Shown here: piece by piece, positions 1 to 39,471 of the stretch
How positions within the stretch are numbered: position 1 is the stretch's first letter
How the letters are laid out: every line of letters starts with the position of its first letter
Assembly (NCBI GenBank): GCA_017883235.1
Contig: JADGNY010000061.1
Span: 1-39,471, forward strand
Length of the DNA stretch: 39,471 bases
Source of the DNA: Thermoanaerobaculia bacterium
GTDB lineage: Bacteria > Acidobacteriota > Thermoanaerobaculia > Gp7-AA8
Direction: 5' to 3'
Notes under the pieces: generated by a model
What the model saw: the letters and a program-made list of their open reading frames with translations, nothing else
Told to the model about the DNA's origin: nothing
The model's database searches: none
Position numbers and translations under genes: made by a program

Positions 1-4
1 TCTA

Positions 5-74
5 TCCGCAGATGGACGCAGATAACCGCAGATGACACCGTCTTTCATCTGCGTTCATCTGCGTAATCTGCGGA
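5..74. repeat. dispersed inverted repeat at window edge
   Basis: Two arms at about 5-34 and 46-74 are near reverse complements. Both are built from the short words GCAGATG and CATCTGCG and are separated by about 11 bases. There is no coding potential. Simple palindromes of this kind are common as intergenic repeats in large environmental genomes. It may continue beyond the left edge of the window. Confidence 0.6.
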
Positions 75-116
75 TGAATCGTCCCCTGCGTGACCCGGGC
101 CCAGTGCGACACGGGG

Positions 117-900
117 GTGACGCACGTACGTCACCAGCGTGCAGCGTTCCGTCGCGAACGTGAGGCACGGAGGTCACCAGCTTGCAGCGTTGCATCGCAG
201 CCGTGACGCACGTCCGTCAACCACCTTCAGCGTTGCTTCGCAGTCGTAAGGCAAGTTGGTCACCAGCTTGAGGCGTTGCGTCGATGTCGTGAGGCAAGTT
301 GGTCACCATCTTGAGGCGTTGCGTCGCTGTCGTGAGGCACGTTGGTCACCAGCTTGAGGCGTTGCGTCGTTGTCGTGACGCAAGTTGGTCACCATCTTGA
401 GGCGTTGCGTCGCTGTCGTGAGGCACGTTGGTCACCAGCTTGAGGCGTTGCGTCGTTGTCGTGACGAAAGCTGGTCACCATCTTGCGGCGTTGCGTCGCT
501 GTCGTGAGGCAGTGCGTCAAAAGCGCGCGGCGTTGCCTCGAGGACGAGACGGGTGTGCCTCAAAAGAGCGCAGCATTGCCTCGAGGACGAGACGGGTGTG
601 CGTCAAGAGAGCGCGGCGTTGCCTCGAGGATGAGACGGGTGTGCGTCAAAAGTGCGCGGCGTTGCCTCGAAGACGAGACGGTTGTGCCTCAAAAGTGCGC
701 AGCGTTGCCTCGAGGACGAGACGGGTGTGCCTCAAAAGCGCGCGGCGTTGCCTCGAGGTCGAGACGGGTGTGCCTCAAAAGAGCGGAGCGTTGCCTCGAG
801 GTCGGGACGAACTGCGTCAAAAGCGGGCAGCGTTGCGTCGAGGTCATGACGAACGTGCGTCAACCATGGGCAGCGTTGCGTCGCGGACGTGTAGCGTTGC
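117..900. repeat. 43-bp tandem repeat array (minisatellite), about 18 copies
   Basis: The word GTCACC or its variants recurs at 130, 173, 216, 259, 302, 345, 388, 431 and 474, exactly 43 bases apart. From about 514 the equivalent word GCGTCAA/GCCTCAA recurs at 514, 557, 600, 643, 686, 729, 772, 814 and 857, again 43 apart except for one 42. The two halves are diverged subfamilies of one unit that share the core GCGTTGC(G/C)TCG. Between 258 and 513 alternate units are more alike, giving an 86-bp higher-order period. Because 43 is not a multiple of three, the long plus-strand open frames here are a by-product of the repeat and are not called as genes. There are no spacers, so this is not a CRISPR array. 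Confidence 0.9.
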
Positions 901-1019
901 TACACGGGGAGTGCGCACGTGCGCACCGGGGTGTAGCGTCCCCAACAGAGGACACACGCATCGTCATTCAGAGAGAGGGCGCTGCCATTCGACTCGCCAT
1001 CGCGCTACACTCATTCATC

Positions 1020-1283
1020 ATGCACGTCGCCGGCTTTGTGATCTATCTCTTCGCCAGCTCGTTCAACGCGCCGCACATCCAGGTGGCTACGCTCAACGCG
1101 GCCTCGGTAACGGTCACCGAGACGGGGGAACCAACGGTGACTCAGGAAGGGATACCGGTGAGATCGCCCGACCCGGCGCCGCCGCATCCGCTCAAGCCAC
1201 GCGTTCCGCTCGAGACGCCGGCCGCCGGTCTGGCACGCATGGCGCTCACGCTGGCAAAGGCCGTCATCACTCACGGCCGCTGA
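1020..1283 (+). CDS. possible small membrane-anchored protein, 87 aa
   Basis: This frame opens with ATG directly downstream of the tandem array. It encodes a short hydrophobic start (MHVAGFVIYLFASSF) followed by a Thr/Val-rich and then Pro-rich stretch, ending at TGA. No ribosome binding site is visible upstream and I recognise no family. The same frame continues open upstream through the 43-bp repeats. The call rests only on the hydrophobic start and the codon-like composition after the repeats. It may be spurious. Confidence 0.25.
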   Translation: MHVAGFVIYLFASSFNAPHIQVATLNAASVTVTETGEPTVTQEGIPVRSPDPAPPHPLKPRVPLETPAAGLARMALTLAKAVITHGR

Positions 1284-1300
1284 GCTCATCCTGAGCGGCC

Positions 1301-1429
1301 GGAGCGCTGGCGTCTCGCCGGCTGGCTCGGCGGCGTCTCGCCGCTGAGGGTTACCAGGCAAATGTATCGAGTCTTGCAAGACCGGGGGCGAGGACGCCCC
1401 CGGGCCAGCCGGCGAGACGCCAGCGCTCC
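1301..1429. repeat. palindromic element, 25-bp perfect arms, family A copy 1
   Basis: The arm at 1301-1325, beginning GGAGCGCTGGCGTCTCGCC, is the exact reverse complement of 1405-1429. A small GC hairpin lies inside at 1382-1403 (CCGGGGGCG/CGCCCCCGG). The same 25-base arm occurs at 23237-23261 and 23692-23716, so this is a dispersed family. No transposase lies between the arms. It fills the gap before the secreted-protein gene at 1492. Confidence 0.85.
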
Positions 1430-1491
1430 GTCGCGCTTACGCCAGCTTCGCTGGCTCGCGGCTACGCTACAAAAAACGACGTAGCCGTGCG

Positions 1492-2220
1492 ATGATCCGC
1501 GCCGGCATGTCCCGCTTTCGCTCGGCTATCGCGCTCGCCGCGCTCCTGTTCCCGGCAGTTGCGTTCGCCGGTCCCGCGCAAGTCCGCCTGATCGCGCCTG
1601 CCGCGGGTACGGCACTACGCGGTGGGGAAACGGCCGCGATCTCGTGGGAGGCGGACTCGCTTCCCCACGGTGCCGAGGAGTGGGAAGCCTTTCTATCGAT
1701 CGACGGTGGCAGGCACTACGCGATCCGCATCACCCCGCATCTCGACATCGACATCCACCGCGCCACCTGGACGGTACCGAACATCACCGCGCGCGACGTG
1801 CGGATGCTCCTGCGCGTCGGCGATGAGCGGCGCGAGAGCGCGATCGAAGTTCCGGCTTCCTTCTCAATTGAAGCGCGTTTCGGCCTCGCGCCGGTCTGGC
1901 CGGCCGCGACGTCATCCGCATCTTCCGGTGAAGAAGCGCGTCAAGGCGACGGCGGCGTAACGGCCTGGGTTGCAGGTGACCGCGACGGCAAACGGTCACA
2001 CCTCGTCACCGCGAGCGCGCCGCAGACGGTGCATGACGCAACGCTCCGCCGCCAGCGTGCCGGCGGCGATCCTGTTGCGACCTTGACGCGCGCGCCGCTC
2101 GCCGCGCCGCCGGCTCCTTCGGCACTCATTCTTCGCCTCACGCACACGAGACCGCACAAAACCGCGCATACGCCTGCGCCGCCGGACGTTCTTCTCTCCT
2201 CCAGCCGCCTGAACATCTAG
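1492..2220 (+). CDS. secreted protein of unknown function, Ig-like N-terminal domain
   Basis: The protein has 242 residues. Its N terminus is a clear Sec signal (basic start, then AIALAALLFPAVAFA followed by GPAQ), so it should be exported. The first ~120 mature residues contain the patterns APAAGTALRGGE, ISWEAD and WTVPN, which resemble an Ig/Fn3-like beta-sandwich of the Ser-Thr-rich Kre9/Knh1 type. The second half is Ala/Pro-rich, low in complexity and probably disordered. ATG at 1492 and ATG at 1507 are both possible; the second gives a tighter signal peptide, and neither has a good Shine-Dalgarno. The gene lies 84 bases ahead of the TonB-dependent receptor on the same strand. That suggests co-transcription and a cell-surface role, but no function can be assigned. 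Confidence 0.75.
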   Translation: MIRAGMSRFRSAIALAALLFPAVAFAGPAQVRLIAPAAGTALRGGETAAISWEADSLPHGAEEWEAFLSIDGGRHYAIRITPHLDIDIHRATWTVPNITARDVRMLLRVGDERRESAIEVPASFSIEARFGLAPVWPAATSSASSGEEARQGDGGVTAWVAGDRDGKRSHLVTASAPQTVHDATLRRQRAGGDPVATLTRAPLAAPPAPSALILRLTHTRPHKTAHTPAPPDVLLSSSRLNI

Positions 2221-2304
2221 GAGCTCCTCCGCTCCGGCCGCTTTCGCACGTCCCCCCCCAACCGGTGTGGGTGACGAATGCCAATTCAGGAGGATTCGCT
2301 CCCA

Positions 2305-4356
2305 ATGAGAAAGCTCCTTCCGCTGCTTCTTCTTGCAGCCAGCGTGGCCTCGGCGCAGACGCCGGTGCCCGTGCAACACGAAGTGATCGAGGTAACGGCT
2401 ACGCGCGTAGCCGAGGATGTCCTCAACGTTCCTGCATCCGTGACCGTCATCGACGGCGACGAGCTCCGGGCGCGCAACGCCACCGACCTGGCCTCGGCAT
2501 TGGCGACCGTGGCCGGAGTATCGATTGCGCCCGGCGGTGAAGGCGGACCGGCCGGCGCGGTGCCCGAGATGTGGGGACTCCGCGAGTTCGACGCCTTTCT
2601 GCTCGTCGTCGACGGCGTCCCGTGGGGCGGCGCGTTCAACCCCGACCTCCCCACCCTGGATCTCACCGACGTCGATCGGATCGAAGTCCTCCGTGGCTCG
2701 GCACCGGTCATGTACGGGGCGACGTCGTTCGTCGGCGTGATTCACGTCATCCATCGCGCTCCCGGCGCGCCGGGGACCGGCCGTGTATCGGCCGGCTCGT
2801 ACGGAAGCGGATCGGCCGCGGTCTCTCTGCCACTGTCGCAGACACCCGACCTCCAGCAGTCGATCAGCGCGAATGCCGACCGCAGGGGGTTCCGCGACGA
2901 CAACACCGGCTTCGACCGTTACCACGCGCTCTACCGCGCCTCGGGAACGGCGAGCGGCGGGACGTTTCGCTTCGACGCCGACGTCTCCGCTGTGCGCCAG
3001 GATCCGAACAGTCCTCATCCGCGCATCGGCACCGCGCTCACCCGCGACGTCCCGATCGACGCCAATCACAATCCCGGCGACGCGCACCTCGACCAGGACC
3101 GCATCCATCTCGTCGGCGGCTGGGAGTCGAAGCTGGGCGGATCACCGTGGACCTCGACCATCGCCGTCTCGCATTCGACTTACGGCATCGTGCGCGGCTT
3201 CCTCACCGACGTGTCCGCGGCCAGTCCGAACGCGTTCGGCTTCACGCAGGACCGCACGGTCAATGACGTCTATTTCGATACGCACATCGTCCGCACGATC
3301 TCGCCGGCGTTGCGCGTCGTGGCCGGCTTCGATCATCTCTACGGCAACGCCCACGCGACGAGCGCTACATTCAACTACTTCGCGCCGCTGACCGGCGGCC
3401 GGGGAGAGCGCAGCGGCGATGTTCCTGTCTTCGAACAATTCGATGCACGCGACCGCCGGAACTTCTCCGGTCTCTACGCCAGCTCCCAATGGACTGCCTC
3501 TCCGCGGCTTCACTTCGACCTCGGCGCGCGCCTGAACCGGACGTCCGAGAGCCGCAACACCAACGGCCCCGACGGTCCGCAGTCCGAGACCCGCTCCTTC
3601 ACCCGGCTCTCCGGCAGCGCCGGCGTCGACTACACGCTCTTCACCCGCGACCGCGATGCGATGGTCCTGTTCGCCGACTACCGCAACACCTTCAAGCCGG
3701 CGGCGATCGATTTCGGACCGGAAGCCGAGGTCGACATCCTCAATCCCGAGACCGCATCGAGCTACGAGGTGGGCGCCAAAGGAAGGCTCGATGACAGCCG
3801 CCTTCGCTGGACCGTGTCACTCTTCCAGATGGACTTCTCCAACCTGGTCATCGCCACGACGGTGAATGGCGCGCCCGCGCTCGAGAACGCCGGCAAGGAG
3901 CGTTTCAAGGGAGCGGAGGCGGAGCTCGATTACGAATGGGCATCCGACGTTCATACCCACTTCGGCTACAGCTATCACGACTCGCGGTTTCGCGACTTCG
4001 TGCAGGAGTTCGACCCCGGTGTCCCCACCCAACTGGCGGGCCGAAGGCTGGAGATGACACCCTTCAATCTCGCCGGTGCCGGTGTGCTCTACGCACCGAA
4101 GAGTGGGTTCAACGCCAACGTGCTGGTGAACTACGTCGGCGGCCGCTGGCTGGACATGCGGAACACCGCGCCGGCCAAGCCGTACACGACCTGGTCGGCC
4201 GGCATCGGCTACCGCCTGTCCCACGGTGAGCTCCGCCTCGACGGCTGGAACCTGAGCAACGTCCGCCCCCCGATCGCGGAGAGCGAGTTGGGGGATGCGC
4301 AGTACTACCTTCTGCCCGCCCGAAGCTTCGACATTTCCTATCGCCATTTCTTCTAG
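2305..4356 (+). CDS. TonB-dependent outer-membrane receptor
   Basis: ATG at 2305 is preferred over the in-frame ATG at 2278 because AGGAGGA sits 10 bases ahead and the protein then begins with a proper Sec signal (MRKLLPLLLLAASVASAQ). The product is 683 aa. Right after cleavage comes a TonB-box-like EVIEVTATR. The plug domain covers about residues 35-160, with VPASVTVIDGDEL, LLVVDGVP and the plug-end motif DRIEVLRG-x3-VMYGA. The rest is a beta-barrel rich in Tyr/Arg/Asp strands, ending in the usual terminal aromatic (SYRHFF). Such receptors import siderophores, cobalamin, metals or glycans with TonB-ExbBD energy. The substrate cannot be read from sequence. The copper-enzyme cluster downstream makes a metal or metallophore possible, but there is no direct evidence. 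Confidence 0.93.
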   Translation: MRKLLPLLLLAASVASAQTPVPVQHEVIEVTATRVAEDVLNVPASVTVIDGDELRARNATDLASALATVAGVSIAPGGEGGPAGAVPEMWGLREFDAFLLVVDGVPWGGAFNPDLPTLDLTDVDRIEVLRGSAPVMYGATSFVGVIHVIHRAPGAPGTGRVSAGSYGSGSAAVSLPLSQTPDLQQSISANADRRGFRDDNTGFDRYHALYRASGTASGGTFRFDADVSAVRQDPNSPHPRIGTALTRDVPIDANHNPGDAHLDQDRIHLVGGWESKLGGSPWTSTIAVSHSTYGIVRGFLTDVSAASPNAFGFTQDRTVNDVYFDTHIVRTISPALRVVAGFDHLYGNAHATSATFNYFAPLTGGRGERSGDVPVFEQFDARDRRNFSGLYASSQWTASPRLHFDLGARLNRTSESRNTNGPDGPQSETRSFTRLSGSAGVDYTLFTRDRDAMVLFADYRNTFKPAAIDFGPEAEVDILNPETASSYEVGAKGRLDDSRLRWTVSLFQMDFSNLVIATTVNGAPALENAGKERFKGAEAELDYEWASDVHTHFGYSYHDSRFRDFVQEFDPGVPTQLAGRRLEMTPFNLAGAGVLYAPKSGFNANVLVNYVGGRWLDMRNTAPAKPYTTWSAGIGYRLSHGELRLDGWNLSNVRPPIAESELGDAQYYLLPARSFDISYRHFF

Positions 4357-4376
4357 TCGCCGGTAGCCGAAACAAA

Positions 4377-4405
4377 CGTAGGTCGGACTCTCAGTCCGAC
4401 CTACG
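4377..4405. repeat. perfect 13-bp palindrome with 3-base loop
   Basis: CGTAGGTCGGACT at 4377-4389 pairs perfectly with 4393-4405 around the loop CTC. It lies 21 bases after the receptor stop codon. The stem is strong enough to act as a transcription terminator or 3' stabiliser, but no T-run follows. The sequence style is that of a dispersed REP-like palindrome rather than a classical intrinsic terminator. Confidence 0.7.
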
Positions 4406-4420
4406 TCCGTTATACGCAGA

Positions 4421-4672
4421 GTTAAACTGTGGGTTGCCGCCGAGCGTTCGCCATCCGAAGCCGCCAAATCGAGGAAGGACCTTCGCCAGGCGGCGCAGAT
4501 CCTCGAAGTGTTGATCGACGATCGGCCGCACGACATCACCGCGGCCTACAAGGTACTTGCGCGCCGGCCGCGTATGCTTCGCAGGGTGAGCGGCCGGCTC
4601 AAGACTCTCGACGCGATGCTGCGTTCGCGGCTCGCGCCGCTTCTCCCTGACATCAGTCCGGGCCGCGGATAA
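4421..4672 (+). pseudogene. 3' remnant of a nucleotidyltransferase-like gene
   Basis: An open frame without its own good start runs to TAA at 4670-4672. It encodes LWVAAERSPSEAAKSRKD, then LRQAAQILEVLIDDRPHDI and a basic C terminus. This resembles the C-terminal end of a bacterial nucleotidyltransferase-domain family (the NTP_transf_8 type, from memory), where a K(A)RKDxxQA segment and a DRP motif close the protein. The catalytic N-terminal domain is absent, because upstream sequence is the palindrome at 4377-4405 and the receptor gene. I read it as a decayed fragment. The family assignment is tentative. Confidence 0.5.
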
Positions 4673-4881
4673 GAACCGCTACGCCCGTGGCCGATCCACA
4701 CGCCTCGCGTCGTCGAGCGTCACCAGGGACCAGCGCCCAACTACAAATATTTTCGACTGCCTCGCTCACCACCTGAAACGCCGGGCCGGTCAGCGTCACT
4801 ACCTGTCCATGAAACCTGTAGCCCCCCGCTCGGGGGGGGTCGTGCAGTCAGATCACAGGTACGCAAAAGGAGAAAACGCTG
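4673..4881 (+). other. leader region upstream of the oxidase cluster
   Basis: These 209 bases separate the pseudogene from the multicopper oxidase. The only structure I see is a GC hairpin at 4822-4837 (CCCCCC, short loop, GGGGGG) and short matching ends ACCTGT/ACAGGT at 4801 and 4855. A Shine-Dalgarno (AAAGGAGAA) sits just before the ATG at 4882. A promoter for the cluster is expected here, but I cannot point to convincing -35/-10 boxes. Confidence 0.35.
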
Positions 4882-6774
4882 ATGGCAATCATCGACATCT
4901 GGATTCAACTCGAAAACCGGCCGTGGGACTGTTGCCCTAACGGCATCGACCGGATGACCGGCACGCACTTCCCCTCAATCGGTGTCCTGAACGGCCACAA
5001 TGTCTACAAGCCTCTCGGCACGGTGAGCGCCTCAAAGCCATTTGGCGAAGATGCACTCATCTTCCGCCGCTACACGGCCAACTGGGCGGCACCGGATGAC
5101 CGCAAGATCAACCCGTGGGATCTGAATGAGCCCGATCCGACGAATACCGGCACCAAAGGCACCATTCCCGGCCCGGTCATCGAGTGCAACGTCGGCGATA
5201 GCGTCCTCGTTCACTTCCGCAACATGGATTCCCGGACAGGAGTCGATGTACTGGCACGCACGCATAGCATCCATCCGCACGGGATCGTCTTCCAGAACAC
5301 CTCTGACGGCGCGTATCCGCTCTCACCGCCGGATTCGACCCAGCCGGTCGGCGCGGAGGCTGCCCAATGGACCGCCATCGGCATGACCGGCCCGAACAAG
5401 ATGGGCGACCGCGTTCCTCCCGGCAGCACCTTCACCTACACCTGGGACACCCACGGATGGCAGGCCACAGCGGGGATCTGGCTCTATCACGACCATTCCA
5501 TCTGCGACATGGACAACGTGAACCTCGGAGCCATCGGCATTCTCGTCGTGCACAATCTCGCCGACACCAACAACGACTTCGTGATCACCCCCGCGGACCT
5601 GCCGAACGGCTCGTTCACCGGCTCTCCTGTCTCCATCACTTGCTTCCCCTTCCCGCTCAATCCTGCCATCACCACACTTCCCAACGACCTCACCGGGTTG
5701 TCCGTTCCTCGTCCCGTCCCACCCGCGCCGGCTCCTCCCATGCCCGGCATGACGATGTCCGTCCCCGCAACCAAGAAGAAGAAGGGGGCAGCCGCAACTG
5801 CCGCTCCGGTTGTGCCCAAGCCCGGCGCCAACGTCATCGCCACGGTCGGACCACCGATCCTCGACCGTTTGGTGGACCGCGGCGGAACGTTGCTGGAGCT
5901 GGACCAGACGCTCACGACGGTCGTTCGTTTCTGTACCCGCAACTACCGCACGCCGCCGGCCAAGGGGCTGTACCTGATGCTCTTCCACGAATTGACGGGA
6001 GCACCCGGGATGTCAATGGCAATCAACGGCCGGGTCTTACTCGGCAATACGCCGACGATCGTCTCCGGCATTGCCACGAAGATGCGGTTCGGCGTGGTGG
6101 GCATGAACAACAACGCATTCCATACCTTCCACCTTCACGGTCATCGCTGGGTCATTCCTGGTGCGGACGGAACCACACCGGGCGCGATCCAGACGAGCGC
6201 GCAGGTGCAGGCAGTTTCGCAATTCGAGGACACGCGGATCTTCGGTCCGGCCAACTCCTTCGGCTTCACGATCAATGGAGCGGCCGGAAGCTTCATGCGC
6301 GCCGGCGGTCCCTCTCCGAACGATGCCAAGGGCGAGTGGCACATGCACTGTCACGTGCTCTCCCACATGATGGGGGGGATGATGGGCTCCCTGCTCATCG
6401 TAGGCGGAGGGGAGACGGCAAGCACGCTGCCTTCAGGCGTTCCCTGCCCGACAGCCGTCGTGGCCACGCCGAACACCTTCGTCGTCCAGAACACGTTGTT
6501 TACACCAGTCTCGATCACCGCCTCTTCGGGCGCGACGGTGAACTTCGATTTCGAGGAAGCGGGCCATACCGTGACCACCAGCACGGGCTCGGCGAGCAAC
6601 ATCGAAATCAACGGCCCTAACGGCCTCGGAACCAGCCCGACCAACAAGACCGTCGCCGTTACACCGATCCCCACGATGAAGACCTTCATGGTCATGGGTA
6701 ATCTCGGCGATCAGATCAAGTTCGAATGCGGCATCCACGGCCCGAACATGCACGGCACCATCACGATCGTCTAG
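4882..6774 (+). CDS. multicopper oxidase with extra C-terminal cupredoxin domain
   Basis: The protein has 630 residues and probably oxidises phenols or metal ions with reduction of O2 to water. All four copper motifs are present: HPH at 131-133, HDH at 203-205, HTFHLHGH at 414-421, and HCHVLSHMMGGM from 489 (type-1 ligands H414, C490, H495 and probably M500). A separate blue-copper domain follows at about 525-630 with H562 and C616-x2-H619-x3-M623, a complete type-1 set. Residues ~275-315 form a Pro/Met/Lys-rich insert containing MPGMTM and KKKK, possibly a copper-binding or flexible loop. There is no signal peptide, which is unusual for this family. AAAGGAG precedes the ATG. A hairpin follows the gene, then the tyrosinase. 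Substrate is unknown; laccase-like activity is inferred. Confidence 0.93.
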   Translation: MAIIDIWIQLENRPWDCCPNGIDRMTGTHFPSIGVLNGHNVYKPLGTVSASKPFGEDALIFRRYTANWAAPDDRKINPWDLNEPDPTNTGTKGTIPGPVIECNVGDSVLVHFRNMDSRTGVDVLARTHSIHPHGIVFQNTSDGAYPLSPPDSTQPVGAEAAQWTAIGMTGPNKMGDRVPPGSTFTYTWDTHGWQATAGIWLYHDHSICDMDNVNLGAIGILVVHNLADTNNDFVITPADLPNGSFTGSPVSITCFPFPLNPAITTLPNDLTGLSVPRPVPPAPAPPMPGMTMSVPATKKKKGAAATAAPVVPKPGANVIATVGPPILDRLVDRGGTLLELDQTLTTVVRFCTRNYRTPPAKGLYLMLFHELTGAPGMSMAINGRVLLGNTPTIVSGIATKMRFGVVGMNNNAFHTFHLHGHRWVIPGADGTTPGAIQTSAQVQAVSQFEDTRIFGPANSFGFTINGAAGSFMRAGGPSPNDAKGEWHMHCHVLSHMMGGMMGSLLIVGGGETASTLPSGVPCPTAVVATPNTFVVQNTLFTPVSITASSGATVNFDFEEAGHTVTTSTGSASNIEINGPNGLGTSPTNKTVAVTPIPTMKTFMVMGNLGDQIKFECGIHGPNMHGTITIV

Positions 6775-6790
6775 ACGCACTCCACCTGCT

Positions 6791-6837
6791 GGTATGTGGG
6801 CCTGATTCAAGGCCCACATACCACGCACTCATTTTTT
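6791..6837 (+). terminator. hairpin with delayed T-run between oxidase and tyrosinase genes
   Basis: A perfect 13-bp stem (GGTATGTGGGCCT at 6791-6803 with its complement at 6810-6822, loop GATTCA) starts 17 bases after the multicopper oxidase stop. Six T residues follow at 6832-6837, nine bases after the stem. That distance is too long for a standard intrinsic terminator. It may be a partial terminator that lowers expression of the downstream genes, or an mRNA 3'-end stabiliser. Confidence 0.55.
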
Positions 6838-6872
6838 CTGCACACACATCACAAGACCGAGCGGAGGCAACC

Positions 6873-9800
6873 ATGGGCTGTCGCAAGAACCAGGCAACTC
6901 TCACCACGGCGGAACGGCAAGCGTTCGTCAATGCCGTCATCAGGCTCAAGAATGAAGTTCCCAGCCAGATGGGGCTGACCAACAGGTACGACGACTACGT
7001 TCAGGTTCACTTGAACGCCATGACGGCGGCGAATGGATGGGCGCACCAGTTACCGGCATTTCTGCCGTGGCATCGCGAGTTTCTGCGCCATTTCGAGCTC
7101 GATCTACAGGCAATCGATCCGACAGTGACCATCCCCTACTGGGACTGGACGGCCGATCAGAATCCAGCCGCGCCGGGAACCCCCTTTACCGCCGACTTCA
7201 TCGGTGGCGACGGAGACGGCGCGGACTCCAGGGTCACCACGGGCGTCTTTGCCTCGGCCAATGGCAAATGGCAATTGAACGTGCTCACGGGGGGCTCCCA
7301 TGATAACAAGCCCTACCTGCGCCGCGAGTTCGGCCTCTCCGCGCCCAACCTCCCTTCGCCGGCACAACGAAACGTTGCGCTGAACAAGACTGTCTATGAC
7401 GTCGCTCCATTCAACAGCGGCAGCAACGATGGATTCAGAAACTTCATCGAGGGCTGGCACTCTACCGGAGGAGGAGCGAACGACGCTCCCCCGCAAAACC
7501 ACAATCGGGTTCACGTCTGGGTCGGCGGCAACATGCTCCCGGCGACGTCGCCGAACGATCCCGTTTTCTGGCTGAACCACTGCAACATCGACCGCTTGTG
7601 GGCGGTCTGGCAGGCCATGCACCCGGCTGCCGCTCCCTACGGTCCCGTCTCCGGCGCGCCAACCGGTCACAACCTCAATGACACGATGATCTTCTTTCAG
7701 GGTGGCCCGGCACCCTGGCCGGACACGTCCACGCCGGCCGGTGTCGTCGACAATCACGCCCTCGGCTACTGGTATGACACCGATCCTCCACGCGTCGTCC
7801 TGCTGACGCCGAGCGTTTCCTTCGTCGACGTTCAGCAAGGGATCGGCGGCACCGGCATCACCACGTATCGCGCCATCAAATTCGAGTGCGAATCGTGTGG
7901 TGACGTCACCCTGGACATCACCGCGGGGCCGACCGCGGGATTCGCCGCTCCGACGCTCACGGAAAACGTCCACCCCAATCACGATCCGACATCGGGACTC
8001 TCGCCGAGCGAGGGGGCCCTGTGGATCTCGTACACCTCGACGACGGCCGGCTCCTCGATCACCGGCAGCGTCACCGTCCGCGCCACCGACGTCAACACCG
8101 GAACGGTCTTCGGCCCGTGGGTCGTCAATCTTTCCGCGAACACGGTGGCCCGCGATGTTTCCGCGGTCGCGCTCGTGCTCGACCGCTCGGGAAGCATGAC
8201 CACGGACGCGGGCAACGGACACCAGCGCGTCGAGCTGATGCGCACCGCGGTGTCGACCTTCATCGATCTCATGCAGGACGGCGACGGCTTATCGATCGTC
8301 CGCTTCGACAATCTCGTCGATACACTCATGACGGTAACCAACGTTGGAGCGATCCCCGGAGGCGCGGGGCGTCTGCAGGCCCAGGACATCGTCACCACGC
8401 ACGACCCGCTCAAGACGCTCGATCCTCGGGGCTCCACGTCGATCGGCGGCGGCATCATCGCCGGCAAGGCCGCTCTCGATGCAGCGTCCGGAACGTTTAC
8501 CAAACGCGCCATGATCGTTCTCACCGACGGCTTGGAGAACACGCCGCCGATGATCATCCCCGACGCCGCCGCGAGCCTCAACGACCACACCTTTGCCATC
8601 GGCTTCGGCCAGGCCGCGGCCATCAGCACCGCGGCACTCAGCTCCATCACCCAGAACCACGGCGGCTACCTGATCGTCACCGGCCCGGTCACTCAGGAAG
8701 AGAACTTCGCGCTCACTGAGTACTTCCTGAAGATCCAGGCCGGCATCAGCAACTCCAGCGCCGTGCTCGATCCCCGAGGGGAGCTCGTTTTCGGGGCGAC
8801 ACACCGGATTCCGTTCCAACTGACCCGAGCCGACTTCGGGGCCGACGTCGTCCTTCTGAGCCCCGCGCCCCAGCTCATCGACATCCGGCTCGAAGCGCCG
8901 GATGGCTCGATCATCGATCCGGCCGTCGCGGGTGCCGAGGCGGCCATCGCCTTCGTCAGTACGCCGCGGGTGAGCTACTACCGCGCCTCGCTGCCAATGC
9001 TGGCCAAAGATCCGAAAGGCAGTCATGCCGGCCAATGGCACGTTCTGCTCAGTCTCAGCGACAAGGCAAGGGGAGCCGAGCGGCAGTTGGCGGCGCGGTT
9101 GTCGCGCGCTGCCCTGCCGTACAGCCTCCTCGTCCACGCGTATTCAAACCTCACCTTCCGCCCGAGCCTCGTGCAATCGGGTTTCGAGCCCGGCGTTGCG
9201 GTCGATCTTCGCGTTGCCATCAACCAGTACGACGTTCCCCTCCCGACCCCGGCCACGGCCTGGGCCGACATCCTGCGCCCCGATGGAACCAGCAGCCTGT
9301 TGATGCTCGACCGCATCGCGGCCGGCCGCTATTCGGCCAGCTTTGTGGCGTCCGATTCCGGCATCTACACCGCCACCATTCGTGCGCGCGGCGTGACGCT
9401 CGAGGGGCAGAAGTTCCATCGCGAGCAGAGGTTCACGGCGGCCGTCTTCGCCGGCGGCAATCAGATCGCCCAGCCGCCAGACGACCGCGCCTGCAAACTG
9501 CTGCATTGCCTGGAGGGATCGATCGGACCGGAGCTCCGGAACGAGCTCGGAAAACGGGGCTTCGACATGAAACACCTCGAGAAGTGTCTCGATGAACAAT
9601 GCCGTGGGTCACACGCCTCGTTAGGCGGCGAGAAGCCGTTCGATCCGCAAGCGCCTGACCTGAAAGCGAGCGTAGGAGGCGTGCAGCAGGCGCGCTTTGA
9701 ACTGATTGCCGGAGAACAGAAAGCGGCCAAACCATTGCCCTTCGCCGCGCTCGTCAAAGGAAAGCGCGTGCACAAACCGAAGGCCGAGCCGATGATCATG

Positions 9801-9905
9801 AACTTCGGGATTGACATGCCGATGGGAAAGAAGAGCAAGATGAAAATGCCGAAGGGGAAAACCAGGGCACGGAAGGGCAAGGCGAAAACGCCGAAGGGCA
9901 GGTAG
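6873..9905 (+). CDS. tyrosinase fused to a von Willebrand factor A domain
   Basis: ATG at 6873 has GGAGG upstream and gives 1010 aa; the frame is open further upstream, into the multicopper oxidase gene. Residues 1-300 are a type-3 copper tyrosinase: CuA H46, H58 and H67 (LPWHREFLRHFE), CuB H210, H214 and H236 (NHNRVHVW and NDPVFWLNHCNIDRLW). This domain should hydroxylate phenols and oxidise catechols to o-quinones. Residues ~310-425 look like a beta domain. Residues ~428-620 are a vWA domain with intact MIDAS (D437-R-S-G-S, T522, D552), a metal-dependent protein-binding fold. Residues ~640-860 are beta-rich. The end carries a Cys-containing segment (C874, C879, C905, C910) and a Lys-rich tail (962-1010, about 14 Lys). 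No signal peptide is visible. The tyrosinase-vWA fusion is not one I know as characterised. Confidence 0.92.
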   Translation: MGCRKNQATLTTAERQAFVNAVIRLKNEVPSQMGLTNRYDDYVQVHLNAMTAANGWAHQLPAFLPWHREFLRHFELDLQAIDPTVTIPYWDWTADQNPAAPGTPFTADFIGGDGDGADSRVTTGVFASANGKWQLNVLTGGSHDNKPYLRREFGLSAPNLPSPAQRNVALNKTVYDVAPFNSGSNDGFRNFIEGWHSTGGGANDAPPQNHNRVHVWVGGNMLPATSPNDPVFWLNHCNIDRLWAVWQAMHPAAAPYGPVSGAPTGHNLNDTMIFFQGGPAPWPDTSTPAGVVDNHALGYWYDTDPPRVVLLTPSVSFVDVQQGIGGTGITTYRAIKFECESCGDVTLDITAGPTAGFAAPTLTENVHPNHDPTSGLSPSEGALWISYTSTTAGSSITGSVTVRATDVNTGTVFGPWVVNLSANTVARDVSAVALVLDRSGSMTTDAGNGHQRVELMRTAVSTFIDLMQDGDGLSIVRFDNLVDTLMTVTNVGAIPGGAGRLQAQDIVTTHDPLKTLDPRGSTSIGGGIIAGKAALDAASGTFTKRAMIVLTDGLENTPPMIIPDAAASLNDHTFAIGFGQAAAISTAALSSITQNHGGYLIVTGPVTQEENFALTEYFLKIQAGISNSSAVLDPRGELVFGATHRIPFQLTRADFGADVVLLSPAPQLIDIRLEAPDGSIIDPAVAGAEAAIAFVSTPRVSYYRASLPMLAKDPKGSHAGQWHVLLSLSDKARGAERQLAARLSRAALPYSLLVHAYSNLTFRPSLVQSGFEPGVAVDLRVAINQYDVPLPTPATAWADILRPDGTSSLLMLDRIAAGRYSASFVASDSGIYTATIRARGVTLEGQKFHREQRFTAAVFAGGNQIAQPPDDRACKLLHCLEGSIGPELRNELGKRGFDMKHLEKCLDEQCRGSHASLGGEKPFDPQAPDLKASVGGVQQARFELIAGEQKAAKPLPFAALVKGKRVHKPKAEPMIMNFGIDMPMGKKSKMKMPKGKTRARKGKAKTPKGR

Positions 9906-9942
9906 CCGTCGCCGCCGGAGCACACCGAATGCGCTGAGGAGA

Positions 9943-11487
9943 ATGAACGTGGCCAAGATCGCAACCATCAAGATTCATCCTTCCATCGGGATCGCCAGAA
10001 TCGGAAACAGCCCGGCCGGGTTTTTCATCGGCCCGGAAATACCGGGAGACCATACGCCGCCCGACGGCGGCTACAGGGACGCCCAGGGACGGATCAAACG
10101 TCAGGCAGCCCGCTTTCGGCTGTTTGCCTACGATGCAAAGGGGACGCTCATTCAGGAGATCACATCCAAAGAGGCCGACATCACATGGACGGTCGATCTC
10201 GCCAACACGAAGGCGGCATGGCTCAAGTTTCAAGGCCGCAAATCGGTCACCAGGAAGGATCTGCGCAATGCATCCGTAACGGACCGCGGCACCTTGATGA
10301 TTACGCCCGGACCGCGCTCGGTAACCGGCCCGAATCAGTCCGCCATTTTCGATACCGGCAAGTTTCTCGGCGCCGCCGTTCCCCTGGGTGACATCAACAC
10401 CGACCGGCAAGGCCGGCTGCTCGTTCTTGGCGGCTTCGGACGGTCCGGCTCACCGGAAGGTCTGGAGATCGATGAGAATGAGTTCGCCAATAATGACGGC
10501 TGGCACGATGACGTCTCCGACGGTCCGGTAACCGCCACGGTCACACTCAAGAGAGATGGGTCGACGGTCGAAGCCGTTGGCGCATGGGTGATCTGCGCGG
10601 TGCCGAAATACGCACCTCCCATGTACAACGTCATCACGCTCTATGACGTTCTCATGCAGGTTGCAGTGGACAAGCTGGGCCTGAAACCACCCGCCAAGCC
10701 CTCGTTTACGAAGGATATCTATCCGCTTTTCAAACGGGCCATGCTGATGCGGTGGGTCAGCGCCATGGTGGCGCACCCCTCATCTCATGCGGACCAGCAG
10801 CCGATGCACATGGCCCATCATGGCAGCGTCAAAGGGCCGGCGCACGCGACGCTTCCAGGCGTGATCCCGCCGCCGGGATCCCCGTCCGCGCGCGCGGCGA
10901 TCTTCGCGAAAATGCGCGACCCGGCCATCCCCCGTCAGAAGCTGAGTGGCGAGGCGGACATGCCGATGATCCACTCGGATTACTATCCGAGTGAGTCCAA
11001 TCAGCCATTGACCGATCTCCAGTACGAGAACTTGAAAAAGTGGAAGAACGGCAACTTCATCAACGACTGGTCCGGCCCTCCCACCGTATCCCGAAAGATC
11101 ACACCCGAGGGCCTGGACAGGGCCGGACTCGAAACATGCGTCGGCGGGGCGTTTTATCCAGGCATTGAAGCCAGTTGGATGATGCGTGACACCTTTACAT
11201 ACTCCGAGCCGTTCCGTCTGAGCCACGAGAACCTTGCACCCGGCGACGTCACGAAACAGATGGCAGTACCGTGGCAGGCGGATTTCTCTGATTGCAAGCA
11301 GGAGGGCGAATTAGCCTGGTGGCCCGCGCAGCGTCCGGACGATGTGATCCCCGACGATCATGTCAAACAGGTTCCGTGGACGCGCGGCCTGGTCTCGAGC
11401 ATGGCCGAAATGGTCCAGAACTGGCACCGTCTCGGATTTGTCGTCAAGAAGGGCTCCCGATACGTTGAAACGGAGCGCGAAGGCTAA
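9943..11487 (+). CDS. LodA-like quinoprotein amino-acid oxidase
   Basis: The protein has 514 residues and belongs to the LodA/GoxA family. Those enzymes oxidise the epsilon-amine of lysine (LodA) or glycine (GoxA), releasing ammonia and H2O2, with a cysteine tryptophylquinone (CTQ) cofactor made from their own Cys and Trp. The family N terminus IHPSIGIARIGNS is at 11-23. The cofactor Cys motif ETCVGGAFYPGIE places the candidate at C399, and AWWPAQRPDD places the candidate Trp at W459 or W460. LodA of Marinomonas is 726 aa, so this is a compact member. There is no Sec signal, as in LodA. ATG 9943 follows GAGGA very closely; GTG at 9949 has better spacing. It lies 37 bases after the tyrosinase and is followed by its maturation partner LodB. 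Lysine versus another amine substrate cannot be decided from sequence. Confidence 0.9.
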   Translation: MNVAKIATIKIHPSIGIARIGNSPAGFFIGPEIPGDHTPPDGGYRDAQGRIKRQAARFRLFAYDAKGTLIQEITSKEADITWTVDLANTKAAWLKFQGRKSVTRKDLRNASVTDRGTLMITPGPRSVTGPNQSAIFDTGKFLGAAVPLGDINTDRQGRLLVLGGFGRSGSPEGLEIDENEFANNDGWHDDVSDGPVTATVTLKRDGSTVEAVGAWVICAVPKYAPPMYNVITLYDVLMQVAVDKLGLKPPAKPSFTKDIYPLFKRAMLMRWVSAMVAHPSSHADQQPMHMAHHGSVKGPAHATLPGVIPPPGSPSARAAIFAKMRDPAIPRQKLSGEADMPMIHSDYYPSESNQPLTDLQYENLKKWKNGNFINDWSGPPTVSRKITPEGLDRAGLETCVGGAFYPGIEASWMMRDTFTYSEPFRLSHENLAPGDVTKQMAVPWQADFSDCKQEGELAWWPAQRPDDVIPDDHVKQVPWTRGLVSSMAEMVQNWHRLGFVVKKGSRYVETEREG

Positions 11488-11517
11488 GAGTCTGCGCGGC
11501 AGAACGATGGAGCGAAG

Positions 11518-11566
11518 ATGGTGGACGAGCCTTGGGCAATCAGCGCAGCCGGCCGTGCCGGCCTAG
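11518..11566. repeat. dispersed 48-bp repeat at the lodB start, copy 1
   Basis: This stretch matches the reverse complement of 22301-22348 at roughly 40 of 48 positions, including the shared blocks CGAGCCTTGGGCAA and GCCGGCCGTGCCGGC. The lodB start region lies inside it. The repeat is therefore a mobile or amplified intergenic element that abuts or supplies the lodB translation start. Confidence 0.75.
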
Positions 11567-12683
11567 CATCGACGTGGCCGTGCTCGGCGGAGGGCCCGCC
11601 GGCGCGGCCACGGCAATCGCTCTTTGCCAGCGCGGACATTCGGCCGTCGTCATCGAGAGCTCCGGGTATGGCAATGTGCGCGTCGGCGATACATTCCCCC
11701 CTCGCATTCGCATCCCTCTGGTCAAGCTCGGCGTGTGGGAGCAGTTCGCGGCGGACAGACACGTACCAGCCCCCGGCATCCGCTCCGCGTGGGGACAAGA
11801 CGATCTTTACGACAACGACTTCATCTACAGCCCCTATGGCGTGGGATGGCACATTGACCGCGGCCGCTTCGATTCCATGCTGGCCCGCTGTGCGGAGGAA
11901 GCAGGAGCGATTGTCTATCGCCAGGCGGTGCTGTTGTCATGTCTCGAAGATGAGAACGGCAATTGGCATATCGAGATCGCGGAGAACGATCGCCGGCACC
12001 ACCTCCGCGCTGGTCTGGTCGTCGATGCCACCGGCCGTTCATCCTCATTTGCGCAAAAACAGGGCATTCCGCGGATTCCATACGATCGCCTCATTGGGGT
12101 AATCGGTTTCGCCACATCGCGGACGCCGGAGAAGGAGCCCTCATCATTCACTCTCATCGAAGCCGTCGAGTCCGGATGGTGGTACTCGACCGTGCTCCCC
12201 GGTTCCCGCGCCGTGGCCGCGTACATGACCGACTCGGATCTGTACGGCAAGGCACAACGGCTGGAAAGCGACTACTGGATAAGCCAATTGCGTCGGACAC
12301 TCCACATTCAGCCGAGCGTGAGTGCCTGCACCCTGGATGAGTCCAACCATGTCGTGGCCGCAAACACCTCCCGGCTCGAACGGCTGACCGGGAAGAATTG
12401 GCTGGCCGTGGGAGACGCTGCCATGGCATTCGATCCTCTCTCAGGCCAAGGTGTACACAAAGCTCTGCAGTCGGCACTGAAGGCCGCAGACGCGATCGAT
12501 CAGCGGCTATCCGGATCCATCGAAGCGCTGCCGGATTACGAAGCCGCGATGACGCGCGATTTCGACGAGTACCGGCGCACGCGGAACAGCATCTACGGCA
12601 AAGAGCGGCGATGGCCGGAGGCGCCGTTCTGGCAGCGGCGGCATCCCCACGAAGTCGCTACTGCTTTTCCAGCAGATCCTTGA
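11532..12683 (+). CDS. LodB-like flavoprotein, LodA maturation factor
   Basis: The protein has 383 residues and is related to FAD-dependent halogenases and monooxygenases. The N-terminal dinucleotide fold IDVAVLGGGPAGAATAIAL is at ~12-30, GWHIDRGRFDSML is the substrate/FAD segment, and the second FAD motif GDAAMAFDPLSGQGVHKAL is near 295-313. LodB proteins are needed to form the CTQ cofactor in the partner LodA, and the adjacent LodA-like gene supports that role. The start is uncertain: TTG at 11532 lies in a dispersed repeat without a clear Shine-Dalgarno, and GTG at 11573 is possible but would trim the N terminus very short. The gene ends with a 26-base tail-to-tail overlap with pilT. Confidence 0.88.
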   Translation: MGNQRSRPCRPSIDVAVLGGGPAGAATAIALCQRGHSAVVIESSGYGNVRVGDTFPPRIRIPLVKLGVWEQFAADRHVPAPGIRSAWGQDDLYDNDFIYSPYGVGWHIDRGRFDSMLARCAEEAGAIVYRQAVLLSCLEDENGNWHIEIAENDRRHHLRAGLVVDATGRSSSFAQKQGIPRIPYDRLIGVIGFATSRTPEKEPSSFTLIEAVESGWWYSTVLPGSRAVAAYMTDSDLYGKAQRLESDYWISQLRRTLHIQPSVSACTLDESNHVVAANTSRLERLTGKNWLAVGDAAMAFDPLSGQGVHKALQSALKAADAIDQRLSGSIEALPDYEAAMTRDFDEYRRTRNSIYGKERRWPEAPFWQRRHPHEVATAFPADP

Positions 12684-13722
12684 ACTGCTCTTTATCGATG
12701 GCCTTGTCGTACGCGGCGCGGGCGGTAACGGTGCCGGCCTCGTAGAGGCGGCGGATGGAGCTGTCCATGTCGATCATCCCCTGATTGACGCCGGTCTGGA
12801 TGGCGCTGGTCACCTGCGAGGTCTTTCCCTCCCGGATCATGTTGCCGATGGCGGGAGAGGCGAAGAGGATCTCCAGGGCGGCCACGCGGCCGCCGCCGAC
12901 CTTGGGCATGAGCTGCTGGGCCACCACGCCGCGGATCGTTTCGCCGAGGACGTTGCGGATGCCTTCCTGCTCCGGGGCAGGGAAGACGCTGATGATGCGG
13001 TCCATGGTCTTGGCGGCGTTGTTCGTGTGCAGCGTGCCGAAGACCAGCGTGCCGCGCTCGGCGGCGGAAAGGGCCATGGCGATGGTCTCCAGATCGCGCA
13101 TCTCGCCGACCAGGATCACGTCCGGGTCTTCGCGGCCCGCGGCCTTGAGCGCTTCGGCGAACGACTTCGCGTGCGAGCCGATCTCGCGCTGGTGCAGCAG
13201 GCACTTCTTGTTCGGATGGACGAACTCGATCGGATCTTCGATAGTGATGATGTGCAGGCTGCGGGTCTCGTTGATCAGATCGATGATGGCGGCCAGCGTG
13301 GTCGACTTCCCCGATCCGGTCGGGCCGGTGACGAGCACGAGACCGCTGCGGATCGAGGCGATGCGGCGCACCTGATCGGGCAGCCCGAGCTGCTCGAGCG
13401 TCATGATCTTGGTCGGAATGACCCGGAAAACCGCGCCGCCGCCGCGTTGCTGGCGGAAGAGATTGACGCGATAGCGGGCCACTCCGGGAATCTCGTAGGA
13501 GAAGTCGATGTCGCCGGACTTGAGATAGTCGGTCCACAGCCGTTCCGGCGTGACCGGCTTGAGCATCTCCGTGAAGTCGATCTCGGAGATCGTGCGGTAG
13601 CGGATCGATTCCATCATCCCCGAGGCACGCAGCATCGGAGGGCGGCCGACGGTGAGGTGAAAGTCCGACGCGCCGCGGTCGTTCATCAACTTGAGGAAAC
13701 GATCGATCTTGTTCGCGGCCAT
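12658..13722 (-). CDS. pilT: PilT-type type IV pilus retraction ATPase
   Basis: The protein has 354 aa, the usual PilT length. The N-terminal PAS-like part (RGASDFHLTVGRPP) is followed by a RecA-like core: Walker A GPTGSGKST at 133-141, the Asp box IEDPIEFVHP at ~161, Walker B ILVGEMRD ending near 210, and an intact His box GTLHTNNA at 229-236. The C-terminal segment AIGNMIREGKTSQ is close to the PilT AIRNLIRE motif. It drives pilus depolymerisation at the inner membrane for twitching motility and adhesion. The start codon overlaps the stop of the upstream HEAT-PilT gene (TAATG), so the two are translationally coupled. Confidence 0.95.
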   Translation of the reverse strand: MAANKIDRFLKLMNDRGASDFHLTVGRPPMLRASGMMESIRYRTISEIDFTEMLKPVTPERLWTDYLKSGDIDFSYEIPGVARYRVNLFRQQRGGGAVFRVIPTKIMTLEQLGLPDQVRRIASIRSGLVLVTGPTGSGKSTTLAAIIDLINETRSLHIITIEDPIEFVHPNKKCLLHQREIGSHAKSFAEALKAAGREDPDVILVGEMRDLETIAMALSAAERGTLVFGTLHTNNAAKTMDRIISVFPAPEQEGIRNVLGETIRGVVAQQLMPKVGGGRVAALEILFASPAIGNMIREGKTSQVTSAIQTGVNQGMIDMDSSIRRLYEAGTVTARAAYDKAIDKEQFKDLLEKQ

Positions 13723-16226
13723 TACATCTTTCCTCGGGCGATGAATTCGGCGCTAACCATCGGTTCGAAGTCTTCTTTCTTCAGCGCGGCCAGATACGCC
13801 GTCTCCGGGCTGATCTGATCGCGGCGGAGGAGATCCTTCAGCGCCTCGTCGAACGTCTGCATCCCCAGCGAACGGCCGATCTGCATCGCCGAATAGATCT
13901 GGTAGGTCTTCTCGTCGCGGATCATCGTGCCGATGTTGCTGGTCCCCTTCAGCACCTCGAACGCCGCCACCTGGCGGCGCCCTTCTTTGGCGGGCAGGAG
14001 CCGTTGGGCGATGCAGTACTTGAGTGACTCGGAGAGCGACGCGCGCACCTGCGGCTGCTCGTCTACGGGGAAACTGGAGAGAATGCGATCGATGGCCTTC
14101 GGCGCGCTCGTCGAGTTCAACGTACCGAGGACGATGTGGCCGGTCTCGGCGGCGGTAAGGGCGAGCGAAATCGACTCGTTGTCGCGCAGCTCGCCGATCA
14201 CGATCACGTCAGGATCCTCGCGCAGCGCGGCGCGCAACGCGCGGGCGAACGATTCGGTGTGCGATCCCACCTCGCGCTGGTTGACCAGACAGTTCTTGAA
14301 CGGATGGACGAACTCGACCGGATCCTCCATCGTCAGGATGTGATCGCTGCGCGTCTCGTTGAAGAGATTCACCAGCGCGGCCAGGGTCGTCGACTTGCCC
14401 GATCCGGACGGACCGCAGATCAGCACCAGCCCCTGGTGATAGTCGGAAATCTCGGCCAGATGCGCGGGCAGTCCGAGCTCGACGATCGTGGGAGGTTTCT
14501 CGGGAATGACGCGGAACACACCGTTGTAGCCGCGGTGATCGTAGAAGACGTTCGCCCGATAACGGCCGCCCTGCGGGATGACGTAACAGAAATCGATCTG
14601 GTGCGTCTTCTCCAGCGTGTTCCACTGCGGCTCGGTGAGCACTTCCTTGAGCATGGCCTCGGTCTGCGCGGCCGTGAAGGGATCGCCCTGTGCACGCAGC
14701 AGGTCGGCGGCAAGGCGGACGATCGGCGGCTGGCTGACGGAGAGATGAAAATCCGAGGCGCCTTGATTGCGCGTGGCGATCAACAGCGTGTTGAGGCGCG
14801 CCTCGCCCTGTGTGCCCGAGACGGCCATGGCCGTCTTGCGAATGGCGTCCACCTGCGACTGCGAATTGCGATCGGCCCGGGCCAGCTCGTCGAGAATCTC
14901 GATGGCGTGCGTGCGCACGCCGCGATCCTGATCGCTTTGGGCCACGCTGGTGAGGGCGTTGAGAACCTGTGGATGTTTGAACTGCTTCAGCGCCAGCATC
15001 ACCTCGATGCGCACGTCGGGGGCGGGATCGGCAAGCATTCGCCCGAGGGCTGGGAGTGCGCGCGGATCGCCGATGCGGCCGAGTGCTTCGATCGCCGCTC
15101 GCTTGATCTCGGCATCGGCCAACGTGGCCACCAGCGGCTCGACGGCGCGCGGATCTTTCATGCGCCCCAGGGTGTCCGCGGCGGAGATACGGATCCACCA
15201 GTCGGCGTCGCGCAGCAACTGAATCGTGGCCGGCACGATCCGGACGTCGTCGAAGCCGGCGGCCACGGCGATGGCGCCGGAGCGGACATCGGGATCGGGA
15301 TCCTGCAGAAGCTCGATGACCGGATCGACGAGCGCGTTACCGAATTCGCGCAGCGACTCCAGGGCGCGGTCGCGCGCGAAGCCGGCCAGCGTCGCCGAGA
15401 AGCGGATGTAGCGCTTGATCACACCGGGCGGATCGCCGATGCCGAGAAGAATTTTGAGAACCGACGTGCGCGTCGCCGCACTGCCTGAAGCCAGCGCCGG
15501 AAGCAGCCGCTCCGCGAATGCCACCCCCTGCCCCGCGGCCGTCCGCGTCATGGCCTCGACGATGATCTGCTGCAGGGCATAGCCTGCCTGCGGCAGCGCC
15601 TCGATGAGCAGGTCGAGCGAATGCTGCGGTGCGCGGGCGGCCAGGACCTCGATCACCTTGTCACGAATGGCCGCGTCAGGGTCAGCGGCCATACGGCGCC
15701 AGCGTTTTACGCGGCTCTCGTCGGGCTCGATCGCCGCCAGCTTGTTGAGGAACGGCATCCGCTCTTCGGTGCTGCCTGCCGACGCGAGCTGCCACAGGAT
15801 CGGCTCAATCTGCCTGCTGAGAGGGGCCTCGGCCAACAGGCGCCGCGTCGCTTCCTGCAGCTCGCGCGTCTCTTTCGTCTCCTTCGCGGGCGGCGCGAGC
15901 AACTGCACGAAGCGCGAATCCATCCCCGGCAGCATCAGCGTGAAGAGGCCGGCCGCGGCGGCGCGGAGGGCCTGTTCCGGCTTGCCCTTCGACTCGCCGA
16001 GGAAGACGTCGAGCGTCTCCCCGTCACGGATGCGGGTCAGCACGCGCGCGGCGGTGTCGCGCAGCGCCCGATCCGGACGGAACAGCATCCAGACGACGTC
16101 GCGTGCGCGAACGCCCTCCGCCGATTCGACCCGGCCGAGAAGCTCGTCGCGCTCTTCCTGCGTGGCGTACGACTTCGCCGCCAGCCGCTTCACCGCGTCG
16201 CTGACGTCAGAAGAGAAAAGGGCCAT
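13722..16226 (-). CDS. HEAT-repeat protein fused to a PilT-like ATPase
   Basis: The protein has 834 aa. Residues 1 to ~465 are helical HEAT/PBS-lyase-like repeats, for example DPVIELLQDPDPDVRSGAI and DPRALPALGRMLADPAPDVR. Residues ~477-834 are a full PilT/PilU-type ATPase with RNQGASDFHLSVSQPP, Walker A GPSGSGKST at 605-613, Asp box MEDPVEFVHP, and Walker B VIVIGELRD around 675-682. The His box that reads GTLHTN in the neighbour is GTLNSTSA here, so the conserved His is lost, and AIGNMIRE is replaced by NIGTMIRD. It may be a PilU-like accessory motor that works with PilT, with the HEAT region as docking arm; this is inferred from coupling and sequence. It is the first gene of the two-gene minus-strand operon. 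Confidence 0.93.
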   Translation of the reverse strand: MALFSSDVSDAVKRLAAKSYATQEERDELLGRVESAEGVRARDVVWMLFRPDRALRDTAARVLTRIRDGETLDVFLGESKGKPEQALRAAAAGLFTLMLPGMDSRFVQLLAPPAKETKETRELQEATRRLLAEAPLSRQIEPILWQLASAGSTEERMPFLNKLAAIEPDESRVKRWRRMAADPDAAIRDKVIEVLAARAPQHSLDLLIEALPQAGYALQQIIVEAMTRTAAGQGVAFAERLLPALASGSAATRTSVLKILLGIGDPPGVIKRYIRFSATLAGFARDRALESLREFGNALVDPVIELLQDPDPDVRSGAIAVAAGFDDVRIVPATIQLLRDADWWIRISAADTLGRMKDPRAVEPLVATLADAEIKRAAIEALGRIGDPRALPALGRMLADPAPDVRIEVMLALKQFKHPQVLNALTSVAQSDQDRGVRTHAIEILDELARADRNSQSQVDAIRKTAMAVSGTQGEARLNTLLIATRNQGASDFHLSVSQPPIVRLAADLLRAQGDPFTAAQTEAMLKEVLTEPQWNTLEKTHQIDFCYVIPQGGRYRANVFYDHRGYNGVFRVIPEKPPTIVELGLPAHLAEISDYHQGLVLICGPSGSGKSTTLAALVNLFNETRSDHILTMEDPVEFVHPFKNCLVNQREVGSHTESFARALRAALREDPDVIVIGELRDNESISLALTAAETGHIVLGTLNSTSAPKAIDRILSSFPVDEQPQVRASLSESLKYCIAQRLLPAKEGRRQVAAFEVLKGTSNIGTMIRDEKTYQIYSAMQIGRSLGMQTFDEALKDLLRRDQISPETAYLAALKKEDFEPMVSAEFIARGKM

Positions 16227-16247
16227 TGACGGCGAAAGTCTACCGTC

Positions 16248-16739
16248 TTATCGCAGCGCTGCAACGAATGTCGCGTCGTACGAGAAGGTCATCGTGTTCG
16301 TCTTCACGCGCAGAGACGACACGGTCCCCCCAAACGTCCCCGACTCACCCTTGTGCGGCTTGAACTCGTAGTCCGGCAGCCCTTCAAAGTAGCCGCCGTC
16401 GTAGTTCCCCTTGGGGTGTTGAACGGCTACATGGCCCACATGTCCCTGTTTGTCGATGGAGATGATGACGCCGTTCAGATCGCCGGGAAGGTTGTCATCC
16501 AGATCGGCCAGTTTCGCGTCCGCCGGCAGAGCTTTATCCGTGAGGATGACGCGCGTCATCTCCTTCCGGTCAGTCAGCAGGTTCTTCTGCCTCCCGATGG
16601 CGTATGCATAGTTGAGCGGGATCTTCGTGCCGTCGATAGTCAATGTTCCCTCGGCCCGGCCGAGATCGACTGCGACGGCAGGAAGAGCCACGAGAAGAAG
16701 TAGAAGAACGGCAACCAACGCCCCGGCGACCTGACGCAT
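16248..16739 (-). CDS. small secreted protein of unknown function
   Basis: ATG at 16739 is chosen because a purine-rich Shine-Dalgarno (AAGGGGGG) precedes it and the product starts with a good Sec signal (MRQVAGALVAVLLLLLVALPAVAVD). The 163-aa protein continues with RAEGTLTIDGTKIPLNYAYAIGRQ, then an Asp-rich middle, and ends in beta-strand-like sequence (GTFGGTVSSLRVKTNTMTFSYDATF). The pattern suggests an exported beta-sandwich similar to hypothetical proteins of Acidobacteriota. I do not recognise a named family. The frame is open further upstream, but that part has no signal and runs into repeats. Confidence 0.8.
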   Translation of the reverse strand: MRQVAGALVAVLLLLLVALPAVAVDLGRAEGTLTIDGTKIPLNYAYAIGRQKNLLTDRKEMTRVILTDKALPADAKLADLDDNLPGDLNGVIISIDKQGHVGHVAVQHPKGNYDGGYFEGLPDYEFKPHKGESGTFGGTVSSLRVKTNTMTFSYDATFVAALR

Positions 16740-16820
16740 GCAAAGCCCCCCTTTTGAAGAGGCTCCGAGTTTAACATCGTCGCGCGGGGCGTCTACAGCC
16801 TGCCGGCCGGCTTGGACAGG

Positions 16821-17001
16821 AGAGCGGGCGTCTCGCCTGCTCCCGCCGCGGCGTCCCGCCCGGCGGTGGGTCCCAGCGAACAGCACGGTTGAACCTGGAA
16901 ACGCGGATGGAGGGATTGCCGTCATGGCCAACATTTACGTTTGCGTTCGTCCCCACCGTCGGGCGAGACGCCCGCCGGGAGCAGGCGCGGACGCCCGCTC
17001 T
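16821..17001. repeat. imperfect inverted repeat, ~24-bp arms
   Basis: The arm at 16821-16844 (AGAGCGGGCGTCTCGCC...) matches the reverse complement of 16977-17001 with a small indel or mismatch. The ~130 bases between are GC-rich with internal repeats of GGCGAGACGCCCGCC type. It fills most of the 368-base gap between the small secreted protein and the protease. No gene is visible in that gap. Confidence 0.65.
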
Positions 17002-17106
17002 CCGCTCGGTCGCCGACAGGCGGGGTACAGGGTGCCGACGATTCCGGTGAGTGTGTGAGAAATGCGGATTAAAGGGATTAAAGGTTTGTTTCACGAGAAG
17101 AAAGCC

Positions 17107-18375
17107 TCATCGCCGCGTCTCCGCGCCTCCGCGTGAGACCGTCCCCCGCGACCCCGTCCCCGCGGTCAGAACCGCCGGTGCGTCCTGGACGAACGCAACC
17201 TTCCCATCCGCGCGGCTGGCGTCGGGATTCACGATGCGGGACGGCGTCGAGGTGATGATCGACTCGAGCTCCTGCGGCGTCAGGTTCGGACGCTCGGACA
17301 GAAGGCGCGCGGCGATTCCGGCGATGATCGGGGCCGCGAACGACGTCCCCGAACGGAGGTTGGGCTTCGTACCGCGATAGTGATCCGGTGCCGTGATCGA
17401 GGCGCTGAAGATCCCCTGCGACGGCGCCAGGATCTCCAGGCCGCCGTGGCAGGCGCCCGGCCACCAACTGTTGTCGGCGGTCATGCCGCCGACGGTGATG
17501 AGACCATCGAGACCCTTCCCGAGGGTGGCCGGGAACCGGTCGACGACGCCGGAGCGTCCGCAGCCGTTGTCCACATTGTTTCCGGCCACGACGAAGAGGA
17601 AGCGCTTGCCGTTGGGATCGGGATTGCCGAGGGCATCGACGCCGCCGATCATGTCGCGGATCTTCCGCTCCACCGTGGCGAACGTCACCGGGGCGTTGTC
17701 AGGATTCGCTTCCAGCTTCTCCAGCACCCAGCCGCTGATGTTGACCACGGCAGTATGAAACTGCGGCGTCGCCGGATCCCAAGCATGGCGAATGATGTCG
17801 TTCAGCCCTTCCAGATAGGTGCGCGTCGTCGCCAGCGCCGACTCGTTCATCACCCGGATGCTGACGATCATCGCCTCGGGTGCCACGCCGACGTTCCTCC
17901 CCGCCACGAGCGACGCGACGCTCGTGCCGTGCTGCGCGCCGACGAGCTCCATCGTGTTCGAAAAGCAGGGGCTCAGCGCCTTGTTCGCACTGGTGCAGTT
18001 CGAGACACCGACGACGACCGAATGCGTGGCGTCGAAACCGGCGATCACGCGGCTGCCTGCCGGCGTCGCGAACTCGGTGTGCGCCGCCATGACGCCGGTG
18101 TCCATGACATAGACGACCACGCCGGCGCCGAGGGCGCGGCGGCGATAGTAACCGTCGAGGTTGCCGTCGCTTTGATCGATCCGGTCGAGATGCCAGAGGA
18201 GATTGGCGGCCGAGGGATCGCCGCAACCATCGAGTTTGGCCGCGTTGTGATTCGCGTCGAGCGCGACCTCGGACTCGTGGCAGCGCGTCGAAACGATCTC
18301 CTGTGCTCCGGCAGCCGTCGGATAAACGGCTAACGCAAACAGAACAGCGGCGAACGTTCTTCGCAGCGAGGTCAC
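17107..18375 (-). CDS. secreted subtilisin-like serine protease (S8 family)
   Basis: The catalytic triad is complete: Asp in VYVMDTGV, His in QHGTSVAS and Ser in RSGTSFAAP, with the oxyanion Asn in VVAGNN. In a 422-aa product from GTG 18375 these are about D92, H149, S345 and N266. The start VTSLRRTFAAVLFALAVYPTAAGAQ is a Sec signal; TTG at 18408 would add 11 residues ahead of it. Four to six Cys residues in the catalytic domain could form disulfides. A short pro-region-like segment precedes the domain. It probably degrades external protein. The last residues (RGGAETRR) and the stop codon are encoded by a dispersed repeat at 17111-17137, so the original C terminus may have differed. Confidence 0.92.
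   Translation of the reverse strand: MTSLRRTFAAVLFALAVYPTAAGAQEIVSTRCHESEVALDANHNAAKLDGCGDPSAANLLWHLDRIDQSDGNLDGYYRRRALGAGVVVYVMDTGVMAAHTEFATPAGSRVIAGFDATHSVVVGVSNCTSANKALSPCFSNTMELVGAQHGTSVASLVAGRNVGVAPEAMIVSIRVMNESALATTRTYLEGLNDIIRHAWDPATPQFHTAVVNISGWVLEKLEANPDNAPVTFATVERKIRDMIGGVDALGNPDPNGKRFLFVVAGNNVDNGCGRSGVVDRFPATLGKGLDGLITVGGMTADNSWWPGACHGGLEILAPSQGIFSASITAPDHYRGTKPNLRSGTSFAAPIIAGIAARLLSERPNLTPQELESIITSTPSRIVNPDASRADGKVAFVQDAPAVLTAGTGSRGTVSRGGAETRR
17111..17137. repeat. dispersed GC repeat, copy 1 (protease 3' end)
   Basis: The motif CCGCGTCTCCGCGCCTCCGCG is a near reverse complement of the motif at 38746-38770, differing at two positions over 25 bases. It overlaps the last codons of the subtilisin-like protease. 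Confidence 0.7.
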
Positions 18376-18507
18376 CTGAATTTTCGGAACGTCTTGGACG
18401 ACGAGCAATAAGATTCAGGCAAAGCGGGAGAAATGGCAAGTAAAATTATTGGGAATGGGGGGTCGGGAGTCGGGGGCCGGGGGCCGGAGCGGCACCGGGG
18501 CGAGCCC

Positions 18508-18657
18508 GCATTTCTCGCACTCTCACTGGAATCGTCGGCACCCTGTTCGTCGAGAGCCCTTCTCCCCCAGCGGTTTCTTGCTGGGGGAGAAGGGCTCTCG
18601 ACGAAGGGAGTGGCAAGGCTCTCAAGGGAACAATTCAAGTGAGCGTGTGAGAAATGC
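18508..18657. repeat. nested palindrome with 26-bp perfect stem
   Basis: The inner arms 18546-18571 and 18580-18605 are perfect reverse complements around an 8-base loop (GGTTTCTT). The outer arms at ~18508-18532 and ~18632-18657 are imperfect complements, GCATTTCTCGCACTC against GTGTGAGAAATGC. A single outer-arm-like word (GTGTGTGAGAAATGCGG) also occurs at 17049. It looks like a ~150-bp non-autonomous element. Its right end contains the ATG used by the gene at 18654. Confidence 0.8.
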
Positions 18658-20396
18658 AGGCTAGTGAATACTCCGACACCCGACACCCGACTCCCGGCCC
18701 CCGCCTCCTTGCTCTCGTCTTTTTCGTCGTCGCGCTCGGCGTCCGCCTTCTCAACGCTCCCTACATCTTCGAAGGGAGCAAGCCGCGGATCACTCCTGTC
18801 GACGAGCTCTACCACTGGAAGCGGATTGCCTACTCGGCCGCGCACTTTCCTCACGTGCTCGAATTCGATCGCGACCGGGGGGTTGGCGGCGCGTTCTGTC
18901 CGTGGCCGCCGCTTTACGATGTCGCGAGCGGAGGCGTGGCTCGACTGCTGGGAGTCGTCACAGGCACAGACAAGAGTGTCTGTGCGGACGAAGTCCTCGA
19001 ACGAATCGTCTGGTTCCCACCGATTCTCTTCGCCCTCTTCACCGGCATCGCAGCCTTCATCCTGATCAGAACCTGCGGCCTTGCGGTGGGCATCCTCACC
19101 GGCATCGCGCTGGCAACCTCACCATTCCTCGTCACCACCTCGTGGATCGGGAGCATCGATCATCACTTTCTCGAACCGGTGCTCACGTTCGCCATTCTCG
19201 GTGCGGCTTGCCTCGGCATACGCGCGGATACCCGGCGACAACGAATCCGCGCCGGAATCCTCCTCGGCATCGCCATCACCGCGGCGATGTTCGTGCAGAC
19301 GGCGCTTCTCATCGCCGCCGCGCTCGCCTTCGCCGTCCTCTTTTTCTGGAGTGATGGCGTCGCGGCAACGTGCGGCTTCGGCATTGCGGCCGTCGCTGTT
19401 GCCCTTTACCGCCTCACGCGCGCGCCCGGCTTTCCCGACAACCAGTGGTTCCTCGGCTGGACGCATGCATCGCTCTTCGCCGCCGCGGCGGCCGCGTGCG
19501 CGATCGTCATCGTTCGTCCACGATGGCGCGTCGTCGCTCTGCTCGCAGGCGTCGCCGTCCTCCTGGCCTCCCCCACCGTCCCCGCCTCCCTCCTCAGCGG
19601 CGCTCATTTCTTCGGCGGCGACCGCTGGCTGAAAACGATTCAGGAGTTCCAGCCCCTCTGGCGCGCACACGGCGACGATCTCCTCTCCGATCTCGCCGGC
19701 TTCTCCGGCGGCGCGATCCTGGTCTGGTTTCTTCTGGTGCGCGCCATCCGAACGCGTGACCACGCCCGCCTCGCGGTCGCCCTCTTCGCCATCGCCTACG
19801 TCGGGCTGACGATCACCAGCCGCCGCTTCTGGATCGTGGCCATTCCGCTGCTCGCCCTGGCCGGCGCGCTTTACATCCCGCTCATCGCGCGCAAACGACT
19901 TGCGATTCTGGTGGCGTTGATGATCGCTCTCCCGCCGCCATTGCAACTCGCCGGCTGGCTGATGACGCCGATGACGCCGGTACCGCCGAATCAACAGCAG
20001 TGGCTCAACGCCGTGGCGTTCATCCGCACGCTCCCGCCCGGACGTATCCTCGGCCCGTGGTCGATGGGGCATGCTATCGACGTCAAAGGACGGCATCCCG
20101 TGGTCATCGACAACTTCGGGACGATGCCCGACGCGCAGACGTTCGAGCGCGCCCAGGAAGCGTTTCTCGCGCACGACGAGGCAACGCTGGCGCGCTACTG
20201 CGACGCGGCCGGCGTCCGTTATCTCATCCTCGAACAGCCCCGTTTCGGCATCGCCTCCGCGAATGCCATCCTCGGCACGGAGCGCGCACCGGAATCGACC
20301 TGGTGGTGGCATGTTTGGCGTGGGGAACAGCCGAGACAATTCCATCTGCTCTGGAGCCAGCCGGAGCTGCGAGTCTATAAGCTGTCATCCAAATGA
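18654..20396 (+). CDS. STT3/PglB-like multi-spanning membrane glycosyltransferase
   Basis: The protein has 580 aa with about 10-12 hydrophobic segments and a soluble C-terminal part. The first loop has VDELYHWKRIAY (D50), matching the position of the catalytic acidic motif of STT3-type oligosaccharyltransferases. SIDHHFLEP at ~167-175 matches their DHH/E motif. Around 467 the sequence reads GPWSMGHAIDVKGRHPVVIDNFG, aligning with the family WWDYG...DNF region but with PWSMG in place of WWDYG. It may be a diverged oligosaccharyltransferase or a related lipid-linked-sugar transferase at the inner membrane. The start ATG lies in a palindromic repeat; I see no alternative in-frame start before the first membrane span. 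Codons near 18964-18985 come from a second dispersed palindrome. Confidence 0.8.
   Translation: MQASEYSDTRHPTPGPRLLALVFFVVALGVRLLNAPYIFEGSKPRITPVDELYHWKRIAYSAAHFPHVLEFDRDRGVGGAFCPWPPLYDVASGGVARLLGVVTGTDKSVCADEVLERIVWFPPILFALFTGIAAFILIRTCGLAVGILTGIALATSPFLVTTSWIGSIDHHFLEPVLTFAILGAACLGIRADTRRQRIRAGILLGIAITAAMFVQTALLIAAALAFAVLFFWSDGVAATCGFGIAAVAVALYRLTRAPGFPDNQWFLGWTHASLFAAAAAACAIVIVRPRWRVVALLAGVAVLLASPTVPASLLSGAHFFGGDRWLKTIQEFQPLWRAHGDDLLSDLAGFSGGAILVWFLLVRAIRTRDHARLAVALFAIAYVGLTITSRRFWIVAIPLLALAGALYIPLIARKRLAILVALMIALPPPLQLAGWLMTPMTPVPPNQQQWLNAVAFIRTLPPGRILGPWSMGHAIDVKGRHPVVIDNFGTMPDAQTFERAQEAFLAHDEATLARYCDAAGVRYLILEQPRFGIASANAILGTERAPESTWWWHVWRGEQPRQFHLLWSQPELRVYKLSSK
18964..18985. repeat. 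22-bp perfect palindrome inside coding sequence, copy 1
   Basis: GCACAGACA and TGTCTGTGC flank the centre AGAG. The identical 22 bases occur at 28850-28871 upstream of the helicase gene. Here the element encodes residues around TDKSVC of the STT3-like protein without breaking the frame. Confidence 0.85.
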
Positions 20397-20590
20397 GCTG
20401 TCATCCTGAGCCGCCGGAGCCGCGTAATCGCGGAGCGATTGCGCGGCGCAGGACGGTCGAAGGACCCCCAGGTTGTATCCCGGTTGGGCGGCGGAAAGTC
20501 GACATCCACCGCCCTGTCCGGGCTTCGACTGGGGGATCGTTCGGCGCGCTCTGCCCCTCCGGGGCTGCCGCCGCCTCACGATGACAGGTT
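20397..20590. repeat. dispersed element with TGTCATCCTGAG/GATGACA ends
   Basis: The stretch begins CTGTCATCCTGAGC and ends CACGATGACAGG, so the tips are inverted. Related tips are seen at ~29857 (TGTCATTCTGAGCG) and ~33360 (CTGTCGTCCTGAAGCG). There is no coding evidence. It occupies the space between the STT3-like gene and the gene at 20617. Confidence 0.6.
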
Positions 20591-20616
20591 CAGTAAACAG
20601 CGCTTCGAGGACCACA

Positions 20617-22116
20617 ATGTTCGAAGAATTCACAGCCGAGGCCCAGCGTCCCCCGATTCTGGAGCGACTGTTCGCGCCGTCGGTCGCGCCGTCGTTCCTG
20701 CGCGCCCGTTGGATATGGCTTCGCTGTCTTGGGGCGATCTTCTTCTCCGCCTTTTACTCGCTCTACTTCCAGATCCACGGGCTCATCGGCCCGCACGGCA
20801 TCCTGCCGGCGTTCGAATATCTCGACGCCGTCCATCGCGCCCTTGGACTGAAAGGCTACTGGCTCGCGCCGACGCTGCTCTGGCTCAACAGCGGCGACCG
20901 GATGCTGAGCGCCATCGTCTGGATCGGTTTCGCTGCCTCGGTGGCGATCATCCTCAATCTCTGGCCGCGGCTCTCCATCGCCATCGCCGGCATCTGCTTC
21001 CTCTCGTTCATCGGCGCGGCACAGGAGTTCGCGGGCTATCAGTCGGACGGCATGCTGCTGGAAGCGGCCTTCCTCTCGATCTTCCTCGCGCCGCGCGGGA
21101 TCCGGCCGGGGATGGCAATCGCTCAGGCGCCGTCGCGGGCGGCCGTCTTCATGCTGCAGTGGGAGTGGTTCCGCATCTACTTCGAATCGGGCCTGGTCAA
21201 GATCCTCAGCGGCGAGGAGCAGTGGCGCAATCTGACGGCGATGGACAAGTACTACGAGAACGGCCCGCTGCCGTCGTGGATCGGCTGGTACGTGCAGCAA
21301 TGGCCGCACTCGTTCCACGCCTTCTCCGCCGGACTGACGCTCGCCGTCGAGCTGTTCGTGGTCTGGCTTCTCTTCGCGCCGCGCAAGGCTTCGCTCTGCC
21401 GGCTGATCGCATTCCTCATCGTCACGCCGCTGCAGATCGGCATCATCCTGACGGCGAACTATGCGTTCCTGAACTATCTGGTGCTTTTCCTGGGAGTGCT
21501 GCTGCTCGATGACTCCATCCTGCGAGGACCGGCGCCCGCGCCGGCGGCGAAGAAACCGTCGATCGCCGCGGCAGTCGTGCTGACGACGATCTTCCTCACG
21601 TCGATCGCCAGCTTCGTGATGCCGTCGTTCCCGACCGCCACGCTGCTCGAGCCGTTTCGCATCGCCAATCGCTACGGCCTCTTCGCGGTCATGACGCGCA
21701 ACCGGTACGAGATCGAGTTTCAGGGAACGCGCGACGGCGTCACATGGGTCGCCTATCCGTTCCGCTACAAGCCGCAGGATGTCCGCATGCGGCCGGGCCT
21801 CTACGCTCCCTACCAGCCGCGCTTCGAGTGGAACCTCTGGTTCGCATCGCTCGGATCGGTGGACGAGAACCGATGGGTGCTGAACACCGAGGGGCGGCTG
21901 CTCGAAAACTCCCCGCCGGTGCTCGCGTTGTTCGCGGGCAATCCGTTCGCGGACAAGCCGCCCATCGCGGTCCGCGCCGTCGCCTGGCAGTACTGGTTCA
22001 CCACGCGCGAGGAGCGCGCACGCACCGGTGCGTGGTGGCGGCGCGAAGCGCTGGGCGCCTACGCGCCGGCGGCGAAGCGAGCGGCGGACGGCAGTATTAC
22101 GTTCGATAACGACTGA
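20617..22116 (+). CDS. lipase maturation factor family membrane protein
   Basis: ATG at 20617 is preferred because GAGG lies about 7 bases ahead; in-frame ATG 20581 and the open sequence before it lie in a dispersed repeat. The 499-aa protein has several hydrophobic spans, then a C-terminal soluble domain. Hallmarks of the LMF1-like family are the LIGPHGILPA segment after the first span, QSDGMLLEAAFLSIFLAP, LQWEWFRIYFESGLVKIL and the following YYENGPLP. Vertebrate LMF1 assists folding of dimeric lipases in the ER; bacterial members are uncharacterised. The end (FTTREERARTGAWWRR) is also typical. It follows the STT3-like gene on the same strand. The function here can only be guessed as envelope protein or lipid maturation. 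Confidence 0.9.
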   Translation: MFEEFTAEAQRPPILERLFAPSVAPSFLRARWIWLRCLGAIFFSAFYSLYFQIHGLIGPHGILPAFEYLDAVHRALGLKGYWLAPTLLWLNSGDRMLSAIVWIGFAASVAIILNLWPRLSIAIAGICFLSFIGAAQEFAGYQSDGMLLEAAFLSIFLAPRGIRPGMAIAQAPSRAAVFMLQWEWFRIYFESGLVKILSGEEQWRNLTAMDKYYENGPLPSWIGWYVQQWPHSFHAFSAGLTLAVELFVVWLLFAPRKASLCRLIAFLIVTPLQIGIILTANYAFLNYLVLFLGVLLLDDSILRGPAPAPAAKKPSIAAAVVLTTIFLTSIASFVMPSFPTATLLEPFRIANRYGLFAVMTRNRYEIEFQGTRDGVTWVAYPFRYKPQDVRMRPGLYAPYQPRFEWNLWFASLGSVDENRWVLNTEGRLLENSPPVLALFAGNPFADKPPIAVRAVAWQYWFTTREERARTGAWWRREALGAYAPAAKRAADGSITFDND

Positions 22117-22148
22117 GGCTGGCACGCGATTAGCTATTGCTGAGCCAC

Positions 22149-22304
22149 ATGGGAAACTTACTTTGGCTCATCATCGTGATCCTCGTAGTTCTTTGGCTTG
22201 GCGGCTTTGCGATGCATATGGGCGGTCCACTCATTCACCTGCTGCTCGTGGTCGCTGTGATCGTGCTGATCATTCGGCTCATCACAGGCCGGCGCGTCGT
22301 TTAG
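22149..22304 (+). CDS. 51-aa hydrophobic membrane peptide, lmo0937 family
   Basis: MGNLLWLIIVILVVLWLGGF starts a peptide with two membrane spans separated by AMHMGGPLIH and closed by RLITGRRVV. This matches the small lmo0937/DUF5670 family, whose members are usually 45-55 aa with the same LIHLLLVVAVIVLIIRL pattern and a basic end. Their role is unknown; some are stress-linked. The stop codon lies in a dispersed repeat. The gene is 32 bases after the lipase-maturation-factor gene. Confidence 0.85.
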   Translation: MGNLLWLIIVILVVLWLGGFAMHMGGPLIHLLLVVAVIVLIIRLITGRRVV

Positions 22305-22348
22305 CCGGCACGGCCGGCGGCGTTGGTTGCCCAAGGCTCGGCCACCAG
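22301..22348. repeat. dispersed 48-bp repeat, copy 2 (inverted)
   Basis: The reverse complement of this stretch matches 11518-11566 at the lodB start, with identical blocks CGAGCCTTGGGCAA and GCCGGCCGTGCCGGC. It overlaps the end of the lmo0937-type gene. Confidence 0.75.
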
Positions 22349-22384
22349 TGGCGAAACCAGGGCTCCTCCGCGTCGGCCGTCCGA

Positions 22385-23209
22385 TTAGACGGCACGCTTG
22401 AACGCGGCGACGAGCCGCGCGACGCGATCGGGGTCGACGGGCGCTTCCACGCGTCCGTCGATCTTGATCGACGTTCCGACGATCGCGCCGTCAGCGTCCG
22501 CGAACGCGCCTGCATTCGCCTCCGTCAGGCCGCTGCCGATGAGAATCGGTGCGTCGGGAAGCGCCGCGCGCAATGCGGCGAAGCCGGCGCGATCGGGCTC
22601 CGCTCCCGTCTCCGCACCGCTGACGATGATGCCGTCCGCAAGTCCGCGATACCTCAAGTCTTTCGCCACCTGAATCTCATCCAGCGCAACGACAGGCACC
22701 GCGTGTTTGACCATGTGATCGGCGAAGAGCAGGACCTCCGGCGCGATGGCCGCCCGCTTGCGCAAAGTCTCCGCGGCGCGGCCTTCGATGATCCCCTGAT
22801 CGGTCAACATCGTGCCGGTGTGGATGTTGACGCGGATGAAGGCCGCCCCGGTTGCCGCGGCGATGCCGATGGCTGACGCCGCATCGTTCCGCAAGACGTT
22901 CACACCAAACGGCAGCGCCACCTCCGCCGTTATGGCAACGATCACGCGCGTCAGCGCCGCCACCGTCTCGGCCGGCACGTGATCCTTGAAGAATGGCCGG
23001 TCGCCGAAATTCTCGAACGCCATGGCATCGCAACCGCCCTCGCGCAACGCACGCGCGTCGCGTAGCGCCGCGTCGATCACGGCCTGCATCGAACCGGCGT
23101 ACCGAGGAGCACCGGGAAGCGCATCGACATGCACCATGCCGATGACGGCGTTGCGGCCGAAGCGGTGTCGGAAATCGTCGCGGTTGAGCATGGGAAGCAG
23201 AGTATCCAC
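22385..23209 (-). CDS. BtpA/SgcQ family TIM-barrel protein
   Basis: The protein has 274 aa. IGMVHVDALPGAPRY near the start, DAMAFENFGDRPF, LPFGVNVLRNDA, FIRVNIHTGTMLTDQG and the closing DGAIVGTSIK are signature blocks of the BtpA family. BtpA is linked to photosystem I assembly in cyanobacteria; SgcQ-type relatives sit in sugar or nucleoside operons, and most members are uncharacterised. The fold is a TIM barrel. GTG at 23209 is chosen because GGAG lies 7 bases upstream; ATG at 23191 is the alternative. It is separated from the upstream minus-strand gene by a large palindromic element, so an operon is unlikely. No photosynthesis genes are nearby. Confidence 0.9.
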   Translation of the reverse strand: MDTLLPMLNRDDFRHRFGRNAVIGMVHVDALPGAPRYAGSMQAVIDAALRDARALREGGCDAMAFENFGDRPFFKDHVPAETVAALTRVIVAITAEVALPFGVNVLRNDAASAIGIAAATGAAFIRVNIHTGTMLTDQGIIEGRAAETLRKRAAIAPEVLLFADHMVKHAVPVVALDEIQVAKDLRYRGLADGIIVSGAETGAEPDRAGFAALRAALPDAPILIGSGLTEANAGAFADADGAIVGTSIKIDGRVEAPVDPDRVARLVAAFKRAV

Positions 23210-23236
23210 AATCGAGCTCCGCGGCGAAGCCGCAAC

Positions 23237-23716
23237 GGAGCGCTGGCGTCTCGCCGGCTGGCGCAGCGGCAGCCTGCCCTTGAGCGAAGCCGAAGGGTCT
23301 CGCCGCTGCCTTGGCGGCTTCGCCGCCTGGAGGTTGGACGTTCTGCCGGCGAAGCCGGCTTGAGATCGTAGCCCCCGGTTTCAACCGGGGGTTTTCGAGG
23401 TCGCCCCCGGGTTGCAGCCCGCTTTAGCGGGCGACAGATTCCGAGGTGCACTCCGCAGGGGCGTCCGCACCTGACCTGCTCTGTCGCCCGCTAAAGCGGG
23501 CTCGCAATTTTGGGCGACCACGAACCCCCCGGTTGAAACCGGGGGCTACGTTCTTACGGCAGCTTCGCCGCCGGTTTTGACGCGTTTGCGACGAGCAGCG
23601 CTTCTCTCGCCCGCCCGCCAGACACCAGACATTCGCTGGTAACCTCAGCGGCGAGACCCTTCGGCTTCGCTCAGGGCAGGCTACCGCCGAGCCAGCCGGC
23701 GAGACGCCAGCGCTCC
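23237..23716. repeat. composite nested palindrome (family A copy 2 plus two inner palindromes)
   Basis: The outer arms 23237-23261 and 23692-23716 are the same 25-base sequence as at 1301-1429, extended inward by complementary sequence (CTTCGGCTTCGCTCAGGGCAGG side). Inside are arms 23368-23391 and ~23525-23549 (GTAGCCCCCGGTTTCAACC) and arms 23417-23437 and 23481-23501 (GCCCGCTTTAGCGGGCGACAG). The layers are concentric, as if elements had inserted into one another. No open frame is convincing. The right end touches the stop codon of the nuclease gene at 23718. Confidence 0.85.
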
Positions 23717-23717
23717 G

Positions 23718-24536
23718 TCAGATCAGCGCCGTCATCCTCGTGGCCAGCCGCGGATCACCGATCGTCTCCGCTACCTCGGCGAACGACGGCGGCGCACCGC
23801 GCCAGCGCAGGTCATCGACGTCCTCAAAGAGTGGCGCATCGGTCCGCAGCGTTGCCAGCGTCTTGAAGAGCAAGGCCAGCTCGCGGTTGGGACCAGTGAG
23901 AACCTGATCCGGGAATTGTTCGATCGGTCCGTACTGCGCGACGAGACGCGCGGCGGTCTTCGTGCCGATGCGCGGAATGCCGGGATAGCCGTCCGCGGCG
24001 TCGCCGGATAGCGCCAGGTAGTCGGGGATCAGTGCAGGGGCGACGCCGAACTTTGCGCGGACACCGGCATCGTCGCGAATCAGGCCGCTCTTCCGGTCGA
24101 CCTGGACGACCCGCTCCCCCACCACGCACTGCGCCAGATCCTTGTCCGGCGTCCAGATGCACACTTTCTCGACGCGCGGATCGCGGCCCGCGAGGTATGC
24201 GGCCGAAGCAAGGGCATCGTCGGCTTCGAGCTCGACCATCGGCCAGGTGGCCACGCCCATCGCCACGAGCGCGGCTTCCAGCGGATGAAACTGCGCCCAC
24301 AGCGCGCGCTCGATCCCCGCGCCGGTCTTGTAGCCCGGCCAGAGGTCATTGCGGAACGACTCGATGACATGATCGGTGGCCACGCCGATGTGCGTGGCTC
24401 CCCCTTCCAGCATCTGCGCCACCGTGCCGAGAACGCCGGCCACCGCGCCGAACGGAGGATCGCTCTTCTTGAACCGGCGGATCCCGAAGAAATGGCGGAA
24501 CAGCTCATACGTCCCGTCGATGAGGTGAACGATCAT
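23718..24536 (-). CDS. FEN-like 5'-3' exonuclease
   Basis: The 272-aa product is similar to the stand-alone N-terminal nuclease domain of DNA polymerase I. MIVHLIDGTYELFRHFF carries the first metal-binding Asp, ELEADDALAS is the central acidic cluster, TPDKDLAQCV the next, and DYLALSGDAADGYPGIPRIGTKTAARLVAQYG is the DNA-binding helix-hairpin-helix with its Asp pair. It should cut 5' flaps or RNA primers in replication and repair. There is no polymerase domain, so it resembles ExoIX/Xni-type proteins. ATG 24536 overlaps the upstream gene stop (ATGA), which argues against the longer frame start and implies translational coupling. Confidence 0.92.
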   Translation of the reverse strand: MIVHLIDGTYELFRHFFGIRRFKKSDPPFGAVAGVLGTVAQMLEGGATHIGVATDHVIESFRNDLWPGYKTGAGIERALWAQFHPLEAALVAMGVATWPMVELEADDALASAAYLAGRDPRVEKVCIWTPDKDLAQCVVGERVVQVDRKSGLIRDDAGVRAKFGVAPALIPDYLALSGDAADGYPGIPRIGTKTAARLVAQYGPIEQFPDQVLTGPNRELALLFKTLATLRTDAPLFEDVDDLRWRGAPPSFAEVAETIGDPRLATRMTALI

Positions 24537-25459
24537 GCCTTTGCCAGTCGAAGCGCCGCGGCCATCTGATGGAGACGCCAGCCGTATTGCTTCTCTTCCT
24601 GCTGACAACTGTAGACGAGCTTGAGGTCGTGCTCATCGTCGCTCGGGATCACGCGCGCGGCGAGCGACGCCCAATCGGGAAGATCGTGGGCCGGCTGCAG
24701 AGCGGCGTCGAAGTCCGGACGGCCGATGGATGCGTATGCGGCCAGCATGGCCACGGCGAGGTGGTCGACGGCATCGGCGGCGAGATACGGCTGCAGAACC
24801 CGGGTGGCGTGACAGGCCGTGACGAGATGGAGAACGGTGAAATCGCCGGTCGCCAGAAAGAGCAAGGCAGCGATCTTGGCCAGATGGCCAAGCGCGAGGT
24901 TCCTGATCCCGAACCGGTAGTCGTCGAAGGCGGGAATGGCGACGACTTTCAGAATGCTCCCGCTGATGCTGCGCGTTCCAAACTGCTTCGGGAAGCGATC
25001 GTCACGGTTCATCGCCAGAAACGCATCGATCGCCGATTCCCAGCGCATCTCGTCACGGCGTTTCAGTTCCGCGTAACCGACGTCCCACGCGGTGAGGGCG
25101 TCCGGAAGATCGACGTCGTCTCCGCTATCGACGGCGTAGGCCGTGCGGATCAGGCCGTGAAAGGCCTCGCTGGTGAGAGCGGGAGTCAGGGGCGATACGG
25201 CATCGCGCAGAAAGACCTCCCTCCCTTTCTCCTTCAGCTCGGCGGCGAACTTCGTCGATCGCGCGATCTCGCTCTCCGGCTTTGATCGCAGCCGCCGCTG
25301 GTAGAACGCCGCGAACTCGCGAAGCCGCTCGTCGCTCGCGCCGAGGCGGTCGAGCGCGACCAGCGCCATCGACAGATGATTGGCCATGCCGTTGGCGGCA
25401 TAGCTGGCGCTGAACGGCCGCGAATCGGCGAGCAGCGAATGCAGCGTGCCCGTGGCTAC
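24533..25459 (-). CDS. questin oxidase-like protein, start disturbed
   Basis: The segment FSASYAANGMANHLSMALVALDRLGAS, followed by a His-containing helical protein (FHGLIRTAYAVDSGDD, FTVLHLVTACHATRVLQPYL), matches the questin_oxidase-like (DUF4243) family. Members are oxygenase-like proteins named after a fungal Baeyer-Villiger enzyme; bacterial roles are unknown. The start is a problem. No ATG, GTG or TTG precedes the conserved block in this frame until ATG 25387, which would delete its beginning. A different frame offers ATG 25491 with GGAGGAGC ahead and reads MIAKRITPEEE to a TAG just where this frame takes over at GGAGGAGGAG. A one-base frameshift there would give a normal N terminus. The gene overlaps the nuclease by ATGA. 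Confidence 0.75.
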   Translation of the reverse strand, partial: VATGTLHSLLADSRPFSASYAANGMANHLSMALVALDRLGASDERLREFAAFYQRRLRSKPESEIARSTKFAAELKEKGREVFLRDAVSPLTPALTSEAFHGLIRTAYAVDSGDDVDLPDALTAWDVGYAELKRRDEMRWESAIDAFLAMNRDDRFPKQFGTRSISGSILKVVAIPAFDDYRFGIRNLALGHLAKIAALLFLATGDFTVLHLVTACHATRVLQPYLAADAVDHLAVAMLAAYASIGRPDFDAALQPAHDLPDWASLAARVIPSDDEHDLKLVYSCQQEEKQYGWRLHQMAAALRLAKA

Positions 25460-25576
25460 TCCTCCTCCGGGGTGATTCGTTTCGCGATCATTGACAGCTC
25501 CTCCGAAAACTCTTGCCGGACTAACCCGTATAGGCAACCCGACGTCCAATTCTGGCAGCAAACGAGGGACTTCGTA

Positions 25577-27133
25577 ATGCGTAAAACGACCGCGCCGTTG
25601 ATGGCGTCTCTGGTGGTTCTTTTCCTCTTCGTCGCACCGCTTCGCGCGGACGATCCCAAGCCGCAGGACAAACCGGCCGCGGACAAGGCTGGAGACAAGG
25701 CCCCGGAAAAGCCTCCCGAGCCGGTGAAATTCGTCCGGCAGCATAAGACGAAGCTCGGCGGCGCGGACGTCGCCTACACCACCACCGCCGAGGAGATCTT
25801 CCTCAAGGACAACGACGGGAAAAACACGGCCAGCTTCTTCACCATCGCCTACACGAAGGATGGCGTGGCGCGGCAGGAAGAGCGGCCGATCACGTTCGTC
25901 TACAACGGCGGGCCGGGCTCGGCTTCGCTCTGGCTGCACTTCGGACTGGTCGGCCCGCGGATCATCGACATCCCCAGCGACGCCGCCGATCCCGGCAGCC
26001 CGCCGTACAAACTGCGCGACAACGACGACACGATCTTCCGCGCCACCGATCTCGTCTTCATCGATCCCGTCGGCACCGGCTACAGCCACGCCATGGGCGA
26101 CAAGAAGAACGAGGATTTCTGGGGCTACGACGAAGACGCCGACTCGGTCGCGGAGTTCATCCGCACCTTCATCACCCAGCACAATCGCTGGAACTCCCCG
26201 AAATACATCCTCGGCGAAAGCTACGGCGGCATCCGCTCGGCGCTTCTCGTCCCGCGCCTGCAGGGGAACTTCGGCGTCGGCCTCAACGGCATCATCCTCC
26301 TCTCGCCGGCCCTCAACATGGGGACGCTGCCATTCGTCGTCAACGGAAACGACCTGACCTACGCGACGTCGCTCCCCGCCCTGGCCGCGACGGCGTACTA
26401 CCACCACAAGCTTCCCGATCAGTGGAAGGATCTCGATACGCTTCTACGGGAAGTGGAGAAGTTCGCGGGGACGGAGTATCTGGTGGCGCTCTTCCAGGGC
26501 GACGAGCTGCCGAAAGCGGAGAAGGAACGGATCGCGGACCGCGTTCACCGCTACACCGGCGTTTCGAAGGAGTACATCCTCCGCGCCGATCTGCGGATCT
26601 ACGCGCCGCGATTCACCAAGGAGCTGCTGCGCGACGAAGGGAAGTCGGTGGGCATCCTCGACGGGCGCTACGTGCAGACCGAGATCGACCGCGTGGCGGA
26701 GTTTCCGGACAATGACGCCTTCAACGCCAAGACCGGGCCGATCTACATCTCCCTTTTCCAGAACTATCTCCGCAACGAGCTCGGCGTCGACCTGGTGAAG
26801 CGCTACGCGCCGCAGAATGGCGAGGCCAATCAGAAGTGGAAGCGCCCCGCGAACGGGCGAGGCGCCTTCGCCGGCTACGTCGACGTCACCGGCGCGCTGG
26901 CGCAGGGAACGAAGGACAACGAGGCGCTGCGCGTCTTCGCAGCCGCCGGCTACAACGACCTGACCACGTCGTACTTCGCCATGCGCTACATGCTCGAGCA
27001 CAGCGGCATCGACACTAACCGCCTGACCATCAAGGACTATCCCGGCGGCCACATGATGTACCTGCACCGCCCGTCACTCGAGGCGCTGTCGAAGGACATC
27101 GTGGCGTTCATCGAGAAGGGGAATGGGCATTAG
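25577..27133 (+). CDS. secreted serine carboxypeptidase, S10 family
   Basis: ATG at 25577 has GAGGG upstream and starts a Sec signal (MRKTTAPLMASLVVLFLFVAPLRAD); the open sequence before it is non-coding. The 518-aa protein has a Lys/Pro-rich linker (~26-50) and then an alpha/beta-hydrolase. NGGPGSASLW (110-119) is the substrate and oxyanion segment, GESYGG has the nucleophile S215, GYND supplies D461 and YPGGHMMYLH supplies H492, so the triad is complete. It should remove C-terminal residues from peptides in the periplasm or outside. It is divergent from the questin-oxidase-like gene across ~120 bases, where promoters for both must lie. Confidence 0.93.
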   Translation: MRKTTAPLMASLVVLFLFVAPLRADDPKPQDKPAADKAGDKAPEKPPEPVKFVRQHKTKLGGADVAYTTTAEEIFLKDNDGKNTASFFTIAYTKDGVARQEERPITFVYNGGPGSASLWLHFGLVGPRIIDIPSDAADPGSPPYKLRDNDDTIFRATDLVFIDPVGTGYSHAMGDKKNEDFWGYDEDADSVAEFIRTFITQHNRWNSPKYILGESYGGIRSALLVPRLQGNFGVGLNGIILLSPALNMGTLPFVVNGNDLTYATSLPALAATAYYHHKLPDQWKDLDTLLREVEKFAGTEYLVALFQGDELPKAEKERIADRVHRYTGVSKEYILRADLRIYAPRFTKELLRDEGKSVGILDGRYVQTEIDRVAEFPDNDAFNAKTGPIYISLFQNYLRNELGVDLVKRYAPQNGEANQKWKRPANGRGAFAGYVDVTGALAQGTKDNEALRVFAAAGYNDLTTSYFAMRYMLEHSGIDTNRLTIKDYPGGHMMYLHRPSLEALSKDIVAFIEKGNGH

Positions 27134-27159
27134 GTTCGGATAGCGCATTTGTCTCATGC

Positions 27160-27383
27160 GCCGCGTTAGCGGCGACAAGATGGTAGCCAGGGGTGCGAGC
27201 GTTTTTTGCGAGCACCCCTGGAACCGATGCGGCCCTAAATCGTGCCGCGTCAGCGGCACTGGACTGGCTGCCAGATCCTCCGGTGCCGCTGGCGCGGCAC
27301 GACTTTGGGGATCTCCGTACCAGGGGTTGCTCGCAAAAAACGCTCGCAACCCCTGGCTACCTTCTATCGGCCGCTAACGCGGC
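27160..27383. repeat. composite palindromic element, ~62-bp arms
   Basis: The left arm 27160-27221 (GCCGCGTTAGCGGCGAC... to CACCCCTGG) is nearly the reverse complement of 27320-27383 (CCAGGGGTTGC... to GCTAACGCGGC). Each arm contains its own hairpin around GCGAGCGTTTTTTGCGAGC. Between them sit two further inverted words at 27242-27259 and 27283-27300 (GTGCCGCGTCAGCGGCAC type). There is no open frame of note. It lies between the convergent S10 peptidase and helicase genes and could also end their transcripts. Confidence 0.85.
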
Positions 27384-27403
27384 GTAATGTGTCCAAACGG
27401 AGA

Positions 27404-28792
27404 TCACGGGCGGCGTCGACCCCGAGGAGCGCCGGGCCTGCTCCCGCCGGCCGGTGGACTGGGACGATCCCTTCTCGGTGCGTTTGAGGCAGTGCCGCGG
27501 CTGGGAAGATGAGGGCGCGCCGGCGCCGGTTTGCGGCTGCTCGCCGCAACCGGTGCCCCACCCCGCCGCTCCGCTTTCGCTTTTGCGCGCGAGCGATCGT
27601 CGGCTTTTCGTGCGCGGATGGCGGCGATCCGTTCCTGGATCGGGATCTCGAGTTTCTCGGCAGGCTTCCGCGCATAGTCGAAGTCGGGGACGGTAATCCG
27701 CGGCAGACGCTTGCTGATGGCGCGCTCGATGGCGCGGAGATCGTTCTCCTCTTCCGGAGCGACGAACGTGATGGCATCGCCGGTCAGCTCCGCGCGCGCC
27801 GTGCGGCCGACGCGGTGGATGTAATCCTCCGGCATCCCCGGGACGTCAAAATTCACCACGTGCGAGAGCGCCTCGACGTCGATGCCGCGCGCGGCGATGT
27901 CGGTGGCCACCAGGATCTGGTAGCGGCCGAGCTTGAAACCGGCCAGCGCGTCGGTGCGCTGGGCCTGGCTGCGGTTGCCGTGAATCCTGGCCACGCGCAC
28001 CTTGTGGCGCTCGAGTTGTTCGAACACGCGATTGGCGCGGTGCTTGGTGCGCGTGAAAACGATGGCGTTCTGAATCTCGCCGCGTTTGAGAAGCGTCTCC
28101 AGCAACGGCAGCTTCAGATCCTGCGACACCGGGAAGACCGACTGCGTGATGCCGGTCGCCGGCGCCGACTTCCGCTCGATCGAGATCGTGGCCGGGTTCC
28201 TGAGCATCTCCTTCGACAGCTCGACGATCGGCTGCGGAAGCGTGGCGGAGAAGAACAGCGTCTGCAGTTTCGGCGGCAGATGTTTGAGCACGCGGCGGAT
28301 GTCGGGGAGGAACCCCATGTCCAGCATCCGGTCGGCCTCGTCGAGCACGAGCACTTCCAGCCCCGCGAGCTTTGCGTAGCCGTACTGGAAGTGATCGAGC
28401 AGACGCCCCGGCGTGGCAACCAGCACGTCGACACCAGTGCGGAAGGCGTGCTCCTGCGGTCCCATGCCGACGCCGCCGTAGATCGCGGCGCCCGAAAGCG
28501 GCGTGTGGACGGCCAGCTCGCGCAGGTGCTCATCGATCTGCGCGGCCAGCTCGCGCGTCGGTGTGAGGATGAGGGCGCGCGTCGTGCCGCGCTTCTTGGC
28601 GATCAGCCGGTTGAGGATCGGAAGCAGAAACGCCGCGCTCTTGCCGCTGCCGGTCATGGCACAGGCCAGGACATCCTTGCCGGCGATTGCCGGCGGCATG
28701 GCGTCGGTCTGAATGGGTGTCGGCCGTTTGAAGCCGAGTTCTTTGACTCCGCGCAGCAGATCGGCGTGGAGTCCGAATTTTGAAAATGGCAT
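27404..28792 (-). CDS. rhlE: DEAD-box ATP-dependent RNA helicase, RhlE type
   Basis: ATG 28792 is chosen because GAAGGA precedes it and the protein then begins MPFSKFGLHADLL, as RhlE-type helicases do; the longer frame starts in a dispersed palindrome. The 462-aa product has the full motif set: Q motif (FKRPTPIQTDAMP), Walker A MTGSGKS, PTRELAAQ, TPGRLLDH, DEAD (VLDEADRMLDMGF), SAT, and domain 2 ARGIDV and HRVGRTAR. The tail from ~385 is Arg/Lys/Pro/Ala-rich and probably binds RNA. Such enzymes unwind RNA in ribosome assembly or mRNA decay, often under cold stress. The 3' end lies 20 bases from a composite palindrome. Confidence 0.95.
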   Translation of the reverse strand: MPFSKFGLHADLLRGVKELGFKRPTPIQTDAMPPAIAGKDVLACAMTGSGKSAAFLLPILNRLIAKKRGTTRALILTPTRELAAQIDEHLRELAVHTPLSGAAIYGGVGMGPQEHAFRTGVDVLVATPGRLLDHFQYGYAKLAGLEVLVLDEADRMLDMGFLPDIRRVLKHLPPKLQTLFFSATLPQPIVELSKEMLRNPATISIERKSAPATGITQSVFPVSQDLKLPLLETLLKRGEIQNAIVFTRTKHRANRVFEQLERHKVRVARIHGNRSQAQRTDALAGFKLGRYQILVATDIAARGIDVEALSHVVNFDVPGMPEDYIHRVGRTARAELTGDAITFVAPEEENDLRAIERAISKRLPRITVPDFDYARKPAEKLEIPIQERIAAIRARKADDRSRAKAKAERRGGAPVAASSRKPAPARPHLPSRGTASNAPRRDRPSPPAGGSRPGAPRGRRRP

Positions 28793-28849
28793 ATCGATAA
28801 GTTTTCCTTCGCCGCGAGGAACGTGCGTGGGGGGCGTGGCATTGCACAA

Positions 28850-28871
28850 GCACAGACAAGAGTGTCTGTGC
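28850..28871. repeat. 22-bp perfect palindrome, copy 2
   Basis: The sequence is identical to 18964-18985 (GCACAGACA, AGAG, TGTCTGTGC). Here it lies in the divergent space between the helicase and the dehydrogenase genes. Confidence 0.85.
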
Positions 28872-28947
28872 CACATTGGCCGCCCGTGGTTGCAGAAGTT
28901 TGGAGTCCGGCCACGGAAGCCTCCCCCCCTCCCCTTAAACTGCCCCC

Positions 28948-29868
28948 ATGCACGCCGTCCGCCTCACCCACCTCGCCACACCCCTCATCGATGACGACAT
29001 CCCCGAGCCGCCGCTCGTGAGCGGCGACGTGCTCGTCGACATCCGCGCCGCGGGTATCTGCCACAGCGACGCGCATTACCGCGCCGGCGGCGGATCGGTG
29101 ACGCTGCCGCTGACGCTGGGGCATGAGATCGCAGGCGTCGTCGCCGGCACCGGCCAGCGCGTGGCCTTGCACTACCTGCACGGCGACGGCCGGATGCTCG
29201 GGAAGGAAGTCGATGGCGGCTACGCCGAGCGCATCGCCGTTCCCGCCGCAAACGCGGTCCCGATCCCCGATGGTGTCCCGTTCGAGGCCGCCGCGGTGAT
29301 GATGTGCTCGACGGCCACGGCGTATCACGCACTCCGCCTGGCCGCCCTGAGGCCGGGCGAATCGGTGGCCATCCTCGGCTTCGGCGGACTCGGCGCCTCC
29401 GCGGTGCAGCTCGCGCAGTTCATCGGCGCGAGCCGCGTCTTCGCGGTCGATCGTGTCGAAGAAAAGCTGGACGTCGCTGCATCCTTCGGCGCCATTCCGG
29501 CCGCGGTGGACGAGCTCCGCGACATCGACGTCGTCCTCGATTTCGCCGGCCACCCCGCGACGACGCTGCAAGCCCTTCGTTCGCTGGCCCGCGGCGGCCG
29601 GATCATGATCGTGGCCATCAATCTGCGCGAGCTGGCCATCGACCCCTATCGCGACGTGCTGGCCGCCGAACGCCACATCATCGGCGTCTCCGATCACACG
29701 CGCGAGGAGTTGGTCGAGCTGCTCGATCTCGCCCATCGCGGCGCGATCGACATCTCACGCGTGATCACGCGGCGAGTGGGACTGCAGGCCGCTTCGATCA
29801 ACGAGGTGCTCGATGATCTCGATCGCGGGACGAAGCATCTGCGGACAGTGATCACCCTGTCATTCTGA
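28948..29868 (+). CDS. zinc-type medium-chain alcohol dehydrogenase-like protein
   Basis: The protein has 306 aa against ~340 for typical family members. GICHSDAHYR carries the catalytic-zinc Cys and LGHEIAGVV the His/Glu pair. The region where structural-zinc ADHs have four Cys instead reads HYLHGDGRMLGKEVDGGYAE, with no Cys, so the structural zinc loop is missing and this explains the short length. The NAD(P)-binding fold follows at LGFGGLGASAVQLAQFIGA. It should oxidise an alcohol or reduce an aldehyde or ketone; the substrate is unknown. No clear Shine-Dalgarno precedes the ATG, which follows a C-rich tract. It is divergent from the helicase. Confidence 0.9.
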   Translation: MHAVRLTHLATPLIDDDIPEPPLVSGDVLVDIRAAGICHSDAHYRAGGGSVTLPLTLGHEIAGVVAGTGQRVALHYLHGDGRMLGKEVDGGYAERIAVPAANAVPIPDGVPFEAAAVMMCSTATAYHALRLAALRPGESVAILGFGGLGASAVQLAQFIGASRVFAVDRVEEKLDVAASFGAIPAAVDELRDIDVVLDFAGHPATTLQALRSLARGGRIMIVAINLRELAIDPYRDVLAAERHIIGVSDHTREELVELLDLAHRGAIDISRVITRRVGLQAASINEVLDDLDRGTKHLRTVITLSF

Positions 29869-29934
29869 GCGACGCGAGGAATCCCGGCTCGGAATCCGAG
29901 GAACGAAATTGCAGGCACGCCGCTTACGTCAAGA

Positions 29935-30005
29935 GCTTTCACCACAGAGACGCAGAGGACACAGAGAAAACGCCTCTGTGATCTCTGTGTCTCTGTGGTG
30001 AAAGC
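29935..30005. repeat. dispersed CACAGAG-type palindrome
   Basis: The arms GCTTTCACCACAGAGACGC... (from 29935) and ...CTCTGTGGTGAAAGC (to 30005) are near-perfect complements around a short A-rich centre. This type of palindrome recurs widely in environmental bacterial genomes. It lies between the convergent dehydrogenase and pspA genes, with a TGTCATTCTGAGCG-type repeat just upstream at 29857. Confidence 0.8.
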
Positions 30006-30052
30006 CTTTCGGACGCAACAGCGTGGCAAGCTCCGTAAACGGTCTGCCCCAA

Positions 30053-30715
30053 TCACTGCGTCAGCGCGCGCCGCGACTTCAGCTCTGTCAGCAACCGTTC
30101 GATCCGATCGTCGCGCTCGAGCACGTCGAATCGATCATCGATCGATTCGGCCATAAGGGCGGTTGCTACGCCTACCGCCTCGGCCTGGGCGATCCCGCGG
30201 CGCATCCGTTCGACCGTCGACGCGTGCTGGTCCGAGGCGATGGCCATATGGGCCTTGGCCGCTTTCGAGACCGCGCGCGAGCGCCGATGCTGCGCGATGA
30301 GCAGATCGCTGCGATGGCGCGCCTCGGCCAGTTTCGTATCCAGCTTGCGCAGTGCCGTCCTCAGCGACTCGGCGTGCCCGCGCTGATCGGTGGTCTGCTC
30401 TTCGAGAGCTTCACCCATCCGCCGGAACGTCTCCACGCGGTCGAGCGCCGCCCGCGCCAGGTCGTCCTTCCCCTTGTCGACCGCCATCTCCGCTTTGCGC
30501 ATCCATTCGGCGATCTTGGCATCATTGTCCTTCTGCTTCCTGGCGAGCAGATGCTCATCGGCGATGGCCACCGCGACCTGGGTCTTGACCTGCATCATCT
30601 GATTCTCCATATCGAGGATCACCTGCTTGAGCATCTTCTCCGGGTCTTCGGCCTTATCGACCAGATCGTTGAGATTCGCGCGAACCAGAGTTGAAACGCG
30701 TTCCATGAGTGCCAT
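30053..30715 (-). CDS. pspA: PspA/IM30 family membrane-stress protein
   Basis: The 220-aa product is almost entirely helical coiled coil, as PspA/Vipp1 proteins are. The start MALMERVSTLVRANLNDLVDKAEDPEKMLKQVI is the family N terminus with its amphipathic membrane-binding helix. ESCRT-III-like assemblies of PspA protect the inner membrane under proton-leak or lipid stress. GGGAGGG lies just before ATG 30715. It is the last gene of the minus-strand operon after the XRE regulator, NfeD-like protein and flotillin, a combination often seen in membrane-fluidity and envelope-stress operons. No PspF-type activator is nearby, so control is probably by the XRE protein. Confidence 0.93.
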   Translation of the reverse strand: MALMERVSTLVRANLNDLVDKAEDPEKMLKQVILDMENQMMQVKTQVAVAIADEHLLARKQKDNDAKIAEWMRKAEMAVDKGKDDLARAALDRVETFRRMGEALEEQTTDQRGHAESLRTALRKLDTKLAEARHRSDLLIAQHRRSRAVSKAAKAHMAIASDQHASTVERMRRGIAQAEAVGVATALMAESIDDRFDVLERDDRIERLLTELKSRRALTQ

Positions 30716-30760
30716 GACATCCCTCCCCCATTTGACGGTTGACTTGACGGTTAACGATTC

Positions 30761-32218
30761 CTACGCATTCGGATGCACTGGTTTGACCGGCGCCTTCGCC
30801 GCGTCGGCAGCGACGGCCTTCGGCGACTTGTCGCCGATGGTACGGATGTTCGAGATCAGCTCTTTCAAATCCATGCCGCTGAGTGCTTCGAAGAGCGCCG
30901 GCACCTGCGCGGCCATCTTGGCCATGTCTCCGGTGATCTTGTTCACGCCGGCGGCGTCTCCGTCGCCGGTCGAAACGATGGTGATCCTGTCGACCTGTGA
31001 GAGCGGCGCCGACATGGCCCGCACCACCTCGGGCAGTTGGGTGATCAGCTTGTCGACGACGGCGGCCTGGTTCCACTCCTGATACGCCTCCGCCTTCACG
31101 TTCATGGCCCTGGCCTCGGCCTCGCCCTTCTTGAAGATGATTTCGGCTTCCGCCTCGCCCTGCAGACGCGTCGAGGCGGCGTGGCCCTCTGCCTCGGAGA
31201 TGAGGCGTTGCCGTTCCGCGGCGGCCAGCATCTCGATGCGCTGCCGGTCGATCTCCGCCTGCTTCAGCACCGTGGCGATCAGTTCCTTCTCGCGGCGCGC
31301 GATCTCCGCGTCCTGAACCTTCACCTGCTCGAGCTTCTCGATCTGCTGCACCTTCACCTGCTCGGCGATGACCTGCTGCTGCATCACGTTGGTCTGGATC
31401 TCGTACGCTTTATCCGCCTGCGCCTGCTGCCTCTTGACCGCTTCTGCGTACTGCGCTCTCTTCACCTCGAGCTCGCGCTGGGCATCCGCCTGCTTGGCCA
31501 GCGAAGCCGTTTCGGCTTCGACCGTCGCCTGATCGGCCTGCGCCTTGGCGATGGCCGCCTCGCGCTGCGCCTGCGCGCGCCTGATCGCCGTATCGCGCTC
31601 AGCTTCCACCGTGGCGATTTCCGCATCGCGTTTGATGCGCGCCACGTCGGGACGGCCCATGTTGGAGATGTAGTCGTTCTTGTCACGCACTTCCTTGATC
31701 GTGAACGACACCACCTCCAGGCCCATCTTGGTCATGTCTTCCGCGCAGGTCGACCGCATGCGGTCCGCGACCATCTCCGGCTCCTTCACGATCTCCTCCA
31801 CCGTGAGCTGGCCGATGATGCCGCGGAGGTGACCTTCCATCACCAGGCGAATCAGCCCCTCGCGCTCCTGCGGTTCCTTCGTGAGGAACTGTTCGGCCGC
31901 GGTCTGGATCGAAGCCGGGTCGCTCTTGACCTTGATCTGCGCGACCGCTTCGACGGTCACCGCTACGCCCTGCTTGGTGTACATGTCCTGTTGCGGCGCA
32001 ACGTCGAACGACATCAGCTCGAGCGAGAGCACGTGCGCGTGTTCGAGCATCGGCAGCACGACCGTGCCATGTCCTTTGACCACCCGCGTGCCCCGGAAGC
32101 CGAAGACGATCAGGGCCTGGTTCGGTCCGACTTTGCGGAACCAGGAGGCGATGATCGACATCGCGATCAGAAATGCCGCGACAGAACCAACTGCGATGAT
32201 GATTGGAGCGGTGAACAT
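30761..32218 (-). CDS. floT: flotillin-like SPFH-domain membrane scaffold
   Basis: The protein has 485 aa from ATG 32218; ATG 32221 is directly next to it, but AGGAGG is then only one base away, so the second ATG is better spaced. A single N-terminal membrane anchor (~5-27) is followed by the SPFH domain (RKVGPNQALIVFGFRGTRVV to ~200) and a long Ala/Glu-rich coiled coil (~205-370, many AEA and QAE repeats), then a flotillin C-terminal region. Flotillins organise ordered membrane microdomains. The stop of the upstream NfeD-like gene is 5 bases away, so the two are co-translated and the products are expected to work as a pair. Confidence 0.95.
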   Translation of the reverse strand: MFTAPIIIAVGSVAAFLIAMSIIASWFRKVGPNQALIVFGFRGTRVVKGHGTVVLPMLEHAHVLSLELMSFDVAPQQDMYTKQGVAVTVEAVAQIKVKSDPASIQTAAEQFLTKEPQEREGLIRLVMEGHLRGIIGQLTVEEIVKEPEMVADRMRSTCAEDMTKMGLEVVSFTIKEVRDKNDYISNMGRPDVARIKRDAEIATVEAERDTAIRRAQAQREAAIAKAQADQATVEAETASLAKQADAQRELEVKRAQYAEAVKRQQAQADKAYEIQTNVMQQQVIAEQVKVQQIEKLEQVKVQDAEIARREKELIATVLKQAEIDRQRIEMLAAAERQRLISEAEGHAASTRLQGEAEAEIIFKKGEAEARAMNVKAEAYQEWNQAAVVDKLITQLPEVVRAMSAPLSQVDRITIVSTGDGDAAGVNKITGDMAKMAAQVPALFEALSGMDLKELISNIRTIGDKSPKAVAADAAKAPVKPVHPNA

Positions 32219-32226
32219 CATTCCTC

Positions 32227-32802
32227 CTACGCCTGACCCTGCAGCTCTTCAAAGCGCTGCACGTAGGCGATCCCTTTTTCGTAGTGCATCACGATGACTT
32301 CGGCGCCGCGCTCGATGGCGTGGCCGTCTTCGCTACGCGCGCCGCAACTGCGACGCGTTCCCTGCTGCGTGTAAATCATTTCCCCGGTCCCCGTTTCGCG
32401 GATCGTGCTGCTGACATGGCCGAGGACGCCGACCATCTCGAAGTCCTGCTCGCGGAGCGGATGCTCGTTCGCGATCAGAACGCGCCCCATGAAGAGATAC
32501 ATCAGCCCGCCGCCCGCGAATCCCAGCACCACCGCTGCCGTAAACGCCACCGCCACCGCCGCGCTGCGAGAGTGCGTCATCACATATCCCGCTCCGCCGA
32601 ACCACGTGACAAACATCAGCAGAACCGTAAGGTTCAAAGGCGACGTTCCATCGTTGTGGCCCGCGTGCGGTACATGCAGATGTAGATGTACAACGGAAGG
32701 CAGATGGAATGGCAGATGGAAATGCGTTCCGAAGACGAACGACGCGATCGTGAGCAGCAATCCGGTGAGAAAGCAGGTCAGATAGAACGATTCCCAGGTC
32801 AT
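32227..32802 (-). CDS. NfeD/YuaF-like membrane partner of flotillin
   Basis: The 191-aa protein has an N-terminal hydrophobic span (FYLTCFLTGLLLTIASFVF), a His-rich stretch (HFHLPFHLPSVVHLHLHVPHAGH), two more spans, and a soluble C-terminal beta-domain (MVGVLGHVSSTI to RFEELQG) of the OB type found in NfeD proteins. Such proteins are encoded next to SPFH proteins and act with them. The His-rich loop, with about nine His in ~25 residues, could bind metal and is not a general family feature. AGGAGGG precedes the ATG, which overlaps the regulator stop by ATGA. Confidence 0.85.
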   Translation of the reverse strand: MTWESFYLTCFLTGLLLTIASFVFGTHFHLPFHLPSVVHLHLHVPHAGHNDGTSPLNLTVLLMFVTWFGGAGYVMTHSRSAAVAVAFTAAVVLGFAGGGLMYLFMGRVLIANEHPLREQDFEMVGVLGHVSSTIRETGTGEMIYTQQGTRRSCGARSEDGHAIERGAEVIVMHYEKGIAYVQRFEELQGQA

Positions 32803-33305
32803 GAACGAACCCTCCTGCGTACGAGCGTCTCGTCCGCGAGCTCGGGACGCAGCACCTGAAGAAGGCGCTGCGCCAGATCGGGGCTGTCGAGAATGGCGCC
32901 GATCAGGGCCAGGCAGCGGCGCGTGTCGGGGTGTTTGGCCAGCTTGATCAGCGCGCCGTGCGTTTCGGGATCGTCGTGAAAGCGTTCCGCGCCGCTGATC
33001 AGCCAGAGATCGAGCTTGTCTTCGAGAGCACGCACGTCCGACGTCAGCTCATCGTGATATCCCTCGGGGTCATCGACCAGATAGCCCGGATGAACCTTGA
33101 AGAAACGGGCCAGCGCCATACGCGTGCTGTTCGTCAGATGCCGCCGTTGACCCCGCTCAATCTGCGAGAGATACGCCTGACTGATGGTGGCTCCCAATTC
33201 CCCGGCGATGGCCTCGGAGACCGCCTGCTGGGTCATCTCGCGGTCCAGCCCCCGAAGGGTCCCCTCGATCGTGCGGAGGTAACGAAGTTTCTCGCCGACG
33301 TTCAT
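32799..33305 (-). CDS. XRE-family transcriptional regulator of the flotillin operon
   Basis: The 168-aa protein has an N-terminal Cro/C1-type helix-turn-helix (MNVGEKLRYLRTIEG, MTQQAVSEAIAGELGATISQAYLSQIERGQRRHLTNSTRMALARFF) and a C-terminal helical region that may sense a ligand or dimerise. ATG 33305 gives the usual family N terminus; TTG at 33323 with GGGAG upstream is an alternative that adds six residues. It is the first gene of the operon and overlaps the NfeD-like gene, so it probably controls its own operon through the palindrome just upstream. Confidence 0.9.
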   Translation of the reverse strand: MNVGEKLRYLRTIEGTLRGLDREMTQQAVSEAIAGELGATISQAYLSQIERGQRRHLTNSTRMALARFFKVHPGYLVDDPEGYHDELTSDVRALEDKLDLWLISGAERFHDDPETHGALIKLAKHPDTRRCLALIGAILDSPDLAQRLLQVLRPELADETLVRRRVRS

Positions 33306-33313
33306 AGCAGATT

Positions 33314-33329
33314 GCAATATCAATATTGC
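33314..33329 (-). promoter_or_regulatory. candidate operator of the XRE/flotillin operon
   Basis: A perfect 7-2-7 inverted repeat (GCAATAT, CA, ATATTGC) lies 9 bases ahead of the regulator ATG, in an AT-rich patch within GC-rich surroundings. Size and position fit an XRE-dimer binding site for autoregulation. It would overlap the -10 region or the leader. Confidence 0.5.
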
Positions 33330-33488
33330 TCCCGGTTATGCGTTTGTCAAGGGGGGGGCCTGTCGTCCTGAAGCGACGCGAAGCGGCCCGGAATCCGCCG
33401 CGCACACGCTTTCCGAGACGCTGCTCGAACGGGTCCACCTGACCGACGACCCAGAACAACGGGCGTAGAATTGTCTGAGGGAATGAAC

Positions 33489-33716
33489 ATGGAATGGCAC
33501 CGGTACATCTCCGTCGACCCAAACGTCTGTCATGGACAGGCCTGTGTCGCGTCAACTCGGATACCTGTTTCCGTAGTACTCGACAACCTAGCGGCGGGAG
33601 TCTCCGAGTCCGAGATTCTCGAGAGCTATCCCCGTCTTTCTCATGAGGCCATCCAGGCTTGCATCGCCTACGCTGCCGATGTTGTTCGTGAAGAAGTTCT
33701 GGCCTTGCCAGCGTAG
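33489..33716 (+). CDS. DUF433 antitoxin
   Basis: The protein has 75 aa from ATG 33489, chosen because GAGGG lies 7-8 bases upstream; ATG 33483 is also possible. The sequence YISVDPNVCHGQACVASTRIPVSVVLDNLAAGVSESEILESYPRLS is the DUF433 pattern, a winged-helix-like antitoxin of VapB type. The partner toxin follows 9 bases after the stop. Base composition is visibly lower in GC than in neighbours, consistent with acquisition. Expected role: bind and neutralise the toxin and repress the operon. Confidence 0.92.
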   Translation: MEWHRYISVDPNVCHGQACVASTRIPVSVVLDNLAAGVSESEILESYPRLSHEAIQACIAYAADVVREEVLALPA

Positions 33717-33725
33717 TCACGCCGC

Positions 33726-34088
33726 ATGCGTTTCAAGGTCGACGAGAATCTTCCCGAGGAGCTGGCTCAACTTCTTCGTGACGCCGGCTGGGATGCGAAG
33801 AGCGTCGTCGAACAACAGCTTGGCGGCTCCGACGACCCGCGAATCAGAGACGTCTGCGATGCGGAGGATCGAATTCTCGTTACGTTCGATCGGGGCTTCT
33901 CGAACATCAGAGCCTACGCGCCGGAGTCTCATCCCGGCTTTATTGTTTTTCGTCTCAGAAGCCAGGACAAATCACATGTTCTCTCGGTTTCTTCGCGCGT
34001 GATTGCAGCATTGCGTCAACACGATTTGAAACATGAGCTCTGGATCGTAGACGAGAGTCGCATTCGCGTCCGCTCAGCGACTTTGTAA
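33726..34088 (+). CDS. DUF5615 PIN-like toxin
   Basis: The protein has 120 aa. MRFKVDENLPEELAQLLRDAGWDA carries the first acidic residues of a PIN-like fold and AEDRILVTFDRGFSNI carries the later catalytic Asp pair; GFIVFRLRSQDK follows. This is the Mut7-C/DUF5615 family, a probable RNase paired with DUF433 antitoxins. There is little Shine-Dalgarno, so translation may be coupled to the antitoxin. It is intact by length and motif content. Confidence 0.92.
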   Translation: MRFKVDENLPEELAQLLRDAGWDAKSVVEQQLGGSDDPRIRDVCDAEDRILVTFDRGFSNIRAYAPESHPGFIVFRLRSQDKSHVLSVSSRVIAALRQHDLKHELWIVDESRIRVRSATL

Positions 34089-34163
34089 GGAGGACAATTC
34101 CGATTGCCTCCCCGCCCACCTCCGAGTACTGTTCCCCCGCAAATCGTCCGATCGGAGGCACGT

Positions 34164-37100
34164 GTGAAATCTGTCCTGCTCTCGATGTTCGTCTCGGTGG
34201 CGGTCCTCGCGGCGGAAAAGCCGGCCGCTCCCAAGCCTCTTCCCGTTCCGGTTGACTACAACGACGTCTTCAAAGGTCTCAAGTTCCGCGAGATCGGGCC
34301 CGCGGTGATGGGTGGGCGCATCGACGACTTCGCCGTCGTCGAGAGCAATCCGGACATCATCTACGTCGGCACGGCCTCGGGCGGCGTGTTCAAGACTACG
34401 AATGCCGGCACGACCTGGGAGCCGGTATTCGACGATCAGCCCAACTCGACTATCGGCGACGTGAGCGTCGCTCCTTCCGATCCCTCCATCGTCTGGGTCG
34501 GCAGCGGCGAGGCCAACAACCGGCAGAGCTCCTCGTGGGGCAACGGCGTCTACAAATCGACCGACGCCGGCAAGAGCTGGAAGCACATGGGGCTCGACGC
34601 CTCGATGCACATCGGGCGCATCGTCATCTCCCCCGCCGATCCGAACACCGTCTACGTCGCCGCCGGCGGCAACCTTTGGGGGCCGTCGAAAGAGCGCGGC
34701 GTCTACAAGAGCAGCGACGGCGGCAAAACATGGGCCAGCGTCCTCTTCGTCAACGAGGACACCGGCGCCTCCGACATCGCCATGGATCCCGACTCGCCCG
34801 GCACGCTGATCGCGGCCATGTATCAGCGCCGCAGAACCGTCTTCGGATACAACGGCAGCGGACCGGGCTCCGGGATGTACAAAACCACCGACGGCGGCGC
34901 GACCTGGAAGAAGCTGGAGAAGGGCCTGCCGTGGGATCCGGATGCGAAGAAGCCGGCGGTTGTGGACAAAGACGCCAAGGAACCTGATCCCGAGGCGGTC
35001 AAAGAGATCGGGCGCATCGGCGTCAACTTCTACCGGCGCAATCCCAACATCGTCTACGCCCTCATCGAGCACGCCAACGGCGGGATCTTTCGCAGCGACG
35101 ACGCCGGCGAGACCTGGACGCGCGTCTCCGAGACCAACCCGCGCGGCATCTACTACAGCCAGGTGGTCATCGATCCGAACAACGATCAGCGCCTCTGGGT
35201 GCATGGCGCAAACATGTACTACTCCGAGGATGGCGGGAAGACGTTCAAGACCAACGTCGTGCAGAAGATTCACGGCGACTACCACGCCATGTGGATCGAT
35301 CCGCGCGACTCCAATCACATGATCACCGGCTCCGACGGCGGCATCTACGCCAGCCACGACCGCGGCCGGACGTGGGACTACCTCAACAACATCGCCATCG
35401 GCCAGTTCTACGAGATCGGCCTGGACATGCAGAGGCCGTATCACATCTGCGGCGGCCTGCAGGACAACAACGTCTGGTGCGGCCCGTCGGCCACGTTCGA
35501 CACGCACGGCATCGCCAACTCCGACTGGTTTACCGTCGGCGGCGGCGACGGTTTCTACGCGCAGATCGATCCCACCGATCCGAACACCGTGTACGCGGAA
35601 TCGCAGGACGGCAATCTGCTGCGCCGGAATCTGAAGACGCACGAGTCGCGCTCGATCCGGCCGCCCGCGGCCGAAGGGGAGCGCCTCCGTTTCGAATGGA
35701 ACTCGCCGCTGGTCGTCTCCGCGTTCGACAACAAGACCATCTACTACGGCGGCAACTATCTTTTTAGATCGAATGACCGCGGCGACTCCTGGACGCGCCT
35801 CGGCGGCGATCTGACCAGCAATCAGGACCGCGACAAGCTCCCGATCATGGGCCGAGTGCCCGACAAGCTGACGATGTCGCGCCACGACGGCGTGCAGGCC
35901 TGGCCGGCCATCACCACCATCAGCGAGTCGACGTTGAACCGCGATCTCCTCTACGTTGGCACGGACGACGGCAACCTCCAGGTCACGCGCGACGGCGGCA
36001 AGACGTGGAAGAACGTCTCGCCGAAGAAGGGGATCTACGTCAGCCGCGTCATCGCCTCGCGCTTCAGCGAGGGGACCGCCTACGCCACGCTCGACGGCCA
36101 CCGCAGTAACGATTTCGGCGTCTACGTTTTCATGACCAGCGACTACGGCGATACGTGGAAGGCGATCCGCGGCGGGATCAGCGACGAGGCCGGCACCGTG
36201 CACGTCATCCGCGAGCATTTCCGCAATCCGAAGCTGCTGTTCCTCGGCACGGAGCGCGGTTTGTTCGTTTCCTACGATCAAGGTTCGCACTGGACGCGCC
36301 TCAAACTGAACCTCCCCACCGTGCCGGTCGACGACATCGCCATCCATCCGCGCGAGAACGATCTGGTCCTGGCCACGCACGGGCGCTCGATCTGGATCCT
36401 CGACGACCTCGGTCCGATCGAGCAGATGACCGACGCCATCCCCTCCGAGGATCTGCATCTGTTCGACACCCGCACGGCGACGGAATGGCGCGTCGCCAAC
36501 CGCAGCGGCTTCACCGGTCACAAGGCCTTCTTCGGACCGAACCCGCCGAACGGCGCGCTCATCACCTACTACCTGAAGTCGAAGCAGGCTGACAAAGAAA
36601 AGGTCAAGATCACCGTCACCGACAAAGACGGCAAGGTCATTCGCGACATCGACGGCACCGGCGACGTCGGCGTCAATCGCGTGACGTGGGATCTGCGTGT
36701 GCGGTCCGTGAACGAAGCACCGCGCGACGCCGAGGGCGGCCCGGCCGAGCCGGCGGGCGAGCAAGGCGGTGAAGGTGGCGGCGGCGGTGGTGGCGGCTTC
36801 GGCGGATTCCAGGGCAGCCCGCGCGTCGAGCCGGGCGAATACACGGTGAAGGTTGTCGCCGGAAAGAACGAGAAGACCACGAAGGTGGTCGTCGACGAAG
36901 ATCCACGCATCGAGATCTCGCCCGAGGATCGCGCGGCGCGGCGCAAGGCCCTGAATCAGATCGCGCAGATGGCGCAGCAGGGAGCGGCGATACGCCGGTC
37001 GATCACCGGCCTCCACACCGCCCTCAAGGATTACAAGAAGATGAAGTTGCCCGACAACGTCCAGAAGGCGCTGGACGATCTGACGAAGAAGGTCGACGAC

Positions 37101-37427
37101 ACCTGCCTCAAGATCGCCACGACTGTGCAGTGCGGCCAGAGCGGGCCCCTCGGATCGGCTGGACCGGCGGTCGTCTACACGCCTCCTCCGGTCACGCAGC
37201 GCATCACGCAGCTCCTCGGCGGAATCGAGAACTACGCCGCCGCGCCGACCGCGTACCAGCTCGATCAGATCAACGTGCTGCGTGGCTTGCTCACCGAATC
37301 GGCGGCCGCGGTCCAGACGCTTACGAAGACCGACCTGGAAGCGCTCAACAAGATGATGCGGGATGCCAACGTACCCTACATCTCCATCCCCGCCGGCGGC
37401 GGTGCCGGCGGACGGCGGCCTCAATAA
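34164..37427 (+). CDS. large secreted Asp-box (sortilin/VPS10-like) beta-propeller protein
   Basis: GTG 34164 has GGAGG five bases ahead and gives a Sec signal (KSVLLSMFVSVAVLAAEK); length 1087 aa. At least ten Asp-box repeats of the type S-x-D-x-G-x-T-W are visible (TNAGTTW, TDAGKSW, SDGGKTW, TDGGATW, DDAGETW, EDGGKTF, HDRGRTW, NDRGDSW, RDGGKTW, SDYGDTW), which build a large multi-blade propeller like the VPS10 domain of sortilin. A Gly-rich linker sits near 855-880, followed by a helical C-terminal domain. Databases often label such proteins glycosyl hydrolases, but no catalytic residues are evident. An extracellular binding role is more likely. It follows the toxin-antitoxin pair and is coupled to the next gene by TAATG. 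Confidence 0.9.
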   Translation: MKSVLLSMFVSVAVLAAEKPAAPKPLPVPVDYNDVFKGLKFREIGPAVMGGRIDDFAVVESNPDIIYVGTASGGVFKTTNAGTTWEPVFDDQPNSTIGDVSVAPSDPSIVWVGSGEANNRQSSSWGNGVYKSTDAGKSWKHMGLDASMHIGRIVISPADPNTVYVAAGGNLWGPSKERGVYKSSDGGKTWASVLFVNEDTGASDIAMDPDSPGTLIAAMYQRRRTVFGYNGSGPGSGMYKTTDGGATWKKLEKGLPWDPDAKKPAVVDKDAKEPDPEAVKEIGRIGVNFYRRNPNIVYALIEHANGGIFRSDDAGETWTRVSETNPRGIYYSQVVIDPNNDQRLWVHGANMYYSEDGGKTFKTNVVQKIHGDYHAMWIDPRDSNHMITGSDGGIYASHDRGRTWDYLNNIAIGQFYEIGLDMQRPYHICGGLQDNNVWCGPSATFDTHGIANSDWFTVGGGDGFYAQIDPTDPNTVYAESQDGNLLRRNLKTHESRSIRPPAAEGERLRFEWNSPLVVSAFDNKTIYYGGNYLFRSNDRGDSWTRLGGDLTSNQDRDKLPIMGRVPDKLTMSRHDGVQAWPAITTISESTLNRDLLYVGTDDGNLQVTRDGGKTWKNVSPKKGIYVSRVIASRFSEGTAYATLDGHRSNDFGVYVFMTSDYGDTWKAIRGGISDEAGTVHVIREHFRNPKLLFLGTERGLFVSYDQGSHWTRLKLNLPTVPVDDIAIHPRENDLVLATHGRSIWILDDLGPIEQMTDAIPSEDLHLFDTRTATEWRVANRSGFTGHKAFFGPNPPNGALITYYLKSKQADKEKVKITVTDKDGKVIRDIDGTGDVGVNRVTWDLRVRSVNEAPRDAEGGPAEPAGEQGGEGGGGGGGGFGGFQGSPRVEPGEYTVKVVAGKNEKTTKVVVDEDPRIEISPEDRAARRKALNQIAQMAQQGAAIRRSITGLHTALKDYKKMKLPDNVQKALDDLTKKVDDTCLKIATTVQCGQSGPLGSAGPAVVYTPPPVTQRITQLLGGIENYAAAPTAYQLDQINVLRGLLTESAAAVQTLTKTDLEALNKMMRDANVPYISIPAGGGAGGRRPQ

Positions 37428-38386
37428 TGTTCACGCTCACACTCGACGACTTCATCGCGGTGCGTGCGCGGATCGCGCCGCACATCAAGCACACGCCGCT
37501 GCTCACGTCGCGGCAGTTGAGCGAGCGCACAGGTCTGGATGTGCGCATGAAGGCCGAAATGTTTCAGCGCGTCGGCTCGTACAAGATCCGCGGACCGCTC
37601 AACAAGTTCGCATTGATGCCCGAGGAGCAGAAGGCGCGCGGCGTAGTCTGCTCCTCGGCGGGCAACCACGCCCAGGGCGTGGCCCTGGCGGCGAAGATTC
37701 ACGGCATCCGGGCCGTCGTCTGCATGGCCGAGAACGCCACACCGGCCAAGATCGCCGCCACCCGCGGCTACGGCGCCGAGGTCGTGCTGCACGGGATGAT
37801 CTGGGACGAGGCGAATGAGAAGGCGAAGGAGCTGGTGCGCACGGAGGGGCTCACCTACGTTCACCCGTTCGACGACGAACAGCTCATCGCCGGCCAGGGA
37901 ACGCTGGGCCTGGAGATCATCCAGGACTGGCCCGAGGTCGACGCGGTGATCGTCCCGATCGGCGGAGGCGGATTGATCTCCGGCGTCTCGATGGCGGTCA
38001 AGAGCCACAACCCGAAGATCCGCGTGATCGGCGTCGAATCGTCCGACGGACCGGCGATGAAGAAGAGCATCGAAGCCGGCCACCTCGAGACGATCGACTG
38101 CAAGACCATCATCGACGGCCTGCGCGTCCGCCGCGCCGGCGAGATCAACTTCTCCGTGGTGCAACGCTTCGTCGACGAGATCGTAGCCCTCCCCGACCGC
38201 GAGATCTTCGACGCCATGATCTGGATCATGGAGCGCTGCAAGCTGGTCGTCGAAGGCGCCGCCGCCGCCCCGGTGGCCGCGCTGCTCCACGGCCTCGTCC
38301 AGCTCCCACCCGGCTCACGCGTGGCGGTGGTGCTGTCGGGCGGGAATGTGAACCTCGATCAACTGCGGTCACTCACTTGGAACTGA
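37427..38386 (+). CDS. threonine dehydratase / serine racemase-like PLP enzyme
   Basis: The 319-aa protein is a fold-type II PLP enzyme. The Schiff-base Lys is in RVGSYKIRGP, SSAGNHAQGVA binds substrate, IPIGGGGLISG binds the PLP phosphate, and VVLSGGNVN is the closing motif. It lacks the C-terminal ACT domain of biosynthetic IlvA, so it resembles catabolic threonine dehydratase or serine racemase and should not be isoleucine-inhibited. It converts threonine to 2-oxobutanoate or acts on serine; the two cannot be told apart here. The ATG overlaps the propeller gene stop by one base, and the 3' end overlaps the DUF309 gene by 10 bases. Confidence 0.92.
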   Translation: MFTLTLDDFIAVRARIAPHIKHTPLLTSRQLSERTGLDVRMKAEMFQRVGSYKIRGPLNKFALMPEEQKARGVVCSSAGNHAQGVALAAKIHGIRAVVCMAENATPAKIAATRGYGAEVVLHGMIWDEANEKAKELVRTEGLTYVHPFDDEQLIAGQGTLGLEIIQDWPEVDAVIVPIGGGGLISGVSMAVKSHNPKIRVIGVESSDGPAMKKSIEAGHLETIDCKTIIDGLRVRRAGEINFSVVQRFVDEIVALPDREIFDAMIWIMERCKLVVEGAAAAPVAALLHGLVQLPPGSRVAVVLSGGNVNLDQLRSLTWN

Positions 38387-38733
38387 TCGACGAATTGATA
38401 AGGGACCCGCGCTTCATCCGCGGCATCGCGCTCTTCAACGACGGCGAGTACCTCGAAGCAAGCGATTGCTTCGAGGAGCTCTTCTTCGAAGGCGTCCGCG
38501 ACGAGCCCGACTTCATCCGCATCTTCCTCCAGTTCAGCGTAGGGATTCATCACGCGCAGATGGGTCAATGGCGTCCGGCGGTGGAACGGATCGAGGAGGG
38601 GCTGCTGCTCGTCGCAGCCAACGAGAACGATCGGGGAATTGACCTCGCTGTCCTTGCGACTCAGATGAAGGCGGGAGTGAGGAGTCTGCGCGACAAGAGC
38701 AGGCCGGTGTGGCCGGTGATTACTTTTTCGTGA
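38377..38733 (+). CDS. DUF309 family protein
   Basis: The 118-aa helical protein has RFIRGIALFNDGEYLEASDCFEELFF, then FLQFSVGIHHAQMGQW and AVERIEEGLLLV. This is the DUF309 pattern (FN-x-G-x-Y-x-EA...E, then Q...H), in which conserved Glu/His residues may bind a metal; here the usual His after EA is Ser. Function is unknown. The start is TTG 38377 inside the end of the dehydratase gene, implying translational coupling. Confidence 0.85.
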   Translation: MELIDELIRDPRFIRGIALFNDGEYLEASDCFEELFFEGVRDEPDFIRIFLQFSVGIHHAQMGQWRPAVERIEEGLLLVAANENDRGIDLAVLATQMKAGVRSLRDKSRPVWPVITFS

Positions 38734-38745
38734 AGACAGACCGGA

Positions 38746-38770
38746 CTCACGCGGAGACGCGGAGGCGCGG
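38746..38770. repeat. dispersed GC repeat, copy 2
   Basis: CTCACGCGGAGACGCGGAGG and the next five bases form a near reverse complement of the element at 17113-17137. It lies between the DUF309 and DUF2971 genes. It makes an artificial open extension (HAETRRRGEE) ahead of the DUF2971 start. Confidence 0.7.
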
Positions 38771-38837
38771 AGAAGAAAAGCTCGACTCCTCCGCAAATGC
38801 CGCCCCAGATATCTCCCACGTGGCGTACTATCTTGCG

Positions 38838-39398
38838 ATGCCAATGCTCGATGACATCTTTGCTTTGCAGCCGCCACCTGAACTGTATCACTACACGTCA
38901 TTTGGCGGCTTTCTGGGCATCATAAGGTCATCGACTTTATGGGCAAGTAGTGTTCATTACATGAACGATGCCAAGGAGTTCGCGCTTGGGCTATCGCTGA
39001 CTGCCACTGTGATCGACAACCGCACTGCCGATCAAACACTACCCAGCGACGAATCGGCCTTCCTCCACGGACTGAAGCAACGCATAGACGGCATTCGTCA
39101 TATAAACGTTTTTGCAATTTCGTTTTCACATGTGCCGGACCTTCTTAGCCAATGGAGGGGCTATTGCCCACCGGGCAAGGGAGTCAGCCTTGGCTTTTCG
39201 TCGGTGCTGCTTCAAGCGCGCGCTGCGGCTCAGGGCTTTAAGCTTGTGCCCGCTGTGTACAAGACGGATGAACAGGAGCGAGTAATAGAGGAACTTGTCG
39301 ATCTGACGCTAAGGAGGTATCGTGCAGCGCCGAGCGCGGAGGCCGATCTGCAGCATTCCTTCGGCTACGACCTAGCCCTGAAACAAGCGAAGAAATGA
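38838..39398 (+). CDS. DUF2971 protein, probably frameshifted near its 3' end
   Basis: ATG 38838 begins MPMLDDIFALQPPPELYHYTSFGGFLGII; the open sequence before it is dispersed repeat. DUF2971 marks are LYHYTS, LWASSVHYMNDAKEF, FAISFSHVPDLLSQWRGY and GKGVSLGF. Family function is unknown; members are often found in defence or mobile islands. The frame stops after 186 aa (LALKQAKK), short for the family. Beyond the stop the same frame reads CEKE, and one base further the sequence reads WRLEKPR, together giving the EKEWRL motif expected late in DUF2971. So the gene seems broken by a premature stop plus a one-base shift, or the sequence is in error near the window edge. GC is lower than in neighbours. 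Confidence 0.75.
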   Translation: MPMLDDIFALQPPPELYHYTSFGGFLGIIRSSTLWASSVHYMNDAKEFALGLSLTATVIDNRTADQTLPSDESAFLHGLKQRIDGIRHINVFAISFSHVPDLLSQWRGYCPPGKGVSLGFSSVLLQARAAAQGFKLVPAVYKTDEQERVIEELVDLTLRRYRAAPSAEADLQHSFGYDLALKQAKK

Positions 39399-39471
39399 TG
39401 TGAGAAAGAGGTGGAGACTCGAAAAGCCCCGTGTTTCAATTGTCTTGTCGAAGAACGAAAGAAACAGGAAA

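Follow-up and report, generated by a model that had tools for sequence, protein, structure and literature searches.

A probable second, separately assembled version of the tyrosinase, multicopper oxidase and LodA operon in a Thermoanaerobaculia genome

Do a multicopper oxidase (MCO), a tyrosinase, a LodA-like quinoprotein and its maturase act as one oxidase set when encoded side by side, and how does such a set relate to lodA clusters already described? This question is raised by a contig of a Thermoanaerobaculia bacterium, of which a stretch of 39,471 nt (the window) was analyzed.

Four clustered genes on one strand

The initial annotation reported four consecutive same-strand genes with intact active-site motifs. 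Both points held, as domain profiles and frame coordinates confirmed the order MCO, tyrosinase-vWA, LodA, LodB at 4882-12683 on the plus strand (Table 1), and the copper ligands, CTQ residues, and catalytic Asp were all present. The intergenic gaps in this order are 98, 37, and 44 nt, and the 3′ end of the LodB gene shares 26 nt with a convergent PilT-like gene (the PilT-like genes of the window were identified by reading alone). Despite the shared strand and short gaps, the hairpin between the MCO and tyrosinase genes may split transcription of the set. Its inner 8-bp arms are unique in the genome by exact-pattern search. We considered a terminator here and rejected it: the hairpin is strong, but its T6 run lies ~9 nt beyond the stem and a terminator scan made no call between the two genes.

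Table 1. Features of the oxidase cluster, with positions in the window
Feature	Position	Strand	Basis
Multicopper oxidase (MCO), laccase-like, 630 aa	4882..6774	+	PF07731/PF07732, copper motifs, alignment with L024, L026, L136
Hairpin, perfect 14-bp inverted repeat, MCO/tyrosinase gap	6790..6823	+	sequence scan
Tyrosinase-vWA fusion, 1010 aa	6873..9905	+	PF00264, PF13519; ribosome site for start; relatives L120, L121, L135
Short LodA/GoxA-family CTQ quinoprotein, 514 aa	9943..11487 (start maybe GTG 9949)	+	PF17990, PF18417; predicted fold
LodB/GoxB-type FAD maturase, ~383 aa	11532..12683, TTG start uncertain	+	NF038171/NF038174, below cut-off

Both MCO profiles scored above cut-off in the profile search, and all four copper motifs are in place: HSIHPH (128), HDH (203), HTFHLH (414), and HCHVLSHMMGGM (489). 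Its N-terminal region is followed by two catalytic cupredoxin domains, with a linker rich in Pro, Lys, and Met between them, and by an extra C-terminal cupredoxin with type-1 copper (aa ~530-630, with CGIHGPNM at 616). Two-domain bacterial laccases (4m3h and relatives) share both catalytic domains and all copper motifs with the window MCO, whereas the longer N-terminus and linker and the added type-1 copper domain set it apart from them. Its predicted structure had a mean pLDDT of 36 and was unused. A plasmid search with the MCO gave one weak match.

The listed tyrosinase frame (6726-9905) runs into the MCO gene, and a good ribosome site moves the start to that given in Table 1. The protein matched the tyrosinase profile at E 8e-43 and VWA_2 at E 5e-8, and it divides into a tyrosinase part (aa ~1-310), a vWA module (aa ~425-910), and a tail rich in Cys, Met, and Lys. 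Histidines 46/58/67 and 210/214/236 are present, which by the family pattern we take to be the six type-3 copper ligands, and the MIDAS residues of the vWA module (D437, S439, S441, T522, D552) are invariant across six aligned proteins. The best single-domain PDB matches are Streptomyces-type tyrosinases (6j2u, 1wx2); these share the catalytic domain, whereas the window protein adds the vWA module and tail and lacks a leader. No MelC1-kind helper gene was seen adjoining it. Tyrosinase-vWA proteins and MCOs of the window type are found without LodA too (L120, L121, L135), and one locus (L136) has MCO and tyrosinase only. A candidate laccase beside a Haloarcula tyrosinase-vWA was rejected, since by our reading its domains resemble a nitrite-reductase-type copper protein plus a plastocyanin domain, and it was left out of the count. 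No paper on tyrosinase combined with von Willebrand factor was found in a limited literature collection.

The LodA quinoprotein, its maturase and peroxide

The LodA_N and LodA_C domains (PF17990, E 8e-75; PF18417, E 1e-29) scored 252 and 103 bits against cut-offs of 26.3 and 25, and the CTQ partners C451 and W460 and catalytic D447 are invariant in 16 of 16 aligned rows, the window counted. By sequence, this protein is a LodA/GoxA-family CTQ quinoprotein with a predicted cofactor. The top structural match to its predicted fold is LodA itself (3weu_B, E 4e-28). The model is fair (mean pLDDT 73), and because the active-site loop at 442-464 scores below 50, we claim no active-site geometry. Against the NCBIfam maturase profiles for LodB and GoxB (E ~1e-81), the adjoining LodB scored 274.9 and 274.8 bits, short of the curated cut-off of 400; these two were nevertheless the best among the 57 families that it matched.

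Marinomonas mediterranea LodA, a lysine epsilon-oxidase, and the GoxA-type glycine oxidases have in common with the window protein the fold, CTQ Cys and Trp, catalytic Asp, and a LodB/GoxB-type partner. By contrast, the window LodA, at 514 aa, is shorter than the LodA/GoxA PDB chains (726 and 816 residues), and its CTQ partners are only 8 residues apart. Tyr405 takes the pocket position held by Cys448 in LodA and His583 in GoxA, and at a second position Phe181 corresponds to Tyr211 in LodA and Phe316 in GoxA. The lysine-oxidase profile (LodA equivalog NF038172) gave 219.1 bits against a curated cut-off of 600, and the top-scoring glycine-oxidase profile (GoxA equivalog NF038173) gave 321.7 bits, far under its cut-off of 750. 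These scores and the altered pocket residues give no support to the allysine-type aldehydes of the initial annotation, and we set lysine oxidation aside, although it is not disproved.

An unlikely explanation of the cluster is that it mainly generates H2O2 for biofilm dispersal, autolysis, or the killing of competitors, with the copper oxidases detoxifying or using by-products. LodA and AlpP have such a role, and H2O2 is also produced in biofilms by LodA-like proteins from Caulobacter and Chromobacterium (PMC4417212, PMC4699246). Absent Sec signals (see below) are compatible with release by lysis. However, the window LodA is distant from that of Pseudoalteromonas piscicida (L162), which by our assignment is probably of antimicrobial group IA, and it differs in a pocket residue. 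H2O2 is not known as a main product of tyrosinase or MCO, so these two would contribute little to peroxide killing.

Recurrence and comparison with group ID lodA operons

In the LodA clade to which the window belongs, 6 of 8 loci carry an MCO, tyrosinase, or galactose-oxidase-like gene on the same strand within 5 kb upstream of LodA, compared to 2 of 80 other LodA genes, or 2 of the 74 with at least 2 kb of upstream sequence. Since the counted loci are related to one another and also contributed in part to the profiles, the Fisher p of 1.4e-6 can be taken only as nominal. The count covers the initial locus set, with loci collected later left out, and does not score as upstream the copper-oxidase genes of L032 and L083, which lie on the opposite strand, or that of L089, which lies downstream. 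Both positives outside the clade (L057 and L075) are second LodA copies. A galactose-oxidase-like domain occurs in 4 of the 6 positive clade loci, among them a Variovorax locus (L025) where MCO, galactose-oxidase-like domain, and LodA form a single 1506-residue frame, with neither a stop nor an ATG at the fusion junction. In a limited literature collection, no paper was found on LodA with galactose oxidase and MCO, nor on galactose oxidase in laccase and tyrosinase clusters. Two clade members (L028, L029) have LodA-LodB without an upstream copper-oxidase-type gene nearby, as do two further loci beside or in the clade (L072, L166), which if added bring the count to 6 of 10. LodA can therefore manage without copper oxidases.

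This recurrence bears on whether the genes are simply a horizontally acquired oxidase patch, its members remaining side by side by chance without a shared pathway. Occurrence is patchy, with LodA (E 1e-60) in 7 and the MCO in 2 of 396 phylum genomes (own genome counted, up to three candidates scored per genome), and the GC content of the LodA gene is 0.60 against 0.64 for the window. Still, the combination recurs across several phyla and in two separate lineages, once as a three-enzyme fusion, and we consider a chance patch very unlikely.

The initial annotation treated the adjacency as new, which does not stand. According to Campillo-Brocal 2015 (PMC4417212), group ID lodA operons contain tyrosinase and MCO genes, and according to a 2010 paper (PMC2855505), the three genes are consecutive in Saccharophagus degradans, which the former describes as a group ID member without the small gene between lodA and lodB. 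Clusters of such oxidases are already known; what is new is that other branches of the same families are involved.

For comparison, we used group ID-like loci (L160, L161, L075/L158, and L153) chosen by their small gene and tyrosinase as stand-ins for the paper's own sequences. As in the window, tyrosinase, LodA, and LodB lie on one strand, and L160 and L161 (a Mesorhizobium and a Rhizobium plasmid) have the order MCO, tyrosinase, LodA, small gene, LodB; no MCO was found by profile within ~10 kb upstream at L158. The concern that the order might be confined to this genome applies to the form with a vWA-bearing tyrosinase, found here alone among the loci compared, but not to the wider order, which recurs in L160 and L161. 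By gene adjacency, the putative operon of the window includes tyrosinase and MCO genes, as group ID operons do. By contrast, the group ID-like loci have a gene of 138-149 aa between lodA and lodB where the window has only its short gap, their tyrosinases lack vWA, their LodA proteins reach ~700 aa or more, and the L161 MCO carries a Sec-like leader that the window MCO lacks.

In tree tests against these stand-in rows, with groups named after a first tree was viewed, the window branched apart for LodA (AU p 7.4e-7), MCO (5.9e-7), and tyrosinase (0.0029), while the corresponding LodB test did not separate the lineages (0.184). Group ID membership of the window LodA was rejected on that LodA result. 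Rows of L057 duplicating L159 were removed from the MCO and tyrosinase trees, and the split lodA of L160 was omitted from the AU test and retained in another LodA comparison. One genome holds both kinds, window-type (L024) and group ID-like (L153). Because LodA, MCO, and tyrosinase sit on other branches than their group ID-like counterparts, the oxidase set was probably put together twice, and the window set is probably a separately assembled second version of the published operons.

Location and a proposed joint function

This apparent separate assembly from other family branches suggests that the enzymes work together. We put at about even the chance that the four form a cooperating oxidase set that modifies phenol- and amine-bearing material, as a second version of the group ID operons whose assembly was probably separate. 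The one-pathway claim of the initial annotation survives in part: the functional link is favored because the combination appears in two lineages of LodA and, in one case, within one polypeptide; the allysine product is not supported. In the proposed scheme, LodB, an FAD monooxygenase, would oxidize Trp460 for joining to Cys451, forming the CTQ of LodA. LodA would then deaminate a primary amine to an aldehyde, NH3, and H2O2; the amine could be an amino acid, though probably not free lysine, or could be carried by a larger molecule. Tyrosinase would convert phenols to o-quinones while its vWA module may tether it to a partner or surface, and the MCO would oxidize phenols or quinols and pass electrons to O2, possibly via the extra cupredoxin. 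Together, the reactive carbonyls, quinones, and H2O2 could oxidatively modify or polymerize phenol- and amine-bearing material, presumably outside the cell or at its edge following non-Sec release.

In agreement with the initial annotation, a crude hydrophobicity test found no Sec-type leader on the window MCO, tyrosinase, or LodA (LodA 0.85; no candidate stretch in the other two); as controls, the upstream TonB receptor was flagged (2.56) and PilT was not. By our reading, the partner proteins at L024, L025, and L026 likewise lack a clear leader, as the L024 match (1.37) is not leader-like and the L026 match (1.72) sits 124 codons inside the frame. No secretion genes were found beside the cluster among the ten other window frames scanned, nor a copper chaperone among the neighboring ones. 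Real absence of signal peptides would fit enzymes working inside the cell, tailoring a small molecule or peptide, and the fused oxidases of L025 resemble a multi-step enzyme. Yet the cytoplasm offers little free copper, the frames scanned hold no biosynthetic or precursor gene beside the cluster, and the sole transport gene nearby is the TonB receptor, making intracellular action quite improbable.

Beyond the cooperating set proposed for the window, a tentative and somewhat doubtful reading is that the window is one member of an undescribed class of oxidase islands, with other members in Fibrobacterota, Myxococcota, and a Variovorax besides Acidobacteriota. As many as four kinds of oxygen chemistry (multicopper, type-3 copper, CTQ quinone, and radical-copper of the galactose-oxidase-like type) would be combined in a single assembly without signal peptides, acting on one substrate that bears phenols and amines, and the class would have an origin separate from group ID operons.

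PMC2855505 places the laccase, tyrosinase, and LodA activities of M. mediterranea under common PpoS control. That laccase, tyrosinase, and CTQ oxidase were probably assembled twice, and that three enzymes are fused in a natural protein, strongly hints at a single pathway underlying this unexplained co-regulation. The Variovorax fusion offers a single protein for a direct search of the joint substrate, and the vWA module offers a second handle, on the place of enzyme action. As a separate observation, the vWA module is attached to differing enzymes in bacteria and one archaeon.

Gene content and expected substrate

Reading frames and family scans bear out the four same-strand genes of the initial annotation in their stated order: a multicopper oxidase (MCO), a tyrosinase fused to a von Willebrand A-type (vWA) module, a short LodA/GoxA-family protein, and a LodB/GoxB-like protein, with gaps of 98, 37, and 44 nt. 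The MCO also bears a C-terminal type-1 copper domain, and the tyrosinase-vWA start is probably 6873 rather than the listed 6726, judging by the ribosome site. As had been claimed, the active-site motifs are intact, with six copper histidines in the tyrosinase and C451, W460, and D447 of LodA aligned with the CTQ and catalytic positions. By a crude test that flagged the upstream TonB receptor, a Sec-type leader is indeed absent from all three oxidases. The predicted LodA fold matched Marinomonas mediterranea LodA first in the PDB and GoxA next.

By contrast, the proposal that this LodA turns lysine into an allysine-type aldehyde is not supported. Alignment with PDB entries maps LodA Cys448/GoxA His583 to window Tyr405 and LodA Tyr211/GoxA Phe316 to window Phe181; H583, F316, and D678 are GoxA mutants named in PDB titles, and Cys448 and Tyr211 shape the LodA substrate pocket. 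The Tyr405 position holds Tyr or Phe in 8/8 rows of the window's LodA clade. With these residues the enzyme would not be expected to act on lysine, and they point to no particular alternative.

The vWA module has MIDAS residues invariant across six aligned proteins. It is C-terminal on tyrosinases (the window's, Microvirga L120, Haloarcula L121, and L135), on the LodA of L072, and on M14 (Caballeronia L122) and M64 (L134) peptidases, L-numbers denoting relatives' loci or contigs. It occurs on unrelated enzymes, in bacteria and the archaeon Haloarcula, and probably serves for binding, not catalysis. In PMC4417212, vWA is also listed for two LodA proteins of actinobacteria.

Features and gene orders in the window and related loci
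Locus	Feature or gene order	Position	Strand	Remark
Window	TonB-dependent receptor	2278-4356		Upstream of cluster; Pfam scan
Window	19-nt inverted repeat, 89% complementary	4371-4411		3' of TonB receptor gene
Window	MCO	4882-6774	+	Reading frames, family scans; all four copper motifs
Window	Perfect 14-bp inverted repeat	6790-6823		Between MCO and tyrosinase
Window	vWA module	8145-9602		~500 residues
Window	Questin-oxidase-like domain (PF14027)	24533-26404		Frame
L024	MCO-cupredoxin, MCO-galactose-oxidase-like fusion, two tyrosinases, LodA, third MCO			Third MCO cut by contig end
L026	Tyrosinase, MCO-cupredoxin, galactose-oxidase-like, LodA, LodB
L025	MCO-galactose-oxidase-like-LodA, then LodB	6974-11491		Variovorax sp. 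YR216; position is that of the fusion, a single 1506-aa open frame
L027	End of galactose-oxidase-like gene, LodA, LodB			Galactose-oxidase-like gene cut by contig start
L030	Large MCO, LodA, LodB
L028, L029	NIPSNAP protein, LodA, LodB
L112	LodA, C-terminal haem-oxygenase-like iron enzyme (PF14518)	1799-5248		Fusion
L123	LodA, C-terminal haem-oxygenase-like iron enzyme (PF14518)	8881-12369		Fusion
L166	LodA with ~700-aa tail	7791-11447		Ends in hydrophobic, membrane-type stretches

Recurrence and group ID-like operons

Adjacency of these oxidase genes is already known in kind. According to PMC4417212, tyrosinase and MCO genes accompany lodA in the group ID operons, which come from 11 genomes, and a 138-142 aa gene separates lodA from lodB in 10 genomes; PMC2855505 reports that the three oxidase genes are consecutive in S. 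degradans and that PpoS control is common to the three activities in M. mediterranea. The window's order also stands in plasmids of Mesorhizobium huakuii (lodA split into two pieces by the annotation) and Rhizobium ruizarguesonis, but there with the small gene between lodA and lodB. In L075/L158 and L153, tyrosinase is followed by LodA, the small gene, and LodB; upstream of the L158 operon the scan showed no MCO, and the L153 contig ends at that point. L153 belongs to the same gp4 acidobacterial assembly as L024; that assembly holds both a group ID-like operon and a window-type island, with additional tyrosinases on separate contigs (L154, L155).

In LodA trees, the group ID-like rows form one clade, separate from the window's. 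With groups named only after a first tree, holding the two together was rejected for LodA (p 7.4e-7, 11 vs 27 rows), MCO (p 5.9e-7, 7 vs 6 rows), and tyrosinase (window plus 4 group ID-like rows vs 15, p 0.0029), and was not rejected for LodB (p 0.184). An earlier LodA test placing the window alone with group ID (p 2e-48) was less fair because it split the window from its own kin, a weakness the tyrosinase test shares. Gene replacement within an old operon is possible; the likely explanation is two assemblies drawing on different branches of each oxidase family.

The window holds a real, recurring oxidase cluster of known kind, whose version is new in its enzyme branches, vWA-bearing tyrosinase, cupredoxin-bearing MCO, and lack of the small gene. 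Of the single pathway proposed from adjacency, cooperation among the oxidases is likely given this recurrence; the lysine step is not expected. Crosslinking, melanin formation, or killing may be outcomes, and the oxidases may be secreted.

Kin of the window LodA

In the genome_contigs set, which spans 84,980 species genomes, 131 relatives of LodA were confirmed and the best 80 kept. The window groups with L024 (Acidobacteria gp4, 68% identity), L030 (Acidobacteriaceae), L025 (Variovorax), L026 (Fibrobacteria), L027 (Sorangium), L028, and L029 in two trees (SH-aLRT 95 and 96). The clade's edge is soft: L072 shares an unresolved fork with it in one tree, and L072 and L166 lie beside it in another.

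New among these kin is a galactose-oxidase-like domain, added or fused (~12 residues from LodA in L025). The domains of L024, L025, and L026 retain in alignment one Cys and a pair each of Tyr and His, which we take to be the galactose oxidase residues; the L027 gene is cut ahead of the first. No LodB was seen in the L024 neighbourhood, where the contig ends in the third MCO. An MCO, tyrosinase, or galactose-oxidase-like gene on the same strand occurs <=5 kb upstream in 6/8 window-clade loci vs 2/80 other LodA genes (L057 and L075, each a second LodA copy). This count rests on related rows, includes some short contigs, and uses profiles partly trained on these very loci. Including L072 and L166, which have no such gene, gives 6/10. 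Besides the C-terminal fusions tabulated, LodA fusions with the haem-oxygenase-like family at the N-terminus are described in PMC4417212.

Rarity and surroundings

With at most three candidates scored per genome in the LodA, vWA, and MCO surveys of the phylum, LodA was found in 7/396 genomes (E 1e-60 or better), vWA in 3/396 (the window's, another one fused to a tyrosinase, and that on the M64 peptidase), and MCO in 2/396 (1e-60). The other MCO, L136, adjoins a tyrosinase, and no LodA was found in the 20 kb examined there. LodA occurred in 4/148 class genomes (1e-70) and 5/18 family genomes (E 0.001; best match among the other family members 42% identical), the window's included at every rank.

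Two other upstream frames had no match in the Pfam scan, and two convergent PilT-like genes downstream were recognised by reading the listed frames. The 98-nt MCO/tyrosinase gap folds better than 200/200 shuffles (z -6.8), and its hairpin's inner arms are single-copy in the 6.92-Mb genome by exact-pattern search. The hairpin, no classic terminator, was not called by a terminator scan; its T run starts ~9 nt past the stem, and termination, attenuation, or processing of the transcript are possible roles for it. The genome also carries one further tyrosinase frame and, away from this contig, two additional lodA-type genes that fall in other LodA clades.

Follow-up and report, generated by a model that had tools for sequence, protein, structure and literature searches.

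The locus analysed here raises the question of what the tyrosinase of a soil-type bacterium does when it is joined, in one polypeptide, to a vWA domain with a MIDAS. The gene lies at 6873..9905 (+) of the window, by which we mean the whole analysed stretch of 39,471 nt, and encodes 1010 aa in a single open frame, running uninterrupted from an ATG at 6873, which is preceded by a GGAGG-type ribosome site, to the stop codon at 9903-9905. Profiles for both parts exceed their Pfam cut-offs, with 147.7 bits for Tyrosinase PF00264 (cut-off 22.6, E 8e-43), 34.1 bits for VWA_2 PF13519 (cut-off 27, E 5e-8) and 28.1 bits for VWA PF00092 (cut-off 23.8). A sequence-only reading of this DNA had left its vWA assignment to such searches, which do detect the domain. 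An assembly chimera of two otherwise separate genes, which that reading had also considered, could be ruled out, since the same fusion is found in five other genomes, in two cases on complete plasmids, and thus recurs in six genomes. The fusion ORF is real and its architecture is confirmed, with one polypeptide that combines a copper oxidase of type 3 and a MIDAS-bearing vWA domain.

The head (residues 1-304; 6873..7784, +) belongs to the type-3 copper tyrosinases by its PF00264 score and by a complete set of six copper-ligand histidines, H46, H58 and H67 at CuA and H210, H214 and H236 at CuB (codons at 7008, 7044, 7071, 7500, 7512 and 7578, +). Asn N211 follows directly on the first CuB histidine, and phmmer relates the head to the Streptomyces tyrosinases 1wx2 and 6j2u at E ~1e-65. 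Behind it, a beta-sandwich domain (residues ~306-429; 7788..8159, +), delineated from predicted strands and conserved among the first five module proteins aligned, leads into the vWA domain (residues ~430-625; 8160..8747, +). Here, Pfam scores and fold matches coincide with an intact MIDAS, in which the DxSxS motif (D437-x-S439-x-S441), T522 and D552 are placed on a vWA fold and are invariant across the module alignment. The claim that copper ligands and MIDAS are both intact thus holds for all six histidines and all five MIDAS residues. Two further beta-rich domains (residues ~630-862; 8760..9458, +) are predicted from their strands with pLDDT mostly 70-95 and give weak filamin-type Ig matches. 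They are followed by a Cys-containing three-helix segment (residues ~870-912; 9480..9608, +), in which positions C10, L11 and C36 of alignment A6 are invariant in 7 proteins. That this helical end acts as a sorting signal of general use could be ruled out for the genomes searched, where it occurs in a single copy per genome and only on module proteins. The chain closes with a basic tail (residues 911-1010; 9603..9902, +; net charge +17), recognised by a composition test and by pLDDT <30. The three beta-rich domains, the helical segment and the recurrence of the back half on other enzymes had been overlooked in the sequence-only reading.

For the back half, referred to as the module, a model built from nine sequences reached a mean pLDDT of 75 and shows the beta-sandwich, the vWA domain, two beta-rich domains and a short helical bundle. 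The full-length model, with a mean pLDDT of 50 and a head modelled with low confidence, is usable for the module only. The vWA domain of the module model matches solved vWA domains with Z ~22, among them inter-alpha-inhibitor heavy chain 1 (ITIH1) with Z 22.4, and the vWA domain of CLCA1 with a lower Z of 18.4. CLCA1 is also the top-ranked fold match of the full-length model (Z 15.9), and sequence-profile matches are led by mussel byssus PTMP1 and CLCA1. CLCA1 and the inter-alpha-inhibitor heavy chain are both extracellular MIDAS proteins. In animal CLCA proteins, a metalloprotease is followed by vWA, DUF1973 and fibronectin III (PMC3650047), and the fusion protein resembles this order in that an enzyme head precedes a MIDAS vWA domain, for which CLCA1 is among the best fold matches, and two beta-rich domains predicted at the positions of DUF1973 and fibronectin III. 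Neither of these two families, nor any other Pfam profile, is matched in the module beyond the vWA domain (window protein at E 0.1; relatives L014, L015 and L016 at E 1), and the post-vWA domains of CLCA are missing from the fold-match lists, with which a CLCA likeness is still compatible. In contrast to CLCA, the fusion protein carries a tyrosinase instead of the CLCA_N head, an extra beta-sandwich before the vWA domain and the Cys-containing helical end, and it scores 24.7 against the cut-off of 900.85 of the CLCA profile TIGR00868. Since the CLCA_N head is missing, it is not a CLCA family member.

Searches with the full protein and with the module alignment retrieved the complete back half in 7 other proteins. 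Including the window, six proteins carry a tyrosinase head on the full module, the others being L025 from the same class as the window organism, L040 and L067 from the same phylum, L014 on a complete plasmid of Microvirga ossetica and L015 on a complete plasmid of Haloarcula. The module is additionally found behind an M14 carboxypeptidase head in Caballeronia insecticola (L016) and behind an M64 (IgA-peptidase-like) head in the phylum of the window organism (L026). The M64 version matches the CLCA order, and among protease families M64 is reportedly the one nearest to CLCA. The window module shares 46% identity with that of the M64 protein but only 37% and 41% with those of the tyrosinase fusions L025 and L040, respectively, and the module tree groups the modules of the window, L040 and the M64 protein in one clade with support 96/99. 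We therefore conclude that catalytic heads have been exchanged or recombined between modules. A single origin of the tyrosinase fusions is not apparent from the head tree, which requires three changes and has poor support.

The module is rare, being found in 3 of the 396 genomes that sampled the phylum, as full-length matches in 3 of 278 genomes of one order and in 3 plasmid records. The complete module is present in none of 396 genomes from the phylum of an actinobacterial relative and is missing from two same-genus genomes. One genome of the window organism's phylum encodes an ADOP-family permease over its cut-off, which suggests Acidobacteriota. In database records the relatives bear generic names, 'tyrosinase family protein' and 'VWA domain-containing protein'. 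In more distant relatives, the vWA domain and the domains following it are preceded by a trypsin head (L042) or by Ig domains of the ASH type (L041, L043). The trypsin-like proteins of L042 (2334-5276, -) and L013, whose vWA region is related, have a hydrophobic C-terminal stretch resembling a membrane helix. A phage or viral origin was rejected, as no phage match was found and viral contigs gave only weak vWA-range matches, and a defence system was rejected, as PADLOC gave no match. Judged by its distribution, the back half looks like a rare, swappable module and a reusable docking arm instead of a one-off. We give somewhat under an even chance to the broader view of a rare prokaryotic CLCA-like chassis that is swapped among tyrosinase, M14 and M64 heads in bacteria and haloarchaea and would deliver the protein-modifying chemistry needed to one kind of target, the tyrosinase head then being a docked, quinone-producing crosslinker.

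We propose, with a probability of roughly 0.5, a model in which the tyrosinase is docked by its module on a ligand of the MIDAS, and the laccase and the LodA/GoxA-type enzyme encoded beside it act on identical or nearby substrates. The head would oxidise phenols, possibly protein tyrosines, to o-quinones, and the back half would bind a partner surface or matrix via a divalent metal, so that quinone chemistry stays confined to the vicinity. Phenol oxidation, H2O2 and carbonyl products could be contributed by the laccase and the LodA/GoxA-type oxidase next door, and together the enzymes would form a system for crosslinking or antimicrobial oxidation at close range. Three elements of this model are inferred, namely that the module binds its ligand through a metal, that the protein acts extracellularly and that it cooperates with the oxidases beside it. 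In line with docking, the tyrosinase, M14 and M64 heads are all able to act on proteins. That peptidases carry the same module suggests a docking arm of general use among prokaryotes, the role of a MIDAS vWA domain on secreted-type enzymes becomes testable by head exchange, and targeted tyrosinase crosslinkers might be modelled on this natural protein. LodA of Marinomonas is secreted (PMC2855505). No recognisable signal sequence is present at the start of any of the proteins, and the extracellular location is consequently only putative.

The vWA domain could instead serve assembly or regulation. In a further scenario it would provide the docking site at which metal is inserted, in the way NorD-type vWA proteins work with MoxR ATPases, and the protein would be intracellular, acting like MelD2 against toxic phenols. 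The fusion protein without signal sequence would suit this role, the three heads found on the full module are all metalloenzymes, tyrosinase MelD2 is not secreted (PMC2855505), and NorQ/NorD provide a precedent (PMC9976466). However, no MoxR-type gene is present among the genes annotated beside the window fusion gene, the more distant vWA relative L042 carries a trypsin head, which is not a metalloenzyme, and none of the leading multi-domain fold matches resembles NorD. We consider metal insertion very unlikely.

The oxidases invoked in the docking model flank the fusion gene. Upstream, a laccase-like multicopper oxidase of 630 aa with a C-terminal cupredoxin-like domain (4882..6774, +) was recognised by PF07731/PF07732, by two-domain laccases in the PDB and by HxH copper motifs in its sequence. 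It is separated from the tyrosinase gene by a terminator- or attenuator-like hairpin (6791..6822, +), a 13-bp perfect repeat with a 6-nt loop and a T6 stretch 9 nt later (to 6837), which folds with dG -38.5 and z -5.46 and was not flagged by a consensus scan. Given this strong hairpin, oxidase and tyrosinase may be separate transcripts, and a single transcript is not to be assumed. Further upstream lies a TonB-dependent receptor (2278-4356, +), whose best NCBIfam match, a siderophore receptor family, is below cut-off. Downstream, a LodA/GoxA-like CTQ oxidase of 514 aa (9943..11487, +; PF17990 252 bits, PF18417 103 bits) has C451 and W460 aligned, in low-scoring segments, with the CTQ residues C516 and W581 of LodA (2ymw/3weu). 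A LodB-like FAD protein (11532..12683, +, start approximate), with Trp_halogenase and FAD_binding_3 over cut-off, follows directly. Beyond it, a PilT-type pilus ATPase with N-terminal HEAT repeats (13725-16226, -) adjoins a second PilT-type gene (12661-13722).

A similar set of genes is known from the LodA group ID loci, for which a 2015 survey described a LodA-like gene, a tyrosinase and a multicopper oxidase (PMC4417212). The Bradyrhizobium loci of this group and the window share LodA-like, LodB-like, tyrosinase and multicopper oxidase genes. Unlike all but one of the group members, which hold a 138-142-aa gene between lodA and lodB, the window has no small gene between the end of the lodA-like gene at 11487 and the start of the lodB-like gene at ~11532. 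The survey mentions no vWA domain on the tyrosinase. Among the fusion loci examined, the window is the only one with the LodA/oxidase neighbourhood, so cooperation with neighbouring oxidases is not a conserved trait. The pairing of oxidase and tyrosinase is moreover independent of the module, since the relative G484 encodes a 55% identical multicopper oxidase followed ~35 bp later by a bare 313-aa tyrosinase without vWA domain. In the same genome as the window, a second LodA-like protein (L020 259-3174, -) carries ~340 extra residues without Pfam match before LodA_N; some LodA-like proteins carry catalase-fold domains (PMC4417212). In genome G1240 (L067 1-5722, -), the same-strand genes after the tyrosinase-vWA gene are a gene without Pfam match, a TcA TcB-binding gene and an SpvB/TcdB gene; such Tc/SpvB-type genes were not seen at the other fusion loci examined.

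Among characterised tyrosinases, the head is closest in type to Streptomyces MelC2, being 43-48% identical to actinobacterial tyrosinases and sharing the six histidines and the Asn after the first CuB histidine. It differs by the ~700 extra residues of module and tail, and the fusion protein scores 273.6 bits against the MelC2 equivalog cut-off of 450. No MelC1 caddie (PF06236) was found in the window genome at E 0.1 or in the 98-bp gap before the fusion gene. Bacterial tyrosinases described so far rely on a caddie, on a beta-rich extension at the C-terminus or on neither of the two (PMC9454253; PMC10526336), and it is conceivable that the back half is a built-in lid or folding aid, in which the beta-sandwich directly behind the head replaces the caddie or the latent-type extension and blocks or loads the copper site until released. 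The latent tyrosinases of Ralstonia, Burkholderia and Verrucomicrobium likewise have a beta-rich domain directly behind the catalytic head; their extension, however, comprises ~17 kDa and is removed for activation, while that of the window protein comprises ~65 kDa with a vWA domain and is common to peptidases. The same sandwich stands behind M14 and M64 heads, neither of which requires a lid over a copper site, and Bacillus-type tyrosinases need neither caddie nor extension. Three tyrosinase fusions (L014, L015, L025) furthermore have their own small gene in the caddie position. Its homology to caddies is weak: the Haloarcula gene (L015) is weakly like MelC1 (9.7 bits, with 1 of 2000 shuffles as good), and those of L014 and L025 were rejected as caddies, their MelC1 scores being no better than shuffles. 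We consider a function as lid or folding aid unlikely. A survey of wetland tyrosinases distinguishes three layouts, caddie, lid extension and bare, and its longest enzyme has 701 residues (PMC9454253); beside these layouts, an enzyme carrying a surface-binding type of module would constitute a fourth. Full-text searches of open-licence papers found no account of a vWA domain on a bacterial tyrosinase, in agreement with the sequence-only reading, for which no characterised protein of such design was known. While tyrosinase, vWA domain and the LodA/tyrosinase/multicopper oxidase neighbourhood are already known, their combination is undescribed in the literature searched.

The tail had attracted attention as a possible built-in crosslinking substrate. 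Its end (residues 962-1010; 9756-9902, +), estimated at about 14 Lys, contains exactly 14 in 49 residues, whereas Lys makes up 2.3% of the rest of the protein (binomial P 3e-12), and none of the other window ORFs of at least 150 aa has a comparable C-terminal end. In principle, these amines could serve as substrate for head quinones or for aldehydes produced by the LodA neighbour, leading to self-polymerisation. The predicted disorder of the tail and the similar length and charge of the tails of L040 and L067 (+14 and +18), both from the same phylum, would suit such a role, and quinones attack protein nucleophiles in general, although thiols are their most common partners (PMC11608171). However, the tail is missing from three of the six tyrosinase fusions: beyond the helical end, L014 and L015 stop almost at once, and L025 continues for 55 residues whose charge is near neutral. 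In the window, L040 and L067, it spans 100-110 residues with a net charge of +14 to +18 and aligns poorly. Owing to this restriction to same-phylum fusions, with like length and charge but little shared sequence, we regard the tail as a lineage feature kept for its composition. The suggestion that the LodA-type neighbour acts on lysine fared no better, as this short protein scores higher against GoxA (321.7 of 750 bits) than against LodA (219.1 of 600), below both equivalog cut-offs, which leaves lysine as a putative substrate. GoxA is a glycine oxidase. Disordered tails of basic character more commonly attach to surfaces or acidic polymers, and the composition of the present tail appears compatible with such binding as much as with crosslinking. 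We hold a built-in amine substrate to be possible but very unlikely, and docking is favoured over tail chemistry because the vWA half is common to M14 and M64 peptidases. The small genes preceding the tail-less fusions lie at 8747-9001 (L014), 8800-9000 (L015) and 8460-9023 (L025), the last being Lys-rich in the N-terminal half of its product.
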